In this document: one piece after another, positions 1 through 64,000 of the stretch | Position numbering within the stretch: position 1 is the first letter of the stretch | Layout: every line of letters starts with the position of its first letter | Assembly (NCBI GenBank): GCA_025359945.1 | Contig: JANYDD010000012.1 | Location: 1-64,000, forward strand | Origin: Bdellovibrio sp. | GTDB lineage: Bacteria; Bdellovibrionota; Bdellovibrionia; Bdellovibrionales; Bdellovibrionaceae | DNA length: 64,000 nt | Direction of reading: 5' to 3' | Notes under the pieces: model-generated | Database searches by the model: none | What the model was told of the DNA's origin: nothing | The model's input: the letters and a program-made list of their open reading frames with translations, nothing else | Position numbers and translations under genes: made by a program

Positions 1-71
1 GCTTTTACAGCGCGTACTCTCATATCTTCTAGGGTTTGATGGTCTAATTTTCTGCCGTCAGTTTTTTTCAT
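1..71 (-). CDS. IS630-family transposase, N-terminus (runs off the window)
   Basis: The minus-strand reading frame begins with ATG at position 71 and runs leftward off the window with no stop, giving 23 residues that start MKKTDGRKLDHQTLEDMR. The KTDGRKLDH start followed by a helix-turn-helix is typical of IS630-family (Tc1/mariner-like) transposases. Only the N-terminus is visible, so it cannot be said whether the copy is intact, and the inverted repeat was not located. The 230 bases to its right hold no gene and may include the end of the element. Confidence 0.7.
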   Translation of the reverse strand, partial: MKKTDGRKLDHQTLEDMRVRAVK

Positions 72-304
72 AACCAATTAAAACATATCTGAAAATTAAA
101 TCAATGTTTATGTATACTATCTAACGCACTTATTAATAGAGGGGCTTTAGCCATCTGACCATTTTCATGTCCACCTGGAAAATAGTCAACTGGTACTGAA
201 AGTCAAAACCCACGCTACCGCCTACGGTGGACTTAAATATAAAAATTAAAAAGTTTTATTCTGGCAAAATTTTTTAAAATCTCTTTTGAAACTAGCCTAA
301 GAAA

Positions 305-2200
305 TCACAGCGGCGGCTTCGCACCTGGAGCTTCGTTCAACGGCGATACCCATAAACGGATAATATCGCGCAGGTCTTTATTCATTAGGCCCGCGTTGGT
401 GTTCGGCATAGGCGCTAATTTATTATTTGTTCTTGAAACGATGACGCTACCGTCCCCGTCCGAGGCCACGCGTTTAATATCTTGATATTCAAACAATCGA
501 ACCTGCTGAAAGCCGGGCGCATTGGTTCCCTGATGGCAAACAGCGCAGTTATTTGTAAGCACCGAAGTTTGCGAACTGGCGGCGCCCGTCAACATCGAAA
601 AAGTGACGGCTCCAACGGGGTTGCTATACTGAACAAAGTTACTGGCCGGAGAAATATTTCCAGCGGCGTCGCGTACAAAAACATAAACGTATCGCGTGCC
701 GCCGCCGTTAAATCCAACGGTGTTGGGTTTTGCTTTTTCGTTTTCTAAATCCCATCTCCAACATGAATCTCCGTAAAAAGGTCTTGCAGGAGCAACTCCC
801 TGATTCACTGCCGCTGCAGTATCAATGATGCAATAGCCTGTGACATCGGTATCCCACGCAGCAGTCCCAGTGGGATTTTGAATGGTCAAATTTCCAAGCG
901 GCAAACCGGTTTTCACTGTGCCAGCAAAGACCTTGGCCGCCACAGGACTTTGAGTATCCAAAGTGATCGCCACTGGTAAAGCCGATGTGTTGATCACTAA
1001 TCCTGAATTTGCGACCCATAAATAATACGTTCGTGGTCCATCGGCACCAGGAATATTCATAGTGGTGGGCCTAGTTAAATACCATCCGTTCACAGGGCCG
1101 ACACCGCCCACACATACGGCTTCAGTATTCGCTGGCGCGGTGGGCGATGTGCTTAGGCACCAACGAATCGCGCTGTAGTCCCGAGTGATCGTTATTTGTG
1201 CCGTCGGTGGCGATCCTGCTGAAATAAATTGTGTGCCTTTGACTCCGTTCACATCGGTTAAGCGCAGAACCGGAGCAATAGGAATTTGTGTGTCCGAAGC
1301 CTCGCTAGTCGGAGTCATCCTTCGAAAATAAAGACTAAAAACATCGCCCGTCGATACAGGATCGACCAGCGTCACTGCGTTTCCATCCATGAGTGATTGA
1401 GGCACATTGCTGACTTTATTAAATACAGAAATTTTTGAGATCGGCACAAAAGTGGTCTGCGACGCCACTAACTTTTTATTGATATAAATGTACAGAGCCT
1501 CGGTCAGTATTTGAGCTTTTTGATCTTTGACTTGAATTCTTGGATTGGAAAAAACGTAACCTTGAACCTTGCCGTTCAAAATATAAGTCTTCACGCTCAA
1601 CAAAACTTTTACCGGCACGGCGCGATTCATGGTGGCATCAACGTCACCAGCGATATCCAAATCCCAAGATAAATCTTGAACTGGATTTCCGGTTTTAGCA
1701 TAAATCAGCGGTGCCGGTTTTGCGGCCGTCAAAAAAGATTCCAGATCTTCGGAATTACCTGAACTGGCCAAGCAGTTCAAATAGTTGTCTTCAGCTTTTG
1801 GCCAAGTGACGTTTAAAGAATCCACCGAATTTTTATTTTGTGGTCCAGTGTTCGGCTGCTTGTGACCAGGATTTGTAGCCATGTAAGAAACTTTGGACAA
1901 TCCTGTCGCCTGAAATGCTTGGTACGCCAGGGTTAAATCTGAGTCCGCGAATTGCCCCAACCCTACCCCACCCGGAACGTGACACTCTTTACAATTAGCT
2001 TGAACAAAAGGCGCTACGGTTTTTCCGTAGTCGGCAATAATTTGGGACTCACACAATGAATTTTGCACCGTCGCCACTTGCGACGAAGCTGTCTGCATTA
2101 GCTCGTGACGAGAACTACAGTTGTTAAAAGCAAAAAGCAAAAGCGGTCCGATCAGTGTAAGGCCGATGCTGATTTTTTTCGAACGCATAACTTTTTTCAT
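305..2200 (-). CDS. Exported lipoprotein with two CxxCH heme sites
   Basis: 631 residues. The N-terminus has basic residues, a hydrophobic stretch and Cys28 in the context FAFNNC, so it is probably a lipoprotein with an unusual lipobox. CKECH (C70-C73-H74) lies near the N-terminus and CAVCH (C552-C555-H556) near the C-terminus; a Met in LAPMPN (about residue 598) could be the sixth heme ligand of the second site. The long middle looks beta-rich and Ig-like. It is the last gene of a five-gene minus-strand operon and a clear paralogue of the gene just upstream (29-bp gap), sharing architecture and the motif YIYINKKL/YIFINGKL. The substrate is unknown; an envelope electron-transfer or redox-sensing role is inferred. 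Confidence 0.8.
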   Translation of the reverse strand: MKKVMRSKKISIGLTLIGPLLLFAFNNCSSRHELMQTASSQVATVQNSLCESQIIADYGKTVAPFVQANCKECHVPGGVGLGQFADSDLTLAYQAFQATGLSKVSYMATNPGHKQPNTGPQNKNSVDSLNVTWPKAEDNYLNCLASSGNSEDLESFLTAAKPAPLIYAKTGNPVQDLSWDLDIAGDVDATMNRAVPVKVLLSVKTYILNGKVQGYVFSNPRIQVKDQKAQILTEALYIYINKKLVASQTTFVPISKISVFNKVSNVPQSLMDGNAVTLVDPVSTGDVFSLYFRRMTPTSEASDTQIPIAPVLRLTDVNGVKGTQFISAGSPPTAQITITRDYSAIRWCLSTSPTAPANTEAVCVGGVGPVNGWYLTRPTTMNIPGADGPRTYYLWVANSGLVINTSALPVAITLDTQSPVAAKVFAGTVKTGLPLGNLTIQNPTGTAAWDTDVTGYCIIDTAAAVNQGVAPARPFYGDSCWRWDLENEKAKPNTVGFNGGGTRYVYVFVRDAAGNISPASNFVQYSNPVGAVTFSMLTGAASSQTSVLTNNCAVCHQGTNAPGFQQVRLFEYQDIKRVASDGDGSVIVSRTNNKLAPMPNTNAGLMNKDLRDIIRLWVSPLNEAPGAKPPL

Positions 2201-2229
2201 CTTTGTTTCGTTCCTAGTGTTTCTTTTTC

Positions 2230-4242
2230 CTACTGCACTTTATTAACAAACCATAAATTCAGAAGTCGCTTTTCTGTATCGCTTAAAGGATAAACGCCCT
2301 GATGCGCGCCTTGAGTTCGCAAGTGTTCCGGCAAAACAAACAGTGATCCATCCGCGCTCTTTTTTTGAATACCGCTGACGCCTAAGTTCACTCCGGTCTC
2401 CCAAAAATTAATTTTAACGACGCTGACATTTGTAGTGTTATGGCAGGTGGCGCATTTTTTTCCTAAGACGCCGGTTGGTTTTGTAGCATCTTGTAGCTGC
2501 GTGAGCCTTAATGTTTGCAAAGTCGAGTTATCGACCATCCAAGTATTTGTATCTTGGAAACTACTTTTGCTAGAAACCACTGGCCGCAAAACATCAGCAG
2601 CACCTGCCCTAGTATTTTTTGAAACGTTTCCTGCCTGGTCTTTAACGAAAACAGAAATGTAGCGCTTAAAACTTCCGGTCAAACCATAAACTGACGGCTT
2701 AACAATGCGATCCACCGCGGCCCCGTTCTGAGAGGTATTCACAAATCGATAATCCACTTCTTTAAAGCACGGATTGTTCGCACTGATCGCCTGATCTGGA
2801 GGTGGAACATCGGAATCCATCACACACCAAACCAACGGAGAAGCATCAACCACATCGGTCACAGACAAGGTCACAATTTGTGTCCCCGTCGCACCATCAA
2901 TTCGATCTTGGTTTAAAGGATCGGCTTGGTAGGTCACATTTAAAATCTTGGGCGTCGCAGGCGCAGTCGCATCGTATTTCACCGTAAATTTCGCGGGCGG
3001 GCTGATCATTAAATTGGTGTCAGCGATATAAACATAAAAAGAATATGAAGTGCCATCGACGGGAACGCCAGCCATCGACAAATTGAAATCAGAAATGGAA
3101 AAAGAACTGGTCGCGCATGGAGCAGGGTTGCACACAAACCAACCCGCTTGAGTGTTTGCCAAACCCACGCGCCCCACACAATCGGCTCGCGAAGAACTAG
3201 GTGCCGTCGCAGAAGTTGTTAAACAGTATTGACTGACTTTTACTTTCGGATCCACCGAGAAACTGACAGTCCCAGCTTTAGAATTGACTGGATTCATAAA
3301 TGTCGGAGTCTGTGTCAATGTAGCCGCTGGTGGCAATGGTGGTTTGTCTGCACGATTGATCTGATTAAAACTTCTAAAATAAATCGAGATCATATCTTTG
3401 TTGCTGACCTGGGGTAAGTTCACCACAAAGCCTGTCCCCGTTTTACTCTCTGCCCAGGTTTTGAATTCGATTCCGGTAATTGTCGCCGAGACCTGCGCAT
3501 AGTCGGTCAGTTCGGGGATAAGTTTGCCATTGATAAATATATAAATTCCGTCGACAGAAACTTGGTCGATTCCGTTCTGAGCTCGAACTTGCAATTTATT
3601 AAACAAGTATCCAGAGGGTCTGGTAGCTCCCGTTGGATAATTTAATTTTACTTCCAACTGAAGGTCGATATTCAGTTGCGGGCTACCGGGGACAAGATCC
3701 TTGGGATTGTTCAGCGACCAATTTAATAATTGAAATTTAGTATTCGAAAAATAGGCCGCGTCGGCCACTTTTCCCATGGTTTCAAAAGACTGATCTTGGA
3801 TTTCATTGCCCGCCATACAGCTGTCATAAAGACTTTGCGTTCTTTTCCAAAACACTCCCAACGTGTCGAAGGGAACTTGTTGTGCAGGCCCGGTCACCCC
3901 TTTGGCGTGAACTGGATCGATGGCGTTTTTATAAAGTTTGGCGTGCCCTAATTTTTGAAATGCTTGAAATGCGGCCATCGAGTCATCCGCAGCAAATTTA
4001 TACGGAGATATTCCGGCTTCGTTATGACAAGTCTGACACGAATTTGAACGAGTCAAATACGGATAATAATTGTTATCAAAATCCGTTTTTAAAAACTGAT
4101 CGCACGAGGCTCCTTGGATTTGCGAAACTTCCTGAAAGCCGGTGGAGTGCTGAGCACAATTGTTAAATGAAAACATCAGGACTAGCCCCAGCAGGCTAAT
4201 TCCAATCAGCTTAGATTTTTGCAGCGAACGTTTCACAATCAA
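2230..4242 (-). CDS. Exported lipoprotein with two CxxCH heme sites (paralogue)
   Basis: 670 residues. The signal region ends in FSFNNC with Cys29 as the probable lipidated residue. CQTCH (C69-C72-H73) and CATCH (C597-C600-H601) flank a long beta-rich middle that contains YIFINGKL and Ig-like stretches such as YISVFVKDQAGNVS. The downstream gene has the same layout, so the two arose by tandem duplication. The start lies 5 bases after the stop of the Tat-exported protein, which implies co-transcription and probable translational coupling. Heme attachment at both sites is inferred from the motif and from the nearby System II maturation genes ccsA and resB. The precise function is not recognised. 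Confidence 0.8.
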   Translation of the reverse strand: MIVKRSLQKSKLIGISLLGLVLMFSFNNCAQHSTGFQEVSQIQGASCDQFLKTDFDNNYYPYLTRSNSCQTCHNEAGISPYKFAADDSMAAFQAFQKLGHAKLYKNAIDPVHAKGVTGPAQQVPFDTLGVFWKRTQSLYDSCMAGNEIQDQSFETMGKVADAAYFSNTKFQLLNWSLNNPKDLVPGSPQLNIDLQLEVKLNYPTGATRPSGYLFNKLQVRAQNGIDQVSVDGIYIFINGKLIPELTDYAQVSATITGIEFKTWAESKTGTGFVVNLPQVSNKDMISIYFRSFNQINRADKPPLPPAATLTQTPTFMNPVNSKAGTVSFSVDPKVKVSQYCLTTSATAPSSSRADCVGRVGLANTQAGWFVCNPAPCATSSFSISDFNLSMAGVPVDGTSYSFYVYIADTNLMISPPAKFTVKYDATAPATPKILNVTYQADPLNQDRIDGATGTQIVTLSVTDVVDASPLVWCVMDSDVPPPDQAISANNPCFKEVDYRFVNTSQNGAAVDRIVKPSVYGLTGSFKRYISVFVKDQAGNVSKNTRAGAADVLRPVVSSKSSFQDTNTWMVDNSTLQTLRLTQLQDATKPTGVLGKKCATCHNTTNVSVVKINFWETGVNLGVSGIQKKSADGSLFVLPEHLRTQGAHQGVYPLSDTEKRLLNLWFVNKVQ

Positions 4243-4247
4243 CTTCC

Positions 4248-5753
4248 TTAGCTTTTTACTCGGATTACTTTTTTTCTAGTATCGACATCGTTTAAAATTC
4301 GGTTTTTTTCTAAATAATCAAATTGGTTATTCCAAGCGGCATAATTGGCAAAAACTCCGCTGGCCGACATGATCGGGTTATTCCCAGTAATAAACTCTCC
4401 GTCAGCGGCTTCGCCGTCGGTAAATCCACCGATCTGATTTGGAAATTTAATATTGTCGACAATCACAGGGCGTTTTGCCGGGTCATACAAGAACATATAA
4501 AGTACACCGGCAATCCCACGGTCTGACATCCAAGCGCCAGTGACGTCGTCAGTTTGAGTCGACGTCGTGGCACCATCCGCGCAGACATAGATAAAACATT
4601 TTTTCTTTAAAAGCTCGGCGGTCTTTAAAATTTTTCCGACGATCACACCGGCTTCAAAATCTTTTGTGTTTCCTAACGTTCTGCTACCGTTGTGGTAATC
4701 GTAGCCACCTAAGTTAATATTGATCGTTGCTGCGTTTCCTTGCAGGCCATTGTAAACCAGCGCCGCAATGACCGAGTTATTAGTTTCCCAAATATTATTC
4801 AATGGTCCGGCCATAGGCCCTGCGAAAGGATTGACGTCGCCGCCTTTTCCTTTGATCAGATCCGCATTTTTCACTCCCAAACAAGAAAGCATTTGTTGCA
4901 ATGATTCAGTGCCTGGGACCGAAGCTAATTTTCTAACTTGCGAGCTTGAAAGATTTCCGACTAATTTGGCCAGACTTTGTTTTTGCTGGTCCGTAAGATT
5001 GATGCGAGTGTCACTGCCGTCATCTTTTTTTGCCAGAAGACTTGAGGTATATCCCAAAGCTCCGGTCAGATCGTCTAATTTTCTAACCACAAAAGGCGCT
5101 GGCGGAGGAGTCAGTGCCGACTTCTGACTGATCCCAGTCAACGTTCCTGAAGTTCCTAGATTCTGCAATTTACTTCCGGCCAATCCCATTTTGACTACGG
5201 CGCCCGTCACATCAAAGGGATTATCTGACGAATCATCCGTACTAGATGCTGGCATATACAAAAATGCGGTTTTATCTAAAGCGGGATTTCTTGGTAAGCC
5301 TTCAGTTGCAATTGCATTGCTTTGTGTGGTTCTCATGCCGTGCAAAAATTTGCTGGTGGGAATTGTGGTCGTGGCTCCAACAGCAGGTCCACTGAATTCA
5401 ACCCCACCAAATTCCACGACGGGTTTAAATGACTTATTGGGACCTGAACCCAAACCGATTCTTCGATAACCCAAACCTAAATACTCGCCGTCCAGTCTGC
5501 GCAAAGCTAACTGGCTGGCCAGCGAGGGACCCCCTGCTAAATTAATTGTAATAAACGGAATCATTCCAGTCGACGACTGAAGACAATCAGCGGTCTGGGC
5601 CTCAGCTTGTGAACTAGCTAAAAGTTGAACTAGCGAAGGCGCTACAGCCCAAGCCGAAAATGGAATTAGTCCAGTCGCCAAAAAATCACGTCGGGTGACG
5701 GGCTTGCCGTGTCCAAGTGTGGCCCAGAATGGGATTTTTTTATTTGTACTCAT
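4248..5753 (-). CDS. Tat-exported protein, DUF1501/DUF1552-like
   Basis: 501 residues from the ATG at 5753. I chose this ATG over one 21 bases upstream because an AGGGGA ribosome site lies 9 bases before it and inside the longer reading. A twin-arginine motif (TRRDFL, about residue 21) and a hydrophobic stretch ending in AEAQ mark Tat export. Known DUF1501 and DUF1552 proteins are also Tat-exported and sit beside CxxCH proteins of the DUF1585/1588/1592 group, and this context matches, but the family call rests on signal and neighbours more than on motifs. Tat export suggests that it folds, perhaps around a cofactor, in the cytoplasm. It is the third gene of the cytochrome operon. Confidence 0.65.
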   Translation of the reverse strand: MSTNKKIPFWATLGHGKPVTRRDFLATGLIPFSAWAVAPSLVQLLASSQAEAQTADCLQSSTGMIPFITINLAGGPSLASQLALRRLDGEYLGLGYRRIGLGSGPNKSFKPVVEFGGVEFSGPAVGATTTIPTSKFLHGMRTTQSNAIATEGLPRNPALDKTAFLYMPASSTDDSSDNPFDVTGAVVKMGLAGSKLQNLGTSGTLTGISQKSALTPPPAPFVVRKLDDLTGALGYTSSLLAKKDDGSDTRINLTDQQKQSLAKLVGNLSSSQVRKLASVPGTESLQQMLSCLGVKNADLIKGKGGDVNPFAGPMAGPLNNIWETNNSVIAALVYNGLQGNAATININLGGYDYHNGSRTLGNTKDFEAGVIVGKILKTAELLKKKCFIYVCADGATTSTQTDDVTGAWMSDRGIAGVLYMFLYDPAKRPVIVDNIKFPNQIGGFTDGEAADGEFITGNNPIMSASGVFANYAAWNNQFDYLEKNRILNDVDTRKKVIRVKS

Positions 5754-5785
5754 ACAGAGTTCCCCTTTTTTCATTCAACAAAATT

Positions 5786-6532
5786 CTAATAAACCAAAGC
5801 ATCAAAACTGGACAGCATTGCACTACATAGCCCAACCAAAAAAAGTCGAGTTTGATTGATTGGCGTGTCTGATGGACTTGATCCATATTCGCTCAACATC
5901 ACTTGCCGAATTTGCGCCAGTTCATCGGATGCAATGTTTCGATTCCAAAACGAACGCGACATTCGGGTAGAAGCTGCATCCAAGGCCGCACCAGAAATTT
6001 TGTCCGGAGTGGCCAGTAAATTAATCTCGTTAAAAAAGTTTCTGGATTCAGGAGCTAAATTGCTTTCACGGTCATAAAGTTTATTACAAACGCTTAAAGA
6101 CAAATTCGTTGTTGAAACCAATTGTGGACCGTTCATCAAGGACAAATCCTGCACCGATGGCAAAGACCCTTTTCGAGTTTCGTAACTTTGCGCAATCTCC
6201 ATATCCAAGGGATCCCGTGCCGAAGAAATGGTATCCGCACTAGTTGAATCTAAATCTCCAGAAGTTGTGGCTGATTCGATGCCGGTCACTGACAACATAT
6301 TTTTAAATTGCTGTTCGCTAGTCAGCATCATCACTGGAAGTTCTGGTTTTTCCGAAGTTGCTGAAGTGAGGGCAGAGTGGATTTCAAAATTTTGTAAATT
6401 TTGAAATCCCGTTCTTCCACAGTTAAATCCAAACACCAATGTAAATCCGGCCATAGCGCCCCAACGAATGGTGTTTGAGTGCTTGATAATTTTTAACCAG
6501 CTGACTGGCTTTTTTATTGTCCCGTTTCTCAT
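5786..6532 (-). CDS. Small exported lipoprotein of unknown function
   Basis: 248 residues. After a basic N-terminus and a hydrophobic helix there is FGFNC (Cys at about residue 38), a probable lipidation site resembling the FNNC of the two downstream lipoproteins. No CxxCH and no known domain were recognised. The gene lies between the LamG/CxxCH gene (12-base gap) and the Tat-exported gene (32-base gap), so it is very likely part of the same secreted complex. A structural or anchoring subunit is a guess. The start follows a plausible upstream purine-rich stretch (AAGAGGTTAATGCC), with the ATG at 6532. Confidence 0.7.
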   Translation of the reverse strand: MRNGTIKKPVSWLKIIKHSNTIRWGAMAGFTLVFGFNCGRTGFQNLQNFEIHSALTSATSEKPELPVMMLTSEQQFKNMLSVTGIESATTSGDLDSTSADTISSARDPLDMEIAQSYETRKGSLPSVQDLSLMNGPQLVSTTNLSLSVCNKLYDRESNLAPESRNFFNEINLLATPDKISGAALDAASTRMSRSFWNRNIASDELAQIRQVMLSEYGSSPSDTPINQTRLFLVGLCSAMLSSFDALVY

Positions 6533-6544
6533 GGCATTAACCTC

Positions 6545-9079
6545 TTAGGGCTTTATGCATCGACTGTTCGATGCATACTGCTGAAATAAAAATCTAAGAC
6601 TGTATCCGTTCGATTCAAAAGCATCCGCGTAGTTGTTCACCAACGGCTTAATTTCTTCGTATTTGTACCCTTCGCGAGGTAAACAAACGGCCTCGTAAAC
6701 ACGCTTCGACAGACATTGAGAAAATCTCTTTGAATCGGAAATCATGCGACCAAACTGACCCACTCCGATGCCGCCGCGAGCTTGCGGACCCCGCCATCCG
6801 AACAGCGCTTTATTTTTGTCGCCCATCGCGTAGTTAAAAAAACTCTCGTCCTTCAGGCGGTAACCTTCTGGGCTAGTGCGATAGTTGTGATTTAATTTAT
6901 TCACCACACCTGAGCTGACCGACTGCGGAGTATTAAAAACAGTTGCCGTTGGATCGGGATCTTGATTGGGGTCTGCAGCCGAACCTATATAGTCATCAAA
7001 AACATAAGGGTCAGTGCTAGCCATCACTCGCGGGATTTGGCCGTCTTTGTATTGATGACTTGCATGTTTGTCGGCGTGACGAACAACTCCGATTCCGGTG
7101 TCGGCATCAAAAGCAAAGTCAAATTTGGCGAAAGCTCCGCGCATTCCGTCCATCACCGTGTGACAGCCTTTGCACGAGGTCTCGAATTTATTAGCGTCTC
7201 CGCCTGGGCGCCGATCAATATCGCGTCCGATGCGCGAGGCCGACGCCGAAGTATCTGCAGCTTCATTCATTTCGGTGCACAAGAATTGTTTAAAAGTATA
7301 TTCCACCAAGCGTCGGTTGGTTCCTGCAATCGCATGTTCGCTTAAAAAAGCTCGCGAAGTGAGAAGACCTGCAGGATCGGGATGGGATTCTATAGTGCCC
7401 GTAAAGTTGGTCACCATTTTTTGTCCGTCTCGTTTTTGTAAAACTTTGCCGATATCCCAACCATTTTTAGGATCACCCAGTGCTTCATAGTGATTGTTGG
7501 TCTCATAAATATCTTTTTTAAAATCTTGCGGAACATCGGCCATTTTGGGATCAGCGGCGTAGTAGAAATCACCGGTTAATAAAAGTTTTGCGTTCAGCTG
7601 ATCTCGAGTGACGCCAATAAAAGTCGCTGCAAAATCATTCAGCGGAGCGCGGATTGTCTGATCGCGATTAGACATTTTCAAAGCCATATTTTTTACAGTT
7701 GTATTTAAGAATCCAGGATGACCCTTTTCACCAAGACCGACGTCACCAGTAATCACTTGTGCGGCCCGAATTCGGTCACCTGCTTTAATATATCCTTCCA
7801 TGCGAATCACATCGGGGTGATCCACGGGAATATTCATGCCGGTTAAACGACTGGCCATCTTTCGCGCCATCATTCTTTCAGGCGAAATGGCTGAAAATGC
7901 GTCGGGCTTAACACTTAAGTTTTTTTCGACGTTTAGTAATCGGTTGTCACCCAAGATCTCGGTTTCGCTAAACCCTTGAGTGTAGATCGCCAAATGATAA
8001 ATCGAACCTGACCAGTTGGATTGATCTTTGACTAATTCTTCAACAAGTTTCTTTCCGTCATTTCCAAGCGATGCAACGTTATTCATTGGCACCAGATCAT
8101 TGCCCAGAACCAATCGTGCCGTAGAGAGCGGCGAAACCACGACTGCGGGGTTAATCACATAAGATGTTTTCACTCTATTTAAATAGATAGACACTAATCT
8201 TTTGCCGGGCTCGTAAGTGGCGATCAGTTCATTTCTTGCGCTAGGATTTTCATTCTCGTCGACGGAAATAAATGACGGCGCTGACTCAAAGTCTAAGGGA
8301 AACACAACACCTGTAGTTTTGACTTTAGCGCGCAGGCGAATCAAAATTTTTGATGGGCCAACTTCTCCCGCTCCACCGATCTGATAAACACCAAAGTTGG
8401 GAACCTGAACTGAAATATGATTTCCATTCGGTGTTGGGACCACTGTCGGTGATGAATTGGACAGACCAACAATTAAATTTCCAGAATGACCTTGTGACAA
8501 AAACGAATACGGGGTGCTGTCGATATCATTGCTTTTAAAAATACGATCGCCTTGAAAGGCAAACTGAGGTCGAAATCGAATCTGCAGCGAAAATCCATTT
8601 GTCCAAGTGTTGAGTTTACTGGCGGCAACACCCGAATCCAAAACGGTTCGATGACGTTGAGCTTTTGTGTAAGCGGGGGCCATATTATCGCCGTTCGGTT
8701 TATAGTTCAGCGTAATAAATCCCATCTCTGGAAAGACGCTTGTGCCAAAAGAATAATTAGTTCGTAAAGGAACGGGGTTGGGGTCTGTGGGAAGCAGTTT
8801 TTCAGGCAATAAATTTCCGTCAGCGTTCGGAGTTAAATTCAATGCTGGCGCAACGCCTGACTTATCTGCAATGGCTCCGGCCGCATTCAAAGTTGCATCA
8901 TCAAAAGTATAGATGGCCTGAGCACCGCTGTCGTCTCCGCCAAAGTAATAGTCACGCAACGCTAAACCTTGCGAGGAATATAATCCGAAACCAGCAGCGA
9001 ATACCGCAGCAATCTTTTTAGAAGTGATGATTGTCCAGGTCCTAGAATTTTGGCCCAGAACCCGTTTCAGAGTCTTCAT
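6545..9079 (-). CDS. Exported LamG-like protein with CxxCH motif (DUF1588-like C-terminal half)
   Basis: 844 residues and the first gene of the minus-strand operon. An N-terminal hydrophobic segment ends near GLALRDY. Residues of roughly 45-375 resemble a LamG/concanavalin A-like fold (YTFDDATLN, FSLQIRFRP, GSIYHLAIYTQGFSETEI). The C-terminal part holds CKGCHTVMDGMRGAFAKFDF, the mono-heme motif pattern of the DUF1588/DUF1592-type proteins of planctomycetes and myxobacteria. An AGGGAG-type ribosome site precedes the ATG at 9079. It may combine glycan or surface binding with a c-type heme. The family resemblance is clear in motif order but is my reading rather than a search result. Confidence 0.7.
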   Translation of the reverse strand: MKTLKRVLGQNSRTWTIITSKKIAAVFAAGFGLYSSQGLALRDYYFGGDDSGAQAIYTFDDATLNAAGAIADKSGVAPALNLTPNADGNLLPEKLLPTDPNPVPLRTNYSFGTSVFPEMGFITLNYKPNGDNMAPAYTKAQRHRTVLDSGVAASKLNTWTNGFSLQIRFRPQFAFQGDRIFKSNDIDSTPYSFLSQGHSGNLIVGLSNSSPTVVPTPNGNHISVQVPNFGVYQIGGAGEVGPSKILIRLRAKVKTTGVVFPLDFESAPSFISVDENENPSARNELIATYEPGKRLVSIYLNRVKTSYVINPAVVVSPLSTARLVLGNDLVPMNNVASLGNDGKKLVEELVKDQSNWSGSIYHLAIYTQGFSETEILGDNRLLNVEKNLSVKPDAFSAISPERMMARKMASRLTGMNIPVDHPDVIRMEGYIKAGDRIRAAQVITGDVGLGEKGHPGFLNTTVKNMALKMSNRDQTIRAPLNDFAATFIGVTRDQLNAKLLLTGDFYYAADPKMADVPQDFKKDIYETNNHYEALGDPKNGWDIGKVLQKRDGQKMVTNFTGTIESHPDPAGLLTSRAFLSEHAIAGTNRRLVEYTFKQFLCTEMNEAADTSASASRIGRDIDRRPGGDANKFETSCKGCHTVMDGMRGAFAKFDFAFDADTGIGVVRHADKHASHQYKDGQIPRVMASTDPYVFDDYIGSAADPNQDPDPTATVFNTPQSVSSGVVNKLNHNYRTSPEGYRLKDESFFNYAMGDKNKALFGWRGPQARGGIGVGQFGRMISDSKRFSQCLSKRVYEAVCLPREGYKYEEIKPLVNNYADAFESNGYSLRFLFQQYASNSRCIKP

Positions 9080-9439
9080 AGAACTCCCTTAGTGTTTCTA
9101 ATATTTTAAGGGAGAACTTTGACTTTCTTGGAAACAAAATTAGGTTTTGTATCAACATGGGCTGGTTTATTTTTGTGCAAGTTTCGACAGAGTGTTGAAC
9201 TTTCAGTCGTCGTCAAAAAGTTAGAAATTATGCTGCCAAATATTCTGACACTTTTCAACTGGACCGTGATTTGCCTGTGAAAATTGAGCTTCAATTGAAA
9301 TTTCGAAGAGGCCATCTAAGGGTTTGAATCGCAACATCATTTTTGCGTTTTCGCAGCTGCAATTCGCGAATGAATTTGTCTTTGAAAAGCACTGTAAATG
9401 ATTTGACACCAGGCTTGAACCTTATCAAGACTAAGGGGC
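9080..9439. other. Divergent intergenic region
   Basis: 360 bases between the divergent cytochrome operon (minus) and the diheme barrel gene (plus). It must contain the promoters of both. Short open frames exist here on both strands but none has a convincing ribosome site or protein character. A TTGACA box occurs at 9403-9408 but no -10 box lies at a good distance from it, so no promoter is claimed. Confidence 0.6.
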
Positions 9440-10975
9440 ATGAAATTAAATTTTTGTCTTCGGCTTGCGAAAAAACAATCTGTTCAAATCTTTTTCTTGG
9501 TCATGGGGCTCTACCATCTTGCCCAAAGCGAACCTTGGCTTGCCAATCGCTTTGCGCAAAACTGCGCCGCTTGCCACGCTCCTGGCCGAGTCAACGTCTC
9601 GGCTCCACAACGGCGTTGCACGCTCTCTTGCCAAGGTTGTCACGTCAATCCCAGCGGCGGCGGTTTACGCAATCAGTACGGAAAATGGAATGAAGAGCGT
9701 TGGCTTTATTCTTTTCAAACGGGATCGAATTGGAAGCTGCAAAAACCTAGGCCCGCGATTTACCCTGAACAAGATTACGCCGATCAAAACTTAAAAAACT
9801 ATATTGATCAAATTGACGATACTCCCGGAAGCGAAAAGCGGAAAAAATTTTCTAAAGAGATTGTCGAAAAGGGCATTGCGCTGAAAGAAAGTCCAGATTA
9901 TTTGGGTGACGCACCCTTTGATCGAAAACATGGCGCCTTTGAAAAACAAATGGAGCCCAACAAAAGTCGATTTATGGCCCGCATCCCGGCCGAGGATCCC
10001 TTGCGAAAGCAAAAAGACGATCCCATTTTAGCAGGTGCAGACTTAAGATACTTTTATCTTTCAAGGCAAAAGGTGGTTACTGTTCCCGGCACTGATGCCG
10101 TCACAACAAAATCTCAAAAAATGTTTCCGATGGCAGCCGATATTGGCGTTCAGATAAAACCCCTACCTAAATTTTCTTTCGTCACCGAAGCTCGCTTTGC
10201 GAATCCTCCCGACAGGTCTTCGTGGGATCAACTTTACACTTCACAACCTTTGATTCGATCAGCGTATTTAATGATTGATGATTTGCCCTACAATACTTAT
10301 TTGATGTCGGGAATTTATCGACCGATGTTTGGTCACTTTGACGTCGATCACAACAGCCTGGCTAGCACCTTGACCGGATTGGGTTACGCCAGCACTTGGA
10401 AGACCAGTTCCGTTGGAACGGCACCGAATGTCCCTTTTTTTAATTTTCATTCCATTTCTCCAATGGCAAATCCGACGGCTAACCAAGACAGTGGTTTTGT
10501 GGCCAACGTCGGAGTTCGATTTGTGACGCTGGGAGCTTCTGCAACGGTTTCATATTGGGATACTAAAGCAAATAATCCTACGAACGGAAATTTTGCTGGA
10601 TCAAGAAATATGACTTCATATGCTTTTGGCGGAATGATCAAAGGGTGGATTGCTAATCTGGATATTTTAAAAATTAAAAAATCCACTGTCGACGCTACCG
10701 ACGAGGGCCAGTCTTTTTCATGGGAAAATAAGTATCGCCTTTGGCGAGAAAACTATTTTGAAGCCAATTATGCATGGGCAAACACCGCCAAAACTTTAGA
10801 GCCCGGATCGGCCTCAGAATACAGCTTTGGATTTCGAAGTTTTTTAATTTCAGGAATGGAGATCGAGGCCCTGATGATCAGTCGATCAAATGTCACTAAA
10901 AGCCGCACCACAGGCGCAACCACAGCAGAAACATTGGACACCTTACTGCAGGGACAATTTCACTTCTATTTCTGA
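9440..10975 (+). CDS. Diheme CxxCH protein with predicted outer-membrane beta-barrel
   Basis: 511 residues. A signal peptide ends near residue 30 (LAQS/EPW). Two c-type heme sites follow closely: CAACH (C42-C45-H46) and CQGCH (C64-C67-H68), the latter in CQGCHVNPSGGG as found in many multiheme and porin-cytochrome proteins. From about residue 180 onward there are alternating amphipathic strands and the chain ends in HFYF with a C-terminal Phe, a hallmark of outer-membrane barrels. It may pass electrons across or onto the outer membrane. It is divergent from the cytochrome operon. A GGGG run abuts the ATG, an unusually short spacing, so the start is not certain. A dead insertion sequence begins 35 bases after its stop. 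Confidence 0.7.
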   Translation: MKLNFCLRLAKKQSVQIFFLVMGLYHLAQSEPWLANRFAQNCAACHAPGRVNVSAPQRRCTLSCQGCHVNPSGGGLRNQYGKWNEERWLYSFQTGSNWKLQKPRPAIYPEQDYADQNLKNYIDQIDDTPGSEKRKKFSKEIVEKGIALKESPDYLGDAPFDRKHGAFEKQMEPNKSRFMARIPAEDPLRKQKDDPILAGADLRYFYLSRQKVVTVPGTDAVTTKSQKMFPMAADIGVQIKPLPKFSFVTEARFANPPDRSSWDQLYTSQPLIRSAYLMIDDLPYNTYLMSGIYRPMFGHFDVDHNSLASTLTGLGYASTWKTSSVGTAPNVPFFNFHSISPMANPTANQDSGFVANVGVRFVTLGASATVSYWDTKANNPTNGNFAGSRNMTSYAFGGMIKGWIANLDILKIKKSTVDATDEGQSFSWENKYRLWRENYFEANYAWANTAKTLEPGSASEYSFGFRSFLISGMEIEALMISRSNVTKSRTTGATTAETLDTLLQGQFHFYF

Positions 10976-11010
10976 GTTCAGGATTTAGTCGTATGTCCTG
11001 CTTGCCGAAC

Positions 11011-11041
11011 CAGGGGTTACGCATATGACGGGAAAGCCTAG
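11011..11041. repeat. Left terminal inverted repeat of the ISAs1-type element
   Basis: 31 bases beginning CAGGGGTTACGCATATGACG. Its reverse complement is found at 12261-12291 with one mismatch near the inner end (CCTAG here against CCTGG there). Confidence 0.9.
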
Positions 11042-12188
11042 CCAGTAAACAAAATCTTGAACAAATAGGCATCACTCATCAGGGCTATTTTCCGTTTTCT
11101 GCGTATTCCTTTTTTAGCGGGTTCTCGCTTAAATAAATTCAAAACCATTTTTCTTAAAAGTGAAAAATTCTTTCCAGATTCCTCTGCCCATATGCGGCTG
11201 TCTTCTTCATTCAAGACAACATCAAGTGACCAATGCAAGTTTATTCTCAATACCCCAGTGGCTTCGGACACAGCTGCTAAATCCCTCGGCAGATTTCTCT
11301 GCGCTGGAGATATAATATCGAATTTCCGATGAGATTTCACCCGTTGTTCTGATAAGACGCTCAGATTGGATTCGGATAATTGAGCTAACATCTGTCCAGT
11401 CTTTTTCAGGAAAAAATCCGATTTCCCTTTCAAGATAAATGACCCGACACCTTCTGACCTCATCCCGGCCATGAGTATTCTTCTCAGATAATTCACAATC
11501 ATCTGATTTTAACTTTCTATTTACCGTCGTTGAACTTCGTCGAAAAAGCTCTTCCGTCGCCTCAAATAAATTCTTTTGATTCTCCTTAACCGCCAATAAA
11601 TAATCAGCCCTCTTTTTAATGATTTTATCAGCTATGTCACGCTGGCCCCCCATTGCATCAAGGCTTAGGAGACATCCCTTTATTTTCCAAAATTTTTAAA
11701 AGCTGTGGCACTGCCGTGATCTCATTTGACTTCTCTTCCGTCGCAACCTGCCCTAGGCTAAGCGAAGTTCCCGACGACCACGCACTCACCATATGAAGAG
11801 CCTTACTAGCTCTCGATTTAAAGTAACGCCGCAACGTCTTCCCATCGATACAGATTTGATCGTTTTGAATGTTCAATTTTTTTCTGATTTCACTGGTCCA
11901 ATTTATAAAAAATCTCTGAAACTCGTTGAACTCTAAAATGCAAAATATCCTTCTAAAAGTATCATGCGACGGAACGCCGTTCTTTAATTCCAAAAATTGC
12001 AAAAACCAATCCTTCTTAGCTTCAGCATAATCTTCAATTTCTTACCAGTTCTCGCAGCCTCAGATCACAGCACATACCGTAATGAATACAATTTCTAGAA
12101 AATCATGACGATAGTTCTCGCCGGTCCTTGGGTCCTTTAAAATTAATAAATGAAATAATAGAGGATTCTTGAACTTTTTCTTGATCAT
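11038..12188 (-). pseudogene. ISAs1-family transposase, broken by stops and frameshifts
   Basis: Read from the ATG at 12188, the frame gives an ISAs1 N-terminus (DPRTGENYRHDFLEI, then VCAVI) interrupted by TGA directly after CAVI and by TAA after GCENW. It continues as EIEDYAEAKKDWFLQFLELKN without those stops and reads through the DDE-type core (CIDGKTLRR, LSLGQVATEEKSNEI) to about 11660. The frame then shifts to the segment with GGQRDIADKI and LLAVKENQ, and shifts again near 11225 (SHWGIENKL to LHWSLDVVLNEEDSR). At least two nonsense codons and two frameshifts show that it cannot make a transposase. Confidence 0.9.
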
Positions 12189-12260
12189 GATGGCAACTCC
12201 AGTTGAACCGGAATTGTTGCAAATTTAGATCAATTTTACACCCGTACTTTGTGTGTGGGT

Positions 12261-12291
12261 CCAGGCTTTCCCGTCATATGCGTAACCCCTG
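12261..12291. repeat. Right terminal inverted repeat of the ISAs1-type element
   Basis: 31 bases ending CGTAACCCCTG, the reverse complement of 11011-11041 with one mismatch. The next bases, AGGCCGAAC, carry the GCCGAAC also found left of the element. Confidence 0.9.
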
Positions 12292-12335
12292 AGGCCGAAC
12301 TGATGACAAGGTCGAAATCCTGCCCATCCGGTGAT

Positions 12336-14015
12336 TTACTGGATTGATCTTTTTCGATCGCGGTAAAGTACCGAGGCATAGCACACATACAAAATGTGAA
12401 TCGCAACAAAGCTGGCCACGTATTCGACACCGCCCGCACCAAATCCGTAGGAATGCAAACCTGCACCTAAAATAAAATTCACTCCGTACCAGGCCATAAT
12501 AACCAATGAAAAAGTTAAAATCCCAGAGACTAAAATTCCAAAATCTTTCAGCAGGCCCGCGACCCTTCCGTGAAGAACAGCAACGTATCCCAAAAGCGCA
12601 ATCAAGGCCCAAGTTTCTTTTGGATCCCAGCCCCAAAATCGGCCCCACGAATAATCGGCCCAAATGCCGCCTAAAATAATTCCAGGCGCTAACAAACCGA
12701 CACCGATTTGCATTGCTCGGTACACTGAAAGCACAATCGCTTTAATTTGCGGTTGATATTTTTGTGGATCCTTAATGAAAAAATAAAGACCAATGTCCGC
12801 GCAGGCCATCGCCAGAAAGAATGCTGCGTAACTAATGGTGATGGTTAGTACGTGGGTCATCAGCCAAAAATTACTGCGCAACACAGGTTCTAACGGCGTT
12901 AGCGAAGGATCCAAAATAATGGGTGCTGTGTCCGCGACGATCAGACAAAACGCGGCCACCGCAGTGCCTGCCATTAAGATAAATCGCCATTTGTATGTGA
13001 GCTCGATGATCATTGAAAAAACCATGGCACCAAAACCCACCCACACCACAGTTTCGTACATATTCGAAACCGGAGGTCTGCCGGTCAAATAAACTCGTAA
13101 GCAAAATCCATAAATATGCATAAGAAATCCCACCAGACTGACAACCCATGCGGCCTGGTAGAAAAGAGATCGCTTAAAAATCCAACTTAATACCACTGCT
13201 AAAAACGCCAGCAAGTAGGCGATATAAGCCCAGCGAAACGGATGAAACTGATTGTAGTGGACTTCAAGTTCGATATCTGTGGCCGCTGGGTAAAGCCCCG
13301 GGTTTTGCTTTTTCGCGTACTCAGAAAAAGCGCCCACTTTGGTAAAAACGTCCTGGGTCAGTTGCTTTATTTCTGAGGGATCTTTTTTGGTGGTCGAAAC
13401 TTGTAAAGACAAATATTTTAAAAAGACTCCAGTGACTTCGGAAAATAATTTATGTTCAGATTCGCTGAATTCAGCCACTGATTTCCAAGTTTGGGACATG
13501 CTGTCCCCAGGGTTCTCAGAAGGTGCCGGTGGCACAAGCCGAAGCAAACTTCCGTTGGCTAATGAACGCAAAACGTAAATCTGTTGCTCTAATCTTTGCA
13601 GCGCCTGAAAATAAGGATCTAGTTTAGCCTTTTCTTCGCGTTTTTGATTTAACTGCTGCATCAATAGCGAGATTCGATCGTTAGATAAAATTTCTTGCAC
13701 GCTAAAATATTTTTCCAAAACGTCGAGCTTTAGACCTTCCTTGACCAAATGATGTTTGATCTCGACGATTTTTCGTTCTTGCCAAGACACCGGATCCAAT
13801 AGCCAAGTCATAATGATTTCGGTCGCGGGTTTTCCTTGATAGTTTTGTTTTCCATAAACCAGCTCTAGCGATTCACGGGCAAAAGTATCGTAAGGTTTAA
13901 TTCGCCCTTGATCTTGAACGGGCAAAAGTTCTAAAGCTTTTAGCGGCGCCGAAAAAGATTTTTGCGACACCAGAAACCCAAATGAAAAAATAAGAGCCCA
14001 AAAAATTCTATTCAT
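12336..14015 (-). CDS. ccsA: Cytochrome c biogenesis protein CcsA (System II, ResC-type)
   Basis: 559 residues from the ATG at 14015, chosen because GAGGTCACTGATC precedes it and it overlaps the resB stop by 8 bases (translational coupling). A signal-like segment and a periplasmic N-terminal domain (about 25-250, containing GRIKPYDTFARE) are followed by several membrane helices and the tryptophan-rich heme-handling motif WGRFWGWDPKETWAL. With ResB it carries heme outward and attaches it to CxxCH motifs of exported apocytochromes. Its clients may include the CxxCH proteins encoded 305-10975. An insertion sequence ends 45 bases after its stop. Confidence 0.92.
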   Translation of the reverse strand: MNRIFWALIFSFGFLVSQKSFSAPLKALELLPVQDQGRIKPYDTFARESLELVYGKQNYQGKPATEIIMTWLLDPVSWQERKIVEIKHHLVKEGLKLDVLEKYFSVQEILSNDRISLLMQQLNQKREEKAKLDPYFQALQRLEQQIYVLRSLANGSLLRLVPPAPSENPGDSMSQTWKSVAEFSESEHKLFSEVTGVFLKYLSLQVSTTKKDPSEIKQLTQDVFTKVGAFSEYAKKQNPGLYPAATDIELEVHYNQFHPFRWAYIAYLLAFLAVVLSWIFKRSLFYQAAWVVSLVGFLMHIYGFCLRVYLTGRPPVSNMYETVVWVGFGAMVFSMIIELTYKWRFILMAGTAVAAFCLIVADTAPIILDPSLTPLEPVLRSNFWLMTHVLTITISYAAFFLAMACADIGLYFFIKDPQKYQPQIKAIVLSVYRAMQIGVGLLAPGIILGGIWADYSWGRFWGWDPKETWALIALLGYVAVLHGRVAGLLKDFGILVSGILTFSLVIMAWYGVNFILGAGLHSYGFGAGGVEYVASFVAIHILYVCYASVLYRDRKRSIQ

Positions 14016-15456
14016 GATCAGTGACCTCGCGTTCGGTTTTCGGTGCTTGGTTGCGGGACTCTTTTCGCTTGTTATAAAAAAGCCAAACAACACCTAAACT
14101 TAAAATTAAAGACCCTAAGTATTTTATCCATCGCCCGGGATCGTAATTGACCGACAAAATCGAAGCGATCGGTTGTCCCATTTCGTTTTCTTGAAAACTG
14201 GCTTGATAAACAGTTAATCCCTTGTGTTTCAAAGGTTCATTCATGGAAATCGTTTTTTCGCCCAAGCCTGGAACAATCACTTGGCTTTGATAGCTAGAGG
14301 CGCGTTGTGTTCCTTGATAGCGTCCCATTTGAAATTCTTTAAGTACGACATCAAAATCCAGATCCACTCGTTTTTGTCCGTAACTAAAAATGTAAACGGC
14401 GTGATCGGTAAATAGTTTAGTGACGTCGTTCACCTGCAAAGAATATTTTTTTCCTAAAAATTCAAAATCAATACTAGAAGTGGTCAGGGGGTTGGGGCGA
14501 TCTACGGGTTTAAACTCTTGCGTTTCCTCGGCGTGCGTAAAATACATCAGCACTTTAAACTCTAGATCCATCCAACCGGTTTTCAGCCCCTGACCCAAAG
14601 TTAAAAAGCCTTTCAGCGGTTTTCTTTGGGGGTCGCGATAATACAAAATATATTGGAACTTGTCACCAGGCGCCGGCCAAATAAATATTTCGTTTTCCGT
14701 CGAGCCTTTTTTCAAGATCTCGGCAGATGGAGGACCCAAATTAAATTTAGCCAATCCCAATGCGGCTTGCGCATTTTCGCCAGGGCGTTTTTGCAGCAGC
14801 CATTCGCTTTGATTGACTCGCTGATTGTGAACTAAAAATCTTAGACCCGATCCCATCTTTTGATTTTCCGAAGCCGCGATTCGGCGACTGACCAAAGTGA
14901 AAGGCTCGAAGTGAGTGATTTTTAAATTTCCCTCGGGAAGTGGAATTTCTAGGCTTTTATTTTGCGGGCGGTCCAGAAAAAAATCGACCTCGCGCTGAAA
15001 CAACTGGGTGTATCGTTCTCCGTCAAAAGACGACCAAACTAAAACCTCGGTTTGCGGCACAGTCACAAAATGATTTTTTTCGCCAATCCCAATTCGCAAA
15101 GTTCCGTCCAGCCCCCACCAATAAGTGATTAGCGAACCGGCCAATAAAACTAAAATTCCAATATGCGCCAAAATAAAAGGGACGTGCTTTTTTTGCCAAG
15201 GCCAACGACTGACCATGACTGCCGTCAGATTGACCGCCAAGGTGCCCATCACCAAATACATCCAAAATGTTTTATAAACTAATTTCTGCGCGATCTCGGA
15301 ATTATATCTGGCCTCAACAAAAGTTCCCACGGCAATCAGGATCGCTAAAGACGCAATCACAATCACCGCAATTTTTAACGAGGACAATGTTCGCACTAAT
15401 GTGCGCACAAAAGAGGAAAAATATTTTTGCGCCGGACTTGAAGAAGGTGAAACCAT
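14008..15456 (-). CDS. resB: Cytochrome c biogenesis protein ResB/CcsB (System II)
   Basis: About 482 residues from the ATG at 15456; a TTG three codons earlier is an alternative start. A membrane helix near residues 30-55 (IAVIVIASLAILIAVGTFVEARYN), two more helices (WMYLVMGTLAVNLTAVMVSRW and ILAHIGILVLLAGSLITYWWG), a large periplasmic domain, and a last helix near the C-terminus (YLGSLILSLGVVWLFYNKR) match the ResB layout. It forms the heme lyase with CcsA, whose gene overlaps its 3' end by 8 bases. Confidence 0.9.
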   Translation of the reverse strand: MVSPSSSPAQKYFSSFVRTLVRTLSSLKIAVIVIASLAILIAVGTFVEARYNSEIAQKLVYKTFWMYLVMGTLAVNLTAVMVSRWPWQKKHVPFILAHIGILVLLAGSLITYWWGLDGTLRIGIGEKNHFVTVPQTEVLVWSSFDGERYTQLFQREVDFFLDRPQNKSLEIPLPEGNLKITHFEPFTLVSRRIAASENQKMGSGLRFLVHNQRVNQSEWLLQKRPGENAQAALGLAKFNLGPPSAEILKKGSTENEIFIWPAPGDKFQYILYYRDPQRKPLKGFLTLGQGLKTGWMDLEFKVLMYFTHAEETQEFKPVDRPNPLTTSSIDFEFLGKKYSLQVNDVTKLFTDHAVYIFSYGQKRVDLDFDVVLKEFQMGRYQGTQRASSYQSQVIVPGLGEKTISMNEPLKHKGLTVYQASFQENEMGQPIASILSVNYDPGRWIKYLGSLILSLGVVWLFYNKRKESRNQAPKTEREVTDHE

Positions 15457-15585
15457 TGCGATCAATCATAGAAACAAACATTGCAAAGCTCAAAGGAATT
15501 CTGGAGAGGCCTAGGAAGAACCGCGGACGTTAAGCTATGGCGCAGACAAACAACATAAGGTTTAGGATTTATTATCAAACATTTT

Positions 15586-16746
15586 CTACAGTAAGTTTCG
15601 AAAGCTTTGGATATAGTCGTGGTCAATTTTTTTCTTCAGTCGCCAAATCCAATGGCCGCACTTAAAATAATTTCCCCAAATGGCTAGCGCTTTCTGGTCT
15701 CCGCACGTCAAAAGATTTAAAGTCCGCGCGGGGGGAATAAATTGGGCATGCGTGCTAGCCACTCGCCGACCAGAAGTTCGCTGCAAATTTTGCCAATCCT
15801 CATACAAGTTATGCGCCAAGATACGGCCCTGACGAACTGCGATCACTCCCGAAGACGGCAGTTCCAAATCCGAAAACTGCGCTGAATCACCCGAAGCGTA
15901 AATGGAAGAGTCTAGAGTACTTTGCAGATTGGCAGCAACCCGAATCTTTTTTTCTTCTAAGCCCAGACTAACCACTTGCGGTGTGGTTGAAACTAACAGC
16001 AAATCCATCTTTAGACTTTGCATTTTTTGCTGAAGAAAAGATTCTTTCAAGTCCCAGTCCTGGGTCAAACGATTAACCCCTTGGTTAAGCAATTGAGTTT
16101 CAGCCCAACGGCTTATTTTTTGAGAATAGCGATCCAACACCGGACGGCCTGAAACCATCGAAAACCTGACATTTGAATTTTTAAGTCTCACTTTTAGGGC
16201 TTGTAAAATCTCGTAGGCGGCCGCTCCGGATCCTAAAACCCCAACATGAAAAGGTGAGTTGAAAGACGCGCTTTGAATTTTTTGAATCCATGGTTCGATT
16301 CCCTTTAAAAAGGGCGAAAAAGGTTTCAATGGCAAAATATTGGCGCTTTGATACCCCGCTAAAGTTGAGCCTGCATTGACACTTAAAATATCCCAGGAGA
16401 TTTCAATTCCAACAGATGTCAAAACCGTTTTTCGTTGGCGATCAATGCTAAGCACTGAGTCTTGAATCCACATCACGCCCGCTTTCTGCCACAGCTTTTC
16501 AACAGGAATTAGTGCCTGGTCCGCATAACAATAACCCGAGACCACCGTCGGAACCAAGCCCGAGTAAACCTCGTCCTTGTTAGGCGATACTATGACAATT
16601 GACTTCAAGGCTTCTGGATCGGCGTGGGGATGGCTTGTCAGTTTTTTTAGAAAAAACAAATGACTATGCCCCGATCCAATAAGAACAATTTTTTTTGTAG
16701 TTTTATTCACTGTCTTGATTCTGACAACTTGACCGATAGGATTCAA
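15586..16746 (-). CDS. FAD-dependent pyridine nucleotide-disulfide oxidoreductase (SelD N-terminal-like)
   Basis: 386 residues. An N-terminal nucleotide-binding motif (IVLIGSGHSHLFFLKKL), VYSGLVPTVVSGYCY, a second GxGxxA motif (VGVLGSGAAAYEILQAL) and IYASGDSAQF match the NADH-dehydrogenase-like flavoproteins that in other bacteria are found alone or fused to the N-terminus of selenide water dikinase (GGGHAH, PYSGMLPGLIAG). No SelD domain is present here. TTG at 16746 follows AGGA at a good distance and is used as the start; a GTG at residue 13 is an alternative. It is divergent from a TVP38-flavoprotein fusion with only 18 bases between starts. The electron acceptor is unknown. Confidence 0.75.
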   Translation of the reverse strand: MNPIGQVVRIKTVNKTTKKIVLIGSGHSHLFFLKKLTSHPHADPEALKSIVIVSPNKDEVYSGLVPTVVSGYCYADQALIPVEKLWQKAGVMWIQDSVLSIDRQRKTVLTSVGIEISWDILSVNAGSTLAGYQSANILPLKPFSPFLKGIEPWIQKIQSASFNSPFHVGVLGSGAAAYEILQALKVRLKNSNVRFSMVSGRPVLDRYSQKISRWAETQLLNQGVNRLTQDWDLKESFLQQKMQSLKMDLLLVSTTPQVVSLGLEEKKIRVAANLQSTLDSSIYASGDSAQFSDLELPSSGVIAVRQGRILAHNLYEDWQNLQRTSGRRVASTHAQFIPPARTLNLLTCGDQKALAIWGNYFKCGHWIWRLKKKIDHDYIQSFRNLL

Positions 16747-16764
16747 TCACTGATCCTATTTTAG

Positions 16765-18924
16765 ATGATAAAAAAATTGGGTTTAGCATTTGTATTTTTA
16801 ATAATTATTGGCGGCTTTTATTTTTTAGGCTGGGGGCAATTTTTCCGACTGGATTATTTGCAAACACATTTGGCCCTGTACCAAATTCAGTACGAATTAA
16901 ATCCTTTGCTGATCCAAGGTGCTTTTTGCTTGATTTACATTTTAGTGACCGCCACTTCATTGCCGGGTGCGGCCCTTTTAACCTTGCTGGGAGGAGCTTT
17001 ATTTCCCATTTGGTTGGGATTTCTTTTAGTTTCATTCTCCAGCACCATTGGCGCCAGTCTTGCGTTCTTGACCAGTCGTTATTTATTTCGAAGCGTGATC
17101 GAGAAGAAATTTAAAAAACCGTTCGACATCATCAATCAAGCGGTGGAAAAAGAGGGCAGTTTTTATTTGCTGGCGATGCGGCTGAATCCAGCGTTTCCGT
17201 TTTTTGTGATTAATTTAGTTATGGGTCTGACCCGGATGCGATTGGTGCCCTATTTCTTTTTCAGTCAACTGGGAATGATCCCGGGAACTTTGGCGTTTGT
17301 GAATGCGGGTCGAAATTTATCGGAAATTAAAAGTTTAAATGGCTTGGTCAGCTTTCCCTTTCTGGTCAGTCTGGCCATTTTGGGTGTACTTCCTTTAGTT
17401 TTAAAGAAATTGATCGAGTTTTTGCGAGCTCGAAAATTTCTAAAAACTTTTCCAAAGCCGCGAAAATTTGACTACAACGCGATAGTCATTGGCGCAGGGG
17501 CTGCAGGTTTAGTTTCGGCATACATCGGCCAAGTGCTTAAGGCCAAAGTCGCGATGATCGAAAAAGCACAGCCCGGTGGTGACTGCCTTAACTTTGGCTG
17601 CGTGCCCAGCAAAAGTCTTTTGCATTTGGGCCAATTAGTTCACGGAATGCGACAGGCGAATTCTTTGGGTCTTATTAAAAGTTCTGAAAGAGTTGAACCC
17701 ATAGATTTTCAAGTGGTTAAAAAAACAATTCGAAAAGCGATTCAAGATATCGAGCCTCACGATTCTTTTCAAAGGTACCGAAGTCTAAATGTGGATTGTT
17801 ATAGCGGCACTGCGCAGGTGATTTCTCCTTATGAAGTTTCGGTCGGGGGAAAAACTTTGTCCACAAAGAATATTATTTTAGCGACTGGGGCATCGCCTAT
17901 CACGCCGGCTTGGCCAGGAATTTCAAATGTAAAATCGGTCACTAGCGAAACGATTTGGGATTTAGAATCTTTGCCCAAAAAACTTTTGGTTTGCGGTGGC
18001 GGCCCCATCGGTTGTGAAATGGCCCAAGCCTTTCAGCGCCTGGGTAGCCAGGTGACTTTGATCGAACGAAATAAGTCGATACTTCAACAAGGTGACCCAA
18101 AAGCATCGGCACTACTGGCAGAAAAGCTGCGCTCCGAGGGCGTCAATTTACTTTTAGAAACGACCGCTCAGGAATTTAAAAGCGCTTCCGAATTATTGGT
18201 CAGTCAACAAAATGGGTCGACGGTCACGATCGATTTTGACGTCGTGTTATTTGCATTGGGAAGAAAGCCGCGCACTCAAGGATTTGGATTAGAAAATTTA
18301 GGTCTAGAATATAACCCCAATGGAACCTTGAAAGTAAACGCCTATCTGCAAACCAAGTATCAAAATATTTACGCCTGTGGGGATCTTGCGGGGCCTTATC
18401 AACTGACTCATGTCTGCGCCCATCAAGCGTGGTATGCGGCGGTCAATTCATTGCTGGGTGTTTTTAAAAAATTCGCTGCTGATTACCGAGTGATACCGCA
18501 GGTGACTTACACCGATCCCGAAATCGCTAGCGTCGGTAGGACCGAAGCAGAATTAACCAAAGAAGAAATCGCGTTCGACGTCACTGTTTACCACATGAGT
18601 GATTTAGATCGTGCCATTACCGATTTGTGCGCAGAAGGTTTTGTAAAAGTATTCACCAAAAAAGATTCCGACCAAATTCTTGGCGCCGTTGTTGCTCACA
18701 AGCGGGCTTCTGAAATTTTGCAAGAAATCACTTTCGCAATGAAATGGAATTTAGGGCTTGGAAAAATCATGGCCACCATTCACCCCTACCCCACCTATTC
18801 TGAAGCCAACAAAATGCTTGCCGGCCAATGGCGCCAAAAACGCCAACCCACCCGCGCACTCAAATTATTAGAACGCTACTTCCGATGGCAGCGGGGGTCA
18901 TCAGATTCTGACTTGCTTGGTTAG
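16765..18924 (+). CDS. TVP38/TMEM64 membrane domain fused to mercuric reductase-like flavoprotein
   Basis: 719 residues. Residues 1-225 form a DedA/TVP38-type membrane domain (LPGAALLTLLGGALFPIWLG, MRLNPAFPFFVINLVMGLTR). From about 238 a complete flavoprotein disulfide reductase follows: FAD motif VIGAGAAGL, redox-active CLNFGC, NAD motif VCGGGPIGCEMAQAF, FAD-contact YACGDLAGPYQLTH, and the catalytic HPYPTYSEA near the C-terminus. All active-site elements are kept. Such fusions are known in some bacteria; the cofactor chemistry is sure while the substrate (a quinone, thiol or metal) is not. It has no strong ribosome site, and its start is 18 bases from that of the divergent flavoprotein. Confidence 0.85.
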   Translation: MIKKLGLAFVFLIIIGGFYFLGWGQFFRLDYLQTHLALYQIQYELNPLLIQGAFCLIYILVTATSLPGAALLTLLGGALFPIWLGFLLVSFSSTIGASLAFLTSRYLFRSVIEKKFKKPFDIINQAVEKEGSFYLLAMRLNPAFPFFVINLVMGLTRMRLVPYFFFSQLGMIPGTLAFVNAGRNLSEIKSLNGLVSFPFLVSLAILGVLPLVLKKLIEFLRARKFLKTFPKPRKFDYNAIVIGAGAAGLVSAYIGQVLKAKVAMIEKAQPGGDCLNFGCVPSKSLLHLGQLVHGMRQANSLGLIKSSERVEPIDFQVVKKTIRKAIQDIEPHDSFQRYRSLNVDCYSGTAQVISPYEVSVGGKTLSTKNIILATGASPITPAWPGISNVKSVTSETIWDLESLPKKLLVCGGGPIGCEMAQAFQRLGSQVTLIERNKSILQQGDPKASALLAEKLRSEGVNLLLETTAQEFKSASELLVSQQNGSTVTIDFDVVLFALGRKPRTQGFGLENLGLEYNPNGTLKVNAYLQTKYQNIYACGDLAGPYQLTHVCAHQAWYAAVNSLLGVFKKFAADYRVIPQVTYTDPEIASVGRTEAELTKEEIAFDVTVYHMSDLDRAITDLCAEGFVKVFTKKDSDQILGAVVAHKRASEILQEITFAMKWNLGLGKIMATIHPYPTYSEANKMLAGQWRQKRQPTRALKLLERYFRWQRGSSDSDLLG

Positions 18925-19059
18925 ACGAACGGAAATCTTCCTGTCAGAAGAAATTCTTTGCTGCCCGCGGTTTCCTGTTGATTTAATTTTGTGAGCCGCC
19001 TTAGCCTGATTCAGGGCAAAACGCTGGCGCAATGTCAGCCACCAGCAGGGGGAACAAAA

Positions 19060-20670
19060 ATGACTTCCAGATTTCAAAGCATTTCACATTTTATTTTGAC
19101 GACTTTCACTGTAGCGATTTTCACGGCAGTGACTTTCAGCGGCTGTTCGAACGATAAAGAAAAAGGAAAGCCTGCCGAAATTTTATCCTACGCTCAATTT
19201 TCGGCGCAGCTGGATCTTAGCGGCGGGTTTGCGCAGTCTAACGATTGCGATAAACTTTGCGTGGATCGAAGAAAAGAATTTAGGTACTTGGTCTATGTCG
19301 GCGAATCGACTTATTGTTATTGGCTGGACAAGCAGCAGAAATATCAATTTTCATTTTTAGATCATGCGGCTCGCATTGAGAAAAAGATTTTAAAGTCCAC
19401 CTCAGAATTTCAATATTTTATGTTGTTAATGGAATGGGCCGCGCTGTTTCGGGACGGACATGTGAACGCGATCCTGGATAAAAACTCTCAAAAGGTGGAT
19501 TTTTTCTCCCCACCGCTAGAAATACAGCTTTTGAATCCAGGCCGCGCCGATGAAACTTTGATTGTCGCAAAAACTTTGCCCGAAGTGAAAAATCTTAAAA
19601 TCGGCACCGAGGTCACTACGATCAACGGGCAAAACTGGAAAGATATTTTAGCTCGCACTCTAAATATTTCGTTTGGCAGCACCGAAGCCCTGCGTCGTCG
19701 AGTGGCCGCGCGGCTGATTTTTCGAAAACTTCTTCAGGAAAATGGACCTGAAAGTCTTTTGATCCAAGGAAATTATCACGGACAAGTTTTAAGCGAAAAT
19801 GTGGGTCGAAATATTTTATTAAATTTAGATCCCGCATTAACCCCTGCACCTGCGGATGCAGAACCTACGGGAAAAGATTTTCTAACGGTCTCGATTATTC
19901 CAGGAAATATCGGCTATTTGCGGATTGATGCTTTTCAAGGATCCCAAATGTCCTATTTGCTGGAACAAGCTTTGGATCGCTTAAGTTCGACCAAGGGTTT
20001 GATGATTGACCTTCGTAAAAATGGTGGCGGCGATCTTAGCGGCAATATTATCCTTGAAAAACTAAAACCAAAAATGCTGGTGCGCTACTTTCGAAAATCA
20101 ATTAGGTCTGATTTTTTATTATCACTAAGACCCGATATGATTTCTGAATTTCAGTTTTCTCAAGGTCCGTTTTCAGATTTCGCAGCTGTTCCACTTTTAG
20201 AATCCAAAGAACCGCTAGCTCAACCCGTTAGCCTGTTAATCGCTAACCCTTGCTTTAGCGCCTGCGATACTTTTGCCACAGCGTTTCGCGAGCATGCTTT
20301 GGGGAAAATCTACGGCGAACCGACTGGCGGCGGTACCGGAACGCCGATTGTTTTAGAGTTGCCCATCAGCCACCATAGTTTTCGATATTCAGTTTGGCGC
20401 GGCTATGGCCCAGTCACCCAACAGTTGATCGAAGGGCGCGCGACCGAACCAGATCTGTTGATTTCTCAAACCGCGAATGAGAAAATCGAAAACCAGGATT
20501 TACAATTGAAAGCTGCAGTCGAAGCGTTTTCAATCTTTATCGATCCGTCACCACAAACACCTGGACTTGAATTGCCACCCCCTTTGTTGACCACTCCCAA
20601 ACCAAAAATAAAACGAAGCACTGATTTAGACTTCGAGGAAGAAACCAGAGAAGCCAGTGAAACTTTCTAA
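19060..20670 (+). CDS. S41-family (C-terminal processing) peptidase, lipoprotein
   Basis: 536 residues from the ATG at 19060, which follows AGGGGGAACAAAA. The signal peptide ends in VTFSGC, a good lipobox, so it is a predicted envelope lipoprotein. The C-terminal half holds the tail-specific protease fold: IPGNIGYLRIDAF, GLMIDLRKNGGGD, ANPCFSACDTFATAF (Ser of FSA as probable nucleophile) and GKIYGEPTGGGTG. A PDZ-like segment (LKIGTEVTTINGQNW) precedes it. It likely cleaves periplasmic proteins. The following gene overlaps its 3' end by 14 bases. Confidence 0.82.
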   Translation: MTSRFQSISHFILTTFTVAIFTAVTFSGCSNDKEKGKPAEILSYAQFSAQLDLSGGFAQSNDCDKLCVDRRKEFRYLVYVGESTYCYWLDKQQKYQFSFLDHAARIEKKILKSTSEFQYFMLLMEWAALFRDGHVNAILDKNSQKVDFFSPPLEIQLLNPGRADETLIVAKTLPEVKNLKIGTEVTTINGQNWKDILARTLNISFGSTEALRRRVAARLIFRKLLQENGPESLLIQGNYHGQVLSENVGRNILLNLDPALTPAPADAEPTGKDFLTVSIIPGNIGYLRIDAFQGSQMSYLLEQALDRLSSTKGLMIDLRKNGGGDLSGNIILEKLKPKMLVRYFRKSIRSDFLLSLRPDMISEFQFSQGPFSDFAAVPLLESKEPLAQPVSLLIANPCFSACDTFATAFREHALGKIYGEPTGGGTGTPIVLELPISHHSFRYSVWRGYGPVTQQLIEGRATEPDLLISQTANEKIENQDLQLKAAVEAFSIFIDPSPQTPGLELPPPLLTTPKPKIKRSTDLDFEEETREASETF

Positions 20671-21307
20671 ACTTCTGTTGGGCGCGATCGCCATTCCTTT
20701 GTCAGCAAAGCAATGGCACGTCGTTGCTTACGACAATATTAAACCCAACGTCGTGGCCTTTGATTCCAAAGAAAATACAATGACGATCCGTGTGCGTGAT
20801 TCCAATGGTGTCGTCGCAAGTGCATTGGAAAAAACGGTCACGGTGACATCCTTCAGCGCAGAGCTTAATTTCAACGGCAACCCCAAGTTTCAGAACACAA
20901 AGTGGGAGGAAGACAGCCCATTTCGATTGGGTTTGGTGTCACCTGGAGAAAATAAATTAGGCCGCCTGAAAAGGGCTTTCTCAAAAAATTGGGTGATCGA
21001 GCTTTTCAAGTTAGTTCCATCGGGTCAAGGTTTGGATAAAGTCTATTTTTTTAATTTAACTCAAAAATCTGGCAATGTCGGGCAAGAACGAATCCATCCC
21101 AAGAGTTCGCTTTTTTCCGAGCACTTGGCGCAGTTCAAATCCGCGGAAGAAAAAAACACCTCGTTTCGGTTTCAATTGCCTCATCCCATTCCCACTTCAG
21201 CATTGTGGATCAGCGCCGACGGCGACGACACCCAGTCACAGTTTGATGTCACTTTAAAAAAATTAGAAATCCAAACTGCCGAAAAGGCAGAAACGAAAAA
21301 GCCTTGA
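20657..21307 (+). CDS. Exported protein of unknown function
   Basis: 216 residues starting at GTG 20657, which overlaps the S41 peptidase by 14 bases and so is probably translationally coupled. A short N-terminal hydrophobic segment (LLLGAIAIPLSA) suggests export. The remainder looks beta-rich with no recognised domain. Co-expression with the peptidase suggests a partner, substrate or regulator role, which is inference only. Confidence 0.65.
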   Translation: MKLSKLLLGAIAIPLSAKQWHVVAYDNIKPNVVAFDSKENTMTIRVRDSNGVVASALEKTVTVTSFSAELNFNGNPKFQNTKWEEDSPFRLGLVSPGENKLGRLKRAFSKNWVIELFKLVPSGQGLDKVYFFNLTQKSGNVGQERIHPKSSLFSEHLAQFKSAEEKNTSFRFQLPHPIPTSALWISADGDDTQSQFDVTLKKLEIQTAEKAETKKP

Positions 21308-21377
21308 ATATCGCTAAGGCCCAGCTCAGAATTTAAAGCGTCATCAAACGCTACAAAAATGTTTAGTGGAGGCTTTA

Positions 21378-24300
21378 ATGGTGCACTTAAATCTCTTTTT
21401 CAATAAATATTTGAAGAACTTCAAATCTCAAAACCTAGGCCTTCGAATTTTTGTCTATCGATTTTTTTTATTCGTTTGTTTTTCGATCATTCTCGAAAGC
21501 CCAAGTTTAGCGAACACCGAGTCTTCAAATTCAAACCCAGGTTCAACGTTTTATTTTAGAGATCCCAAATCCACGCAGACCACCTACTTCGCTGTGATTG
21601 ATCCTTCCCAGGGTTTGTGGCGAGTGCAATTTTTTAAAAAAGCAAAAAATCAATTTCAGGAAAAAATTTGGTCTCGGTCATGGTCAAGTCGCCAAAAGGG
21701 TGTGGCCGATTTGAAAGCCTGGACCAAAAATAAATTTGTAAATGTGGCAAACTTGAATCAAAACGAGTTGGCGCCTCTGGCTGCAGTCGCAAGCTCTTGG
21801 ATCACCGAAGTTCCGGGCGAGCAGCTTTGGCAAGATACCGAAACTTGGACCTGGGATTGGGAAATAAAATATTCTCAGTGGATTAAAGCCAACGTTGGAA
21901 AAGATTTCCTGACGAAACTGAATTTAGAATCTGATTGCGCGGATCTAGCTTACATAGTGCGATGGGTTTTTGCGCGGATTCACAAATTGCCTGCCGCCAA
22001 TCGATTGGCGGGAACAAAAGATTTTTTAACCAATCGATCAATGAAAAAAGACTGGATGAAGTTTCCCTCGGATCCCGACTGGAAAAAAGATCAAAGATTT
22101 TTTCAAGCGCTGACGTTTTTGACGGCCAATACTTACACTCACTCGCTGTGGGAGGACAGTTATCCGATCGCCATCACCCCAGAAAGTCTTTTGGCTGGCA
22201 CTCACCATTTAAGTTTGCATAAAGATAGTGGCCACACAATGTTGGTTTTTCGCGCTGGCGAAAAAAATCATATGCCCGTCGAAGTTTATTATTCATCAAC
22301 CCCCAGAGTAGTGCGAGAGCTTTACCAAGCCATCTACTTCGAACCCCAACAACCCAAACCAGATTCTGGCGGTTTTTTAAAAATGCGCTGGGCTGCTTAT
22401 ACCCAGTCTGGGGTGTCCTTGGCGGAAAAAAAACTAATGCCTTTTTTCTCAGAGGAGCAATTCAGTGCGCCTTTTATGGATAAAGAGACGATGTTTGCCA
22501 AGGCCGTTTTTAAACGCCTAGACGCTAATTTTAGTTTGGCCGGATTGGTTCAGCAGGTTATTTTAGACTTGCGTTCGATGCTGGAACAAAGGGTGCAAGT
22601 CGTTCAATCCGGTTGGGCTATTTGCCAGGCGCAAAATTGTGCTGAAGGGACTCAAAATTTTGAGGATTGGAGCACCCCCTCACGCGACGCCCGCGTGCTG
22701 GCGATAGCGCAATCACTTTGGGGCATTTTATCTCAGCTTCAATGGCAAGCGCCCCAAGAATATAAAACGTTAAAAGCGAAATGGCAGACTGAAATGACTT
22801 TGCCTTTTTTAAATATTTTTGAAAATCAATATTCATTGGCGCAAATTCTTTTCACGTGGGAAGTAAGTGCCCACGATACCAACCCATCAAGCCCCGAAGC
22901 CAAGCGATGGGGGCTTGAACCTAAATCTTTTTTAAAATCAGCAGTAGCAAATTTAGAAAACCTTTTCTCCGAGCGACAAAAAAAGATCTCGAACGTGCCG
23001 CCCGATTGCCAGCAAGCCGATGCCTCCTCGAAATGTGGTGCGGGAACAAAATTGTGGCAAACCTGGAATACTCACGACATTGATCAAAAAATTTCGTTAA
23101 TCACAACACGATTGAAAATATTCTGCACTTATTTTCCCGGCGACCATTGTTTAGTTTGGGATCAAGATTTAAGTGTTCAAACCGTTTTCCATAAGACGCT
23201 AGCTTTTTGGATCGAAAATTCAATCTGGTTAAACTCTGACCCAACAGCGACCCCAAACGAAAGATGGGGTGAAAATAAAAGTCTTTATGACGTCCTTGAA
23301 GTGCAGGGCAAGGGACCTTATACAATTAATAAAGCGAAGACCCAAATTTTTGTAGATGATGAAGAGAATCCCTATTTGATGGAGGTTGCGACTGGCAAAA
23401 ATTTGCAAGCCGAACCGCAATTTCGGTTTGGCGGATTTCAACCTGAGCCTTCATTTCTTTATTCTTATTCGCGGTCCATAGATCAATTTCAGTTTCATTT
23501 TTTCGATTCTTCATTTCATCAAATCGGAGCCTTAAACACGACCAAGAATCCCAATTCGGCATTGGTCATGCACTGGACCCGAGTTCCAGGACTATTTTTG
23601 CTCCATCAAGAGTCCACGATCACGTTAGTTGATATTTTGAACAATAGCATCGTAGAAGGTGAATTTATTTCGGAAAGTTCGAAAAGGGAAACTTACCTTT
23701 TTCGTCGAAAAAATGATTCTAAGAATAAGTTGGTGGTGGCCGATTTAAGCCAACCAAATGCCACTTACAATTCGATCCTTGTTTCTGATCAATCCTTGGA
23801 AGATTTTTTACCTAGGTTCGAGATTTCTTTTCAAAACCAAAACCATCTCGTGCTTCGATTCGACTGTGTGAATGGTCCCAGCAAGTGCAAGCGGGCTGTG
23901 TCCTATTTTAGTTTCGACCTGAAAACAGGAAAACAAACAATTTGGAAGTCAGCCACAGATCAGATACCAAAAGATCTGGTGATGATTTTCCCGGATCAAT
24001 TTGCACTGACTCGAAACTTGCAAGACCAGATTGAACTTTCGCGGATGATTGCCGGGACAACTGATCTAGAGCTGGTCAGAACTTTCGCGTTGGTGGCAAC
24101 GCCCGAACAAACTGATATAAATTTTCCATCTTTTTATCTTTCAGCCCCATTGATTAACGCTAAGGCGAGTTATCATATTTATGGGGGCTCGGGAAAGTTT
24201 CAAGACTTTGAATGGAGTGCTTTTGACCTATATCCCTTCCACGAATTTTCTGGGAAAAAGAGCTCCGACGGAAAGACCAATACATTTGTTCACCTTCCCA

Positions 24301-24665
24301 CTCAAAAAGTTATTTTCGAATATCCTGGGTATATTTATTTTGCAGAAAGACCCGAGTTAAGTTTCAACAAACTGATCCTGCAAGCTGTTGGCGACGGTTT
24401 TCATCGCCAGGTGGTACAAAAAATAGATCTAACAGATCCGTCTTCTTGGTCGCCCCGCCCACAAATCACGGGGTTGGCGTCCACGTGGTTTGACAATTTG
24501 GATTTTTTTTCCTCCGACGTTAGCAATGACCAAGTGATTACCAAAGAAAAATGGACTCAAGCCAACGATGGGGTGGTCTTAACACCAAATACGGGATGGA
24601 ATAGCACTGCCATCGGCGACCTTTCACCGCGGCCTATCAGAAAATTTATTCTTTTTCCAAAGTGA
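21378..24665 (+). CDS. Large exported protein, transglutaminase-like N-terminal part and propeller-like C-terminal part
   Basis: 1095 residues from the ATG at 21378, which follows GTGGAGG at five bases; a GTG 12 bases earlier is less likely. A signal anchor (FFLFVCFSIILESPSLA) ends about residue 45. DCADLAYIVRWVFARIHKLP (about 190) and, later, DSGHTMLVFR show the Cys...His order of transglutaminase/NlpC-like cysteine hydrolases. The second half has repeated short strands (TLVDILNNS, LVVADLSQPN, FSFDLKTGKQ) resembling a beta-propeller. It follows the S41 peptidase pair by 70 bases. A cell-wall or protein crosslink activity is possible but unproven; no family was recognised. Confidence 0.7.
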   Translation: MVHLNLFFNKYLKNFKSQNLGLRIFVYRFFLFVCFSIILESPSLANTESSNSNPGSTFYFRDPKSTQTTYFAVIDPSQGLWRVQFFKKAKNQFQEKIWSRSWSSRQKGVADLKAWTKNKFVNVANLNQNELAPLAAVASSWITEVPGEQLWQDTETWTWDWEIKYSQWIKANVGKDFLTKLNLESDCADLAYIVRWVFARIHKLPAANRLAGTKDFLTNRSMKKDWMKFPSDPDWKKDQRFFQALTFLTANTYTHSLWEDSYPIAITPESLLAGTHHLSLHKDSGHTMLVFRAGEKNHMPVEVYYSSTPRVVRELYQAIYFEPQQPKPDSGGFLKMRWAAYTQSGVSLAEKKLMPFFSEEQFSAPFMDKETMFAKAVFKRLDANFSLAGLVQQVILDLRSMLEQRVQVVQSGWAICQAQNCAEGTQNFEDWSTPSRDARVLAIAQSLWGILSQLQWQAPQEYKTLKAKWQTEMTLPFLNIFENQYSLAQILFTWEVSAHDTNPSSPEAKRWGLEPKSFLKSAVANLENLFSERQKKISNVPPDCQQADASSKCGAGTKLWQTWNTHDIDQKISLITTRLKIFCTYFPGDHCLVWDQDLSVQTVFHKTLAFWIENSIWLNSDPTATPNERWGENKSLYDVLEVQGKGPYTINKAKTQIFVDDEENPYLMEVATGKNLQAEPQFRFGGFQPEPSFLYSYSRSIDQFQFHFFDSSFHQIGALNTTKNPNSALVMHWTRVPGLFLLHQESTITLVDILNNSIVEGEFISESSKRETYLFRRKNDSKNKLVVADLSQPNATYNSILVSDQSLEDFLPRFEISFQNQNHLVLRFDCVNGPSKCKRAVSYFSFDLKTGKQTIWKSATDQIPKDLVMIFPDQFALTRNLQDQIELSRMIAGTTDLELVRTFALVATPEQTDINFPSFYLSAPLINAKASYHIYGGSGKFQDFEWSAFDLYPFHEFSGKKSSDGKTNTFVHLPTQKVIFEYPGYIYFAERPELSFNKLILQAVGDGFHRQVVQKIDLTDPSSWSPRPQITGLASTWFDNLDFFSSDVSNDQVITKEKWTQANDGVVLTPNTGWNSTAIGDLSPRPIRKFILFPK

Positions 24666-24770
24666 TGAATAAGAAAGCTGTCTTTAATTTCTTTCGACTT
24701 TCTTCAACTTTTACAATCAGGCTAAGTTTTTCATATCGAAATTGGTCTTGAATCGTTAACCGGGAATGGA

Positions 24771-25409
24771 TTATTTTTTGGATTGGCAGGTGTCCCAGCG
24801 AACGTATTTTTTGTATTTGGGATCGCAGGGGTCGTAATCATTAACGGCCCAGTCGTAACCTTGATAAGCCTGCACCAATGCCACTTTGGCTGGGCGAAAC
24901 CATCTGAAATGCCAGAACTTGTAGTTCAGATAATCATCGATCGCTTTTTCTTTGGGCACGCCCATAAAATCGATCGCGTAAATGGCAGAAGCTTCACCCG
25001 TGCGATCGGCGCCACTGCGACAGTGAACTAAAATCGGATACTCCACTTCGCGAAGAGCTTTTAAAAATCCCACCAAACCTTCCTTCGAGGGAAAATAATC
25101 CGAGTGCCACCAAAAGGCCAAAAAAGTAACGCCCATTTTTTCTAGTAGTTCTTTTTGTGGTTTCACCCAATAAGAATTAGGGGGTTCGCCTCGCAAAGAG
25201 ATTACGGTTTTAATATGGTATCGCTGAACCACTTCGGCCAATTCTGCGGGAAAAAGCTGAGCTGATCTATAAAATTTTCCTGGATCCACTTCCGCAAAAT
25301 TCTGAGTCATTCGATATCGACCCGTATAAAATAAAAGCAATGCCAATAAGGTCAACACGATCATCGTCGAAGCCCATCTTACTTTTCGCCGCCGCAGATT
25401 TTTATTCAT
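24771..25409 (-). CDS. Membrane-anchored Cys-based (dual-specificity type) phosphatase
   Basis: 212 residues. A basic start and a single membrane helix (MIVLTLLALLLFY) anchor it. The signature HCRSGADRTG gives the nucleophile Cys130 and phosphate-binding Arg136 (C-x5-R). Asp104 in WHSDYFPS is a candidate general acid. These features place it among the DSP/PTP-like phosphatases; FYRSAQLFP near residue 46 is shared by many bacterial members. It lies 12 bases after icmF and ends the acyl-CoA operon. It could act on phosphotyrosine, phosphoinositide or another phosphoester; the substrate is not evident. Confidence 0.82.
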   Translation of the reverse strand: MNKNLRRRKVRWASTMIVLTLLALLLFYTGRYRMTQNFAEVDPGKFYRSAQLFPAELAEVVQRYHIKTVISLRGEPPNSYWVKPQKELLEKMGVTFLAFWWHSDYFPSKEGLVGFLKALREVEYPILVHCRSGADRTGEASAIYAIDFMGVPKEKAIDDYLNYKFWHFRWFRPAKVALVQAYQGYDWAVNDYDPCDPKYKKYVRWDTCQSKK

Positions 25410-25421
25410 TTTTGTTACCGA

Positions 25422-28400
25422 CTAAATATTTCTTCGATACTGACCACCGACTTCGTACAGGGCTTGGGTCATTTGGTATAAGGAACAGCTTCGCGAAGCC
25501 TGCATCAATGCTTCAAAAAGATTATCACCTTTAAGCGCCGCTTTTTTTAGCTTTTCAATCTCAACCTGACTTTGATCCAGATGCTTTTGCTGAAAATCCT
25601 GCAGATGGGTTAACTGTTCATTTTTTTCCTCATACGAGGCTCTGGCCATTTCGATTTTCGCGGGCACAAAATCTGCCTTTAAAGTTTTGGGATCGACAAA
25701 TGTATTGACCCCAATGATCGGAAGCTCGCCGTTGTGTTTCAGGGTCTCGTAGTACAAAGATTCTTCCTGGATTTTTGAACGCTGGTAGCCGGTCTCCATC
25801 GCGCCTAAAACTCCCCCTCGCTCGTTGATTTTTAAAAATTCATCTAAGACGGCTTCCTCAAGTTTTTGAGTCAATTCTTCAGAAAAATAACTGCCCTGCA
25901 ATGGGTTTTCGTTGATCGAGGTGCCAAACTCGCGATTAATTATCATCTGAATGGCCATGGCCCTGCGAACACTTTCTTCTGTGGGGGTTGTGATCGCTTC
26001 GTCGTAAGCATTGGTGTGAAGTGAATTGCAATTATCTTGAATCGCAATTAACGCCTGCAAAGTCGTACGAATATCATTAAACGCAATTTCTTGCGCGTGC
26101 AGCGAACGACCGCTGGTTTGAATATGATATTTTAATTTTTGTGATCGATCGTTGGCCCGATACAAGTCTCGCATCGCAATGGCCCAAATTCTGCGGGCGA
26201 CACGACCCAGGACCGAGTATTCAGGATCCAATCCATTACTAAAAAAGAACGACAAGTTCTGCGCAAAATCATCTACCTTCATCCCGCGCGCCAAATAATA
26301 CTCAACAAAAGTAAACCCATTGGAAAGAGTAAAGGCCAACTGACTGATCGGATTCGCACCGGCTTCTGCAATATGATATCCCGATATCGAAACTGAATAA
26401 AAATTACGTACCGAATTTTGAATAAAATATTCTTGGATATCGCCCATCATCTTCAGTGCAAATTGAACGGAAAACAAACATGTGTTCTGACCTTGGTCTT
26501 CCTTTAGAATATCAGCTTGAACGGTACCTCGAACGGTTTTTAAGGTCTCGCGCTGGACCGTTTGCCATTCTTCGGCGTTAAGCTTTCTGTTGAATTCTTT
26601 TTCTTTTTTAACGACTTGCTGATCAATCGCGGTGTTAAAGAAAAACGCCAGAATCATCGGCGCCGGCCCGTTAATCGTCATCGAAACGCTGGTCAATGGC
26701 GCGCACAGATCAAACCCCTGATAAAGTTTTTTCATGTCATCTAAGGTGCAAATGCTGACACCGCTTTCGCCGACTTTTCCAAAAATATCAGGGCGCAAAT
26801 CAGGATCTTGTCCGTACAAAGTCACGCTATCAAAAGCAGTGGAAAGCCGCTGGGCTTTTTCGCCTTCACACAAATAATGAAAGCGTCGATTGGTCCGGGT
26901 GGGTGTGCCCTCGCCGGCAAACATTCTTTTGGGGTCTTCGTCCGTGCGCTTCAGCGGAAACACGCCGGAAGTATAAGGAAATTCGCCGGGCACATTTTCT
27001 AGCCGTAAATAATTAAAACGATCACCCCAGTCGCGAAGTTTTGGCACAATCACTCGACGGATTTTCGTTCCACTCAGGGATTTTTTGACCAACGACTGGC
27101 TAAATTTTTTGCCACGCACTTCGAAAACAAAATCATCGCCCGAATACTTGGCTAAAAGTTTGTCGAAATGTTCCAGAGATTCAAGCTCGTCGGCTGTGAA
27201 TTCTTTTTTTAGCAATTCCTCAGTATTTTGCAGAGCTGGTGCATCTTTCTGCAATTCACTCTTGTCCTTAGATTTGAGCTTTTGAAGCGACCCTAAAAGT
27301 GAGGCCTTTTCCGATAGGTCGTGCGTTCTTTTTTTGTAATCGCGAACCGTAGACACAATCGAAGCTAAATAATTTTGGCGCTCTGACGGTAAAATCCGAT
27401 TTTCCTTTGCGGCTATTAGTGAATTTTTAATTTCGGAAGTCAGTTTCCATCCTTGAAATTTTTGTTCCAGCAAATCTGTCAGTTTAAAAAAAAGCTCATT
27501 CACACCCGAATCATTAAATTGCGACGCTTGGGTTAAAAATACTGGCGCTGGAGCTGGACCTGGACCTGACGAATCGAAAAGTTTTCGCGAACGATTGTAC
27601 TGTTTGGTGACATCACGAAGTGCGTCTTGCGACCCTTTGCGATCAGACTTGTTGATCGCAATCAGATCCGCAAAATCGATCATATCGATTTTCTCAAGCT
27701 GCGAGGCCGCGCCATATTCAGACGTCATCACGTAGAGCGAAAGCGAACTGACTTCAGTGATGGCCATATTTCCCTGACCAATTCCGGAAGTTTCTGCCAC
27801 GATCAAATCAAAATCCATTAGCTGCAAGGCTTGCAAAACCCCGGGAAGACTTTGCGCGATCTCTTTCCCGGATCCTCGCGAAGCCAAACTGCGCATAAAC
27901 ACCCGATCACGTGATAGTGAATTCATTCGAATTCGATCACCTAAAAGGGATCCGCCCGTTTTGCGTTTGGAAGGATCCACACAGACGATCGCGACTTTCT
28001 TGTCGGGATAGACATTTAAAAACCGCTGCACAAGCTCGTCGATCAAACTGGATTTTCCTGCACCACCGGTTCCGGTCAAGCCCAAAATCGGAGCTTTAGT
28101 TTTTTTTCGATTCAGGAAACTTTCCAAACCCAAAAAGGGAATTACTTTCGAAGCTTCAAATTTATGGCCGTCGCTGTTTTCAACCTGTGTGAGCAGCATT
28201 CCAAGGGCAAGGGACGGAATGGGTTCATTTTTTTGTTGTCCATCAGACTGGTGGCCAGACTGGTGGCCAGATCTTTTGGTGCCAAGGGTTGCCGACAACT
28301 CTGTCGACTTTGTTCCCACAGAGACCTCCATCGGCGAAGCTGGCAGTTCGAAGTCACATTGTTTGATGATCATCTGGATCATGCCCTCGAGGCCAAGCCT

Positions 28401-28784
28401 GCGACCGTCATCCGGGTGAAAAATCTGCGCGATCCCATAGGCTTCGAGCTGCTTTTTTTCTTCGTAAACGATTACCCCACCACCGCCACCGAAAATCCGA
28501 ACGTATCCAGCGCCGGCTTGATCCAAAAGATCTTTCATGTATTTAAAATATTCCATATGTCCGCCCTGGTACGAGCTAACACAAACTCCTTGCGCGCCTT
28601 CCTGCAATACTGCTTTCACCACATCATCGACGCTGCGATTGTGGCCCAAGTGAATCACTTCGGCGCCAAAATCCTGTAAAATTCGACGGATAATATTTAT
28701 CGTGGCGTCGTGCCCATCAAACAAAGATGCGGCGGTCACGATGCGGATAGGATTTTTTCTTTTGTAATCTTCCAGTGGAATCAT
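25422..28784 (-). CDS. icmF: Fused isobutyryl-CoA mutase IcmF
   Basis: 1120 residues in IcmF order. An N-terminal adenosylcobalamin domain carries DGHDATIN with the cobalt-binding His25. A MeaB-like G-protein chaperone domain has the Walker [10 protein letters not shown] (238-246) and a base-specific INKSD. A mutase substrate domain contains [20 protein letters not shown]. The enzyme interconverts isobutyryl-CoA and n-butyryl-CoA (or isovaleryl and pivalyl forms). The linker at about 172-182 has a short internal duplication (GHQSGHQS). It is translated three bases after an enoyl-CoA hydratase stop and belongs to an operon with hbd. Confidence 0.95.
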
Positions 28785-28787
28785 AAA

Positions 28788-29591
28788 CTACTGTGCTTGA
28801 AAATTAGGTTTTCGTTTTTCTAAAAAGGCAGCCAGACCTTCGCGAGTATCATTGTATTTAAAAAGTTCCGAAAAATTCTTGGCCTCGTTTCTTAGGAAAG
28901 AATCGCCGTCCTGGTCGTACACTTTCAAGATTGATTTTTTAGCCATTGCAATGGCCAAGGGGCCTTTCTCGATCATTTTTTGGGCCAGCTTTTGGCTTTC
29001 GACTAAAACCTGATCTGGGGCTACGACCTTTGAAACTAAATTCATTTTGAAAGCCTCATCGGCAGAATAATTTTGTCCGGTGAAAATAATTTCTCTGGCC
29101 CGATTCAAACCTACAACGCGCGCTAACCGGATGGTACCGCCATAACCTGGAATCAAACCCAATCCTACCTCGGGCAGCCCAAAGACCGCTTTTTCCGAGG
29201 CCACGATCATATCGCAGGCAAGGGCCAGTTCAAATCCCCCGCCAAGTGCAAATCCGTTGACGGCTGCAATCACAGGAACAAATAATTTCTCAAACTCTCG
29301 GAAAATATTTTGGCCGCGTTCAGAAAAACCTTGGGCCTCTTTGTAATCAGAAATCTTTTGAATTTCTTTGATATCCGCGCCGGCAACAAAGGCTTTCAAA
29401 CCCGCACCAGTGATAATTAAAGCCCGACAGGTTTTTAAGTCTGTGCGACGAATTTCTTTTTGAACCGCACCGATCTCTTCAAGAACGTCTGCTGAAAGCG
29501 CGTTCAGAGCCTCGGGCCTGGTGATTTCCAAAACCCAAATATTATTTTGCCGATCCAGTTTAATCGTATTGTAGATATTCAGTGCAGACAT
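28788..29591 (-). CDS. Enoyl-CoA hydratase/isomerase (crotonase family)
   Basis: 267 residues from the ATG at 29591, preceded by AAGGAGG at eight bases; the longer frame upstream is not expected to be used. Crotonase oxyanion-hole motifs AFVAGADIKEI and NGFALGGGFELALACD, followed by FGLPEVGLGLIPGYGGT, carry both catalytic Glu positions. It likely hydrates crotonyl-CoA to 3-hydroxybutyryl-CoA, which fits the 3-hydroxyacyl-CoA dehydrogenase encoded directly upstream and the butyryl-CoA-linked mutase downstream. Confidence 0.93.
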   Translation of the reverse strand: MSALNIYNTIKLDRQNNIWVLEITRPEALNALSADVLEEIGAVQKEIRRTDLKTCRALIITGAGLKAFVAGADIKEIQKISDYKEAQGFSERGQNIFREFEKLFVPVIAAVNGFALGGGFELALACDMIVASEKAVFGLPEVGLGLIPGYGGTIRLARVVGLNRAREIIFTGQNYSADEAFKMNLVSKVVAPDQVLVESQKLAQKMIEKGPLAIAMAKKSILKVYDQDGDSFLRNEAKNFSELFKYNDTREGLAAFLEKRKPNFQAQ

Positions 29592-29619
29592 GAAATGGCC
29601 TCCTTGGAAAACAAAAATT

Positions 29620-30495
29620 TTAATATTTAAAAACACCGCGACCTGATTTTTTTCCCATCCAACCCGCTTCCACATATTTTACCAACAGCGGACAAGCGCG
29701 ATATTTAGAATCCGCAAACCCTTCATAAAGGACATTCATTATCGAAAGGCAAGTGTCCAAACCAATAAAGTCTGCCAAGGTCAAAGGCCCCATTGGAAAG
29801 TTGCAGCCAAGCTTCATGGCTTCGTCGATCATCGCAGGCTGCGCAATTCCCTCGTGCAAAACATAAAAAGCTTCGTTGATCATTGGCATCAGAATGCGAT
29901 TGACCACAAACCCAGGCATGTCCTTGATACTTTCAACAAATACCTTATCCAATTTTTCAGTTAGTTTTTTTATTGTTTCAAAAGTATGGTCCGAGGTCTG
30001 AAGCCCCTTAATCCCCTCGACCAATTTCATCACTGGTACAGGATTCATAAAATGCATCCCACAAACCTGCGCAGGCCGACCCGTCTGTTGAGCCAATTTC
30101 GTGATCGAAATCGAAGAGGTATTGGTCACCAACAAACTGGCCGCAGGTAAAACCGCATCCAAAGATTTAAAAATTTTAATTTTCAAGTCCACATTTTCAG
30201 TGGCGGCCTCGATCGCAACATCTACGGTCTTAAACCCTTCCAAATCAGAAGTGGTCTGAATATTTTTAAGGGTCTGCATTTTCAAATCTTCCGAAAGAAA
30301 ATTCTTTTTCACCAAACGATCTAAACTGGAAGCCATCGACTTCAACGAATTCTCAAGAACGCCAGGGTTCAAATCCATCAACAAAACTTGATAATTTTTT
30401 TGAGCCAATACTTGCGCAATTCCAGACCCCATTTGCCCAGCACCCACCACACCAATTTTTTTAATTTGTTCAAAAGAAATAGCATTCTGACCCAT
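29620..30495 (-). CDS. hbd: 3-hydroxybutyryl-CoA dehydrogenase
   Basis: 291 residues. The NAD motif VVGAGQMGSGIAQV near residue 15, the catalytic region GMHFMNPVPVMKLVEGI with its His, and GFVVNRILMPMINEAF followed by MGPLTLADFIGLDT are typical of this family. It oxidises 3-hydroxybutyryl-CoA to acetoacetyl-CoA. TAGGAG precedes the ATG at six bases. It heads the operon hbd - enoyl-CoA hydratase - icmF - phosphatase, which links butyryl-CoA/isobutyryl-CoA to central metabolism, for example during growth on branched amino acids or fatty acids from prey. The preceding 112 bases should hold the promoter. Confidence 0.94.
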   Translation of the reverse strand: MGQNAISFEQIKKIGVVGAGQMGSGIAQVLAQKNYQVLLMDLNPGVLENSLKSMASSLDRLVKKNFLSEDLKMQTLKNIQTTSDLEGFKTVDVAIEAATENVDLKIKIFKSLDAVLPAASLLVTNTSSISITKLAQQTGRPAQVCGMHFMNPVPVMKLVEGIKGLQTSDHTFETIKKLTEKLDKVFVESIKDMPGFVVNRILMPMINEAFYVLHEGIAQPAMIDEAMKLGCNFPMGPLTLADFIGLDTCLSIMNVLYEGFADSKYRACPLLVKYVEAGWMGKKSGRGVFKY

Positions 30496-30607
30496 GAAAA
30501 CTCCTATACAAGAAAAGTCCGTTTTTTTGAGATATGCTAAGCAGTCGATCTAAGAATGGCTATATAATTTTTCTATGTCGGCCATCGTCTGATGAAAGAT
30601 CTCATTT

Positions 30608-31483
30608 CTACAAGTTCTGCAAGAACAGGGGGCGGTACTTGCCCTTTTCTAAGAAGAAGCCGCTGTTGTGGTTGGTTCCGATCAGCAAATTCCAGCTTTT
30701 GGGTTCTGCGAGCTCGGAAAAAATTCGTTCTCCAAAACGGCTTGGGACTACGGGATCTCGGTCGCCGTGGAAAACCACGACTCGTGTGGGGCTTAGGCTA
30801 GTTAAATCTTTAGGCGCTTCAGAATTGGAAACTAAAAGCCAGGCAATGGGCTGCAACAGCCACGTCACCCAGCTGCGCGAGACCACGTCTTTAGCCATAC
30901 TTTTGTAAGAAGAAAAACTTCCGTGAATCACCATTGTTTTTGGGCGCTGACCAGCTTGGATTTTTTCAGCGGCTCGCAGGGCGACGATTCCGCCCAGACT
31001 GTGAGCGTACCAAAAATACGGTGGCTGCATATTTTTAAGCATCCAACTGTTAAATAAAATTCCTGCATCGACAGTTGATGCAGGCGAGCTTTTGCCCGAC
31101 GATTTGCCGTAGCCAGGATAATCAAAAATCAATACCGAGTACCCGGCGTCGACCAACCATAAAACCATTAGAAAATGACTTGATAGATTTTCGCCATTTC
31201 CATGAAAAAAAAGAAAACTTCCCAATTTTTTTTGGGCCTGGCTGGATTTCATCACCCACCCGTGCAAAACCAAACCATCCGAATTGGGCAAACTGACGTC
31301 GTCGTAAACAAGGCCAAATTGATCCGGAGTGTGATACTGAAACGTCGTCGGCTGATAGAACAAACTGTTGCACGCGCTTAGCGACAAACACATTACAATC
31401 CAAGCTGCGGACTCTTTGGTCGCCAATCGCGAAATGATCCGCACAATCGCAAAGAAATCAAAAAATAAATTTAAGCTCTTCAA
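30608..31483 (-). CDS. Alpha/beta hydrolase, probable lipoprotein
   Basis: About 291 residues if started at TTG 31483, which has AGAGG upstream; a TTG at 31579 would add 32 residues. A hydrophobic segment ends in LSLSAC, a good lipobox. The hydrolase fold shows FLFFHGNGENLSSH (oxyanion hole), the nucleophile elbow YAHSLGG, and VFHGDRDPVVPS with the late Asp; a His follows in GTNHNSG. This is the BAAT/serine aminopeptidase-like subgroup (ABHD13/YfhR-like). The substrate is unknown. It is transcribed toward the hbd promoter region. Confidence 0.82.
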   Translation of the reverse strand: MKSLNLFFDFFAIVRIISRLATKESAAWIVMCLSLSACNSLFYQPTTFQYHTPDQFGLVYDDVSLPNSDGLVLHGWVMKSSQAQKKLGSFLFFHGNGENLSSHFLMVLWLVDAGYSVLIFDYPGYGKSSGKSSPASTVDAGILFNSWMLKNMQPPYFWYAHSLGGIVALRAAEKIQAGQRPKTMVIHGSFSSYKSMAKDVVSRSWVTWLLQPIAWLLVSNSEAPKDLTSLSPTRVVVFHGDRDPVVPSRFGERIFSELAEPKSWNLLIGTNHNSGFFLEKGKYRPLFLQNL

Positions 31484-31616
31484 CGAGAAACCTCTGTTAG
31501 GTCTTGAGTTATTTATAGGCTGAAGTCCCACTTTCGAATCGCTTTTAACGGAACTCGCTTGAATCACCACGAAATTCAAGCGAATCCTTTTCTATCCTAC
31601 AATTCCGTTCGAGCGT

Positions 31617-31916
31617 TTACTCAGCGCTTTTAGCGTGACAGCAAAATTGCGCGGTGTCCCCATCGCCTACGGCACTGGCGATCGAACTGCTGAAGGGCTT
31701 GTTCAAGTCACATTCGTCCAACAGTTTCAACTTCAGTTCAGCCAAGTTGGACTTTCTGTGTTTTTGGCAGACAAAATTATCTGTGGTCACTTTTGTTTCT
31801 AATTTGTCTTTCGACGCCGCTTTTTCTGCGAAGCTTATAGTAGACAAACTTAGCCCTGCGAGCAGGACAACTATTGATGCTCTTGATGCCATTGATGCTT
31901 TCAAAATACTTTTCAT
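31617..31916 (-). CDS. Small exported cysteine-containing protein
   Basis: 99 residues from the ATG at 31916, which follows AAGGAG at seven bases. The signal peptide ends around SFA/EKAA. The mature part is short with four Cys (VCQKH, DECD, FCCH), so disulfides or metal binding are possible. No family was recognised. It is divergent from the DUF3015 pair, with about 175 bases between starts. Confidence 0.65.
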   Translation of the reverse strand: MKSILKASMASRASIVVLLAGLSLSTISFAEKAASKDKLETKVTTDNFVCQKHRKSNLAELKLKLLDECDLNKPFSSSIASAVGDGDTAQFCCHAKSAE

Positions 31917-32091
31917 CGTGATCTCCTTTTTGTTATCCGTAGCGTACATGATCAATTGTTGTTTTGTCCTCGAAGAATTTTAAGCTTAAATTTTATGCAG
32001 CCACAGAAAACCTGCGACACAGTCGGCGTTTGCGTTGTTTCAAATTTTCTGCTTCAATCAAATTTCAACAATAAGAAAGAAAGGACGTGCT

Positions 32092-32574
32092 ATGCACTCA
32101 AAAAAATTTTTGCGACTGATGATAGGCTTTTGCCTGCTCGGCGCAGCCCCAGCATTTGCTGGAAAGTATGGGATGGCTGGTTGTGGACTTGGTTCCATGA
32201 TCTTTGAAGATCAGCCCGGAAAAATCCAGATATTGGCGGTCACCACGAACGACATAGTCGTGCCCCAAACTTCTGCGATCTCTACCGGTTCAATGAATTG
32301 CAATGACAGCCCGACAACTGCTGCCGTGGGAAAATACATTGAAGTCAACCAAGTAGCTTTGCAAAAAGATGTTGCCAAAGGGAACGGCGAAACTTTGTCA
32401 GCCCTTTTGACTTTGTGGAAATGCGATTCGCAATCAGAAGTCGGAAGCACTTTGCAAAAGAATTATTCTGAGATCTACAATTCCAATAACCTGCCAGCTG
32501 CCCAAGTTCAAGAAAGCATGACCAAAGTGTTAAGCTCTGGAACTAACGGCAACCTGTGCAAAGCACTTATCTGA
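32092..32574 (+). CDS. DUF3015 family exported protein (first copy)
   Basis: 160 residues from the ATG at 32092 with AAAGGAC upstream. A signal peptide ends at AFA/GKYG. The family motif GMAGCGLGSMIF begins the mature protein, and SAISTGSMNCNDS matches the second conserved Cys region. DUF3015 proteins are small secreted proteins of unknown role. It is followed 15 bases later by a second copy and then by a DUF4105 protein. Confidence 0.85.
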   Translation: MHSKKFLRLMIGFCLLGAAPAFAGKYGMAGCGLGSMIFEDQPGKIQILAVTTNDIVVPQTSAISTGSMNCNDSPTTAAVGKYIEVNQVALQKDVAKGNGETLSALLTLWKCDSQSEVGSTLQKNYSEIYNSNNLPAAQVQESMTKVLSSGTNGNLCKALI

Positions 32575-32589
32575 ATCTAGGAGTAATAA

Positions 32590-33114
32590 ATGAAAAATAT
32601 ATTTTTAATTCTCTCAAGCATCGTTTTTGTAACGGCTGGAAGTTTTGTCCAAGCTCAAACTAAAAAAGCGGCTGCAGCCCCTGCGAAGTTTTCTCGACCT
32701 TACGGAATGGCTGGTTGCGGTTTAGGTTCACAGCTTTTCGAAAAGAACTCTGGACAAGTATTTGCGGCCACCACCAACGGTTCGTCGTACACCAATTTGT
32801 TTGGAATCACTTCTGGAACATCTAACTGTGAAGATGGACCGAATACAGAAGTAGCTTCTCGATTGGATCGATTTATCGTTGCTAACAAAGTGGCGCTGAA
32901 TATCGACATTGCTCGAGGACAAGGCGAAACTTTGGCTAGCATGACCACTTTAATGGGTTGCAGCTCTGCATCTCCCCAAGTTGGTCAAGCTTTGAAGGCT
33001 AACTACAACTCGATCTTTACTGATGTTTCAGTTCCCGCTAACGCGATCACTGACAGTATCATCGATACTCTTTTGAAAGATAAAGAGATCGCCGGACAGT
33101 GCAGCCTAAGTTAA
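32590..33114 (+). CDS. DUF3015 family exported protein (second copy)
   Basis: 174 residues; TAGGAG lies upstream of the ATG. The signal peptide ends at VQA/QTKK, then a short Ala/Lys linker leads to GMAGCGLGSQLF and FGITSGTSNCEDG, both matching the first copy (GMAGCGLGS, SAISTGSMNC) at diverged but clear identity. GQGETLASMTTLMGC and GNGETLSALLTLWKC also align. The copies are a tandem duplication. A rho-independent terminator follows. Confidence 0.87.
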   Translation: MKNIFLILSSIVFVTAGSFVQAQTKKAAAAPAKFSRPYGMAGCGLGSQLFEKNSGQVFAATTNGSSYTNLFGITSGTSNCEDGPNTEVASRLDRFIVANKVALNIDIARGQGETLASMTTLMGCSSASPQVGQALKANYNSIFTDVSVPANAITDSIIDTLLKDKEIAGQCSLS

Positions 33115-33128
33115 TCTTAGTTTGAGTT

Positions 33129-33173
33129 CATGCCGGATTTGGATTAATTTCCGGCCGGCATGGATTTTTTTTC
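33129..33173 (+). terminator. Rho-independent terminator after the DUF3015 pair
   Basis: CATGCCGG (33129-33136) pairs with CCGGCATG (33155-33162) around an 18-base loop that can itself partly pair, followed by GATTTTTTTTC. The first ATG of the next open frame (33160) lies inside the 3' arm. Confidence 0.7.
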
Positions 33174-35280
33174 TTTCTCGAAATTTTCTTTCTATCAAAA
33201 ACTCAGACTAAATCTCTCCAAAGCCAATTTGCAACGACTCAAACTCGATCTAAAATTCATATTAACAATTTCATGCGGCAGAATTTTTCGATTTTTATCT
33301 GCGATTCAACTGATCAAATATTTTAAAACCAGATTTAATTTTCGGGCAGTGTTTCTGGTCTTTCTAGGTCTAGGGTCCGTTTTTTTCGTTTCTGGCGTTT
33401 TTGCTGAGGGCAAAGTTGATTCGACCATTGAAAAACCTATCCCAAATGAAAGCCAATTTCAGGACCTAGTACTAAAAATTGATCAGCTGCGACTTTATGA
33501 AAGTTCTCAGTGGCGTGCGATGCTGGTCTATGCAGACAAACGAAACAGAAGCTTAGTTTCCCACTCCGCTTTTTTTCTCAACCCTGAAGGTATGCGCAAT
33601 TCACGTAGCGAAATGCTTGCACAACTGCAAACCATCTTAAATCCAAAACCAAATTCAAAACCAGATGACGATCCAATTTGTCTTTTTCCAGCGCGCCGAA
33701 AATTTTTACAATCTCATCTGAATTTACCAAAAGACACGCTTTCAGAAAATTGCCCAACCTATAAAAGATACCTTAGGACTCTTGAAGCGGATTCCGTCAG
33801 TTTTGTTTTTTCGTCTTTCTACACCAACAGTCCTGGGTCTGCTTTTGGGCATACACTTTTTCGCATTCATAAAAAAGGTGCCCAAGCCGCTGAACTTTTA
33901 GACCACGGCATTGGATATGCGGCCAACGTCACCACGAATAATTCATTTCTTTATGCGGTGTATGGAATCGGTGGACTTTTTCAGGGCACGTACACCAATG
34001 TTCCTTATTACTATAAAATTCGCGAATACAACGATTACGAATCTCGCGATTTGTGGACTTACCATTTGGACCTTAAGCCAGCAGAAGTAGAATTGCTTGT
34101 CGATCATTTATGGGAAATTGGTCAGGTGTCTTTGGATTATTATTTTTTTACCAAAAATTGTTCGTATTTAATGCTGGTGGCGATTGAGGCTGCAACCGAT
34201 CGCTACCAACTGCGGCCCAAACTTCCGTTCTGGGTTATACCATCAGATTCTTTAAAGACCGTCACTGATACACCCGGCTTGGTCAACAAAATAGAATTTC
34301 GACCTGCGGCCCGAACCCAATTTCATTATCGGTATTCCGTTTTCTCACCAGCAGAAAAAAATGAACTGAAGAATTTTCTAGAAAAGTACGAGCCTTCGCA
34401 ACTGGAAAAATTCAGCGATAAAAAGAAAGTCGCTTTTTTAGATGCCGCGATTGATTCGATTGATATGCGATTTCCGGAAAATTTGATTAAAGAAGATAGC
34501 GAGGGCTCGAAAATAAAATCGAAACTACTGAAAGTTCGCGCGGCAGTGCCTTTGGTTTCTGAACCCTTGAATGTTCCGCCTCCAACTGAAGAGCGCCCCG
34601 ATTTGGGCCACGGATCTTTTCGTTGGAGCCTGGCCGCAAGACAATGGAATCAGAAATGGATGACACTTATCGAGGCTCGCTTTGCGATGCATGACTTAGG
34701 CGATCCTCACCTGGGCTACCCTCGATTTTCGCAAATTGAATTTTTTAATTTTCGCGGCGAGATCAGTTCGACTTCCACTTTCCGCGTTTTAGATTTTGAT
34801 TTTTTTCAAGCGGCATCGATTAATCCACGGACAAGTTTCAACAAACAAATTTCGTGGAGAGGTCGAATGGGGGCCACAAGCTTTGGACCCAGTCTTTGCC
34901 AGCCCGACTGCTTGGCGCCTTCGATGCAAGTCGCCGCGGGATGGGCATTTTCGGTAGGCCCCCAAGATTCGCTGGTGATTTGGCCGCTGATCGACACAGG
35001 AGTTTTTAACGACTACAGGCTTTACGGAGGACCTTGGATGACCGTAGTGGGGCCAGGCCTGGTGCTGTTGTGGACGGTCCGAAAAAATATTAAATTTATC
35101 CAGTCATCGACCTATTTCCCTATCAGTCTTTTTTCTGGCCCTAACTTAGTACAGAAGCACCAAAGTGAACTTCGGTGGCACGCCAATAATTCTTTTCAAA
35201 TTTTTGCGCGAGGTGAAATTTGGAAAAGCCAAGTTGGCGATGATAATGCCGGTCATATCGGCGTGATGTATTCTTACTAG
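33160..35280 (+). CDS. DUF4105 (Lnb N-terminal domain-like) membrane/periplasmic protein
   Basis: Up to 706 residues; the true start is uncertain, because the ATG at 33160 lies in a terminator stem with no ribosome site. A hydrophobic segment at about 61-82 (VFLVFLGLGSVFFVSGVFA) marks membrane insertion or export. The DUF4105 core is clear: FSSFYTNSPGSAFGHTLFRI (His231) and FFTKNCSYLML (Cys334), a His/Cys pair like the active site of Bacteroides Lnb lipoprotein N-acyltransferase. NNSFLYAVYGIGGLFQGTY is also conserved. The C-terminal 230 residues look beta-rich. DUF3015 genes lie just upstream. An acyl-transfer or peptidase-like role is inferred. Confidence 0.75.
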   Translation: MDFFSFSKFSFYQKLRLNLSKANLQRLKLDLKFILTISCGRIFRFLSAIQLIKYFKTRFNFRAVFLVFLGLGSVFFVSGVFAEGKVDSTIEKPIPNESQFQDLVLKIDQLRLYESSQWRAMLVYADKRNRSLVSHSAFFLNPEGMRNSRSEMLAQLQTILNPKPNSKPDDDPICLFPARRKFLQSHLNLPKDTLSENCPTYKRYLRTLEADSVSFVFSSFYTNSPGSAFGHTLFRIHKKGAQAAELLDHGIGYAANVTTNNSFLYAVYGIGGLFQGTYTNVPYYYKIREYNDYESRDLWTYHLDLKPAEVELLVDHLWEIGQVSLDYYFFTKNCSYLMLVAIEAATDRYQLRPKLPFWVIPSDSLKTVTDTPGLVNKIEFRPAARTQFHYRYSVFSPAEKNELKNFLEKYEPSQLEKFSDKKKVAFLDAAIDSIDMRFPENLIKEDSEGSKIKSKLLKVRAAVPLVSEPLNVPPPTEERPDLGHGSFRWSLAARQWNQKWMTLIEARFAMHDLGDPHLGYPRFSQIEFFNFRGEISSTSTFRVLDFDFFQAASINPRTSFNKQISWRGRMGATSFGPSLCQPDCLAPSMQVAAGWAFSVGPQDSLVIWPLIDTGVFNDYRLYGGPWMTVVGPGLVLLWTVRKNIKFIQSSTYFPISLFSGPNLVQKHQSELRWHANNSFQIFARGEIWKSQVGDDNAGHIGVMYSY

Positions 35281-35340
35281 TGCTAACCATTTCTTGCGAA
35301 AGTGTTGCGTTAGAAATGTGCCCCCCCCTGCGTTGGGCGA

Positions 35341-36495
35341 CTACAAAAAAGTATTGAGCTTTTTATCAAACTGCACATCTAAAGTCTGAGTTCCCGTCGA
35401 AACTTTTAATTTAAGTATTTCTTTTTTCTTATCTAAAGCCTCGATCTTTAAATTTCTGGTCCAGGAGATAGATCGCTTCTGAAAATGTTCTAACAACTGC
35501 GAAAATTTAAAAAAAGGTTTAAAAGTTTTTCCCAGATCTTGGCTCCAGAAATGTCCCACATAAATTTCGTACTTGTTTGAAACAAAGACCGGAAAATTTT
35601 GATTTTTGAATTCAGAAAACCGACGCCAATTTTTTCCGTCTTGGGTTATATAGATTCCATGGCTTGAGAGAATCCCAAACTTAGGGTTATCGGGCTGAAA
35701 ACTGAGTGAAAAAATTTCTTTTTTTAGGATCTCTTCGCTGGTTAAGTTCTCCGTGGCGGTCCCGATAGTATCGGCCCCTTTGGCAAGCTTCCAGTAAACT
35801 TCGCCGTGCCCTTTCAGCCACGAGACTTTCCATTCAGAAATTTCAGAGCGAACCAATCGAACTAGACTTCTTAGGTTTAAAATCTGGCCCATTTTTTTTT
35901 CATCCTGGGATTCAACAACCATCGCCAGATCTTTGTGAATTTTAAATTCTTGGACCTCCGAAAGTGGCACTCGATAATTATTTTGCAAAATTAAATAGGG
36001 CCCACTTTTGTACTGCACCTTGGACCACACACCTTTGGATTGAACCTGGTTAATAAAGTCGTAAACCGACGCCATCTGGTTGATATCAATAAATCCGTGC
36101 ACCAAAGCAGGAGATTGAAAGCTGATTTCGGCAAATTCATTTTGAATCGATAGAATTTTCACTTGCGTTCGGCCCGGCAAATGCAAAATTGAATTTGATT
36201 TAAAATTGGGCTCTTGCCGAAGCGGCGCCGAGATTAAAACTAACCCGAAACCGGCCGATAGCTGTTCCCCAGTCACCAAATCCGAGTCCTTGATCCAAAA
36301 ACGTCTTTGATCTTTTTCCACCAGGATCAGATTTTTAACTTGGCGTTGGACCCGCGCTTTTTCCAATTCCAAAACGTCGCGTTGGCCCGAAGCAAAAAGA
36401 CTTTCTGGACTTCGATAAAAATGCACAAGCGGAGAAGCTGAGACAAAAAAATAAGGCCATAGGATGTACGCTGCACAAAACGCGAACCAATTCAT
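35341..36495 (-). CDS. Exported protein with SH3-like and BNR-like segments
   Basis: 384 residues. The signal segment is MNWFAFCAAYILWPYFFVSA. A bacterial SH3-like stretch (PNFKSNSILHLPGRTQVKI, FAEISF) is followed by a second part with BNR/Asp-box-like strands (GIYITQDGKNWRRFSEF, FWSQDLGKTFKPFF). Such Asp-box repeats occur in sialidase-like and photosystem assembly propellers, but only about two are visible. No enzyme motif was found. It converges on the DUF4105 gene with a 60-base gap. Confidence 0.6.
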   Translation of the reverse strand: MNWFAFCAAYILWPYFFVSASPLVHFYRSPESLFASGQRDVLELEKARVQRQVKNLILVEKDQRRFWIKDSDLVTGEQLSAGFGLVLISAPLRQEPNFKSNSILHLPGRTQVKILSIQNEFAEISFQSPALVHGFIDINQMASVYDFINQVQSKGVWSKVQYKSGPYLILQNNYRVPLSEVQEFKIHKDLAMVVESQDEKKMGQILNLRSLVRLVRSEISEWKVSWLKGHGEVYWKLAKGADTIGTATENLTSEEILKKEIFSLSFQPDNPKFGILSSHGIYITQDGKNWRRFSEFKNQNFPVFVSNKYEIYVGHFWSQDLGKTFKPFFKFSQLLEHFQKRSISWTRNLKIEALDKKKEILKLKVSTGTQTLDVQFDKKLNTFL

Positions 36496-36692
36496 CCTTT
36501 TAGTGTAAACCCTTTGCCGGTTTTGAGAAGCCTGGTTCTGACCAGGTCAACAAGAGGCGTTATGCCCAGACCTTCGTTTTTAATTTCGTTTGCCAGAACC
36601 AAAGGAGGGTATTTTCTGATAGGTTCTAAAAAAATGCAACTAAGGCGCGAACTTCAGATTGAAGTTTCCAACGCCATAAGGAGAATTTGATC

Positions 36693-37496
36693 ATGCCATC
36701 ACCAATGTCGCATCTTCTATCCGTGGAATGTTTGTTATGTTCAAAGCCTTCAGTCATCCGCGAGAGCGTTTTAGTTTTATCAAAACACAAAGGCCAACTC
36801 TTCGAATGTGATCAATGTGGTTTAGTTTTTTTGGACAAACCCACGTGGCTGAAAGAAGCGTATTCGCAGGCGATCAGCCGTTTAGACACGGGGATAGTTT
36901 ATAGAAATCTGCAAGTCGCTAGTCTTTTGTCGGTGCTGATCCCGCGATGTCTTGAAAATTCGACAGGACCTTACTTGGATTTTTCTGGAGGGCACGGTCT
37001 TTTGGTGCGACTGATGCGCGATTGCCACTTTGACTTTTACTGGACCGATGCCTTTGCGGATAATCTTTTTGCGCAAGGATTTGAATCCCTACCCAAACAT
37101 CACTACGAACTGGCTACAGCGATCGAGGCCTTTGAGCACTTTCCGGACCCCTTTCAAAAATTCACGCATTTATTTTCGCTGTCCAAAAATATTTTTCTGA
37201 CCACGACACTGATGCCGGATCAATGCTTGAGTTGGAACGATTGGCCTTACTACCAACCCAATACCGGACAACACATCACTTTTTATCGAAAGCGCACACT
37301 AGATTGGGTCGCAGAAAAATTTCAAAAAAAAATCACTAGCCATCGCGATCTGCATTGGATTGGCGACGATCCCCCCACTTTGTCGCAACTAAAACGCTGG
37401 GACTGGCTTTCCCGAAAGCTTCCTGTCTATAAGTGGGCGCAAAAAAAACGTGGATCGCTGATCGCTGCCGATGCTCAAACGCTGCAAATTTTTTAG
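36693..37496 (+). CDS. SAM-dependent methyltransferase-like protein with zinc-ribbon N-terminus
   Basis: 267 residues from the ATG at 36693, nine bases after AAGGAG; a TTG six bases upstream is too close to the ribosome site. CLLC...CDQCG near the N-terminus is a zinc-ribbon-like four-Cys site. YLDFSGGHGLLVRLM is a motif-I-like SAM site, and AIEAFEHFPDPFQKFTHLF matches the post-core region of type 11/12 methyltransferases. Similar two-domain proteins methylate sugars or surface polymers. Its stop overlaps the converging plsC stop by four bases. Confidence 0.75.
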   Translation: MPSPMSHLLSVECLLCSKPSVIRESVLVLSKHKGQLFECDQCGLVFLDKPTWLKEAYSQAISRLDTGIVYRNLQVASLLSVLIPRCLENSTGPYLDFSGGHGLLVRLMRDCHFDFYWTDAFADNLFAQGFESLPKHHYELATAIEAFEHFPDPFQKFTHLFSLSKNIFLTTTLMPDQCLSWNDWPYYQPNTGQHITFYRKRTLDWVAEKFQKKITSHRDLHWIGDDPPTLSQLKRWDWLSRKLPVYKWAQKKRGSLIAADAQTLQIF

Positions 37497-38215
37497 ATTG
37501 CTTTTTCCATCGCTTCACGCACTTTTTTCATCAGTGGCTGTTTCTCAGAGCCCGGTGAAATGGGGTCTAAAAATTCCATAGTGATTTCTGAACGCCAAGC
37601 TTGCGTTGCTGGAAAAAACGAATTCTTTGGCCACAGCTGACAAGCTCCAAGAATCACGGTTGGAACCACGGGAATTCTTGCTTCGATCGCAAAATAAAAA
37701 GGACCTGATTTAAACGGCAGCAAAAGATCATCTCGGGTATTTCGCTTGCCCTCGGGCGCCAGAGCGTATTTCTCGCCGGGGACAAGGTGCTCTAAAGACT
37801 TTCGATAAACTTCAATCACTTTTGCTTTTTGCTCTCGAGCAATAGGCAAAATTCCATAGGCCCGCATGGCACTACCAAAAACGGGAATATCAAACAATTC
37901 AATTTTCGCGCCAAAGCGAATGGACGGGACCAACGCTTCTAATGCGAAAATATCTAAAAAACTAGAATGATTAAAAAGCACTAGGCAAGACTGCTGGGGC
38001 AAACGATCTTCACCCGACATGCGAACGTGAATATTCATAAACTTCAGAAAAGTCTTTGCCCAATTGTTAGCGACCCAATCAATCCCTTTTTTGTTTCTAA
38101 ATACGGCGAAATGCAAGATCCCACCCAAGGATAAAAAAAAGGTCAGAAGCGGAAGAAATAAAAAGACGCCCATCAAAGCTCGAATCCAAAGAACGGGCCT
38201 GATCAAAAAACTCAT
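37493..38215 (-). CDS. plsC: 1-acyl-sn-glycerol-3-phosphate acyltransferase (PlsC-type)
   Basis: 240 residues. N-terminal hydrophobic segments (LMGVFLFLPLLTFFLSLGG) anchor it. The acyltransferase motif NHSSFLD gives catalytic His83 and Asp88, and ALAPEGKRNTRDD is the second motif (EGKR at 155-158 in place of the usual EGTR). It likely transfers acyl groups to lysophosphatidate. The start overlaps the upstream gene stop by four bases (ATGA type), so the two are translated as a unit. Confidence 0.88.
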   Translation of the reverse strand: MSFLIRPVLWIRALMGVFLFLPLLTFFLSLGGILHFAVFRNKKGIDWVANNWAKTFLKFMNIHVRMSGEDRLPQQSCLVLFNHSSFLDIFALEALVPSIRFGAKIELFDIPVFGSAMRAYGILPIAREQKAKVIEVYRKSLEHLVPGEKYALAPEGKRNTRDDLLLPFKSGPFYFAIEARIPVVPTVILGACQLWPKNSFFPATQAWRSEITMEFLDPISPGSEKQPLMKKVREAMEKAI

Positions 38216-39312
38216 TCTTTGTAAACCCGTTTTCGGGCGGCCTGCATTTGGCGTTCTTTATACGCCTGGTGTTCGGAAGGGCCTTTAAGCTGGCTATGAT
38301 AAGATTTCTCGTCCATCAATTGGACTTCAAATGGAATAAAAAACGAAAACTCTCTCTTGTCTTCCCACTTTACTCGAATCAATTTACGAGCAATAAATTT
38401 AATAAATCGATGGTCGTCCGAAGAATATAAATTTTCTTTCTTTAGATACTGCCCCTGCCCTTCAAGGTTTTTCAACTGCTCGACAAAAAATTGGGTCAGA
38501 TCTAAATTCGAATTGCGGTTGGCTTCTTTTTTGGCTTTTTCAGCCACTTCAAAAAAAAGATCGATGGGATAAAGCGTGTTCGACGACTGGTCGGGCATAA
38601 TATGAGGAAAACTTACAATATTTTCTTCTACCAGAAAACGAAGTACGCGAAAAGAATCTAATACCGATCGCGTGATAAAACGAACACCTAGTTTATCGTA
38701 TATATTCATCGCGATATAATCCGGCTTGGCCAAAAGTTTAATCACACTACTGGAAGATGTTTTAAAGGGTTTAATTTCAAATCCCACCAGCGCGATCGGT
38801 TCACGGTCTGCCGCAGTCGAGGGATCCTTCGATTTCAAATAGATCTGTCCCGATGTTCCCTCGTGAAATAAAGAATCCTGAAAGGGCGTTAAAATTTGCT
38901 TTTGAATTTCTTCCGAGAAACTAGAAAAGTGATCGTTCTCGATATGCGTAAAAACATGCATAACCCGCAAGAAAGCGCAGGCCCATCTTTGCAACTGCGC
39001 TTCTTTGGGATGCTGCGAACTGGCCCAAAGTAAAAGCTTACGAAGGTCTTTTAATTTTTTTGGATCTTTTATTTCTTCGGGAATCTCCGCTAAAGAAAAA
39101 CCCAATTTTTCTTCAAGCAAGACTAAAGCGCGGCGATGGAAGTGCCATAACTTTTCAAGCTGATCAGGATTTTTTAGGTCATAGCCATAATTGGATATAA
39201 AATGGTCGGCTTCACTTTCCGTCAAAATATTTAGCTTGGGCAAATCGATGACCGATTTTCCACCAGCCAAGGTATCTAAAATTTCGCGATTAAAGTGCAA
39301 CTTCGACTGCAT
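38212..39312 (-). CDS. RelA/SpoT nucleotidyltransferase-like protein of unknown function
   Basis: 366 residues, cytoplasmic, no signal. The segment KPDYIAMNIYDKLGVRFITR followed by SVLDSFRVLRFLVEE (about 196-230, D206-KLGVR211) resembles the D-x2-G-x-R core of RelA/SpoT synthetase-like nucleotidyltransferases; HIMPDQSSNTLYP follows. The N-terminal 150 residues are helical. It overlaps plsC by four bases, suggesting a role tied to membrane lipid synthesis. The resemblance is by eye and modest; hydrolase motifs are absent. Confidence 0.6.
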   Translation of the reverse strand: MQSKLHFNREILDTLAGGKSVIDLPKLNILTESEADHFISNYGYDLKNPDQLEKLWHFHRRALVLLEEKLGFSLAEIPEEIKDPKKLKDLRKLLLWASSQHPKEAQLQRWACAFLRVMHVFTHIENDHFSSFSEEIQKQILTPFQDSLFHEGTSGQIYLKSKDPSTAADREPIALVGFEIKPFKTSSSSVIKLLAKPDYIAMNIYDKLGVRFITRSVLDSFRVLRFLVEENIVSFPHIMPDQSSNTLYPIDLFFEVAEKAKKEANRNSNLDLTQFFVEQLKNLEGQGQYLKKENLYSSDDHRFIKFIARKLIRVKWEDKREFSFFIPFEVQLMDEKSYHSQLKGPSEHQAYKERQMQAARKRVYKE

Positions 39313-39350
39313 GAAATCCTAACTTTGGGCACAAACGGCCGTAGTTAGGA

Positions 39351-39980
39351 TTATTTCGGTTCTACAAATAGAGCGCAAGTTCTAATGCTAAAAGTCCCCA
39401 ATGTTCCCGATTTTTGAGTCTTATTGTTAAGGAAAGATATCGTCCCTTGGGCTTGATCCACATTATAGTTTGGAGCATCCAATGTGATCGTGCTGAACTC
39501 ATCTTTGTAGTAGATGGTAGCGCGGTTATTAATTGCCGAACTTTGACCACCATTGTCGACACTCAAAGGGACTCGAAATTTAATCTTTGTTTTTACTTGG
39601 CCGTTATTGACCAAAGAATCATTGATGGAAATCTCGATAAAGCTTTTTGCGCCGTTGAAATCTGGTACCGCAAGTCCGTCCGATCTTCTGATAAAAGTTC
39701 TCGCCCAAATAACAACACCACTACTAAGATCAACGTTTCCTAACAAATTGCTGTCGTAGAATCCTTCCAAGAAATCTTTCAATGCTTGTCCATTTTGAAT
39801 TGATACGTTACCCGTTCCACAGGTTGGAGATCCGCTAAGTAAACCTGGGTCAGGTGTCGATCTAGTTCCTGGCGCCGCAGCCACCGGTGCCTGCCCGCCG
39901 TCGTCTTTTTTATTGTTGTTACAAGCCGTCAAGCCCAAACCCAAAGCCAGCAAAATCGTCATCAGTATTTTATTTTTCAT
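39351..39980 (-). CDS. Lipoprotein of unknown function
   Basis: 209 residues from the ATG at 39980, preceded by AGGGAG. The signal peptide MKNKILMTILLALGLGLTAC is a textbook lipobox (LTAC, Cys20). An Asn/Lys/Asp-rich linker and a Pro/Ala-rich stretch follow, and a beta-rich domain runs from about residue 55. No known domain was recognised. It has its own promoter region upstream and is transcribed toward the RelA-like gene. Confidence 0.75.
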   Translation of the reverse strand: MKNKILMTILLALGLGLTACNNNKKDDGGQAPVAAAPGTRSTPDPGLLSGSPTCGTGNVSIQNGQALKDFLEGFYDSNLLGNVDLSSGVVIWARTFIRRSDGLAVPDFNGAKSFIEISINDSLVNNGQVKTKIKFRVPLSVDNGGQSSAINNRATIYYKDEFSTITLDAPNYNVDQAQGTISFLNNKTQKSGTLGTFSIRTCALFVEPK

Positions 39981-40224
39981 ATAAAACTCCCTGACTTGAT
40001 AGAAAGGCAATCCCGATGCCAGCGAAATTCAAGGGAGAAGCCCCTAAATCACGCCGTCTGGTGGCCTCAAAATGAGATTGGTCGAAAAGGGTCAATCCGC
40101 TGTCAAAAAAATAGACAGTTCTTTTTTTCTTAACTGCTGGCGCCTACTGGCCAAGTTGGAAATTAAGTATTAGGAACCTAAGATTTCGTCTATATTGCCA
40201 GTCTGTTTCAAAAGGGGTTTTTTC

Positions 40225-41056
40225 TTGAATTTTTTTATCCTATTTGTCATCGCAACCCTTGTCTCAGTAAGTCCAAGGGGCTGGACGGAACAGTGCGGTT
40301 TAAAAAAGAAACCCAGTTTCATTGAAAAGTACGAGCACGATTTTTTATCCAGCCAAAATCCTAGGCGCAATGCTAAATTGTGGAAGAAACAAATTCGTAA
40401 AACCTTGATTTCTTTTCACGTGTCTGAATCTTTGATCGCCGGAACACCCTTCAACCCTCAAAAAAACTGAAATTTTTTTAGAAAGTGATCCGCAATGAAA
40501 TAATTACCTGACTTATGCCGTTGGCGAACCAAAAAATCCCCTTTCGATTCTTTTGACGATCCATTATTTTCCCAAAGACGATCCATTCGAAATTAAATCA
40601 ATAACCCAATTCAAAAGAAATATTCAAATTTTAGACAATGCCGTTCAGGTCAGATGGGTAATTTCAGATGTGGGCACTGAACAACAGATGGTGGAAGGGC
40701 TGGCTTCAGCAACTCAACATTACCTTCGGCAGCGGACTCTTTCAAATTTAAAAAACTTAGACACTTTGGCAGGATCGGCAAAACCCTCGCCAGAGATTGA
40801 AGGCTTTCTGTTTGAAAATCAAAATGGTAAGGCTGCGCAGTTTGTGTGGATTTCAGTCCCAACAATCAAAGTCGGTCGAGGATCAAAAACATTTTTGATC
40901 AAACTGAACCTAGAATCAACCGCTCAAGTCGGTTCGTGGATAGCCCAAGTGAACACGACTGAATTCGACGGTTCATTAACTAAAAGTTCCAAAAATAAAT
41001 TGATCGATCGTGCGTTAGGGGCCGGACGCTGGGAGCAAAAAAAGACAGGACTTTGA
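40225..41056 (+). pseudogene. Broken exported paralogue of the convergent gene at 41061-42080
   Basis: The first part starts at TTG 40225 with a signal peptide and reads to TGA at 40470 (contains KLWKKQIRKTLISFHVSESL). A one-base frameshift in the A-run at about 40460 and an in-frame TGA at 40496-40498 separate it from the rest, which reads from about 40499 to 41056 (YLTYAVGEPKNP, HYFPKDDPFEI, FLFENQNGKAAQFVWIS, ALGAGRWEQKK). All parts align in order with the intact convergent gene: KTWREKIWQTLIALYATESL, YLLYSIDQPEDP, KYFPQSD, FWFEKTT, ALGPGNWNRK. It is therefore a decayed copy. Confidence 0.85.
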
Positions 41057-41060
41057 TGAC

Positions 41061-42080
41061 TTATTTCCTGTTCCAATTCCCAGGGCCCAATGCACTTTTT
41101 ATTGTTTGATTTTGGAACAAGCGAGCACTGCTAAAATCAATGGGTTTATTTGACCCGATAAATGCTTGAAGCTGCGGTGAAATTTCTCTTATGGATACTT
41201 GCGCCTGTGTGTGACTTGAAAAATCATTGGGATTGATCTCCTGAAAAAGCACCTTAGCGCGAATCAAAAAAGTTTTCATGACCGATCCTGATCTTAGGCT
41301 TTGAATCGAAAGCCAAACTCTTTCGGCCCCAAACCTTGTGGTTTTTTCAAACCAAAAACCTTCCGCTGGATTATCAATCACGTGCAGTCCAAACCGTAAA
41401 GCCAATGCAAAGTGCTCTTGTTCCACGACAACGATTTGATTCAAATAAAATTGGGCCATAAGTCGTATCTGGTCATCCCCACCTGCAGAGATTTTTTGGG
41501 TGATGATCTCTTGAACAAGTTTCAGAGGACTAGCTTCAACGGATGCGCGCTCGGCACGAAAAAAATCAGTTTCGGTAGTATTAATTTGCCACTCAGTTTT
41601 AAAATCCGCAGTGACACCACGATCAACTCCGGTCTTGGAAATAAGTGTTAAGCGATCCGATTGGGGGAAGTATTTCACTTCCAAATAAAGTGCCCCTGGA
41701 TCCTCTGGTTGGTCGATCGAATATAAAAGGTAGCCGTCCTGAATCCGACCTCTGGGACTGATTCCCGCTTTTAAGAAATAAGCTTGGCGAAGATGGGCCT
41801 GCACCGAACGCCGATCAAATCGCGATCCCTTTTTTAAAGATTCGGTCGCATATAAAGCGATCAACGTCTGCCAAATTTTTTCTCGCCAAGTTTTTAGGTT
41901 ACGACGATGGGGATTAAACTTTTCAAAGACAACTCGTGGATCTTTGACCTGCCATACTGTTGCTTCTGAAGACCGGCACCTTGAGATTGTTTCGGCATGA
42001 GAACTTAAAAAAAAACCCGGAAAAAGACTTGGAAAAAGAAGTACCGCAACAATGTTACCGAAGCTTTTGATGGCCAACAT
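41061..42080 (-). CDS. Exported protein of unknown function (intact paralogue)
   Basis: 339 residues. The signal peptide ends near SSHA/ETIS. The protein has a basic helical N-terminal part (KTWREKIWQTLIALYATE) and later beta segments. GGGGGAAATAAGTTCGT precedes the ATG. No known domain was found. It converges with its broken copy, with four bases between the stops, so the two form an inverted duplication. Confidence 0.75.
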   Translation of the reverse strand: MLAIKSFGNIVAVLLFPSLFPGFFLSSHAETISRCRSSEATVWQVKDPRVVFEKFNPHRRNLKTWREKIWQTLIALYATESLKKGSRFDRRSVQAHLRQAYFLKAGISPRGRIQDGYLLYSIDQPEDPGALYLEVKYFPQSDRLTLISKTGVDRGVTADFKTEWQINTTETDFFRAERASVEASPLKLVQEIITQKISAGGDDQIRLMAQFYLNQIVVVEQEHFALALRFGLHVIDNPAEGFWFEKTTRFGAERVWLSIQSLRSGSVMKTFLIRAKVLFQEINPNDFSSHTQAQVSIREISPQLQAFIGSNKPIDFSSARLFQNQTIKSALGPGNWNRK

Positions 42081-42376
42081 ACGAACTTATTTCCCCCACC
42101 TCCTGCTATCACGGGCCTTGGCAAAAAGGACAGAGTAATTTCTAAAGTTTATACCCTTCTAGCTTTTCATTTTCTTTATTTTATCGACCTTGGACGTCTT
42201 GTGATATCGCAAGTCCTGCAGGCGACGGCTTGTTATTGGGGGTGCAAAAAACCTAGTCATCAAACCACCATTCAAATCTTCCCCCTTGAAAGAAATACAT
42301 TTTTTCTTTTCGAAAAAGATGGCTGTGCAAAAGTCCAGTGTTAAAACTTTTTTGCGATTGATCCGATACTTTTCTT

Positions 42377-42892
42377 ATGAAACTACGATCTCTTTTCTTT
42401 CTCTGTCTGATGTTATTAGAATTTTCCCAAGGACAAGCGGGCGTCCTTTTAGAACCTGGCATTGGCTACAATCTAGGCCATCAGGACCTGCAAAAAACCC
42501 AAGGTTTGGGGCTTTCGGCAAAAGCCGGATTTAGTTTTGGCAGCGTGCTTTTGGGAGTTGATATAGGTTACAACGACCTTCAGGTGGGTGCGACCTCAAG
42601 TGTGAAGGAAAACACGACCGGTATTATGTTGGGCGCTGATTTTAAAGACTGGCGAGTTTGGTATGAATTGATTTCCGGAAGTACACTGGCCAGTTCAAGT
42701 GGCGGAGTAACAACCACACTCTCAGGCACTGGAAGTAAAATTGGGCTCACCCAAAAAATCACCAACAAAGTAAATCTCAATTTGGAATTTCGCGCGATCA
42801 ACTTTACGACATCGTCGACAGCTGGAGTTTCAACCCCATCAACTTCTTTTTTTGATTCCGCATGCTTGTCGGTGTCGTTTCCACTTTTCTAA
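42377..42892 (+). CDS. Small predicted outer-membrane beta-barrel protein
   Basis: 171 residues. The signal peptide ends at SQGQA/GV. About eight amphipathic strands (LEPGIGYNLGH, GLGLSAKAGFSFGSVLLGVD, ADFKDWRVWYELISG, KVNLNLEFRAINF) and a C-terminal Phe (SVSFPLF) point to an eight-stranded OmpW/OmpA-like barrel. No specific family was recognised. No clear ribosome site precedes the ATG. Confidence 0.7.
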   Translation: MKLRSLFFLCLMLLEFSQGQAGVLLEPGIGYNLGHQDLQKTQGLGLSAKAGFSFGSVLLGVDIGYNDLQVGATSSVKENTTGIMLGADFKDWRVWYELISGSTLASSSGGVTTTLSGTGSKIGLTQKITNKVNLNLEFRAINFTTSSTAGVSTPSTSFFDSACLSVSFPLF

Positions 42893-42911
42893 GCGCGGCC
42901 CGACCTAAAAA

Positions 42912-43406
42912 TTAGTTCTTGTGAGGAAGATCATTGAATCGGATCAAACTTAAGCCCCCGTCTGCTTCAAGGACTCCATTTTTGACTTCCGAGACATGGT
43001 GCACGCCTTGTTTTCTAAGCAGGACCAAAACCTCTTTATCGGTTAGTTGCTCTTGCTTAAGAGCTTTGCGGATAGCTTTTCCGTCGTGAATAATTAACCG
43101 GGGCACGCCCTCGAAAATGCCCTCACAGAAGCGACTTTTATAGTTTAAATAGGAAATCGTCATCGTCAAAGCGATCAGAACTACAGCGATCAGCAGACCG
43201 CCGATCAAAGAGTTGTCGCCACCATTCATCGAATTTTGAACGGCATTGCTGATGAGCAGAATTGAAACAAATTCAGTGGCACCCATTTGGCCAATCTGGC
43301 GCTTACCCGAGATCCGCAGAAGAATTAGGATCGCAAAATAAACCACGGCCGCGCGAACTGCTAAATTGGCGACTGGCAAATCAAAAACAAAAAGATGGTC
43401 CCACAT
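42912..43406 (-). CDS. DUF421/YetF family membrane protein
   Basis: 164 residues with three membrane helices (VRAAVVYFAILILLRIS, FVSILLISNAVQN, GGLLIAVVLIALTMTI) and a small cytoplasmic domain. The family motif SGKRQIGQMGATEFVSILLI and the later PRLIIHDGKAI match YetF-type proteins, whose biochemical role is not established. It converges with the barrel gene with 19 bases between stops. Confidence 0.88.
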   Translation of the reverse strand: MWDHLFVFDLPVANLAVRAAVVYFAILILLRISGKRQIGQMGATEFVSILLISNAVQNSMNGGDNSLIGGLLIAVVLIALTMTISYLNYKSRFCEGIFEGVPRLIIHDGKAIRKALKQEQLTDKEVLVLLRKQGVHHVSEVKNGVLEADGGLSLIRFNDLPHKN

Positions 43407-43479
43407 AAAACAAACTTTCCGTGTTTCGTACAGGGGTCAAAGAAAAGTCTTTAACCCCAACTTTTTCAAACAGTTTGGG

Positions 43480-44121
43480 TTAATTTTTAGCGGCCTGTTG
43501 TTCGCTAGCTTTTAGATCAAAAGTAAGCTCGAATTTGTCTTCGATGACTTTGTCTTTTAAGTTAGCTACCGAGAAAAACTTGGCTGAATTGTATTTTACG
43601 CCGTATAAGGTGCGATCGATTTCTAATTTTCCGGTCGCAGATGCTTTTTTTCCTTCAAATTTATATTCGACGGGAAAAGTAAGGGTATTAGGTTTCCCGC
43701 GGATGGTCAGTTCGGCAGTCACTTCGGCTTGGGTGGGCGAAAGATTTTTTACGCTTTTAATTTTAAGCTCTGAAGTGGCATGATTTTTTAAATCGAAGAA
43801 ATCTTCTGATTTTAAATGAACCAATAGTTTTCCGTTGTCGGAAGGATTTTTGACATCCAAAACAGTGATCTTGTCCATATCAATAGTCAGTTGACCGCCG
43901 ATTAACTTTTTATCTTTGAATTCAACTACACCAGTTGAAATTCCGATTGTGCCTGTATGTTGGCCAGTGACTTTTTTTCCGACCCACTGAATTTTAGATT
44001 CTTTGGTGTCGATGGCTAATTTTTCATTTGAAGCTACCTTTGACGTTGCTGCAAATGATATCGAAGTCGCCAAGATAGCACCAATTGTAATCCCAAACTT
44101 TACGAACATATTTCTTTTCAC
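43480..44121 (-). CDS. YceI-family periplasmic protein
   Basis: 213 residues from GTG 44121, with AAGGAG about six bases upstream. The signal peptide ends near SFA/ATSK. YceI features include IDTKESKIQWVGKKVTGQHTG, VEFKDKKLIGGQLTIDMDKI and a C-terminal lipocalin-like barrel (LEIDRTLYGVKYNS). YceI proteins bind polyisoprenoids or amphiphilic ligands such as fatty acid amides in the periplasm. It stands alone, with a 140-base gap to the divergent thioesterase. Confidence 0.9.
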   Translation of the reverse strand: MKRNMFVKFGITIGAILATSISFAATSKVASNEKLAIDTKESKIQWVGKKVTGQHTGTIGISTGVVEFKDKKLIGGQLTIDMDKITVLDVKNPSDNGKLLVHLKSEDFFDLKNHATSELKIKSVKNLSPTQAEVTAELTIRGKPNTLTFPVEYKFEGKKASATGKLEIDRTLYGVKYNSAKFFSVANLKDKVIEDKFELTFDLKASEQQAAKN

Positions 44122-44260
44122 TTAAAAACTCCTTTGTTGTTGGTTCGATGTTTAGGATCTTGAAGTTTTATTTAAAATTCAAACTCTTTTCCATGACGCT
44201 AGAGTGACTGCTTAAAAAATCTCTAGAAAAATGGTTTTTTTTTTACCAAACTAATAGCGC

Positions 44261-44803
44261 ATGAATCTTTATTTTCGATTTTTTTGGCTAATTTTAAAAC
44301 ATTTACTGCAAAGGCCTGCTCAAAATTTATTCGATGAGTGCGAAACTTTTTTCCGAGTGAATCCCTTTGATTTGGATATCAATTTCCATATGAACAACGG
44401 TCGATATTTGGCCCTAATGGATTTGGGGCGGTTGGATCTGATGCTAAAGGCTGGCGTGTTTTGGAAATTATTTAGCCGGCAGTATTTTCCAGTAGTAGTT
44501 TCGGAAAGTATCTACTTTAAAAGGTCGCTGGAACCCTTCGATTTGTTTTCAATTAAAACAAAAATTGATTCGTGGGATGAAAAGGATTTTTTTATTCATC
44601 AGACTTTTTCGCGCAAAGGTGAAATCGTAGCGATTGGTTACATTAAAGGTCGATTTTTAAGACGCGGATTTAAAGGATCGGTTCTGACCGAAAATCTATT
44701 CCAGTTTTTGGGCTTTAGCCCGCCGTCTCATCAGAAAATGTCCCCTACCGCCACTTTGCAAGTTTCCATCGAAAATAATTTAAAATCAGGCCCACCAACT
44801 TGA
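44261..44803 (+). CDS. Hot-dog-fold thioesterase (4HBT/THEM6-like)
   Basis: 180 residues. DLDINFHMNNGRYLALMDLG contains the catalytic-region pattern of the 4-hydroxybenzoyl-CoA thioesterase family (the D...H-MNN-x-Y-L core). The rest has hot-dog strands (SIKTKIDSWDEKDFFIHQTF). It likely hydrolyses acyl-CoA or acyl-ACP esters. No clear Shine-Dalgarno lies before the ATG. The Nudix gene follows after 19 bases. Confidence 0.82.
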   Translation: MNLYFRFFWLILKHLLQRPAQNLFDECETFFRVNPFDLDINFHMNNGRYLALMDLGRLDLMLKAGVFWKLFSRQYFPVVVSESIYFKRSLEPFDLFSIKTKIDSWDEKDFFIHQTFSRKGEIVAIGYIKGRFLRRGFKGSVLTENLFQFLGFSPPSHQKMSPTATLQVSIENNLKSGPPT

Positions 44804-44822
44804 GGATCCAGGGAAAAATCAA

Positions 44823-45410
44823 TTGAAAAAACCATTCGAGAAAAAAAATGCGCATCAAGCGGGGTGGAAAACTCAATCGTCAGAATATTTGTTAGAAAGC
44901 CCTTACGGAAATTTTTGCGTGGACCAAGTCGAAGTTCACGGCCACGCCTTCAGGTACCATTACGTCGAACATCCGGGCGCGGTCTTTTGTATGCCCGTTA
45001 CCAAGGATTTTAAAATAGGACTGATTCGAATTTTTCGTTACCCCTGTGATCAGTGGTGCATTGAGGTACCCTCCGGCACCGCAGGTGACAAGCCAGGAAA
45101 AACTCTCTTAGAAATCGCCAAGGACGAAGCGCTTGAAGAAGCAGGAGCCGCCGCCAGCGATTGGATCTTATTGAATTCGCTTTATTCTGCCAACGGCTTG
45201 ACCAATATAAAACATCACTATTTTTTGGGAATCAACGCGACTTACGAAAAAGCAAGCCCGGAAATTGGCGAAATGATTTCGGGCGTAGAAATGATCGACG
45301 TCCAGCAAATCCCAGAACTTGTTAGTAACGGCAAGGTCAATGACGGCGACAGTGTATTAGCTTTACTGCTGACGTATCAGTATTTTTTAAATCCCCGCTT
45401 GAAGATTTGA
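44823..45410 (+). CDS. Nudix hydrolase family protein (ADP-ribose pyrophosphatase-like, variant Nudix box)
   Basis: 195 residues starting at TTG 44823 with AGGGA upstream. GTAGDKPGKTLLEIAKDEAL and the following EEAGA form a Nudix box in which the usual Glu of PGE is Lys93 and the usual Arg of RE is Asp101. The metal-binding Glu positions of DEALEEAG (102, 105, 106) are kept. SANGLTNIKHHYFLGI follows as in ADP-ribose pyrophosphatases. It may hydrolyse nucleoside-diphosphate sugars, or activity may be altered by the substitutions. Confidence 0.8.
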   Translation: MKKPFEKKNAHQAGWKTQSSEYLLESPYGNFCVDQVEVHGHAFRYHYVEHPGAVFCMPVTKDFKIGLIRIFRYPCDQWCIEVPSGTAGDKPGKTLLEIAKDEALEEAGAAASDWILLNSLYSANGLTNIKHHYFLGINATYEKASPEIGEMISGVEMIDVQQIPELVSNGKVNDGDSVLALLLTYQYFLNPRLKI

Positions 45411-45436
45411 TCGATCGACGAGACAATTTTTAGGAC

Positions 45437-47065
45437 ATGAGCGAACCCAACCCAAAAGCTAAAACCTTTTCAAATCCGCTGGCTGATGCCAATAAAGAAA
45501 TGAAAGACGGAAAAGAAGTTGTTGTCTCGACGACTGAAAATCCGATTAAGCTTTTTATTCTAAAGGTAAAACCCAGAAACTTGCTGCCCGCCGAGCAATA
45601 TTTAACCCACAGGAATTGGTCAGTCTGGTCATCATCGCTTTTGCGCGATTTGCTTTTGAATATTAGCCAAAAAAAACCAGATTTTGTTCTACTACCTTGC
45701 GATTTTCCCAATAAAAAAATTAAAATTCTGCCTAAAGTTTTGATGCAGGCTTTTCCCATTCAAGTCATCGGATACACAGAATCGCAACAGCCATCGGTGC
45801 TAAATCAGCTGAAGGACATGAATCTAGAATATATTCTTTACCCTCCGATTTCGGGCACGACCATCGAACGAATGGTTTTTAGGATTCAGCGAGACCTTCA
45901 AAAACGTAGTGGCCTTGTCAGCGACAAGATTCGCCCCGATGGCAAGGCGCCCTCGCTGAATGACGACAAAAGAGTTTTCGGAAAAGATCAGGCAGCGGCA
46001 AGCGACGATAGTCATCTGACTTTTAAGGCCGCCCAACAAGCCCTGCAAAGCCTTCTACAAACTTCTGATTCCGAAGACCTGGGGTCTCTGAGTATTTTAA
46101 AGGGCGATGATCCCAAGAAGGGGTTTGGCACCATACAAAAAAGTGGCGCTGCTGCAGAATCATCGGCTCTTACTCAAGAAGGTGCAAAGCCAGCCGATTT
46201 TCAAGTCAAACAAGAAGGGCCGGCAGGCGCAGGTAATTCTTTGGGCGATTATCAAGAAGATCAAGATACAAATTCCGCCTTTGCCAAAGGGCCAGTGGCT
46301 GGATCTGGCATTGAAAATTCTAGAAAAAAGCCGAAAAAAGCGAAGGAATATCGAAATGTCTTTGAAGACACCAGCAAAGAAACTATTTTCGTTCGAAGTG
46401 CCACCAAAGCTCTAAAACAATCGGTGCTTGTGAAAGACGAAGAAGAAGATATTGTTGCCGTCGAAAAGGTTTCAAACGCCATTTGCTTAATTGTAGAATC
46501 AAATAAATTTAACGGGTATTTGATCGCGGCGTCTTCGGCAAAAGTGGTGGATCAAACCCTCTTCGATAGCGTTAAAGAAAAGCTTTTTAAATTTCTGCAA
46601 TCTAGTGGAGAAAACGTCGACGTTTCTCAAGGGTCAATGAACGTGAATTTGCAAGAAGTGGATTTCGAGCCTTGGACCCTAGAGCAGGCTGAGTTCTTGC
46701 GAAAGGCTGCGCATAACGGCCATGAAATAGCGATGGCCTTTTTTCCTACTGCCAGCACAAAGACCGAGCTTACGGCTTCTTTCTCCGAGAAAATGTTGCA
46801 AGTGGGGATGAATGATTTGGCCGAGGACGTCCCGGTCGAATTTGATTTGTATATCTATATGCCGGAAAATAAAAAATACATTCTTTATACGCCTCAGGGC
46901 CGAACACTTTTTAAAAATCAAAAAAGTCGGCTGCACGATAAAGGCGTGACTCACATGCATTTGCGTAAAGATAACAGCGGGCAAGTCAGTAGGTACAGAG
47001 CGCAGAATTTTTTAAACGACAAGATTAAGAATTTTAAAAAGAAAGCAGCTGCCGAACCCGCCTAA
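45437..47065 (+). CDS. Receiver-like regulatory protein with C-terminal PilZ/HD-GYP-associated-type domain, no catalytic output
   Basis: 542 residues, cytoplasmic. The N-terminal part (about 35-155) looks like a response-regulator receiver (PDFVLLPCDFPNK, FPIQVIGYTES, EYILYPPISGTTIE) without a clear phospho-Asp. An acidic, low-complexity middle follows (about 200-300). The C-terminal part (PVEFDLYIYMPENKKYILYT, RLHDKGVTHMHLRKDN) resembles the domain placed before HD-GYP in many delta-proteobacterial regulators, but no HD-GYP follows. It may have lost or transferred its output, or it acts as an adaptor. AGGAC precedes the ATG. Confidence 0.6.
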   Translation: MSEPNPKAKTFSNPLADANKEMKDGKEVVVSTTENPIKLFILKVKPRNLLPAEQYLTHRNWSVWSSSLLRDLLLNISQKKPDFVLLPCDFPNKKIKILPKVLMQAFPIQVIGYTESQQPSVLNQLKDMNLEYILYPPISGTTIERMVFRIQRDLQKRSGLVSDKIRPDGKAPSLNDDKRVFGKDQAAASDDSHLTFKAAQQALQSLLQTSDSEDLGSLSILKGDDPKKGFGTIQKSGAAAESSALTQEGAKPADFQVKQEGPAGAGNSLGDYQEDQDTNSAFAKGPVAGSGIENSRKKPKKAKEYRNVFEDTSKETIFVRSATKALKQSVLVKDEEEDIVAVEKVSNAICLIVESNKFNGYLIAASSAKVVDQTLFDSVKEKLFKFLQSSGENVDVSQGSMNVNLQEVDFEPWTLEQAEFLRKAAHNGHEIAMAFFPTASTKTELTASFSEKMLQVGMNDLAEDVPVEFDLYIYMPENKKYILYTPQGRTLFKNQKSRLHDKGVTHMHLRKDNSGQVSRYRAQNFLNDKIKNFKKKAAAEPA

Positions 47066-47075
47066 AATCATCGAC

Positions 47076-47537
47076 TTACTTTCTATCGGGGACTTTTGAC
47101 CCAGGCGTAGGTTTGGGCACAGGAGTGGTGGCGGCAGAACCAGCTTTTTTTGGCACCGGATCTTCTTCCACTTGATCATTCACCAACTGGGCTTTGTAAG
47201 GACCCGGATCTCCGTCAACCTGCAAAATTATTCTCGTTTTAGGGTCTATGGTAAAACCAATTGGCCGATTTTCTTTTTTTGCAGCAATAAATAAATTCAA
47301 CAGCCTGTTATGAGATTCATTTTGGGGAATTGTAAAACCGCCGTTCACGCCAATCAAAAAAATTTCTGTAGACGGGCTTTGACGAATCACTTTTGGAATG
47401 CCTTTTATGGAATCACCGGCACCCGTGGCAGCGGGAGTAACTTGGCCCAGGAATAAAATTTGACCTAGAAACAAGACTAGAAACAAGACAAGAAAACTTT
47501 TTGAAAAACAATTTGTCTTCAGTCGAGAAATATTCAC
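47076..47537 (-). CDS. Exported Pro/Lys-rich protein of unknown function
   Basis: 153 residues. A long signal-like segment (FLVLFLVLFLGQILFLGQV) contains an 11-base DNA microrepeat (tagaaacaaga units). The mature part has a beta-rich stretch (PSTEIFLIGVNGGFTIPQNE, TRIILQVDGD) and a Pro/Lys tail. No domain was recognised. It follows feoB by about 30 bases in the same direction and could be cotranscribed with feoAB. Confidence 0.6.
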   Translation of the reverse strand: MNISRLKTNCFSKSFLVLFLVLFLGQILFLGQVTPAATGAGDSIKGIPKVIRQSPSTEIFLIGVNGGFTIPQNESHNRLLNLFIAAKKENRPIGFTIDPKTRIILQVDGDPGPYKAQLVNDQVEEDPVPKKAGSAATTPVPKPTPGSKVPDRK

Positions 47538-47568
47538 GAACTCTCCTTACTATGCAACCAATGGCACA

Positions 47569-49437
47569 TTAAATTTGAAACATCTGAAGAAACTGAACAA
47601 CCGACACACTGACAATGTACGCCAGTAGATTCAATCCGACAAGTTGTCCCAACGCAAATTTCAAAGAATGATTTTCTTTGATCGATACAATAAACGTCGA
47701 CATGCATTGAAGAGCAATCATGAAAAAAATCAAAAGCCCCACCACACTCGAAAATTTAAACAGCGCCTGACCTTTTTCATTCGTTGCCTGACTCAAGGTC
47801 TTTAATAAACCCTTTTCAGAATCGGGCTTTCCATCTTGCGGAATATTAAAAACAAGTGCTAGCGACGACACAAAAACTTCGCGGGCCGCAAAGGCCGATA
47901 TTAATCCAATCCCGACTCGCCAGTCTGTCCCCAAAGGTTCAAAAAGGGGTTCCATGTTTTTTCCTAACTGCCCTAGATAACTTTGATCTAAGCTTGCGGT
48001 TTTCCAAATTTGGGGATCTTGGATCTCTTTTTCGATGGGAAAGTGCGCTCCAATCCAAAGAATTACAGCGAAAAGAAAAATCATCGGGCCTGCCCGCCGA
48101 ATATATCCTTGGGTCCTTAAAATGGACTGTTTCACCAGCACCCGCCAACGGGGCCATCGGTACAAAGGCAGCTCCATTAGAAAAAGACTTTTCTCTTTCG
48201 TTCGAATAATTTTAGACAACAAAAAGGACGCAGTCATTCCGACAGCTAAAGAGAGAAAATACATTGCGGCCATGGCTAGCCCCGCCCACCAAGAAGATTG
48301 TCTGTAAAATAAAAGTCCAATCAGCAAGGCAAAAACCGGTATGCGAGCAGAACAAGTCATCAAAGGAATAATAAAATTCACGATCCATCGTTCTTTTTTG
48401 GAAGATAAATTTCGCGACGCCATCATGGCCGGAACGGCGCAAGCAAAACCCGAAAGTAGCGGAACAAAAGACCGTCCCGATAGCCCCAACGCCAAAAGTG
48501 GTCGATCTACAATCGTTGAAGCCCGCGACAGGTATCCACTGGATTCTAAAAATCCAATTCCTAAAAACAGAATAAAAATTTGCGGCACAAAAACTAAGAC
48601 AGCGCCGATCGACACCACCAAACCGTCCGATAAAAATTGAACCCACAACGACTGCGGGTTGACCGAAAGTATGGCCCGAGCAGTCCAAGCAAAGAACTGA
48701 TCAACGGCGTCCATCACCGGCGCTGATACCCAAAAAATCGAAGCAAAAATCACCGACATAATTATAAAAAAAAATGCAACCCCAAACACCGGGTGCAATA
48801 GCCACCGGTCTATACCTTGTGTTCGGGCTAAAAGCTGGTTTTGCTTTCCAGCGGGCCTACTGATGTTGATCTTTTTTTCAATCAGGTCGCTGGTTTGTTC
48901 AAATTTTTTGGCGGACCAGGGATCTAACTGACCTGGAACTCTGGGGGGAAGTTTTTTGACTTCAGTGATCAATGCGTCCAGGCCAGCGCCGTTAACCCCA
49001 TCAAAAAGCACAAAGGAAAAATCAAATTCTTTTCTTATAAAATTTAGATTTAAAGGGATTTTATTTTTGACCAACAGATCGTTCATGGTCACAGCGACGA
49101 CAAATGAAATCCCAGCTTGTTGCAACTGATAGCCGATCAACAAATGACGTTCTATTTGTGTGCCGTCACAGACCAAAATCACCCGACGAACTCCCAAAGT
49201 CCCCGCAAACAAAACATCATGGGTGACTTGTTCGTCTTGGCTTTTTGGAAATAAGCTGTAGGTCCCGGGGGTATCAATAATTTGAATTTCAGAGTCCCCA
49301 GCAAGCGTGCCGACCGCATAATCCACCGTCGATCCAGGATAGTTCACAGTTTTATATTGCGACTTAGTCAACCAGTTATAAAGAGTTGTTTTTCCAGAAT
49401 TGGGGGCGCCGACCAAGGCGACTACATTTTCAGACAC
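47569..49437 (-). CDS. feoB: Ferrous iron transporter FeoB
   Basis: 622 residues, shorter than the E. coli protein (773). The N-terminal G domain has G1 GAPNSGKTTLYN (about 10-20), G2 T in VNYPGSTVDYA and G3 DTPGTYSLFPKSQDE. The G4 site reads AVTMNDLLV, with Thr where NxxD would have Asn, and a spacer domain follows. The membrane part keeps the Gate motifs (GRSFVPLLSGFACAVPAMMA, TCSARIPVFALLI). It imports Fe(II) across the inner membrane. It overlaps feoA by 16 bases, so the two are coupled. Confidence 0.93.
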   Translation of the reverse strand: MSENVVALVGAPNSGKTTLYNWLTKSQYKTVNYPGSTVDYAVGTLAGDSEIQIIDTPGTYSLFPKSQDEQVTHDVLFAGTLGVRRVILVCDGTQIERHLLIGYQLQQAGISFVVAVTMNDLLVKNKIPLNLNFIRKEFDFSFVLFDGVNGAGLDALITEVKKLPPRVPGQLDPWSAKKFEQTSDLIEKKINISRPAGKQNQLLARTQGIDRWLLHPVFGVAFFFIIMSVIFASIFWVSAPVMDAVDQFFAWTARAILSVNPQSLWVQFLSDGLVVSIGAVLVFVPQIFILFLGIGFLESSGYLSRASTIVDRPLLALGLSGRSFVPLLSGFACAVPAMMASRNLSSKKERWIVNFIIPLMTCSARIPVFALLIGLLFYRQSSWWAGLAMAAMYFLSLAVGMTASFLLSKIIRTKEKSLFLMELPLYRWPRWRVLVKQSILRTQGYIRRAGPMIFLFAVILWIGAHFPIEKEIQDPQIWKTASLDQSYLGQLGKNMEPLFEPLGTDWRVGIGLISAFAAREVFVSSLALVFNIPQDGKPDSEKGLLKTLSQATNEKGQALFKFSSVVGLLIFFMIALQCMSTFIVSIKENHSLKFALGQLVGLNLLAYIVSVSVVQFLQMFQI

Positions 49438-49646
49438 TGGAACTCACTCTCGCGCAATGCTAGCCAAGCGTTTCCGGCTTGCAGCAAGTGGGCACCACCA
49501 AAACCAGTGCGACCAAAATAAAAAAGAGGGACTCCGGGACGCAAGCCAAATTCGCGCAAGCGTTCAGTGATTTCGACCGGGCCCACTAAATCAACAATGA
49601 CTAATGAAATCCGCAACTGAGGATCGCGATTTTTCTGATTGTCCAC
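49422..49646 (-). CDS. feoA: FeoA, small SH3-like partner of FeoB
   Basis: 74 residues from GTG 49646 with GGGGG just upstream. The SH3-like FeoA core is LREFGLRPGVPLFYFGRTGF followed by LQAGNAWLALRESE. It binds the FeoB G domain region and is needed for full transport in other bacteria. The gene overlaps feoB by 16 bases. No Fur box could be recognised in the short upstream region. Confidence 0.87.
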   Translation of the reverse strand: MDNQKNRDPQLRISLVIVDLVGPVEITERLREFGLRPGVPLFYFGRTGFGGAHLLQAGNAWLALRESEFQCLKM

Positions 49647-49743
49647 TGGCCCCCATTCAACATCAAAATAAATAACATCGCCAAGTTTCGCTAGTTTTAG
49701 ATCTGCAAGCTAAACAATGAAAGGCTAATGAAAACTTACCAGC

Positions 49744-50247
49744 CTAAATTCGAGCCTCAGTGACTGCCGCCTGACCCCTGGTTTCTTCGACCGAGACCCT
49801 AACCCCTTTAACCCTTAAATTGCTACACCGGTCTAATAACTTGCGCGCCAAAATCTGGGAAAGATGTTCGACGCTGGTGTTCTGAACGTCCAGCAAAATC
49901 ACCTCGTTTTCTGGAAAAACGTAAAGTCTTTCCCTAAACCGCACCTCAAGGGACGGCGAAAGGATCTTGAATTTCATTTCAGGATGCGCTTTAGGCAGCA
50001 GCACGTGTTCATCCCATTCATCGACAGTGGCCTTGATAATTTGCTTTAAAGCCCTAAAATCCGCGTGATAACCGGCAGCAGTAAGCGTTCCGGAATTGCT
50101 GAAATCGATCTCAACCTGCACCTGATAATTGTGGCCGTGCAATTTTTCGGCACTCTGAGAGTCAAAGATCAGAAAATGAGCTGACGAAAATTTAAAACTG
50201 TCCTTGAAGAGTCGAAGGGAAGTTTGCAGTTTTGCCGATGTATCCAT
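49744..50247 (-). CDS. 6-pyruvoyl-tetrahydropterin synthase family, PTPS-III-like (Cys lost)
   Basis: 167 residues. The fold motifs FKFSSAHFLI, LHGHNYQVQVEI, DEHVLLP and VEHLSQILARKL are those of the PTPS/QueD family. The catalytic Cys of QueD (C-x3-HGH) is Ala here, in AEKLHGHNY, while the adjacent Glu is kept as in PTPS-III enzymes that replace FolB in folate synthesis; this assignment is inference from the motif. It is divergent from a QueD-type paralogue that keeps the Cys, with 74 bases between starts. The metal ligands (His of SSAHF and the two His of HGH) are present. Confidence 0.75.
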   Translation of the reverse strand: MDTSAKLQTSLRLFKDSFKFSSAHFLIFDSQSAEKLHGHNYQVQVEIDFSNSGTLTAAGYHADFRALKQIIKATVDEWDEHVLLPKAHPEMKFKILSPSLEVRFRERLYVFPENEVILLDVQNTSVEHLSQILARKLLDRCSNLRVKGVRVSVEETRGQAAVTEARI

Positions 50248-50321
50248 TTGAACTTTCTTTCGTTGAGGTCATTGGAATTTCAATAAAAAACAGTTATACC
50301 GGCAAGGCCAAGGAGCCGACA

Positions 50322-50696
50322 ATGCTTTTCGAACTTTTCGAAATAAAAAATCAGTTTCGCTTAGAGTCTGCACGTCACTTGCCACGACTTTCCAAGGATC
50401 ACCCTTGCGCAAGAATTCATGGCCACAGCTTTCAGATTGTCACCTGTTTGCGTGGGCCCTTGGTCAGCGACCTAGAATGGGTTCGCGACTACCACGAAAT
50501 TACAACAACCGTGGAATCTTTGTTAAAAACTTTGGATCACCGTTTACTGAACGAAATTCCAGGCCTTGAAAACCCTACGACCGAAAATTTATGTCGCTAT
50601 TTGTTTCAGAATTTAAAATTAAAATTGCCGCAACTTTATCAGGTTTCGATCAAGGAAACCAGCACTACTGAGTGCATTTTCCCGGTGTATGCTTAG
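50322..50696 (+). CDS. queD: 6-carboxy-5,6,7,8-tetrahydropterin synthase QueD-like
   Basis: 124 residues from the ATG at 50322, six bases after AAGGAG; an earlier in-frame start at 50232 lies in the divergent promoter space and has no ribosome site. RLESARHLPR, CARIHGHSF (C-x3-HGH), LDHRLLNEI, ENPTTENLCRYLF and KETSTTEC give all metal and catalytic positions of QueD. It makes 6-carboxy-tetrahydropterin for queuosine. No other queuosine gene lies in the window. Confidence 0.87.
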   Translation: MLFELFEIKNQFRLESARHLPRLSKDHPCARIHGHSFQIVTCLRGPLVSDLEWVRDYHEITTTVESLLKTLDHRLLNEIPGLENPTTENLCRYLFQNLKLKLPQLYQVSIKETSTTECIFPVYA

Positions 50697-50714
50697 GTCC
50701 TTTTTCTGAAAGTT

Positions 50715-51245
50715 TTATTTGTGGCGAATTTGGTTAAAAAATTCTTTAAACGATTTTTGATTTTTAGTTAGAAATTGAAAGTATCTGCTGGGTTCAAAGT
50801 CTGCGACGAAAACTTTTCCGTCGATGGTTCTGGGTTCAATTTTTAAAGTTGAAAAATCGTCTTCCAATTTTATGTCTTTTCCAACTACATACAAAATATT
50901 TTTATTTTCGTTGTCGGCTTCGCAATAAAAAGGTGCATAAAAACTTTCGACACCAGCAATCTGATGGGGAAAAAATTGTGAAATAGAATTAAAATGTCCC
51001 ACCATCCACGGTGGGCAATGAGAATACATGAAAGGGATATTAATTGATTGAACGTATTTCAGCCACTCGACCAGTCCAGCTGAATTGCACCTTTGAACTC
51101 CGCCAAAATCGAACTCCAAGGGGGGGCGAATTACTCCCTGAAAGGGCAATTGTTCTAGAAGAAGGCTCACGTTAATACGCTCGTCAAGATTGCCTTTGAT
51201 TTGAAACCCTTGTTTTTTTTTGGTGACCAGAAATGAATCTGACAT
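50715..51245 (-). CDS. STAS-like domain protein
   Basis: 176 residues, cytoplasmic. FDFGGVQRCNSAGLVEWLKY (about 46-65) resembles the STAS phospho-site core in which a Ser or Thr is followed by AGL, with Asn rather than Asp before it. The second half is of unknown fold. GAGGT precedes the ATG at five bases. It is divergent from the HATPase gene (252 bases between starts), which could be its anti-anti-sigma type partner; this is inferred from proximity and domain pairing. Confidence 0.6.
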   Translation of the reverse strand: MSDSFLVTKKKQGFQIKGNLDERINVSLLLEQLPFQGVIRPPLEFDFGGVQRCNSAGLVEWLKYVQSINIPFMYSHCPPWMVGHFNSISQFFPHQIAGVESFYAPFYCEADNENKNILYVVGKDIKLEDDFSTLKIEPRTIDGKVFVADFEPSRYFQFLTKNQKSFKEFFNQIRHK

Positions 51246-51497
51246 GAATACCTCGTGATGAGAGCTCGCAGTGCCTTTGAGAAAATTGTATCATTCGACA
51301 AGCCCAAAACGAATTTAAAAAAATAAAAAACCAGACAACTTAAACTCGACTTTTGTCTGTACCATTTTGAGTCTTTTAGTAATTTGATTGGCCCAAAAAG
51401 AAACACCGACTAACATTCAATGGATGACTTATCACAATCTTTACGGATTCTCAGACAAAGATCTAGGATAATGTAAAGAGAACCTCGAGGTGTGGCA

Positions 51498-52370
51498 ATG
51501 GAACCAAAATTGGAAGAGGATATGGTCATTCTTTATTCGGCTGAAAATTTTAAGGATTTTTTACACGCGCTGGATTCTCAGCTAGAACAGAAGGCGTTTT
51601 TATTTTCAACACTTCGAGAAGAAAAACTAAAAAACCTAGATGAACGAGCCGCTTTCGTGACCGGCCTGACTGACCGAGAAAATATTAAAAAAATGGGTGA
51701 ATTCGAAAATCTCAATTTGCTTCTTCCCGTTCGAGGAGAAAGTATCGAAAAAGATTTAAAAAACCACGTCGATCACTTGAATAATAAATCAAGGCCTTAC
51801 GAGTCTTATATTCTAAATCAAAAACCAAGCCTGATTCCGGAATTTTCCTTGCAGATGAATCAAAGCAACCAGCGATGGAAAGTGATCGAAGACCTTGGCA
51901 CTTATGCCAAGACCCGTGATTGCTTTGAAGATTTCCCCGAGATCTGCATGACGATTGCTTCTGAACTTTTGACTAATGCTTTTTACAATGCTCCCCAAAA
52001 TAAATTTGGTCGTGCTTTGGTCGAAGACCGCACTAAAAATGTATTACTTGAAGATTCTAAGACGGTCTTCTTTGAATACGGCGATGATGGACAGTTTGTT
52101 TGGTTGAAAGTTAAAGACCCCTACGGCACTTTCAGCCGCAAAGCTTTAGTTTCTAATCTGATGCGTTCGATCGGCCAAGACAAAGTGCAAGTGCGCTTTG
52201 GCGAAGGAGGAGCAGGGATTGGATTATTTATGGTCTTCAACTGGGCTTCTCAGTTGCTTTTCGAGTTCGAACCGGAAAAGCAAACTTCGGTTTTGGTAAA
52301 ACTTTTAAAATCAAAAAGAAGAAAAATTTTTGATTCTGAAAGAACTATCCTTGAAGTGATTCAAAAATAG
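51498..52370 (+). CDS. Histidine kinase-like ATPase protein (anti-sigma/SpoIIAB-like)
   Basis: 290 residues from the ATG at 51498; GAGGT lies seven bases upstream, while GTG 51492 would overlap it. The C-terminal HATPase fold shows the N-box SELLTNAFYNAP, VKDPYGTF (G1-like) and GEGGAGIGLFMVF (G2). There is no HisKA dimerisation domain, so it is a switch protein or anti-sigma-like kinase rather than a classical sensor. The N-terminal 110 residues are mostly helical. It stands between an STAS-like gene and cheY-cheX. Confidence 0.75.
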   Translation: MEPKLEEDMVILYSAENFKDFLHALDSQLEQKAFLFSTLREEKLKNLDERAAFVTGLTDRENIKKMGEFENLNLLLPVRGESIEKDLKNHVDHLNNKSRPYESYILNQKPSLIPEFSLQMNQSNQRWKVIEDLGTYAKTRDCFEDFPEICMTIASELLTNAFYNAPQNKFGRALVEDRTKNVLLEDSKTVFFEYGDDGQFVWLKVKDPYGTFSRKALVSNLMRSIGQDKVQVRFGEGGAGIGLFMVFNWASQLLFEFEPEKQTSVLVKLLKSKRRKIFDSERTILEVIQK

Positions 52371-52707
52371 TATCTTGTTAAAAATCGTCTTAAAACTCGA
52401 AATAACAGCGAAGGCAGAAAACAGAAGCCATGTTCTCTTTTATGAGATATTCTCCGGGCTTAGATATTCCGCAAACTAAGATCCAGCTGATCATTTTAGA
52501 AGACTAATATTTGGCGTGCAAGTCCATCTCACTTCCGAAATTGTCTGAATCGGTCGACAGTCATTTTACAGCACTGTTAACGTTTCTGATCTTAGCTAGG
52601 ACCGGTGTCTAGTTTAGGCTTAAAAATCTTAGCCATTTTACTTTTCAAAAAATTAACTCAATTTAGTCTGCGACCCTTCCGAAAGGTAGTTCTGGAAAGG
52701 GGCACCT
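52371..52707. other. Intergenic region before cheY
   Basis: 337 bases between the HATPase gene and cheY. The only open frame with an ATG is 25 codons long (starting near 52430) and has no sign of being real. No riboswitch, terminator or clear promoter was recognised. Confidence 0.5.
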
Positions 52708-53124
52708 ATGTTTGATCCTGAAACCAGATTTTTAGTTGTCGATGACTTTAAAACGATGCGCTCAATTGTTAAAAGGACTCTCGAGGCCGCCGGATTTAGA
52801 AATCACGGAGAAGCCGAGGACGGGGCCAAAGGTTTTGAAGCCTTGGTTCAGGGATATGAAACACAACGCCCTTATTCTTGTGTGATTTGTGATTGGAATA
52901 TGCCCAATCTTACAGGTCTAGAGCTCCTTAGAAAAGTTCGCGCAGACGCTCGATTCAAAACCTTACCCTTTATGCTTGTGACTGCGGAAAACGAGCAATC
53001 ACAAGTTATTGAAGCAGCGAAGGCGGGCGTTTCAAATTACGTGGTAAAGCCTTTTTCTCCGGAAGAGTTCAATAATAAGTTGAAACTGGTTTACAATAAA
53101 CACTCCGCCAAAAAAGCGGCATAA
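52708..53124 (+). CDS. cheY: CheY-like response regulator
   Basis: 138 residues, a single receiver domain. The acidic pocket is Asp12/Asp13 (VVDDFKTMRS) with phosphoacceptor Asp62 in VICDWNMPN, Thr92 (LVTAEN) and Lys114 (YVVKPFSPEE). These match CheY. It stands directly upstream of a cheX-like gene with a 16-base gap. AAAGGGG precedes the ATG. It likely controls flagellar or surface motility; the receptors and CheA are not in the window. Confidence 0.9.
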   Translation: MFDPETRFLVVDDFKTMRSIVKRTLEAAGFRNHGEAEDGAKGFEALVQGYETQRPYSCVICDWNMPNLTGLELLRKVRADARFKTLPFMLVTAENEQSQVIEAAKAGVSNYVVKPFSPEEFNNKLKLVYNKHSAKKAA

Positions 53125-53140
53125 AAAGTAGCTGTGATTC

Positions 53141-53629
53141 ATGGGCGCACCCAAAATTTCTGACAGATCCTTTTTTGAAGAAGAAGTCGGCTTAAGTCTA
53201 TTTGAAGCTGCAGCAAAAACCGTCGAGTCTTATTTTGGGATGAGACCCGCCAAAAGTAATCCTATTTTAGCAATGGATTTAGTCGTGCCGTTTGAAGCCG
53301 GTGGATTGATCCTTTTTCAAGCGGATGGGACTGCTGTTCAAATGATTTTGGGTTTTGAGAAAAATTTCTTATTTGAACTCTATTTTAAAATGCTCGGAGA
53401 CAGGGTGACCGAAATTAATGGCGATCTTTTAGATTGCGCCGCTGAACTGACTAACATTGTTTACGGCTATGCCAAAGCTCCACTTGTTAACAAAGGACAT
53501 TCGTTTGCCCCCGGTCGACCCGAAGGAACCCAGGATTTAAATTCTAGACTTAAAAATAAAAAGTCGCTAGAGATTCCTTTTCAAATTCAGCCTGACAAAA
53601 AAACTTTTTCTTTAATCTTAAGCGTTTAG
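53141..53629 (+). CDS. cheX: CheX-like chemotaxis phosphatase
   Basis: 162 residues. The CheC/CheX core LLDCAAELTNIVYGYAKAPL carries the E-x2-N acid/amide pair that hydrolyses CheY-P, and the neighbouring GHSFAPGRPEG region matches CheX. Pairing with cheY directly upstream supports a CheY-P phosphatase. Its stop overlaps the stop of the converging HD-GYP pseudogene by four bases. Confidence 0.83.
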   Translation: MGAPKISDRSFFEEEVGLSLFEAAAKTVESYFGMRPAKSNPILAMDLVVPFEAGGLILFQADGTAVQMILGFEKNFLFELYFKMLGDRVTEINGDLLDCAAELTNIVYGYAKAPLVNKGHSFAPGRPEGTQDLNSRLKNKKSLEIPFQIQPDKKTFSLILSV

Positions 53630-54653
53630 TTCTGATTCTTCAGCAACTCTTTGATTTGATTCAGCAGATCCAAATTAAAATTTTCAGCGCTCTTAAATTC
53701 CTGATCGATAATTTTTCTTTGGACTTCTTGAGTGTTCTTCTTTGGCTGGCCAAATTTCACGATCAATTCATCATCCAAAATTTGCGAAAAATAAATCAGC
53801 TGAGATTCCAAGAGAATTTTTTCGCCGATCAGTTGATTGGGAAAGCCTTTTTGCATTTTTCTTTTCGTGGGTACACATCATGTGACTTTTTGACTTTTCA
53901 GACAGTGGCCATTTTCTAGAAAGACATCCCAGAACACTGGCCTTAGGATGCAACTGATAAGATTTCATTTCCTGGGCATCCAGACTTTTCAAGCCGCCTT
54001 AACGATATTTTTTTAAAGTCTTTGGGGGCATGTCGATCAAACCAATGTCGCACAAAAGGGCTGCTAAGACCACGTCGTCTTCAGAAACTCTCTTAATTTT
54101 TATGGCCAAAACTCCCGCCATCACAGCAACCGAAGTTGATCTTTCTGCGGATCCGGATTTTACGATCGACGAACTATTGATCACCGTCCAGGGGTTTTCG
54201 ACACAGACTAAATTGGCCAATAATTTCTTCGCCAAATTTTTGCAGTCTTCCAGAAGTTCTTTTCCCTGCGAGTACGATGCTACTCCACCCTGATCAATAC
54301 ACAAAAAAATTAAGTTAGTCCCTGATTTTTTTAGAAACTGAACTTCGTCCTGCGAAATCTTTTTATCTGCTACAACTAAAACAAAGGCTTCTGGGCTAAT
54401 TTGTTTGATCACTTGAATATGACCTGAAATATCCTTGGGGTTTTTAGGCTCTAAGGCTCAAAAGAATAACCAAGACAAATTGGTCCTCGGCGCCACGTTC
54501 AGCAAACTCATCCACATTGGAATAGTGACCAAATTGATATTCAAATTCATTAGAAATATCTTCTAGACGCTGAAGCGCTGACAAATCTTTGCCAATAAAA
54601 CTAAAGTGAATGCAAGGTGCGCGTAAAGGAGATCACGCACATTTTCAAAATCA
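53626..54653 (-). pseudogene. HD-GYP regulator, broken
   Basis: Pieces in order: an N-terminal part (FSFIGKDLSALQRLEDISNE, DEFAERGAEDQFVLVILL) that shifts frame near 54455 into EPKNPKDISGHIQVIKQI; a receiver-like segment (AFVLVVADKKI); then SVAVMAGVLAIKIK and LAALLCDIGLIDMPPKTL, where the catalytic HD is already CD. A TAA at 53999 splits this from KSLDAQEMKSYQLHPKASVL. A further frameshift near 53865 leads to KGFPNQLIGEKI, the remains of the HHE...GYP motif, and on to 53626. The N-terminal boundary near 54640 is uncertain. It lies just downstream of the FHA operon. Confidence 0.8.
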
Positions 54654-54656
54654 TTT

Positions 54657-57134
54657 TCACTGCGACTTTTGATCTTCTGCGACAGGATCCAAAGGAATTT
54701 CGGCGGGCTGGACTTCGGAACTGCCTTGTTTCCTTAAGAATTCCTCTAAAGAAGCTTTTTCCATTTTTTGAATTCGGGCCCAGTTTTTAGCAGAGCCCAA
54801 GACCTCGGTAATTTCTTTGACGGTCTCGGCTTCGTAATCGCGCATCCGCTTAATTCCTTGTTCAAGATAAAACTGATCAATGGATTTTCTCAATTCGCCT
54901 AACTGAATCACCAAATTGGCTTCCTTGGCCACGTAACTGACGATCGATTCTTCGTTCAGACCCATCGATCTTAAAAATTCAAGATCATTCAACTTCTGAG
55001 TCCACAGGTTAGTGTAAACTTGGTTTGTTTTAACAAACAAATAGTGCCTATTGTAGATCACATTGTCGGTGTAATTGCCGCGATATTTGTCATCCTGGGG
55101 CGGGTTGAAAACTGCCTGTTTTTTTCGATCATCCATAATTTGTTTGGCATAGGAATTTTTCCCGGCTTTTTCAAAAAACATTTGAATACTTTCTTTTTGC
55201 CACAACCCAACCACCAACAAAAAACTAGCTGCTAGGGCCGATCCCCATTTCAAATTTTTTAATCGTTTCTTTTGTTTTTCTTCGGGGTTTGAAGTCAAGT
55301 GTTCCGTCTGAACCCGAATCTGAGTTTCAGAATTGTGAAGAATTTCTTGAGTCGCCTGCAAAACCAAATTTTTAAACTGAGACAAGACTTCAGGCCCCGT
55401 CACCTTCTGCGCTTGCAAAAAAGGGATCAACTTAATTTCAAGACCCCTGGCCAATTCTAAATTTTGATTTTTTCTCACCTCTCGGATTTTTTTCTCTTCA
55501 ATAAGAATCAGTTTTTCGATCTCTGCCAAAGCGTTCATGCGATTCTGCGCCAGCTCCTCGATCTGGGCTTTCTTTTGGTTTTGAAATTCCAGCAGACTTT
55601 TTTCTTTTTGTGAAAGAATCTCTTGGTCCGCGGAATTTTTTCTGGATTCAATATCGCGATTTAAACGATCCAAGGACTTTTGCAGTGTGAGCAGTTCTTC
55701 TTGAAGTTTTTCTTTATTGGATTGAACCTGGTTTTTGCTTTCGATCAACGCCAAGACCTTATTGCGATCATGACTGAGAAGTTCGATCGATTTCTCAAGC
55801 TCACCTTGAGACTGGAGAAGCTTTTTTTCTAAGCTTTCTAAGCCTGTTTTTTTTACAATTATAAGTTCAAGCTGTTTTTTTTCGGCATTCAAACTTTGTC
55901 CTAGTTCTTCTTTTTCGTCTTTCCATTGATCGATTTCTTTTTTGTATTGAAAGATCACTTTCCTTTGCAGATCGTGAGATTCTCTTTCAACTGTTTTCAA
56001 ATGATCGGCTCGTAAATTTTCAAGTTCGTTATGCAAAAGCAGCAAAGACTTTTGCTTTTCAGATTCAAAGTCTTGTTGAGCTTGGTTAACTTTTTTCTGC
56101 GCCAACTCTTGAGCTCGAGCCAGGATTTGGGCACTTTCCTCTTGAGCTTCTTTAATTTTTTGTTGAAGATCCGCTTGCCATTTTTCTTGCTGCAGGAAGT
56201 TTTCTTGTTTTGCTTGAGCGACCAGCTCACTGGCCGCAATTTGGGCCTTTTGAATCAGCGCTTGGCCCTCGACCTCGAAGTTAAGCATTTTTTGGCCGAG
56301 TTCTGCTTGTTGCGCCATCACTGATTGTTTTTGGCGATCGATCTCAACTTGTGCTTGAACTTTCAACTGCGCAGCATCGGCAGTGGCAGTCTGCATCAGT
56401 TTTTTTCTTTGATCCTGAGCTTCGGCGATGGCTTGATCGCTTTGAATCCTGGCCTGACTTTTCATTTGGGATGCTTCATCGGCAGCTTGGTCCCGAATTT
56501 TCTGGGCTTCAAGTTCGGCTTTCTGAATTATTTTTTCGGCTTCGGCATCCATCGAATTCATTTTTCGTTGATATTCTAAAACGCCCTCGCGAATTTTTTG
56601 CTCTTTTGTTTCTATGCCTTCTTTTTCGGCCTTCTTCAGCGACAATTCTGCCTGGGATTTTATTTGAGTCTCTTGTTGTAGCTTGATCTGAGCCCATTTT
56701 TCTTTTTCAACCTGAAGGCTTTTTTGAAGTTCTTTTTCCAAAGTTTTTTCCAATTCGGAAAGCATCATCTTCAAGGATTTTCTCTGTTCTTCCAGGGGCA
56801 AGAATTCAAGGGGCTTGCTAAAACAAGAAAATTGAAAGGTGTCTTCGGATTGCCCCAATTGAACCCAATCTTTGGCTTGCAAAAGAATTTTAGACTGGGC
56901 CGGCACTTGTTTTCCATTCAAGAAAGTGCCGTTAGCTGAACCCAGATCTGTTAAAAAAATATCCTGACCCTCGAGTTCAATGCGCAGGTGAAGGCGACTG
57001 ACGCTGGGTAAGGGTAGCGGCAAATCGGCTTCTTGCGATCGGCCTAGCTGAAAACTATTCTTGTCCAACAGATGAGTGACGATCCCCGTTCCCGTTTTAT
57101 GTTGAATCAAGCATAAATGAGAAAAAGGGACCAT
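54657..57134 (-). CDS. FHA-domain protein with very long coiled coil and membrane anchor
   Basis: 825 residues. An N-terminal FHA domain (about 20-95) shows FQLGRSQEADLPL, SVSRLHLRIE and LTDLGSANGTFLNGKQV, the conserved phosphothreonine-binding Arg, Ser and Asn. Residues of about 105-615 are heptad-rich coiled coil. A single membrane helix (WGSALAASFLLVVGLW, about 632-650) follows, then about 175 residues of probable periplasmic domain. GAGGAG precedes the ATG. It is the last intact gene of a five-gene operon with an ExbB/MotA-like and an OmpA/MotB-like protein, so it may be a scaffold that grips phosphorylated partners at the motor. Confidence 0.8.
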   Translation of the reverse strand: MVPFSHLCLIQHKTGTGIVTHLLDKNSFQLGRSQEADLPLPLPSVSRLHLRIELEGQDIFLTDLGSANGTFLNGKQVPAQSKILLQAKDWVQLGQSEDTFQFSCFSKPLEFLPLEEQRKSLKMMLSELEKTLEKELQKSLQVEKEKWAQIKLQQETQIKSQAELSLKKAEKEGIETKEQKIREGVLEYQRKMNSMDAEAEKIIQKAELEAQKIRDQAADEASQMKSQARIQSDQAIAEAQDQRKKLMQTATADAAQLKVQAQVEIDRQKQSVMAQQAELGQKMLNFEVEGQALIQKAQIAASELVAQAKQENFLQQEKWQADLQQKIKEAQEESAQILARAQELAQKKVNQAQQDFESEKQKSLLLLHNELENLRADHLKTVERESHDLQRKVIFQYKKEIDQWKDEKEELGQSLNAEKKQLELIIVKKTGLESLEKKLLQSQGELEKSIELLSHDRNKVLALIESKNQVQSNKEKLQEELLTLQKSLDRLNRDIESRKNSADQEILSQKEKSLLEFQNQKKAQIEELAQNRMNALAEIEKLILIEEKKIREVRKNQNLELARGLEIKLIPFLQAQKVTGPEVLSQFKNLVLQATQEILHNSETQIRVQTEHLTSNPEEKQKKRLKNLKWGSALAASFLLVVGLWQKESIQMFFEKAGKNSYAKQIMDDRKKQAVFNPPQDDKYRGNYTDNVIYNRHYLFVKTNQVYTNLWTQKLNDLEFLRSMGLNEESIVSYVAKEANLVIQLGELRKSIDQFYLEQGIKRMRDYEAETVKEITEVLGSAKNWARIQKMEKASLEEFLRKQGSSEVQPAEIPLDPVAEDQKSQ

Positions 57135-57164
57135 TCTAACTCCTCAAACAAAAGGCAATGCGTT

Positions 57165-58145
57165 CTATGCGACTTTACTTTTCTTAGTCGTCGGATTTTC
57201 AGGGTTTATGTTTTCACTGTCCATATCGCGGCTGAACTGGCGTCGACTGAGTTCTTGATTCAGCGAGGCCTCGGCCAAAGCTTCGAAAGGATCTTTGTTC
57301 TCGTCAAATCGATAAGCTCCAACGGGCACTTCGTTCGAGTTTGAATAGTTCCACAACAAATCCAATGAATTTTCAAAACGATCCACAATGTCCACGAAAA
57401 CGCGGTCCGGATTGAACACCGAATTCACTAGCGTCATGATCACACTAAACAAAATCCCCATCAGCGAGGCCCCCATCGACAAAGCAATATCAATCAAAAA
57501 TTGATCCATAATCGCTTTGGTTTTTTCGGGGTCATTCAGGTCCATGCCGCTCAGTTCAGGTAAACCCTTCATCACGCCCAGGAAGGTTCCAAAAATTCCA
57601 CCGATCACAAACAGACCCGGCAAAATGCTGAGCAAGTCGTTCGTCGAACCGATCGGAACAATTCCAAACACCCGGTTAAAACAAGGATTCTTGCTAAAGG
57701 TATTCTTGGTGATATTAATCAGCTTAGGTGGCTGTGATCCGTACCTTAGGAATCGAATTTGTTTTAACACATCGTGCACTAACCAAGCACAACCCATTTT
57801 GATCAAAAAAAATCGATCACTGGCCAACATCACTTGGTCGGGCTTTCGTCGCTTTAGTTTTTCTCGGTTCTCAAAAACTTCAAAAAATGTTTTCTCTAAA
57901 AGTCTTTTTGAAATCAGAAAAAAAGAAATATTTTCTGATTTTTGCGGAGCTTCCGCTTGCAAAAAGCGCCCTACCCTTTTTTCAAATTCGCGGCCAAACC
58001 AATCGTGTCGTCTGACCGTGTAGTAGATCATCAATCGAAAAAAGATCCCAAAGACCAGCGCGCTGATCATGATCGGAAAGTGAACAGTCTTGGCGACAAC
58101 CACCACGCTGTCCATAATTGAGTGTACGGCTGCTTCTAACGCCAT
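57165..58145 (-). CDS. MotA/TolQ/ExbB-like proton channel protein
   Basis: 326 residues with three membrane helices: about 20-42 (FPIMISALVFGIFFRLMIYY), about 170-195 (SILPGLFVIGGIFGTFLGVM) and about 210-245 (IDIALSMGASLMGILFSVIM). The layout, the Gly-rich second helix and the SMGASLMGILFSV third helix fit the MotA/TolQ/ExbB channel family. A cytoplasmic loop of about 120 residues lies between helices 1 and 2. It is encoded directly after the OmpA/MotB-like gene (10-base gap) and before the FHA coiled-coil gene. AAGGAG precedes the ATG. Confidence 0.85.
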   Translation of the reverse strand: MALEAAVHSIMDSVVVVAKTVHFPIMISALVFGIFFRLMIYYTVRRHDWFGREFEKRVGRFLQAEAPQKSENISFFLISKRLLEKTFFEVFENREKLKRRKPDQVMLASDRFFLIKMGCAWLVHDVLKQIRFLRYGSQPPKLINITKNTFSKNPCFNRVFGIVPIGSTNDLLSILPGLFVIGGIFGTFLGVMKGLPELSGMDLNDPEKTKAIMDQFLIDIALSMGASLMGILFSVIMTLVNSVFNPDRVFVDIVDRFENSLDLLWNYSNSNEVPVGAYRFDENKDPFEALAEASLNQELSRRQFSRDMDSENINPENPTTKKSKVA

Positions 58146-58155
58146 AGTGGGCTCC

Positions 58156-59814
58156 TTAATCTTTCAGCGTGAACTTGATGATCACGCGTTGAAGTTTGGC
58201 ACAATCGTTTTTCATGCAAAAGGCCTCGCCTTTTCCCGCAGCTTGAAAATTTTTATTTTTTTCGTGCGATAAAAAGGATCGACCTGTCACTTTTACTAAC
58301 GGTTGCAACTGCTGTTGATTTTTAAATTTCATTTTATCAAAAACGTGTTGAAAAATCGACCGCGCACGAGAATAACTTAAATCCAGATTATAATTCACGG
58401 CCTGTCGATCGCCTGCCTCTAAACTGGAAGGATCGATGTATTTGCCTTTGTAAGTCGGCGAAGCAAACCCGACGATTTCCACCGACTGAATTTTTTCGGC
58501 GACCTTTTGGTTCTCAAACAAACTGGCCGAGTAAACCGGCATCGCCTGTTCTAAGATTTTTTTCATTTCATTTTTCAAAGTTGCTTTACCCGTATCAAAG
58601 TATTGATCTCCGAACGAAAGAACCACGTCGCCCGATTCTGGATCCACGTCGGCATCGACGCCGTTAGCAGAGAAATTCTTTTTGATCTGATCTGCTAGTT
58701 TACGTTGCGCGTTCAGCCGCTCTGTAGCCTTAGCCAAATCTTTTTGAGAGCCCTGATATTTTTTGTCTAAAGCCGCCACTTTCTCGCCAAGCTCGCGCTC
58801 GCGGCGCTGAGCCTCGGATCGAAACTGCGCTTCTCGCTTCACCTTTTCAGCCGCAGAAAGTTTTTCTTTTTGAAGAGCTGACTCGAACTGCGCGCGCTCT
58901 TTTTCCTTTTGCTTTGCAAACTGGCCTTTTAGACTTTCCATTTCTTGTTGATACTTGGCCTGAGTGCCGGTCAATTCATCTTTAAGGGCTGACTTCTCTT
59001 GGCCCAATTTAGCCACCTGAGATTTTGTCTGATTTAAATCCTGAGCCGTTTTTTGCAATTCTTGCGACGTCTTTGCCAGGTCTTGAGCCACTTTTGAATT
59101 TTGGCTTTTTAGATTTTGTATTTTTTGATCGATTTCTCGCCTTAAGTTAGTTTGTTCAGCTTCAAACTTTTTCTTGGTCAGCTTTTGATTTTTGTAAGCT
59201 GATTTCAACTGTTTCAAACGATTGTTCAGTTGATCTTCCAAAGTCTCGATCTTTTTCTCGCCTTGAGCTAGCTGCGATTTTTTCTGGGCCACAGTTTTTT
59301 CTAAACCCGAAATCTCTTCGTCTTTTTCGCCAATAATTTCTTCTTTGGTATCAATCAAAACATCGCGGTTTTTAATTCGACCTTTGGCAATCACATTCGA
59401 ATTAATAATATTTCGAATCATTTGTTGATATTGGTTCAAGGCTTTTTCTTTATTTTCATTTTCAAGCGCCTGGTTTCGTAGCTTTATTTTTTCGTCCTTA
59501 GATTCTTCTTGCAGCAAATCTAGTTTGGACATCAAAGCTTGGTAGGCTTCTTTTTCAGAATCAGAAGCTTCTTTGTCCATATAATTTTGCTTTAAATTAT
59601 TATAAACTTTAATCTGCTGGCGAAGATCTTGAGTTTCTTTGACCAATTGCTTGTTCTCTAAAAACTGGCGAATCCCGTCTGTCCCCTGCCGCAGCGAAGC
59701 CGCAACATAAAGAAGCAAGAAAATAATCGATAGACCCAAAAACAAATCCGAGTACGATGTCCACATCGAATCTGAAGAGTGAGATTCTTTATTTTTTTGA
59801 TACTGAAAACCCAT
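58156..59814 (-). CDS. MotB-like protein with coiled coil and OmpA peptidoglycan-binding domain
   Basis: 552 residues. A short cytoplasmic tail is followed by a single membrane helix (DLFLGLSIIFLLLYVAAS), which begins with Asp23 in the place of the proton-carrying Asp of MotB. A coiled coil of roughly 340 residues follows, then an OmpA-like domain (about 395-550; VVLSFGDQYFDTGKATL, VEIVGFASPTYKG, NLDLSYSRARS). MotB usually has a much shorter linker. Pairing with the channel gene downstream gives a stator-like unit that could grip peptidoglycan far from the membrane. Confidence 0.85.
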   Translation of the reverse strand: MGFQYQKNKESHSSDSMWTSYSDLFLGLSIIFLLLYVAASLRQGTDGIRQFLENKQLVKETQDLRQQIKVYNNLKQNYMDKEASDSEKEAYQALMSKLDLLQEESKDEKIKLRNQALENENKEKALNQYQQMIRNIINSNVIAKGRIKNRDVLIDTKEEIIGEKDEEISGLEKTVAQKKSQLAQGEKKIETLEDQLNNRLKQLKSAYKNQKLTKKKFEAEQTNLRREIDQKIQNLKSQNSKVAQDLAKTSQELQKTAQDLNQTKSQVAKLGQEKSALKDELTGTQAKYQQEMESLKGQFAKQKEKERAQFESALQKEKLSAAEKVKREAQFRSEAQRRERELGEKVAALDKKYQGSQKDLAKATERLNAQRKLADQIKKNFSANGVDADVDPESGDVVLSFGDQYFDTGKATLKNEMKKILEQAMPVYSASLFENQKVAEKIQSVEIVGFASPTYKGKYIDPSSLEAGDRQAVNYNLDLSYSRARSIFQHVFDKMKFKNQQQLQPLVKVTGRSFLSHEKNKNFQAAGKGEAFCMKNDCAKLQRVIIKFTLKD

Positions 59815-59893
59815 TTTTTATCTCGTTTTTTAAAAAAAATTAAGTTTGACCCTTCTCTATCGGCGCAGATGTGAAAGGGTTCAAGTCCAGGTC

Positions 59894-60772
59894 TTACAGG
59901 CTGCTACTTTGGGTTTTGGAGATAGTTTCTTGGACCAAAGTACGGAGCTCATCAGCAGTTACGGCCGAAGGACTTCCTAGCGACAAGGAGTGGTTGGAAA
60001 GATACCACATTGCGAAAGCCACAAATCCTGCTAGCCCCAAAAAGGCCAAAGACTTTCGCGTCGAGCCTGATAAAATCTGAATTTTAAAATTCATGGAACT
60101 TAAACTGTTTTTGATTTTTTCCAAGGCGACTAAAAGTGGACTGGGGCCTTTTGGTTTTGGGATTTCAACTGGCGCCGGCCCCGCCTGTGAAGCCGCAATT
60201 TCACTGGAAACTTTGCGCGCTCCTCCGGGTGCAGGCTTAAGTTTGACACTTGGTCGGATCACTGTTTTTGCGGAAAAAATATCTTCCTCGGCTTGCGCTG
60301 ATGAATTCATCACAAAAGAGGCCGTGTTCTCTTCTTTTTCACTAGGCACATCCGAGCTTGCGAACTCAAACTCGGCGTCAATTTTTCGAGTGTTGGCAAC
60401 ATAGCCCTCGGTGTTTCTGGGGACTTGAGTTTTTTCCTCGGAAGGCAATCCATCAGAAAGCTCGATCGCTTGATTCTGAACTTCTTCTTCGATCAACCCG
60501 ACCAGTTCACCCAACTTGAAATTGGAATTTTTTGACAAAACAACTTGCGAGACTTTTTGGCCCGAAACCTTAATGCCGTTAACGCTTCCATTGTCGACCA
60601 AAACAATATCGTTGCCGCGCTTTTCGATTAAGCAGTGTACTCGGGAAATACTAGGGTGATTTAAAACGATTTCGTTTTCTGACGATCGACCCAACTTTAT
60701 CGGAAATTTCTTAAGCTCCATTTGCAGCAAGACTTTGCCCAAGGGGTCGATAAATTTAATTTCTTTTTTCAT
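59894..60772 (-). CDS. FHA-domain protein with C-terminal membrane anchor
   Basis: 292 residues. The N-terminal FHA domain (about 20-95) has IKLGRSSENEIVL, SISRVHCLIEKR and LVDNGSVNGIKVSG. A long acidic and Pro-rich linker follows, then a single membrane helix (SLAFLGLAGFVAFAMWYL) near the C-terminus and a short tail. It is encoded between the inactive protease-like gene (34-base gap) and the MotB-like gene (79-base gap). It may bring phosphorylated proteins to the same machine as the larger FHA protein. Confidence 0.8.
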   Translation of the reverse strand: MKKEIKFIDPLGKVLLQMELKKFPIKLGRSSENEIVLNHPSISRVHCLIEKRGNDIVLVDNGSVNGIKVSGQKVSQVVLSKNSNFKLGELVGLIEEEVQNQAIELSDGLPSEEKTQVPRNTEGYVANTRKIDAEFEFASSDVPSEKEENTASFVMNSSAQAEEDIFSAKTVIRPSVKLKPAPGGARKVSSEIAASQAGPAPVEIPKPKGPSPLLVALEKIKNSLSSMNFKIQILSGSTRKSLAFLGLAGFVAFAMWYLSNHSLSLGSPSAVTADELRTLVQETISKTQSSSL

Positions 60773-60806
60773 TCTAGCACCCTTTTTGAAATCAAGAGTG
60801 TTCTCA

Positions 60807-62213
60807 TTATTGATCCCCTTTGAAATCTTGCGCGACCTTCATGGCAATCTCGGCTGTATTGGCCGCATCAAATCCAGAAAGCTCGACTTTCAAAAGCTTA
60901 GTTTGGTCGCCGCCTTCAGATTGAACAACGATCAAAGACTTTTGAAATTCCGGTAGAAAGCGAAAACTGGCATTGCAAAACAGAAACTGTTTTTTTACTT
61001 CAATATTTTTTATATTTTTTTTCACACATTCCGGCGCTGTGTAGTAATCCGAAGCGGAATTGGCTCGCCACTGATCTTCAAGCTGAACGGTCTTGGTTCC
61101 CGCCGCTGTTTTCTTCAGCTGCAGAACTTGGTAATTGATTTCCCCGGCGCCAAACTGACTATGGATGTTGGGGCTAAGATGGTTTCGGCACGATACAAAA
61201 GAGTTTAAATTTTTCTGATCACAAGTGGTGTTGGATGCCAAAACCCCAAACTGAAAATCAGCTTCACGCAAAGCTCGACTGGCGCTGATAATTTCTTGAA
61301 AGCGTTTGGACTGAATTTGATTCCATTGCCCCTGCAGCTGCTTTTTCCACGATCCCACCGATGCAGGCTGTTTGGTGACCGAATCCAACATGGCCGCCAA
61401 GTTGGGCGAAGGCTGGGCCTGGATATAATCACTTTGCCCATGCAGACCCAAAAGAAAACCTTCGGGACTAAACACCGGCCCACCGATTTGCAAATCCTGA
61501 AATTCATTTTCCTTAAGTTGTACTAAAAAGGCATTAGTGAATCCTAAAACCAACCGCCGCGGATTGCCTGTTTTCGACGTGTACTCCGCGCGTTCAACAA
61601 AAGAGGCCGAATTCACTTCAGGCCTTAGCAACACGGTCTCGGCGTAAGTATCCAGCTGCAGAATCTGCGCCCGATAATATTTGTTCTGAGTGTAAATCAA
61701 AATCTGTCGATGAGTTTCGCCTGAGAAAAGTGCTGAAACATTTCTGATGTGAGTCGCCACCACGTACGGAGAAACAAAAAACCCGCTTCCCTCGGAAAAA
61801 GCGCTGGAATGGGCATCATAGGCAACCACAACTTTTACAACTGCGGGGGCATTTTTCCTAAAAACATCCGCATTAAGGGTCGGCTGGGGAGCCAAAACTG
61901 CCGTCACTTGTGGGAGCGGAGGGGGAATGTTCACAATTTTTTTAGCAGGTAAGACCAGCGCTTGGCGGATTAGAGGTTCATGAGGTTTTAATTTTTTTGC
62001 GAAATGGGTCGCTTTCAATGGTTTGGCGCGTTTCATTTTAAAAGTCATTTGCGGCACAGATGCCGGCCACTTTTTGACCGCTTTTTTAACCGGAACTACC
62101 GCGTTAGTTTTTTTTCCCTGGGCTTTTTTAAGGGTCTCAGCCACCGATCCTTCGACCGTAAAAAAATTAGAAAATAAAATGAGCGCAGACAAGCGCAAAA
62201 AAAACTTCTTCAT
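60807..62213 (-). CDS. Exported trypsin/HtrA-like protein, probably inactive
   Basis: 468 residues, first gene of the module. The signal peptide ends near SVA/ETLK. A Lys/Pro-rich N-terminal part is followed by a chymotrypsin-like domain: GSGFFVSPYVVATHIRN (His kept), then LDTYAETVLLRPE where the usual Asp is Glu, then LQIGGPVFSPEGFLLGLHG where the GNSGGP nucleophile Ser is Ile. With both catalytic Asp and Ser changed it is unlikely to cut proteins and may bind peptides or peptidoglycan-linked proteins. A C-terminal half of about 200 residues with two Cys pairs (TTCDQK, FVSCRNH, PECVKK, FLFCNAS) follows. Confidence 0.75.
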   Translation of the reverse strand: MKKFFLRLSALILFSNFFTVEGSVAETLKKAQGKKTNAVVPVKKAVKKWPASVPQMTFKMKRAKPLKATHFAKKLKPHEPLIRQALVLPAKKIVNIPPPLPQVTAVLAPQPTLNADVFRKNAPAVVKVVVAYDAHSSAFSEGSGFFVSPYVVATHIRNVSALFSGETHRQILIYTQNKYYRAQILQLDTYAETVLLRPEVNSASFVERAEYTSKTGNPRRLVLGFTNAFLVQLKENEFQDLQIGGPVFSPEGFLLGLHGQSDYIQAQPSPNLAAMLDSVTKQPASVGSWKKQLQGQWNQIQSKRFQEIISASRALREADFQFGVLASNTTCDQKNLNSFVSCRNHLSPNIHSQFGAGEINYQVLQLKKTAAGTKTVQLEDQWRANSASDYYTAPECVKKNIKNIEVKKQFLFCNASFRFLPEFQKSLIVVQSEGGDQTKLLKVELSGFDAANTAEIAMKVAQDFKGDQ

Positions 62214-62522
62214 ACCTAGGGTATCGGTGGAGAAGCCGAAAAGTTAAAGTCGCGAAAATCTCAGACTCCACCAGCAGTTCGAAAGTCCAGGCCTAGTCTT
62301 GAAAATTCAGGTCAGGAATGAAGTGGTAGCGCTGGAGGAGCCAGAGCCAACGCTTGAGGTAAAAAAATAATTTAAAATTGAGAGATAACAACCACAATTG
62401 CGGCGATAACAAAACCAGCCGCAAAACAAAACTTGATATTAAATCCCATTGAGAAATCTCGCTTCATAGAAGTGTCATCGGCTGACAGGCTTCTTTTATT
62501 AAGCCCGAAAACTTATTCTCAA
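62214..62522. other. Intergenic region before the FHA/motor module
   Basis: 309 bases that should hold the promoter of the minus-strand module starting at 62213. Apart from the small possible peptide gene, no feature was recognised. A tRNA-like stretch near 62320-62340 does not fold into a cloverleaf. Confidence 0.5.
62372..62467 (-). CDS. Possible 31-residue single-helix membrane peptide
   Basis: ATG at 62467 to TAA at 62374 (minus) encodes 31 residues, MKRDFSMGFN followed by a hydrophobic helix (FCFAAGFVIAAIVVVISQF). The character is membrane-like, but no good ribosome site was seen and an inner ATG at residue 7 is possible. It lies in an otherwise empty region between the exported protein 62523-63032 and the module start. 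Confidence 0.3.
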   Translation of the reverse strand: MKRDFSMGFNIKFCFAAGFVIAAIVVVISQF

Positions 62523-63032
62523 TCAGGGATTAGCAATTTCACCCAGGCAAGATCGCAAGGCATCATTAAGTTCTTTAATAGTTTTCTTAAATGTAGCGCT
62601 TTTATCCTGCTCCCCTTTGTAGGTCCTATTTATTTCAAAGATTAGCGCTGGCAAGTTAACTTTCGCTGATTTTTTTGACGCTTCTTCAAGCCCTTTCAAA
62701 AACGGAATCAATGTTTGGGGTTGGTTAGAAAAAAATAATTCATAACTTTGCAGCAAACCCTGATAGTTCACAATTATACTTGGGATGATTTCATTATGAC
62801 ACTTCAACTGAGCATCGGAGACTTTCAATTTATCTTCCAGCGCCTTAATTTTAGCATCCGACGCCGCCAACTGGGCCCCGAGACTAGGAGTGTTTGCAAC
62901 CGCTTCGCCTTCAGCTCTGGCGCCACTTGGAAATCCCAGACCACCCACCATCATCCCGACACTGACAGCGGCACCTAAACCAAATTTAACACCAGTGTGC
63001 AAAGCCCCTTGGCCACATTTATAAAAATTCAT
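62523..63032 (-). CDS. Exported protein of unknown function
   Basis: 169 residues. The signal peptide (GVKFGLGAAVSVGMMVGGLG) ends at GARA/EGE. A short coiled coil (AASDAKIKALEDKLKVSDAQ) and a helical domain with two Cys (QLKCHNE, LRSCLGE) follow. No domain was recognised. AAGGGGG lies upstream of the ATG. It may form a separate unit from the module, given the 308-base gap. Confidence 0.65.
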   Translation of the reverse strand: MNFYKCGQGALHTGVKFGLGAAVSVGMMVGGLGFPSGARAEGEAVANTPSLGAQLAASDAKIKALEDKLKVSDAQLKCHNEIIPSIIVNYQGLLQSYELFFSNQPQTLIPFLKGLEEASKKSAKVNLPALIFEINRTYKGEQDKSATFKKTIKELNDALRSCLGEIANP

Positions 63033-63335
63033 TTTTCCCCCTTATTTAATAATTATGTCTATACAATTCTGTTTCTAACCTTGTTTTCTACTTTGTGGTT
63101 GATCCCAATTCTTTGATCCCAATTCGTTGAATTCAGTTCATTAATCTTTGCTCTTTAATCTCCACTTTCTAATCACCACCCAATTTTCTTCGCACAGTGC
63201 ACGATGTTTTTTTGATGGATTTAAATTTTTCTTAAGATCCCCCGGCGCTTCGAGGAAAGCTAGCAAACTCATTCCGCTAAATCACTTGGTATTTGTAGCC
63301 AGCTGACATTTTGTTCGCTAGGCTTAAAAAGAATT
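63033..63335. other. Divergent intergenic region before crtY
   Basis: 303 bases between the exported protein (minus) and crtY (plus). It is AT-rich and has two imperfect copies of a 16-base unit (ATCCCAATTC/GTTGAATTC) near 63100-63140. No clear promoter or terminator was identified. Confidence 0.45.
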
Positions 63336-64000
63336 ATGTCACAAGCTCCGAAAGTTAAAAAACCCCCGCAGTTTCCAGCCACAGATTTACTGATTATTGG
63401 TGGCGGCCTGGCTGGAATGGCGCTTTTTCTTGGAATAAAAAAAAATCACCCCCGCCTGAAAATTAAACTGATCGAAAAAGAATCTCAATTGGGCGGCAAT
63501 CACACATGGTGTTTTCATGATTCGGATCTGCCACCCAGGGTCAAACAATGGCTGCAAGGTTACTTCTCAAAGACTTGGAATTCCTACGAAGTTCGCTTTC
63601 CGTCCCTGCAAAGAAATTTTAAAAGCCCTTACCACGCATTGCGTTCTTTTGAAATGCAAAGCCGACTGCTGAGTGAATTTCCGGAAGACATATTAACTAA
63701 TACCGCGATGAAAAGTTGGCGCTGTTTGTCGCCCGAAAATCCCTCTCTTTTAGGTTACGAAATCAAAACCGAAGCTGAAAAATTGCTTCGTTCGCACGGC
63801 CTGATCGATTGCCGCGGTTGGATCAATCAATACCCTTCAGAAAAAGTAGCGTTTCAAAAATTTGTTGGACTGGATTTAAAGCTTAAAAAACCGCACGGAT
63901 TGACCTCGGTCATTTTGAAAGACGCCGCCTGCCCGCAAATTGACGGCTACCGATTTTTCTACACGCTGCCGTGGAGTGAAACAGAAATTCTGATCGAGGA
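63336..64000 (+). CDS. crtY: Lycopene beta-cyclase (crtY type), 3' end outside the window
   Basis: Starts with the ATG at 63336 and runs off the right edge (221 residues visible). The FAD motif LLIIGGGLAGMALFLGI, NHTWCFHDSDLP and GYRFFYTLPWSETEILIE match the CrtY/CrtL flavoprotein cyclases that convert lycopene to beta-carotene. Further carotenoid genes are expected beyond the window. About 300 bases upstream should hold its promoter. Confidence 0.9.
   Translation, partial: MSQAPKVKKPPQFPATDLLIIGGGLAGMALFLGIKKNHPRLKIKLIEKESQLGGNHTWCFHDSDLPPRVKQWLQGYFSKTWNSYEVRFPSLQRNFKSPYHALRSFEMQSRLLSEFPEDILTNTAMKSWRCLSPENPSLLGYEIKTEAEKLLRSHGLIDCRGWINQYPSEKVAFQKFVGLDLKLKKPHGLTSVILKDAACPQIDGYRFFYTLPWSETEILIE

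Follow-up and report, generated by a model that had tools for sequence, protein, structure and literature searches.

Do the five minus-strand genes A to E encode one machine of the cell envelope, or has a smaller unit been joined here by unrelated neighbours? The window, i.e. the whole stretch of 64,000 nucleotides analysed here, lies on contig C3 of a 2.74-Mb Bdellovibrionota genome. Its initial annotation described a five-gene module, possibly a new proton-driven machine, that consisted of an inactive trypsin-like exported protein (A), an FHA membrane protein (B), a MotB/OmpA-like protein (C), a MotA/ExbB-like channel (D) and a second FHA protein with a coiled coil and a membrane anchor (E). 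All five open reading frames were recovered at the same positions, and their features are as follows.

60807..62213, minus strand: gene A, 468 aa; exported protein of degenerate trypsin-like type, ending in a conserved domain with four Cys
59894..60772, minus strand: gene B, 292 aa; FHA domain (60509-60697), low-complexity linker and one TM helix
58156..59814, minus strand: gene C, 552 aa; MotB/ZorB-like subunit with one TM helix and an OmpA-like peptidoglycan-binding-type domain
59746-59748, minus strand: codon of Asp23 of C, putative ion carrier within the TM helix
58675-59685, minus strand: residues 44-380 of C, proline-free stretch, predicted coiled coil
Residues 381-552 of C, minus strand: OmpA-like peptidoglycan-binding-type domain
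57165..58145, minus strand: gene D, 326 aa; three-TM channel subunit of the MotA/ZorA/ExbB type with a short C-terminal tail
54657..57134, minus strand: gene E, 825 aa; N-terminal FHA domain, coiled coil, TM helix and C-terminal helical domain
56853-57047, minus strand: N-terminal FHA domain of E (Pfam)
55275-56822, minus strand: predicted coiled coil of E, about 500 residues
About 55200-55256, minus strand: single weak TM helix of E (by hydrophobicity)
54699-55112, minus strand: C-terminal helical domain of E, in a tail of about 160 residues (AF2)

The gaps measured between the genes, 34 (A/B), 79 (B/C), 10 (C/D) and 30 bp (D/E), agree with the short spacing of 10-79 bases originally reported, and a scan for operon promoters and terminators gave no signal at the junctions that clearly exceeded shuffled sequence.

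To which of these genes the unit extends was read from gene order in relatives. With D as protein query, relatives were found in 142 of 291 genomes of Bdellovibrionota, and 99 loci were read, in which D sorts into a core group (profile score of at least 380 bits), a distant group and a small number of intermediates. E follows D directly on the same strand in 71 of the 76 core loci (a count that includes genome G212 twice), and in 73 the gene immediately upstream of D is C; gaps between C and D and between D and E are mostly below 60 bp. Among the exceptions to the D-E order, one locus ends at the contig and another (L157) has an E-like gene one gene further. A single scan of genome contigs returned two close relatives; the C-D-E locus is present in genomes G073 (near 1,107.7-1,112.6 kb) and G048, in the latter as established by direct profile search (L131), and G005, of the same family, is among those without the module. 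Should G005 come from a predator, the module would probably be dispensable for predation as such. The conserved unit is three genes, C-D-E, in that order, across Bdellovibrionota, and conservation on this scale argues against a chance arrangement.

Co-occurrence of the genes points in the same direction. C is absent from 16 of the 18 D-negative genomes tested, the exceptions being G089, where C is cut by the contig end, and G021, which gave a weak coiled-coil match only. The C-terminal domain of E turned up in each of the four genomes with core D that were searched, whereas a search of 24 without core D (19 without D, three with intermediate types and two with distant types) did not find it in any, from which it appears that C, D and E are gained and lost together.

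The five-gene reading did not withstand this comparison, while its three-gene core, C-D-E, was borne out by it. A adjoins C-D-E only in the window and at loci L039 and L040, the latter cut at the contig start, these being the three nearest relatives in the tree; the same is true of the genes at the B position. A single five-component machine would account for the identical order and short gaps in these three related genomes; however, at all other loci A and B are not beside C-D-E, and A-like genes occur in only two of 65 other genomes of the family (G292 and G271), both times away from any motor and once without any motor at all, as no D was found in G292, of which the assembly is 85% complete. 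We therefore regard a five-component machine as quite improbable. In both G292 and G271 a membrane-protein gene comes directly after the A-like gene and overlaps it by 4 bases. A pair resembling A-B can thus be found apart from the motor, and A and B form a unit of their own, linked to C-D-E only in the sublineage of the window.

A itself gave no match when compared with Pfam directly, and an AlphaFold model of it, of poor quality (pLDDT 38), was left uninterpreted. That it is an inactive trypsin-like protein, as initially annotated, is upheld through a chain of homology. Its relative at L182 has an intact Trypsin_2 domain (2.9e-23) and shares the four-Cys tail with A; in the active-site alignment, in which L181 was also aligned with both, the MSGGP of L182 stands against QIGGP in A, i.e. 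the catalytic Ser is replaced by Ile. The Asp position of the triad is changed in A as well, so that the intact catalytic triad of trypsin-like peptidases is missing. The G271 copy is an intact Trypsin_2, and the copies in G292 and in the window show increasing degeneration.

B carries an FHA domain (Pfam, 1.9e-16) that weakly matches GltG, and the proteins that occupy the B position at L039 and L040 show no recognisable FHA domain (L040 judged by reading). Possession of two FHA membrane proteins, given initially as the mark of the module, is consequently not shared by even the closest relatives. It should be added that the B-position proteins of L039 and L040 contain TVV-type threonine motifs (FDARTVV, DERTVV, EKTVV), possible FHA ligands; this type of motif is not general in E.

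What, then, is the C-D-E unit? D has three hydrophobic helices, and C has a single N-terminal one containing Asp23, which is the pairing of a conserved-TM channel subunit with a one-TM, acidic-residue partner known from the MotAB/TolQR/ExbBD/ZorAB superfamily. In profile searches against the PDB every match of D below E 0.1 was a ZorA structure, and the best matches of C were the ZorB chains 8vvi/8qyd (E 1e-10 and 2.8e-8). C also matched PADLOC ZorB1 (9.8e-30) and D the NCBIfam ZorA models (4.5e-8, yet far under the cut-off). Invariant positions comprise D23, N476, L479, S480, R483, C533 and C538 among 29 sequences of C, and P176, G183, G186, T187, F188, G190, M224, S227, G230, S234 and N241 among 31 of D; they include the residues expected of a 5:2 ion motor, namely Asp23, Pro/Thr of TM2 and Ser/Asn of TM3. 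The original descriptions of C as MotB/OmpA-like with a membrane Asp, which lies within its sole TM helix, and of D as a three-helix MotA/ExbB-like channel agree with these data, and we infer for C-D the stoichiometry and rotation of a 5:2-class rotary ion motor.

The OmpA-like domain of C has, beside the invariant Arg483, Arg or Lys at position 543 in 28 of 29 sequences; by motif, the two would correspond to the Arg pair that ZorB requires for peptidoglycan (PG) binding (PMC11890865). The invariant Cys pair C533/C538 fits a periplasmic location of this domain. Between it and the membrane, residues 44-380 (337 positions) are free of proline, and E has five prolines in 516 (residues 105-620); this scarcity, together with coiled-coil matches in the PDB profile search, predicts the long coiled coils of about 340 residues in C and about 500 in E that had been proposed at the outset. 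If straight, a 340-residue coiled coil would measure about 50 nm, more than the usual periplasm, which counts against a simple stalk geometry. A periplasmic block of C (residues 121-140, of the ALNKYQQMIRNIIN type) was considered as a docking site for E and dropped, as a similar block is retained by the C proteins of intermediates that have no E.

With ZorA and ZorB as the best-matching known families, C-D-E could be taken for an anti-phage defence system of a new Zorya type. Nevertheless, the scores fall far under the ZorA and ZorB cut-offs (D, 32/250 and 31.5/100 bits; C, 33/400 bits), none of 144 genomes exceeds the NF033915 cut-off, and neither ZorC/ZorD nor ZorE lies beside C-D in the window, their place being taken by E there as in most core loci. 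Because of these low scores and the lack of adjoining effector genes the module was not filed as Zorya. A defence role is further opposed by a chromosomal gene order kept throughout the phylum and a tree mostly tracking taxonomy, by the lack of any match to the module in the plasmids (tblastn) and viral contigs searched, and by flanking neighbours that vary on both sides of C-D-E with no nuclease co-conserved, and we consider it very improbable. Judging from its sequences, C-D-E nonetheless probably works like a ZorAB motor, though outside the Zorya cut-offs.

The third gene sets the module apart from Zorya. The FHA domain of E lies far above the Pfam cut-off (1.8e-16), so that those initially annotated in B and E both stand at about 2e-16, and it retains the GR, SxxH and NG ligand-site residues of phosphothreonine-binding FHA domains: G31, S46, H49 and G69 in 26/26 sequences, R32 in 24/26 and N68 in 22/26. 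The total length of E ranges from 465 to 1369 aa with a highly variable rod, and 152-198 residues follow the best TM helix in 65 of 66 proteins. The membrane anchor proposed earlier is, in the window, one weakly hydrophobic TM helix (1.26). The C-terminal domain beyond it is all-helical in the AF2 model (pLDDT about 65-90 within the domain), and a Foldseek search with the tail model gave no fold match at E<=0.001.

Further evidence on the third gene comes from the distant group. In a quick tree of D the core sequences group as a single clade with an SH-aLRT support of 98, and of the 15 distant rows 14 make up a second (SH-aLRT 100); the outgroups sit on long branches, and it is unsure where the Zorya-like rows belong. 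At 13 of 17 loci of this distant, sister clade a protein of 150-164 aa is encoded directly downstream of D, in place of E. Two of these were tested and are Pfam cyclic-nucleotide-binding domains of the PF00027 type (5.7e-20 and 2e-17); the remaining ones look alike, as judged by eye. The intermediate relatives L052, L062 and L064 have C-D with neither E nor a cyclic-nucleotide-binding gene, and so the C-D motor can exist without a third gene. The replacement of E by a cyclic-nucleotide-binding protein suggests that a signal enters through the third gene and that this input can be swapped. The broader proposal, that Bdellovibrionota possess housekeeping ZorAB-like rotary motors whose input is an FHA reader in the core clade and a cyclic-nucleotide reader in the sister clade, is plausible but tentative.

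From the architecture, fixed residues, gene order and co-occurrence, as read in the sequences, we lean towards the following reading: C-D would be a PG-tethered, ZorAB-like motor driven by the proton motive force, with E as its dedicated third subunit that brings in a signal by Ser/Thr phosphorylation, and it would perform envelope or surface work in Bdellovibrionota rather than phage defence. Five D subunits would surround a C dimer in the inner membrane, and a proton or other ion, carried by Asp23 of C, would drive rotation, while the OmpA-like domain of C would be tethered to peptidoglycan at the tip of an unusually long periplasmic stalk. E, presumably docked on C-D, would cross the inner membrane with its helical tail in the periplasm and its long coiled coil in the cytoplasm, where the FHA domain at the tip would bind a phosphothreonine-marked partner. 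As a separate protein it would replace the long cytoplasmic tail built into ZorA, and Ser/Thr phosphorylation would recruit or gate the motor through it. Two Hanks-type kinases are present in the genome of the window, and an FHA-phosphothreonine switch has been documented for DgcB of Bdellovibrio (PMC6733907). In the sister clade, the cyclic-nucleotide-binding protein probably gives a comparable input.

Adjacency of E to C-D does not by itself prove that E binds C-D. Vertical inheritance could keep the three genes neighbours without physical coupling, against which the co-loss of E with C-D argues. The FHA domain could also serve localisation only, or E could be an output and not an input. In the latter case C-D-E might be a sensor of PG tension or PG damage on the Zorya plan, in which C feels the change in PG, D moves and the FHA arm recruits a phosphorylated cytoplasmic client. 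Its closest relatives, ZorAB, are modelled as PG-sensing, inward-signalling motors (PMC11890865), and the long cytoplasmic arm of E resembles the ZorA tail; the third gene of the sister clade, on the other hand, codes for just a cyclic-nucleotide-binding domain and lacks an effector part. This bare domain fits an input better, which is why input is favoured over output, and we hold a sensor to be rather unlikely.

Bdellovibrio glides, and C-D-E was also considered as an Agl/Glt-type gliding motor or as a spare flagellar stator. Agl/Glt likewise joins a TolQ-like channel to an FHA membrane protein, GltG (PMC3169522), the family weakly matched by the FHA domain of B. Against this, MotA/TolQ/ExbB genes occur eight more times in the genome, several of them near FHA genes (contigs C44, C54 and C45), and these are better Glt candidates; in the tree D stands apart from them. 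No Glt genes adjoin C-D-E, D reaches only 14 bits with PF01618, and the match of E to the GltG model NF033760 is restricted to the FHA domain (31/650 bits). Neither Glt TPR or outer-membrane genes nor a TonB-domain GltG were found among the window proteins scanned. Altogether, a gliding motor or stator appears unlikely, and the phosphorylation-gated motor remains the favoured reading.

FHA partners go unmentioned in a survey of MotAB relatives from 2025 (PMC12505986), and no description of the C-D-E locus was found in a literature search that covered few subscription papers. In its three-gene form, the module is conserved and, as first suggested, seems to be an envelope motor not described before, with one FHA protein in the membrane. 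The accompanying claim, that no known motor locus has two FHA membrane proteins, is qualified by Myxococcus Agl/Glt (AglRQS and GltG), which has an FHA/TonB-domain protein in GltG but only one such protein (PMC3169522). Both systems link an ion channel motor to an FHA inner-membrane protein; in Agl/Glt, however, AglQ/S are TolR-like and GltG has a TonB domain, and the TPR and outer-membrane parts are missing at C-D-E.

The flagellar stator MotAB, with a four-TM MotA, is a PG-anchored ion motor, and its brake YcgR is a separate, signal-binding (PilZ) protein. The proposed module resembles it as a PG-anchored ion motor under a separate signal-binding protein, and differs in having no flagellar rotor link, a three-TM D, and an FHA or cyclic-nucleotide-binding domain instead of PilZ. 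TolQRA and ExbBD-TonB (PMC9389320) share the three-TM TolQ-type channel, the 5:2 class and a third membrane subunit, whereas E lies mostly on the cytoplasmic side, an OmpA-like domain is part of C, and Tol/Ton partners are lacking.

Among solved motor structures the best profile matches of C-D are with Zorya ZorA-ZorB (PDB 8qyd, 8vvn, 8vvi; PMC11890865), which also combines a three-TM channel with a membrane-Asp, PG-binding-type partner. In contrast to Zorya, D is without the long cytoplasmic tail of ZorA, C has a predicted stalk of about 340 residues, the FHA gene E stands where Zorya has ZorC/D or ZorE, and C-D-E is a conserved chromosomal locus. The module is a case in which an ion motor may be controlled by Ser/Thr phosphorylation or by cyclic nucleotides, and it suggests that exchangeable signal modules can operate motors of this type. 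Relatives of ZorAB with no part in defence would reveal the work that these motors did before or beside phage defence; if the broader proposal is true, Zorya would be one defence-adapted branch among a wider class of signal-gated envelope motors.

In the sister clade, the distant D group of C-D motors, the gene directly 3' of the three-helix MotA/ZorA-type channel subunit D codes for a cyclic-nucleotide-binding-type protein of 150-164 aa, which replaces the FHA coiled-coil protein E (L073-L076 and L167-L175). At L139, a 1931-aa ORF occupies the expected E position 3' of D; it was not matched by the E profiles and may represent a diverged E.

The MotB/ZorB-like subunit C reaches 1758 aa in the sister clade (L076). 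In the window, its predicted coiled coil would, if straight, span approx. 50 nm, which exceeds the usual periplasm:

58675-59685, minus strand: predicted periplasmic coiled coil of C, approx. 337 residues, no proline

Relatives of the exported trypsin-like protein A, and perhaps of the FHA membrane protein B, were present away from the motor as two-gene pairs with a 4-base overlap between the genes:

L182, 5437-7556: four-Cys trypsin-like exported protein (intact) and membrane protein
L181, 9501-11527: four-Cys trypsin-like exported protein (degenerate) and membrane protein

Elsewhere in the window, two divergent ORFs with overlapping starts (49744-50696) look, on reading, like 6-pyruvoyl-tetrahydropterin synthase/QueD-type proteins, and a 1120-aa ORF (25422-28784), judged likewise by reading only, looks like a cobalamin-dependent acyl-CoA mutase fused with its GTPase chaperone (IcmF type).

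In the same genome, FHA genes were located within a few kb of MotA/TolQ/ExbB genes on contigs C44, C54 and C45 (L078, L080), and these groupings are probably Agl/Glt-like clusters.
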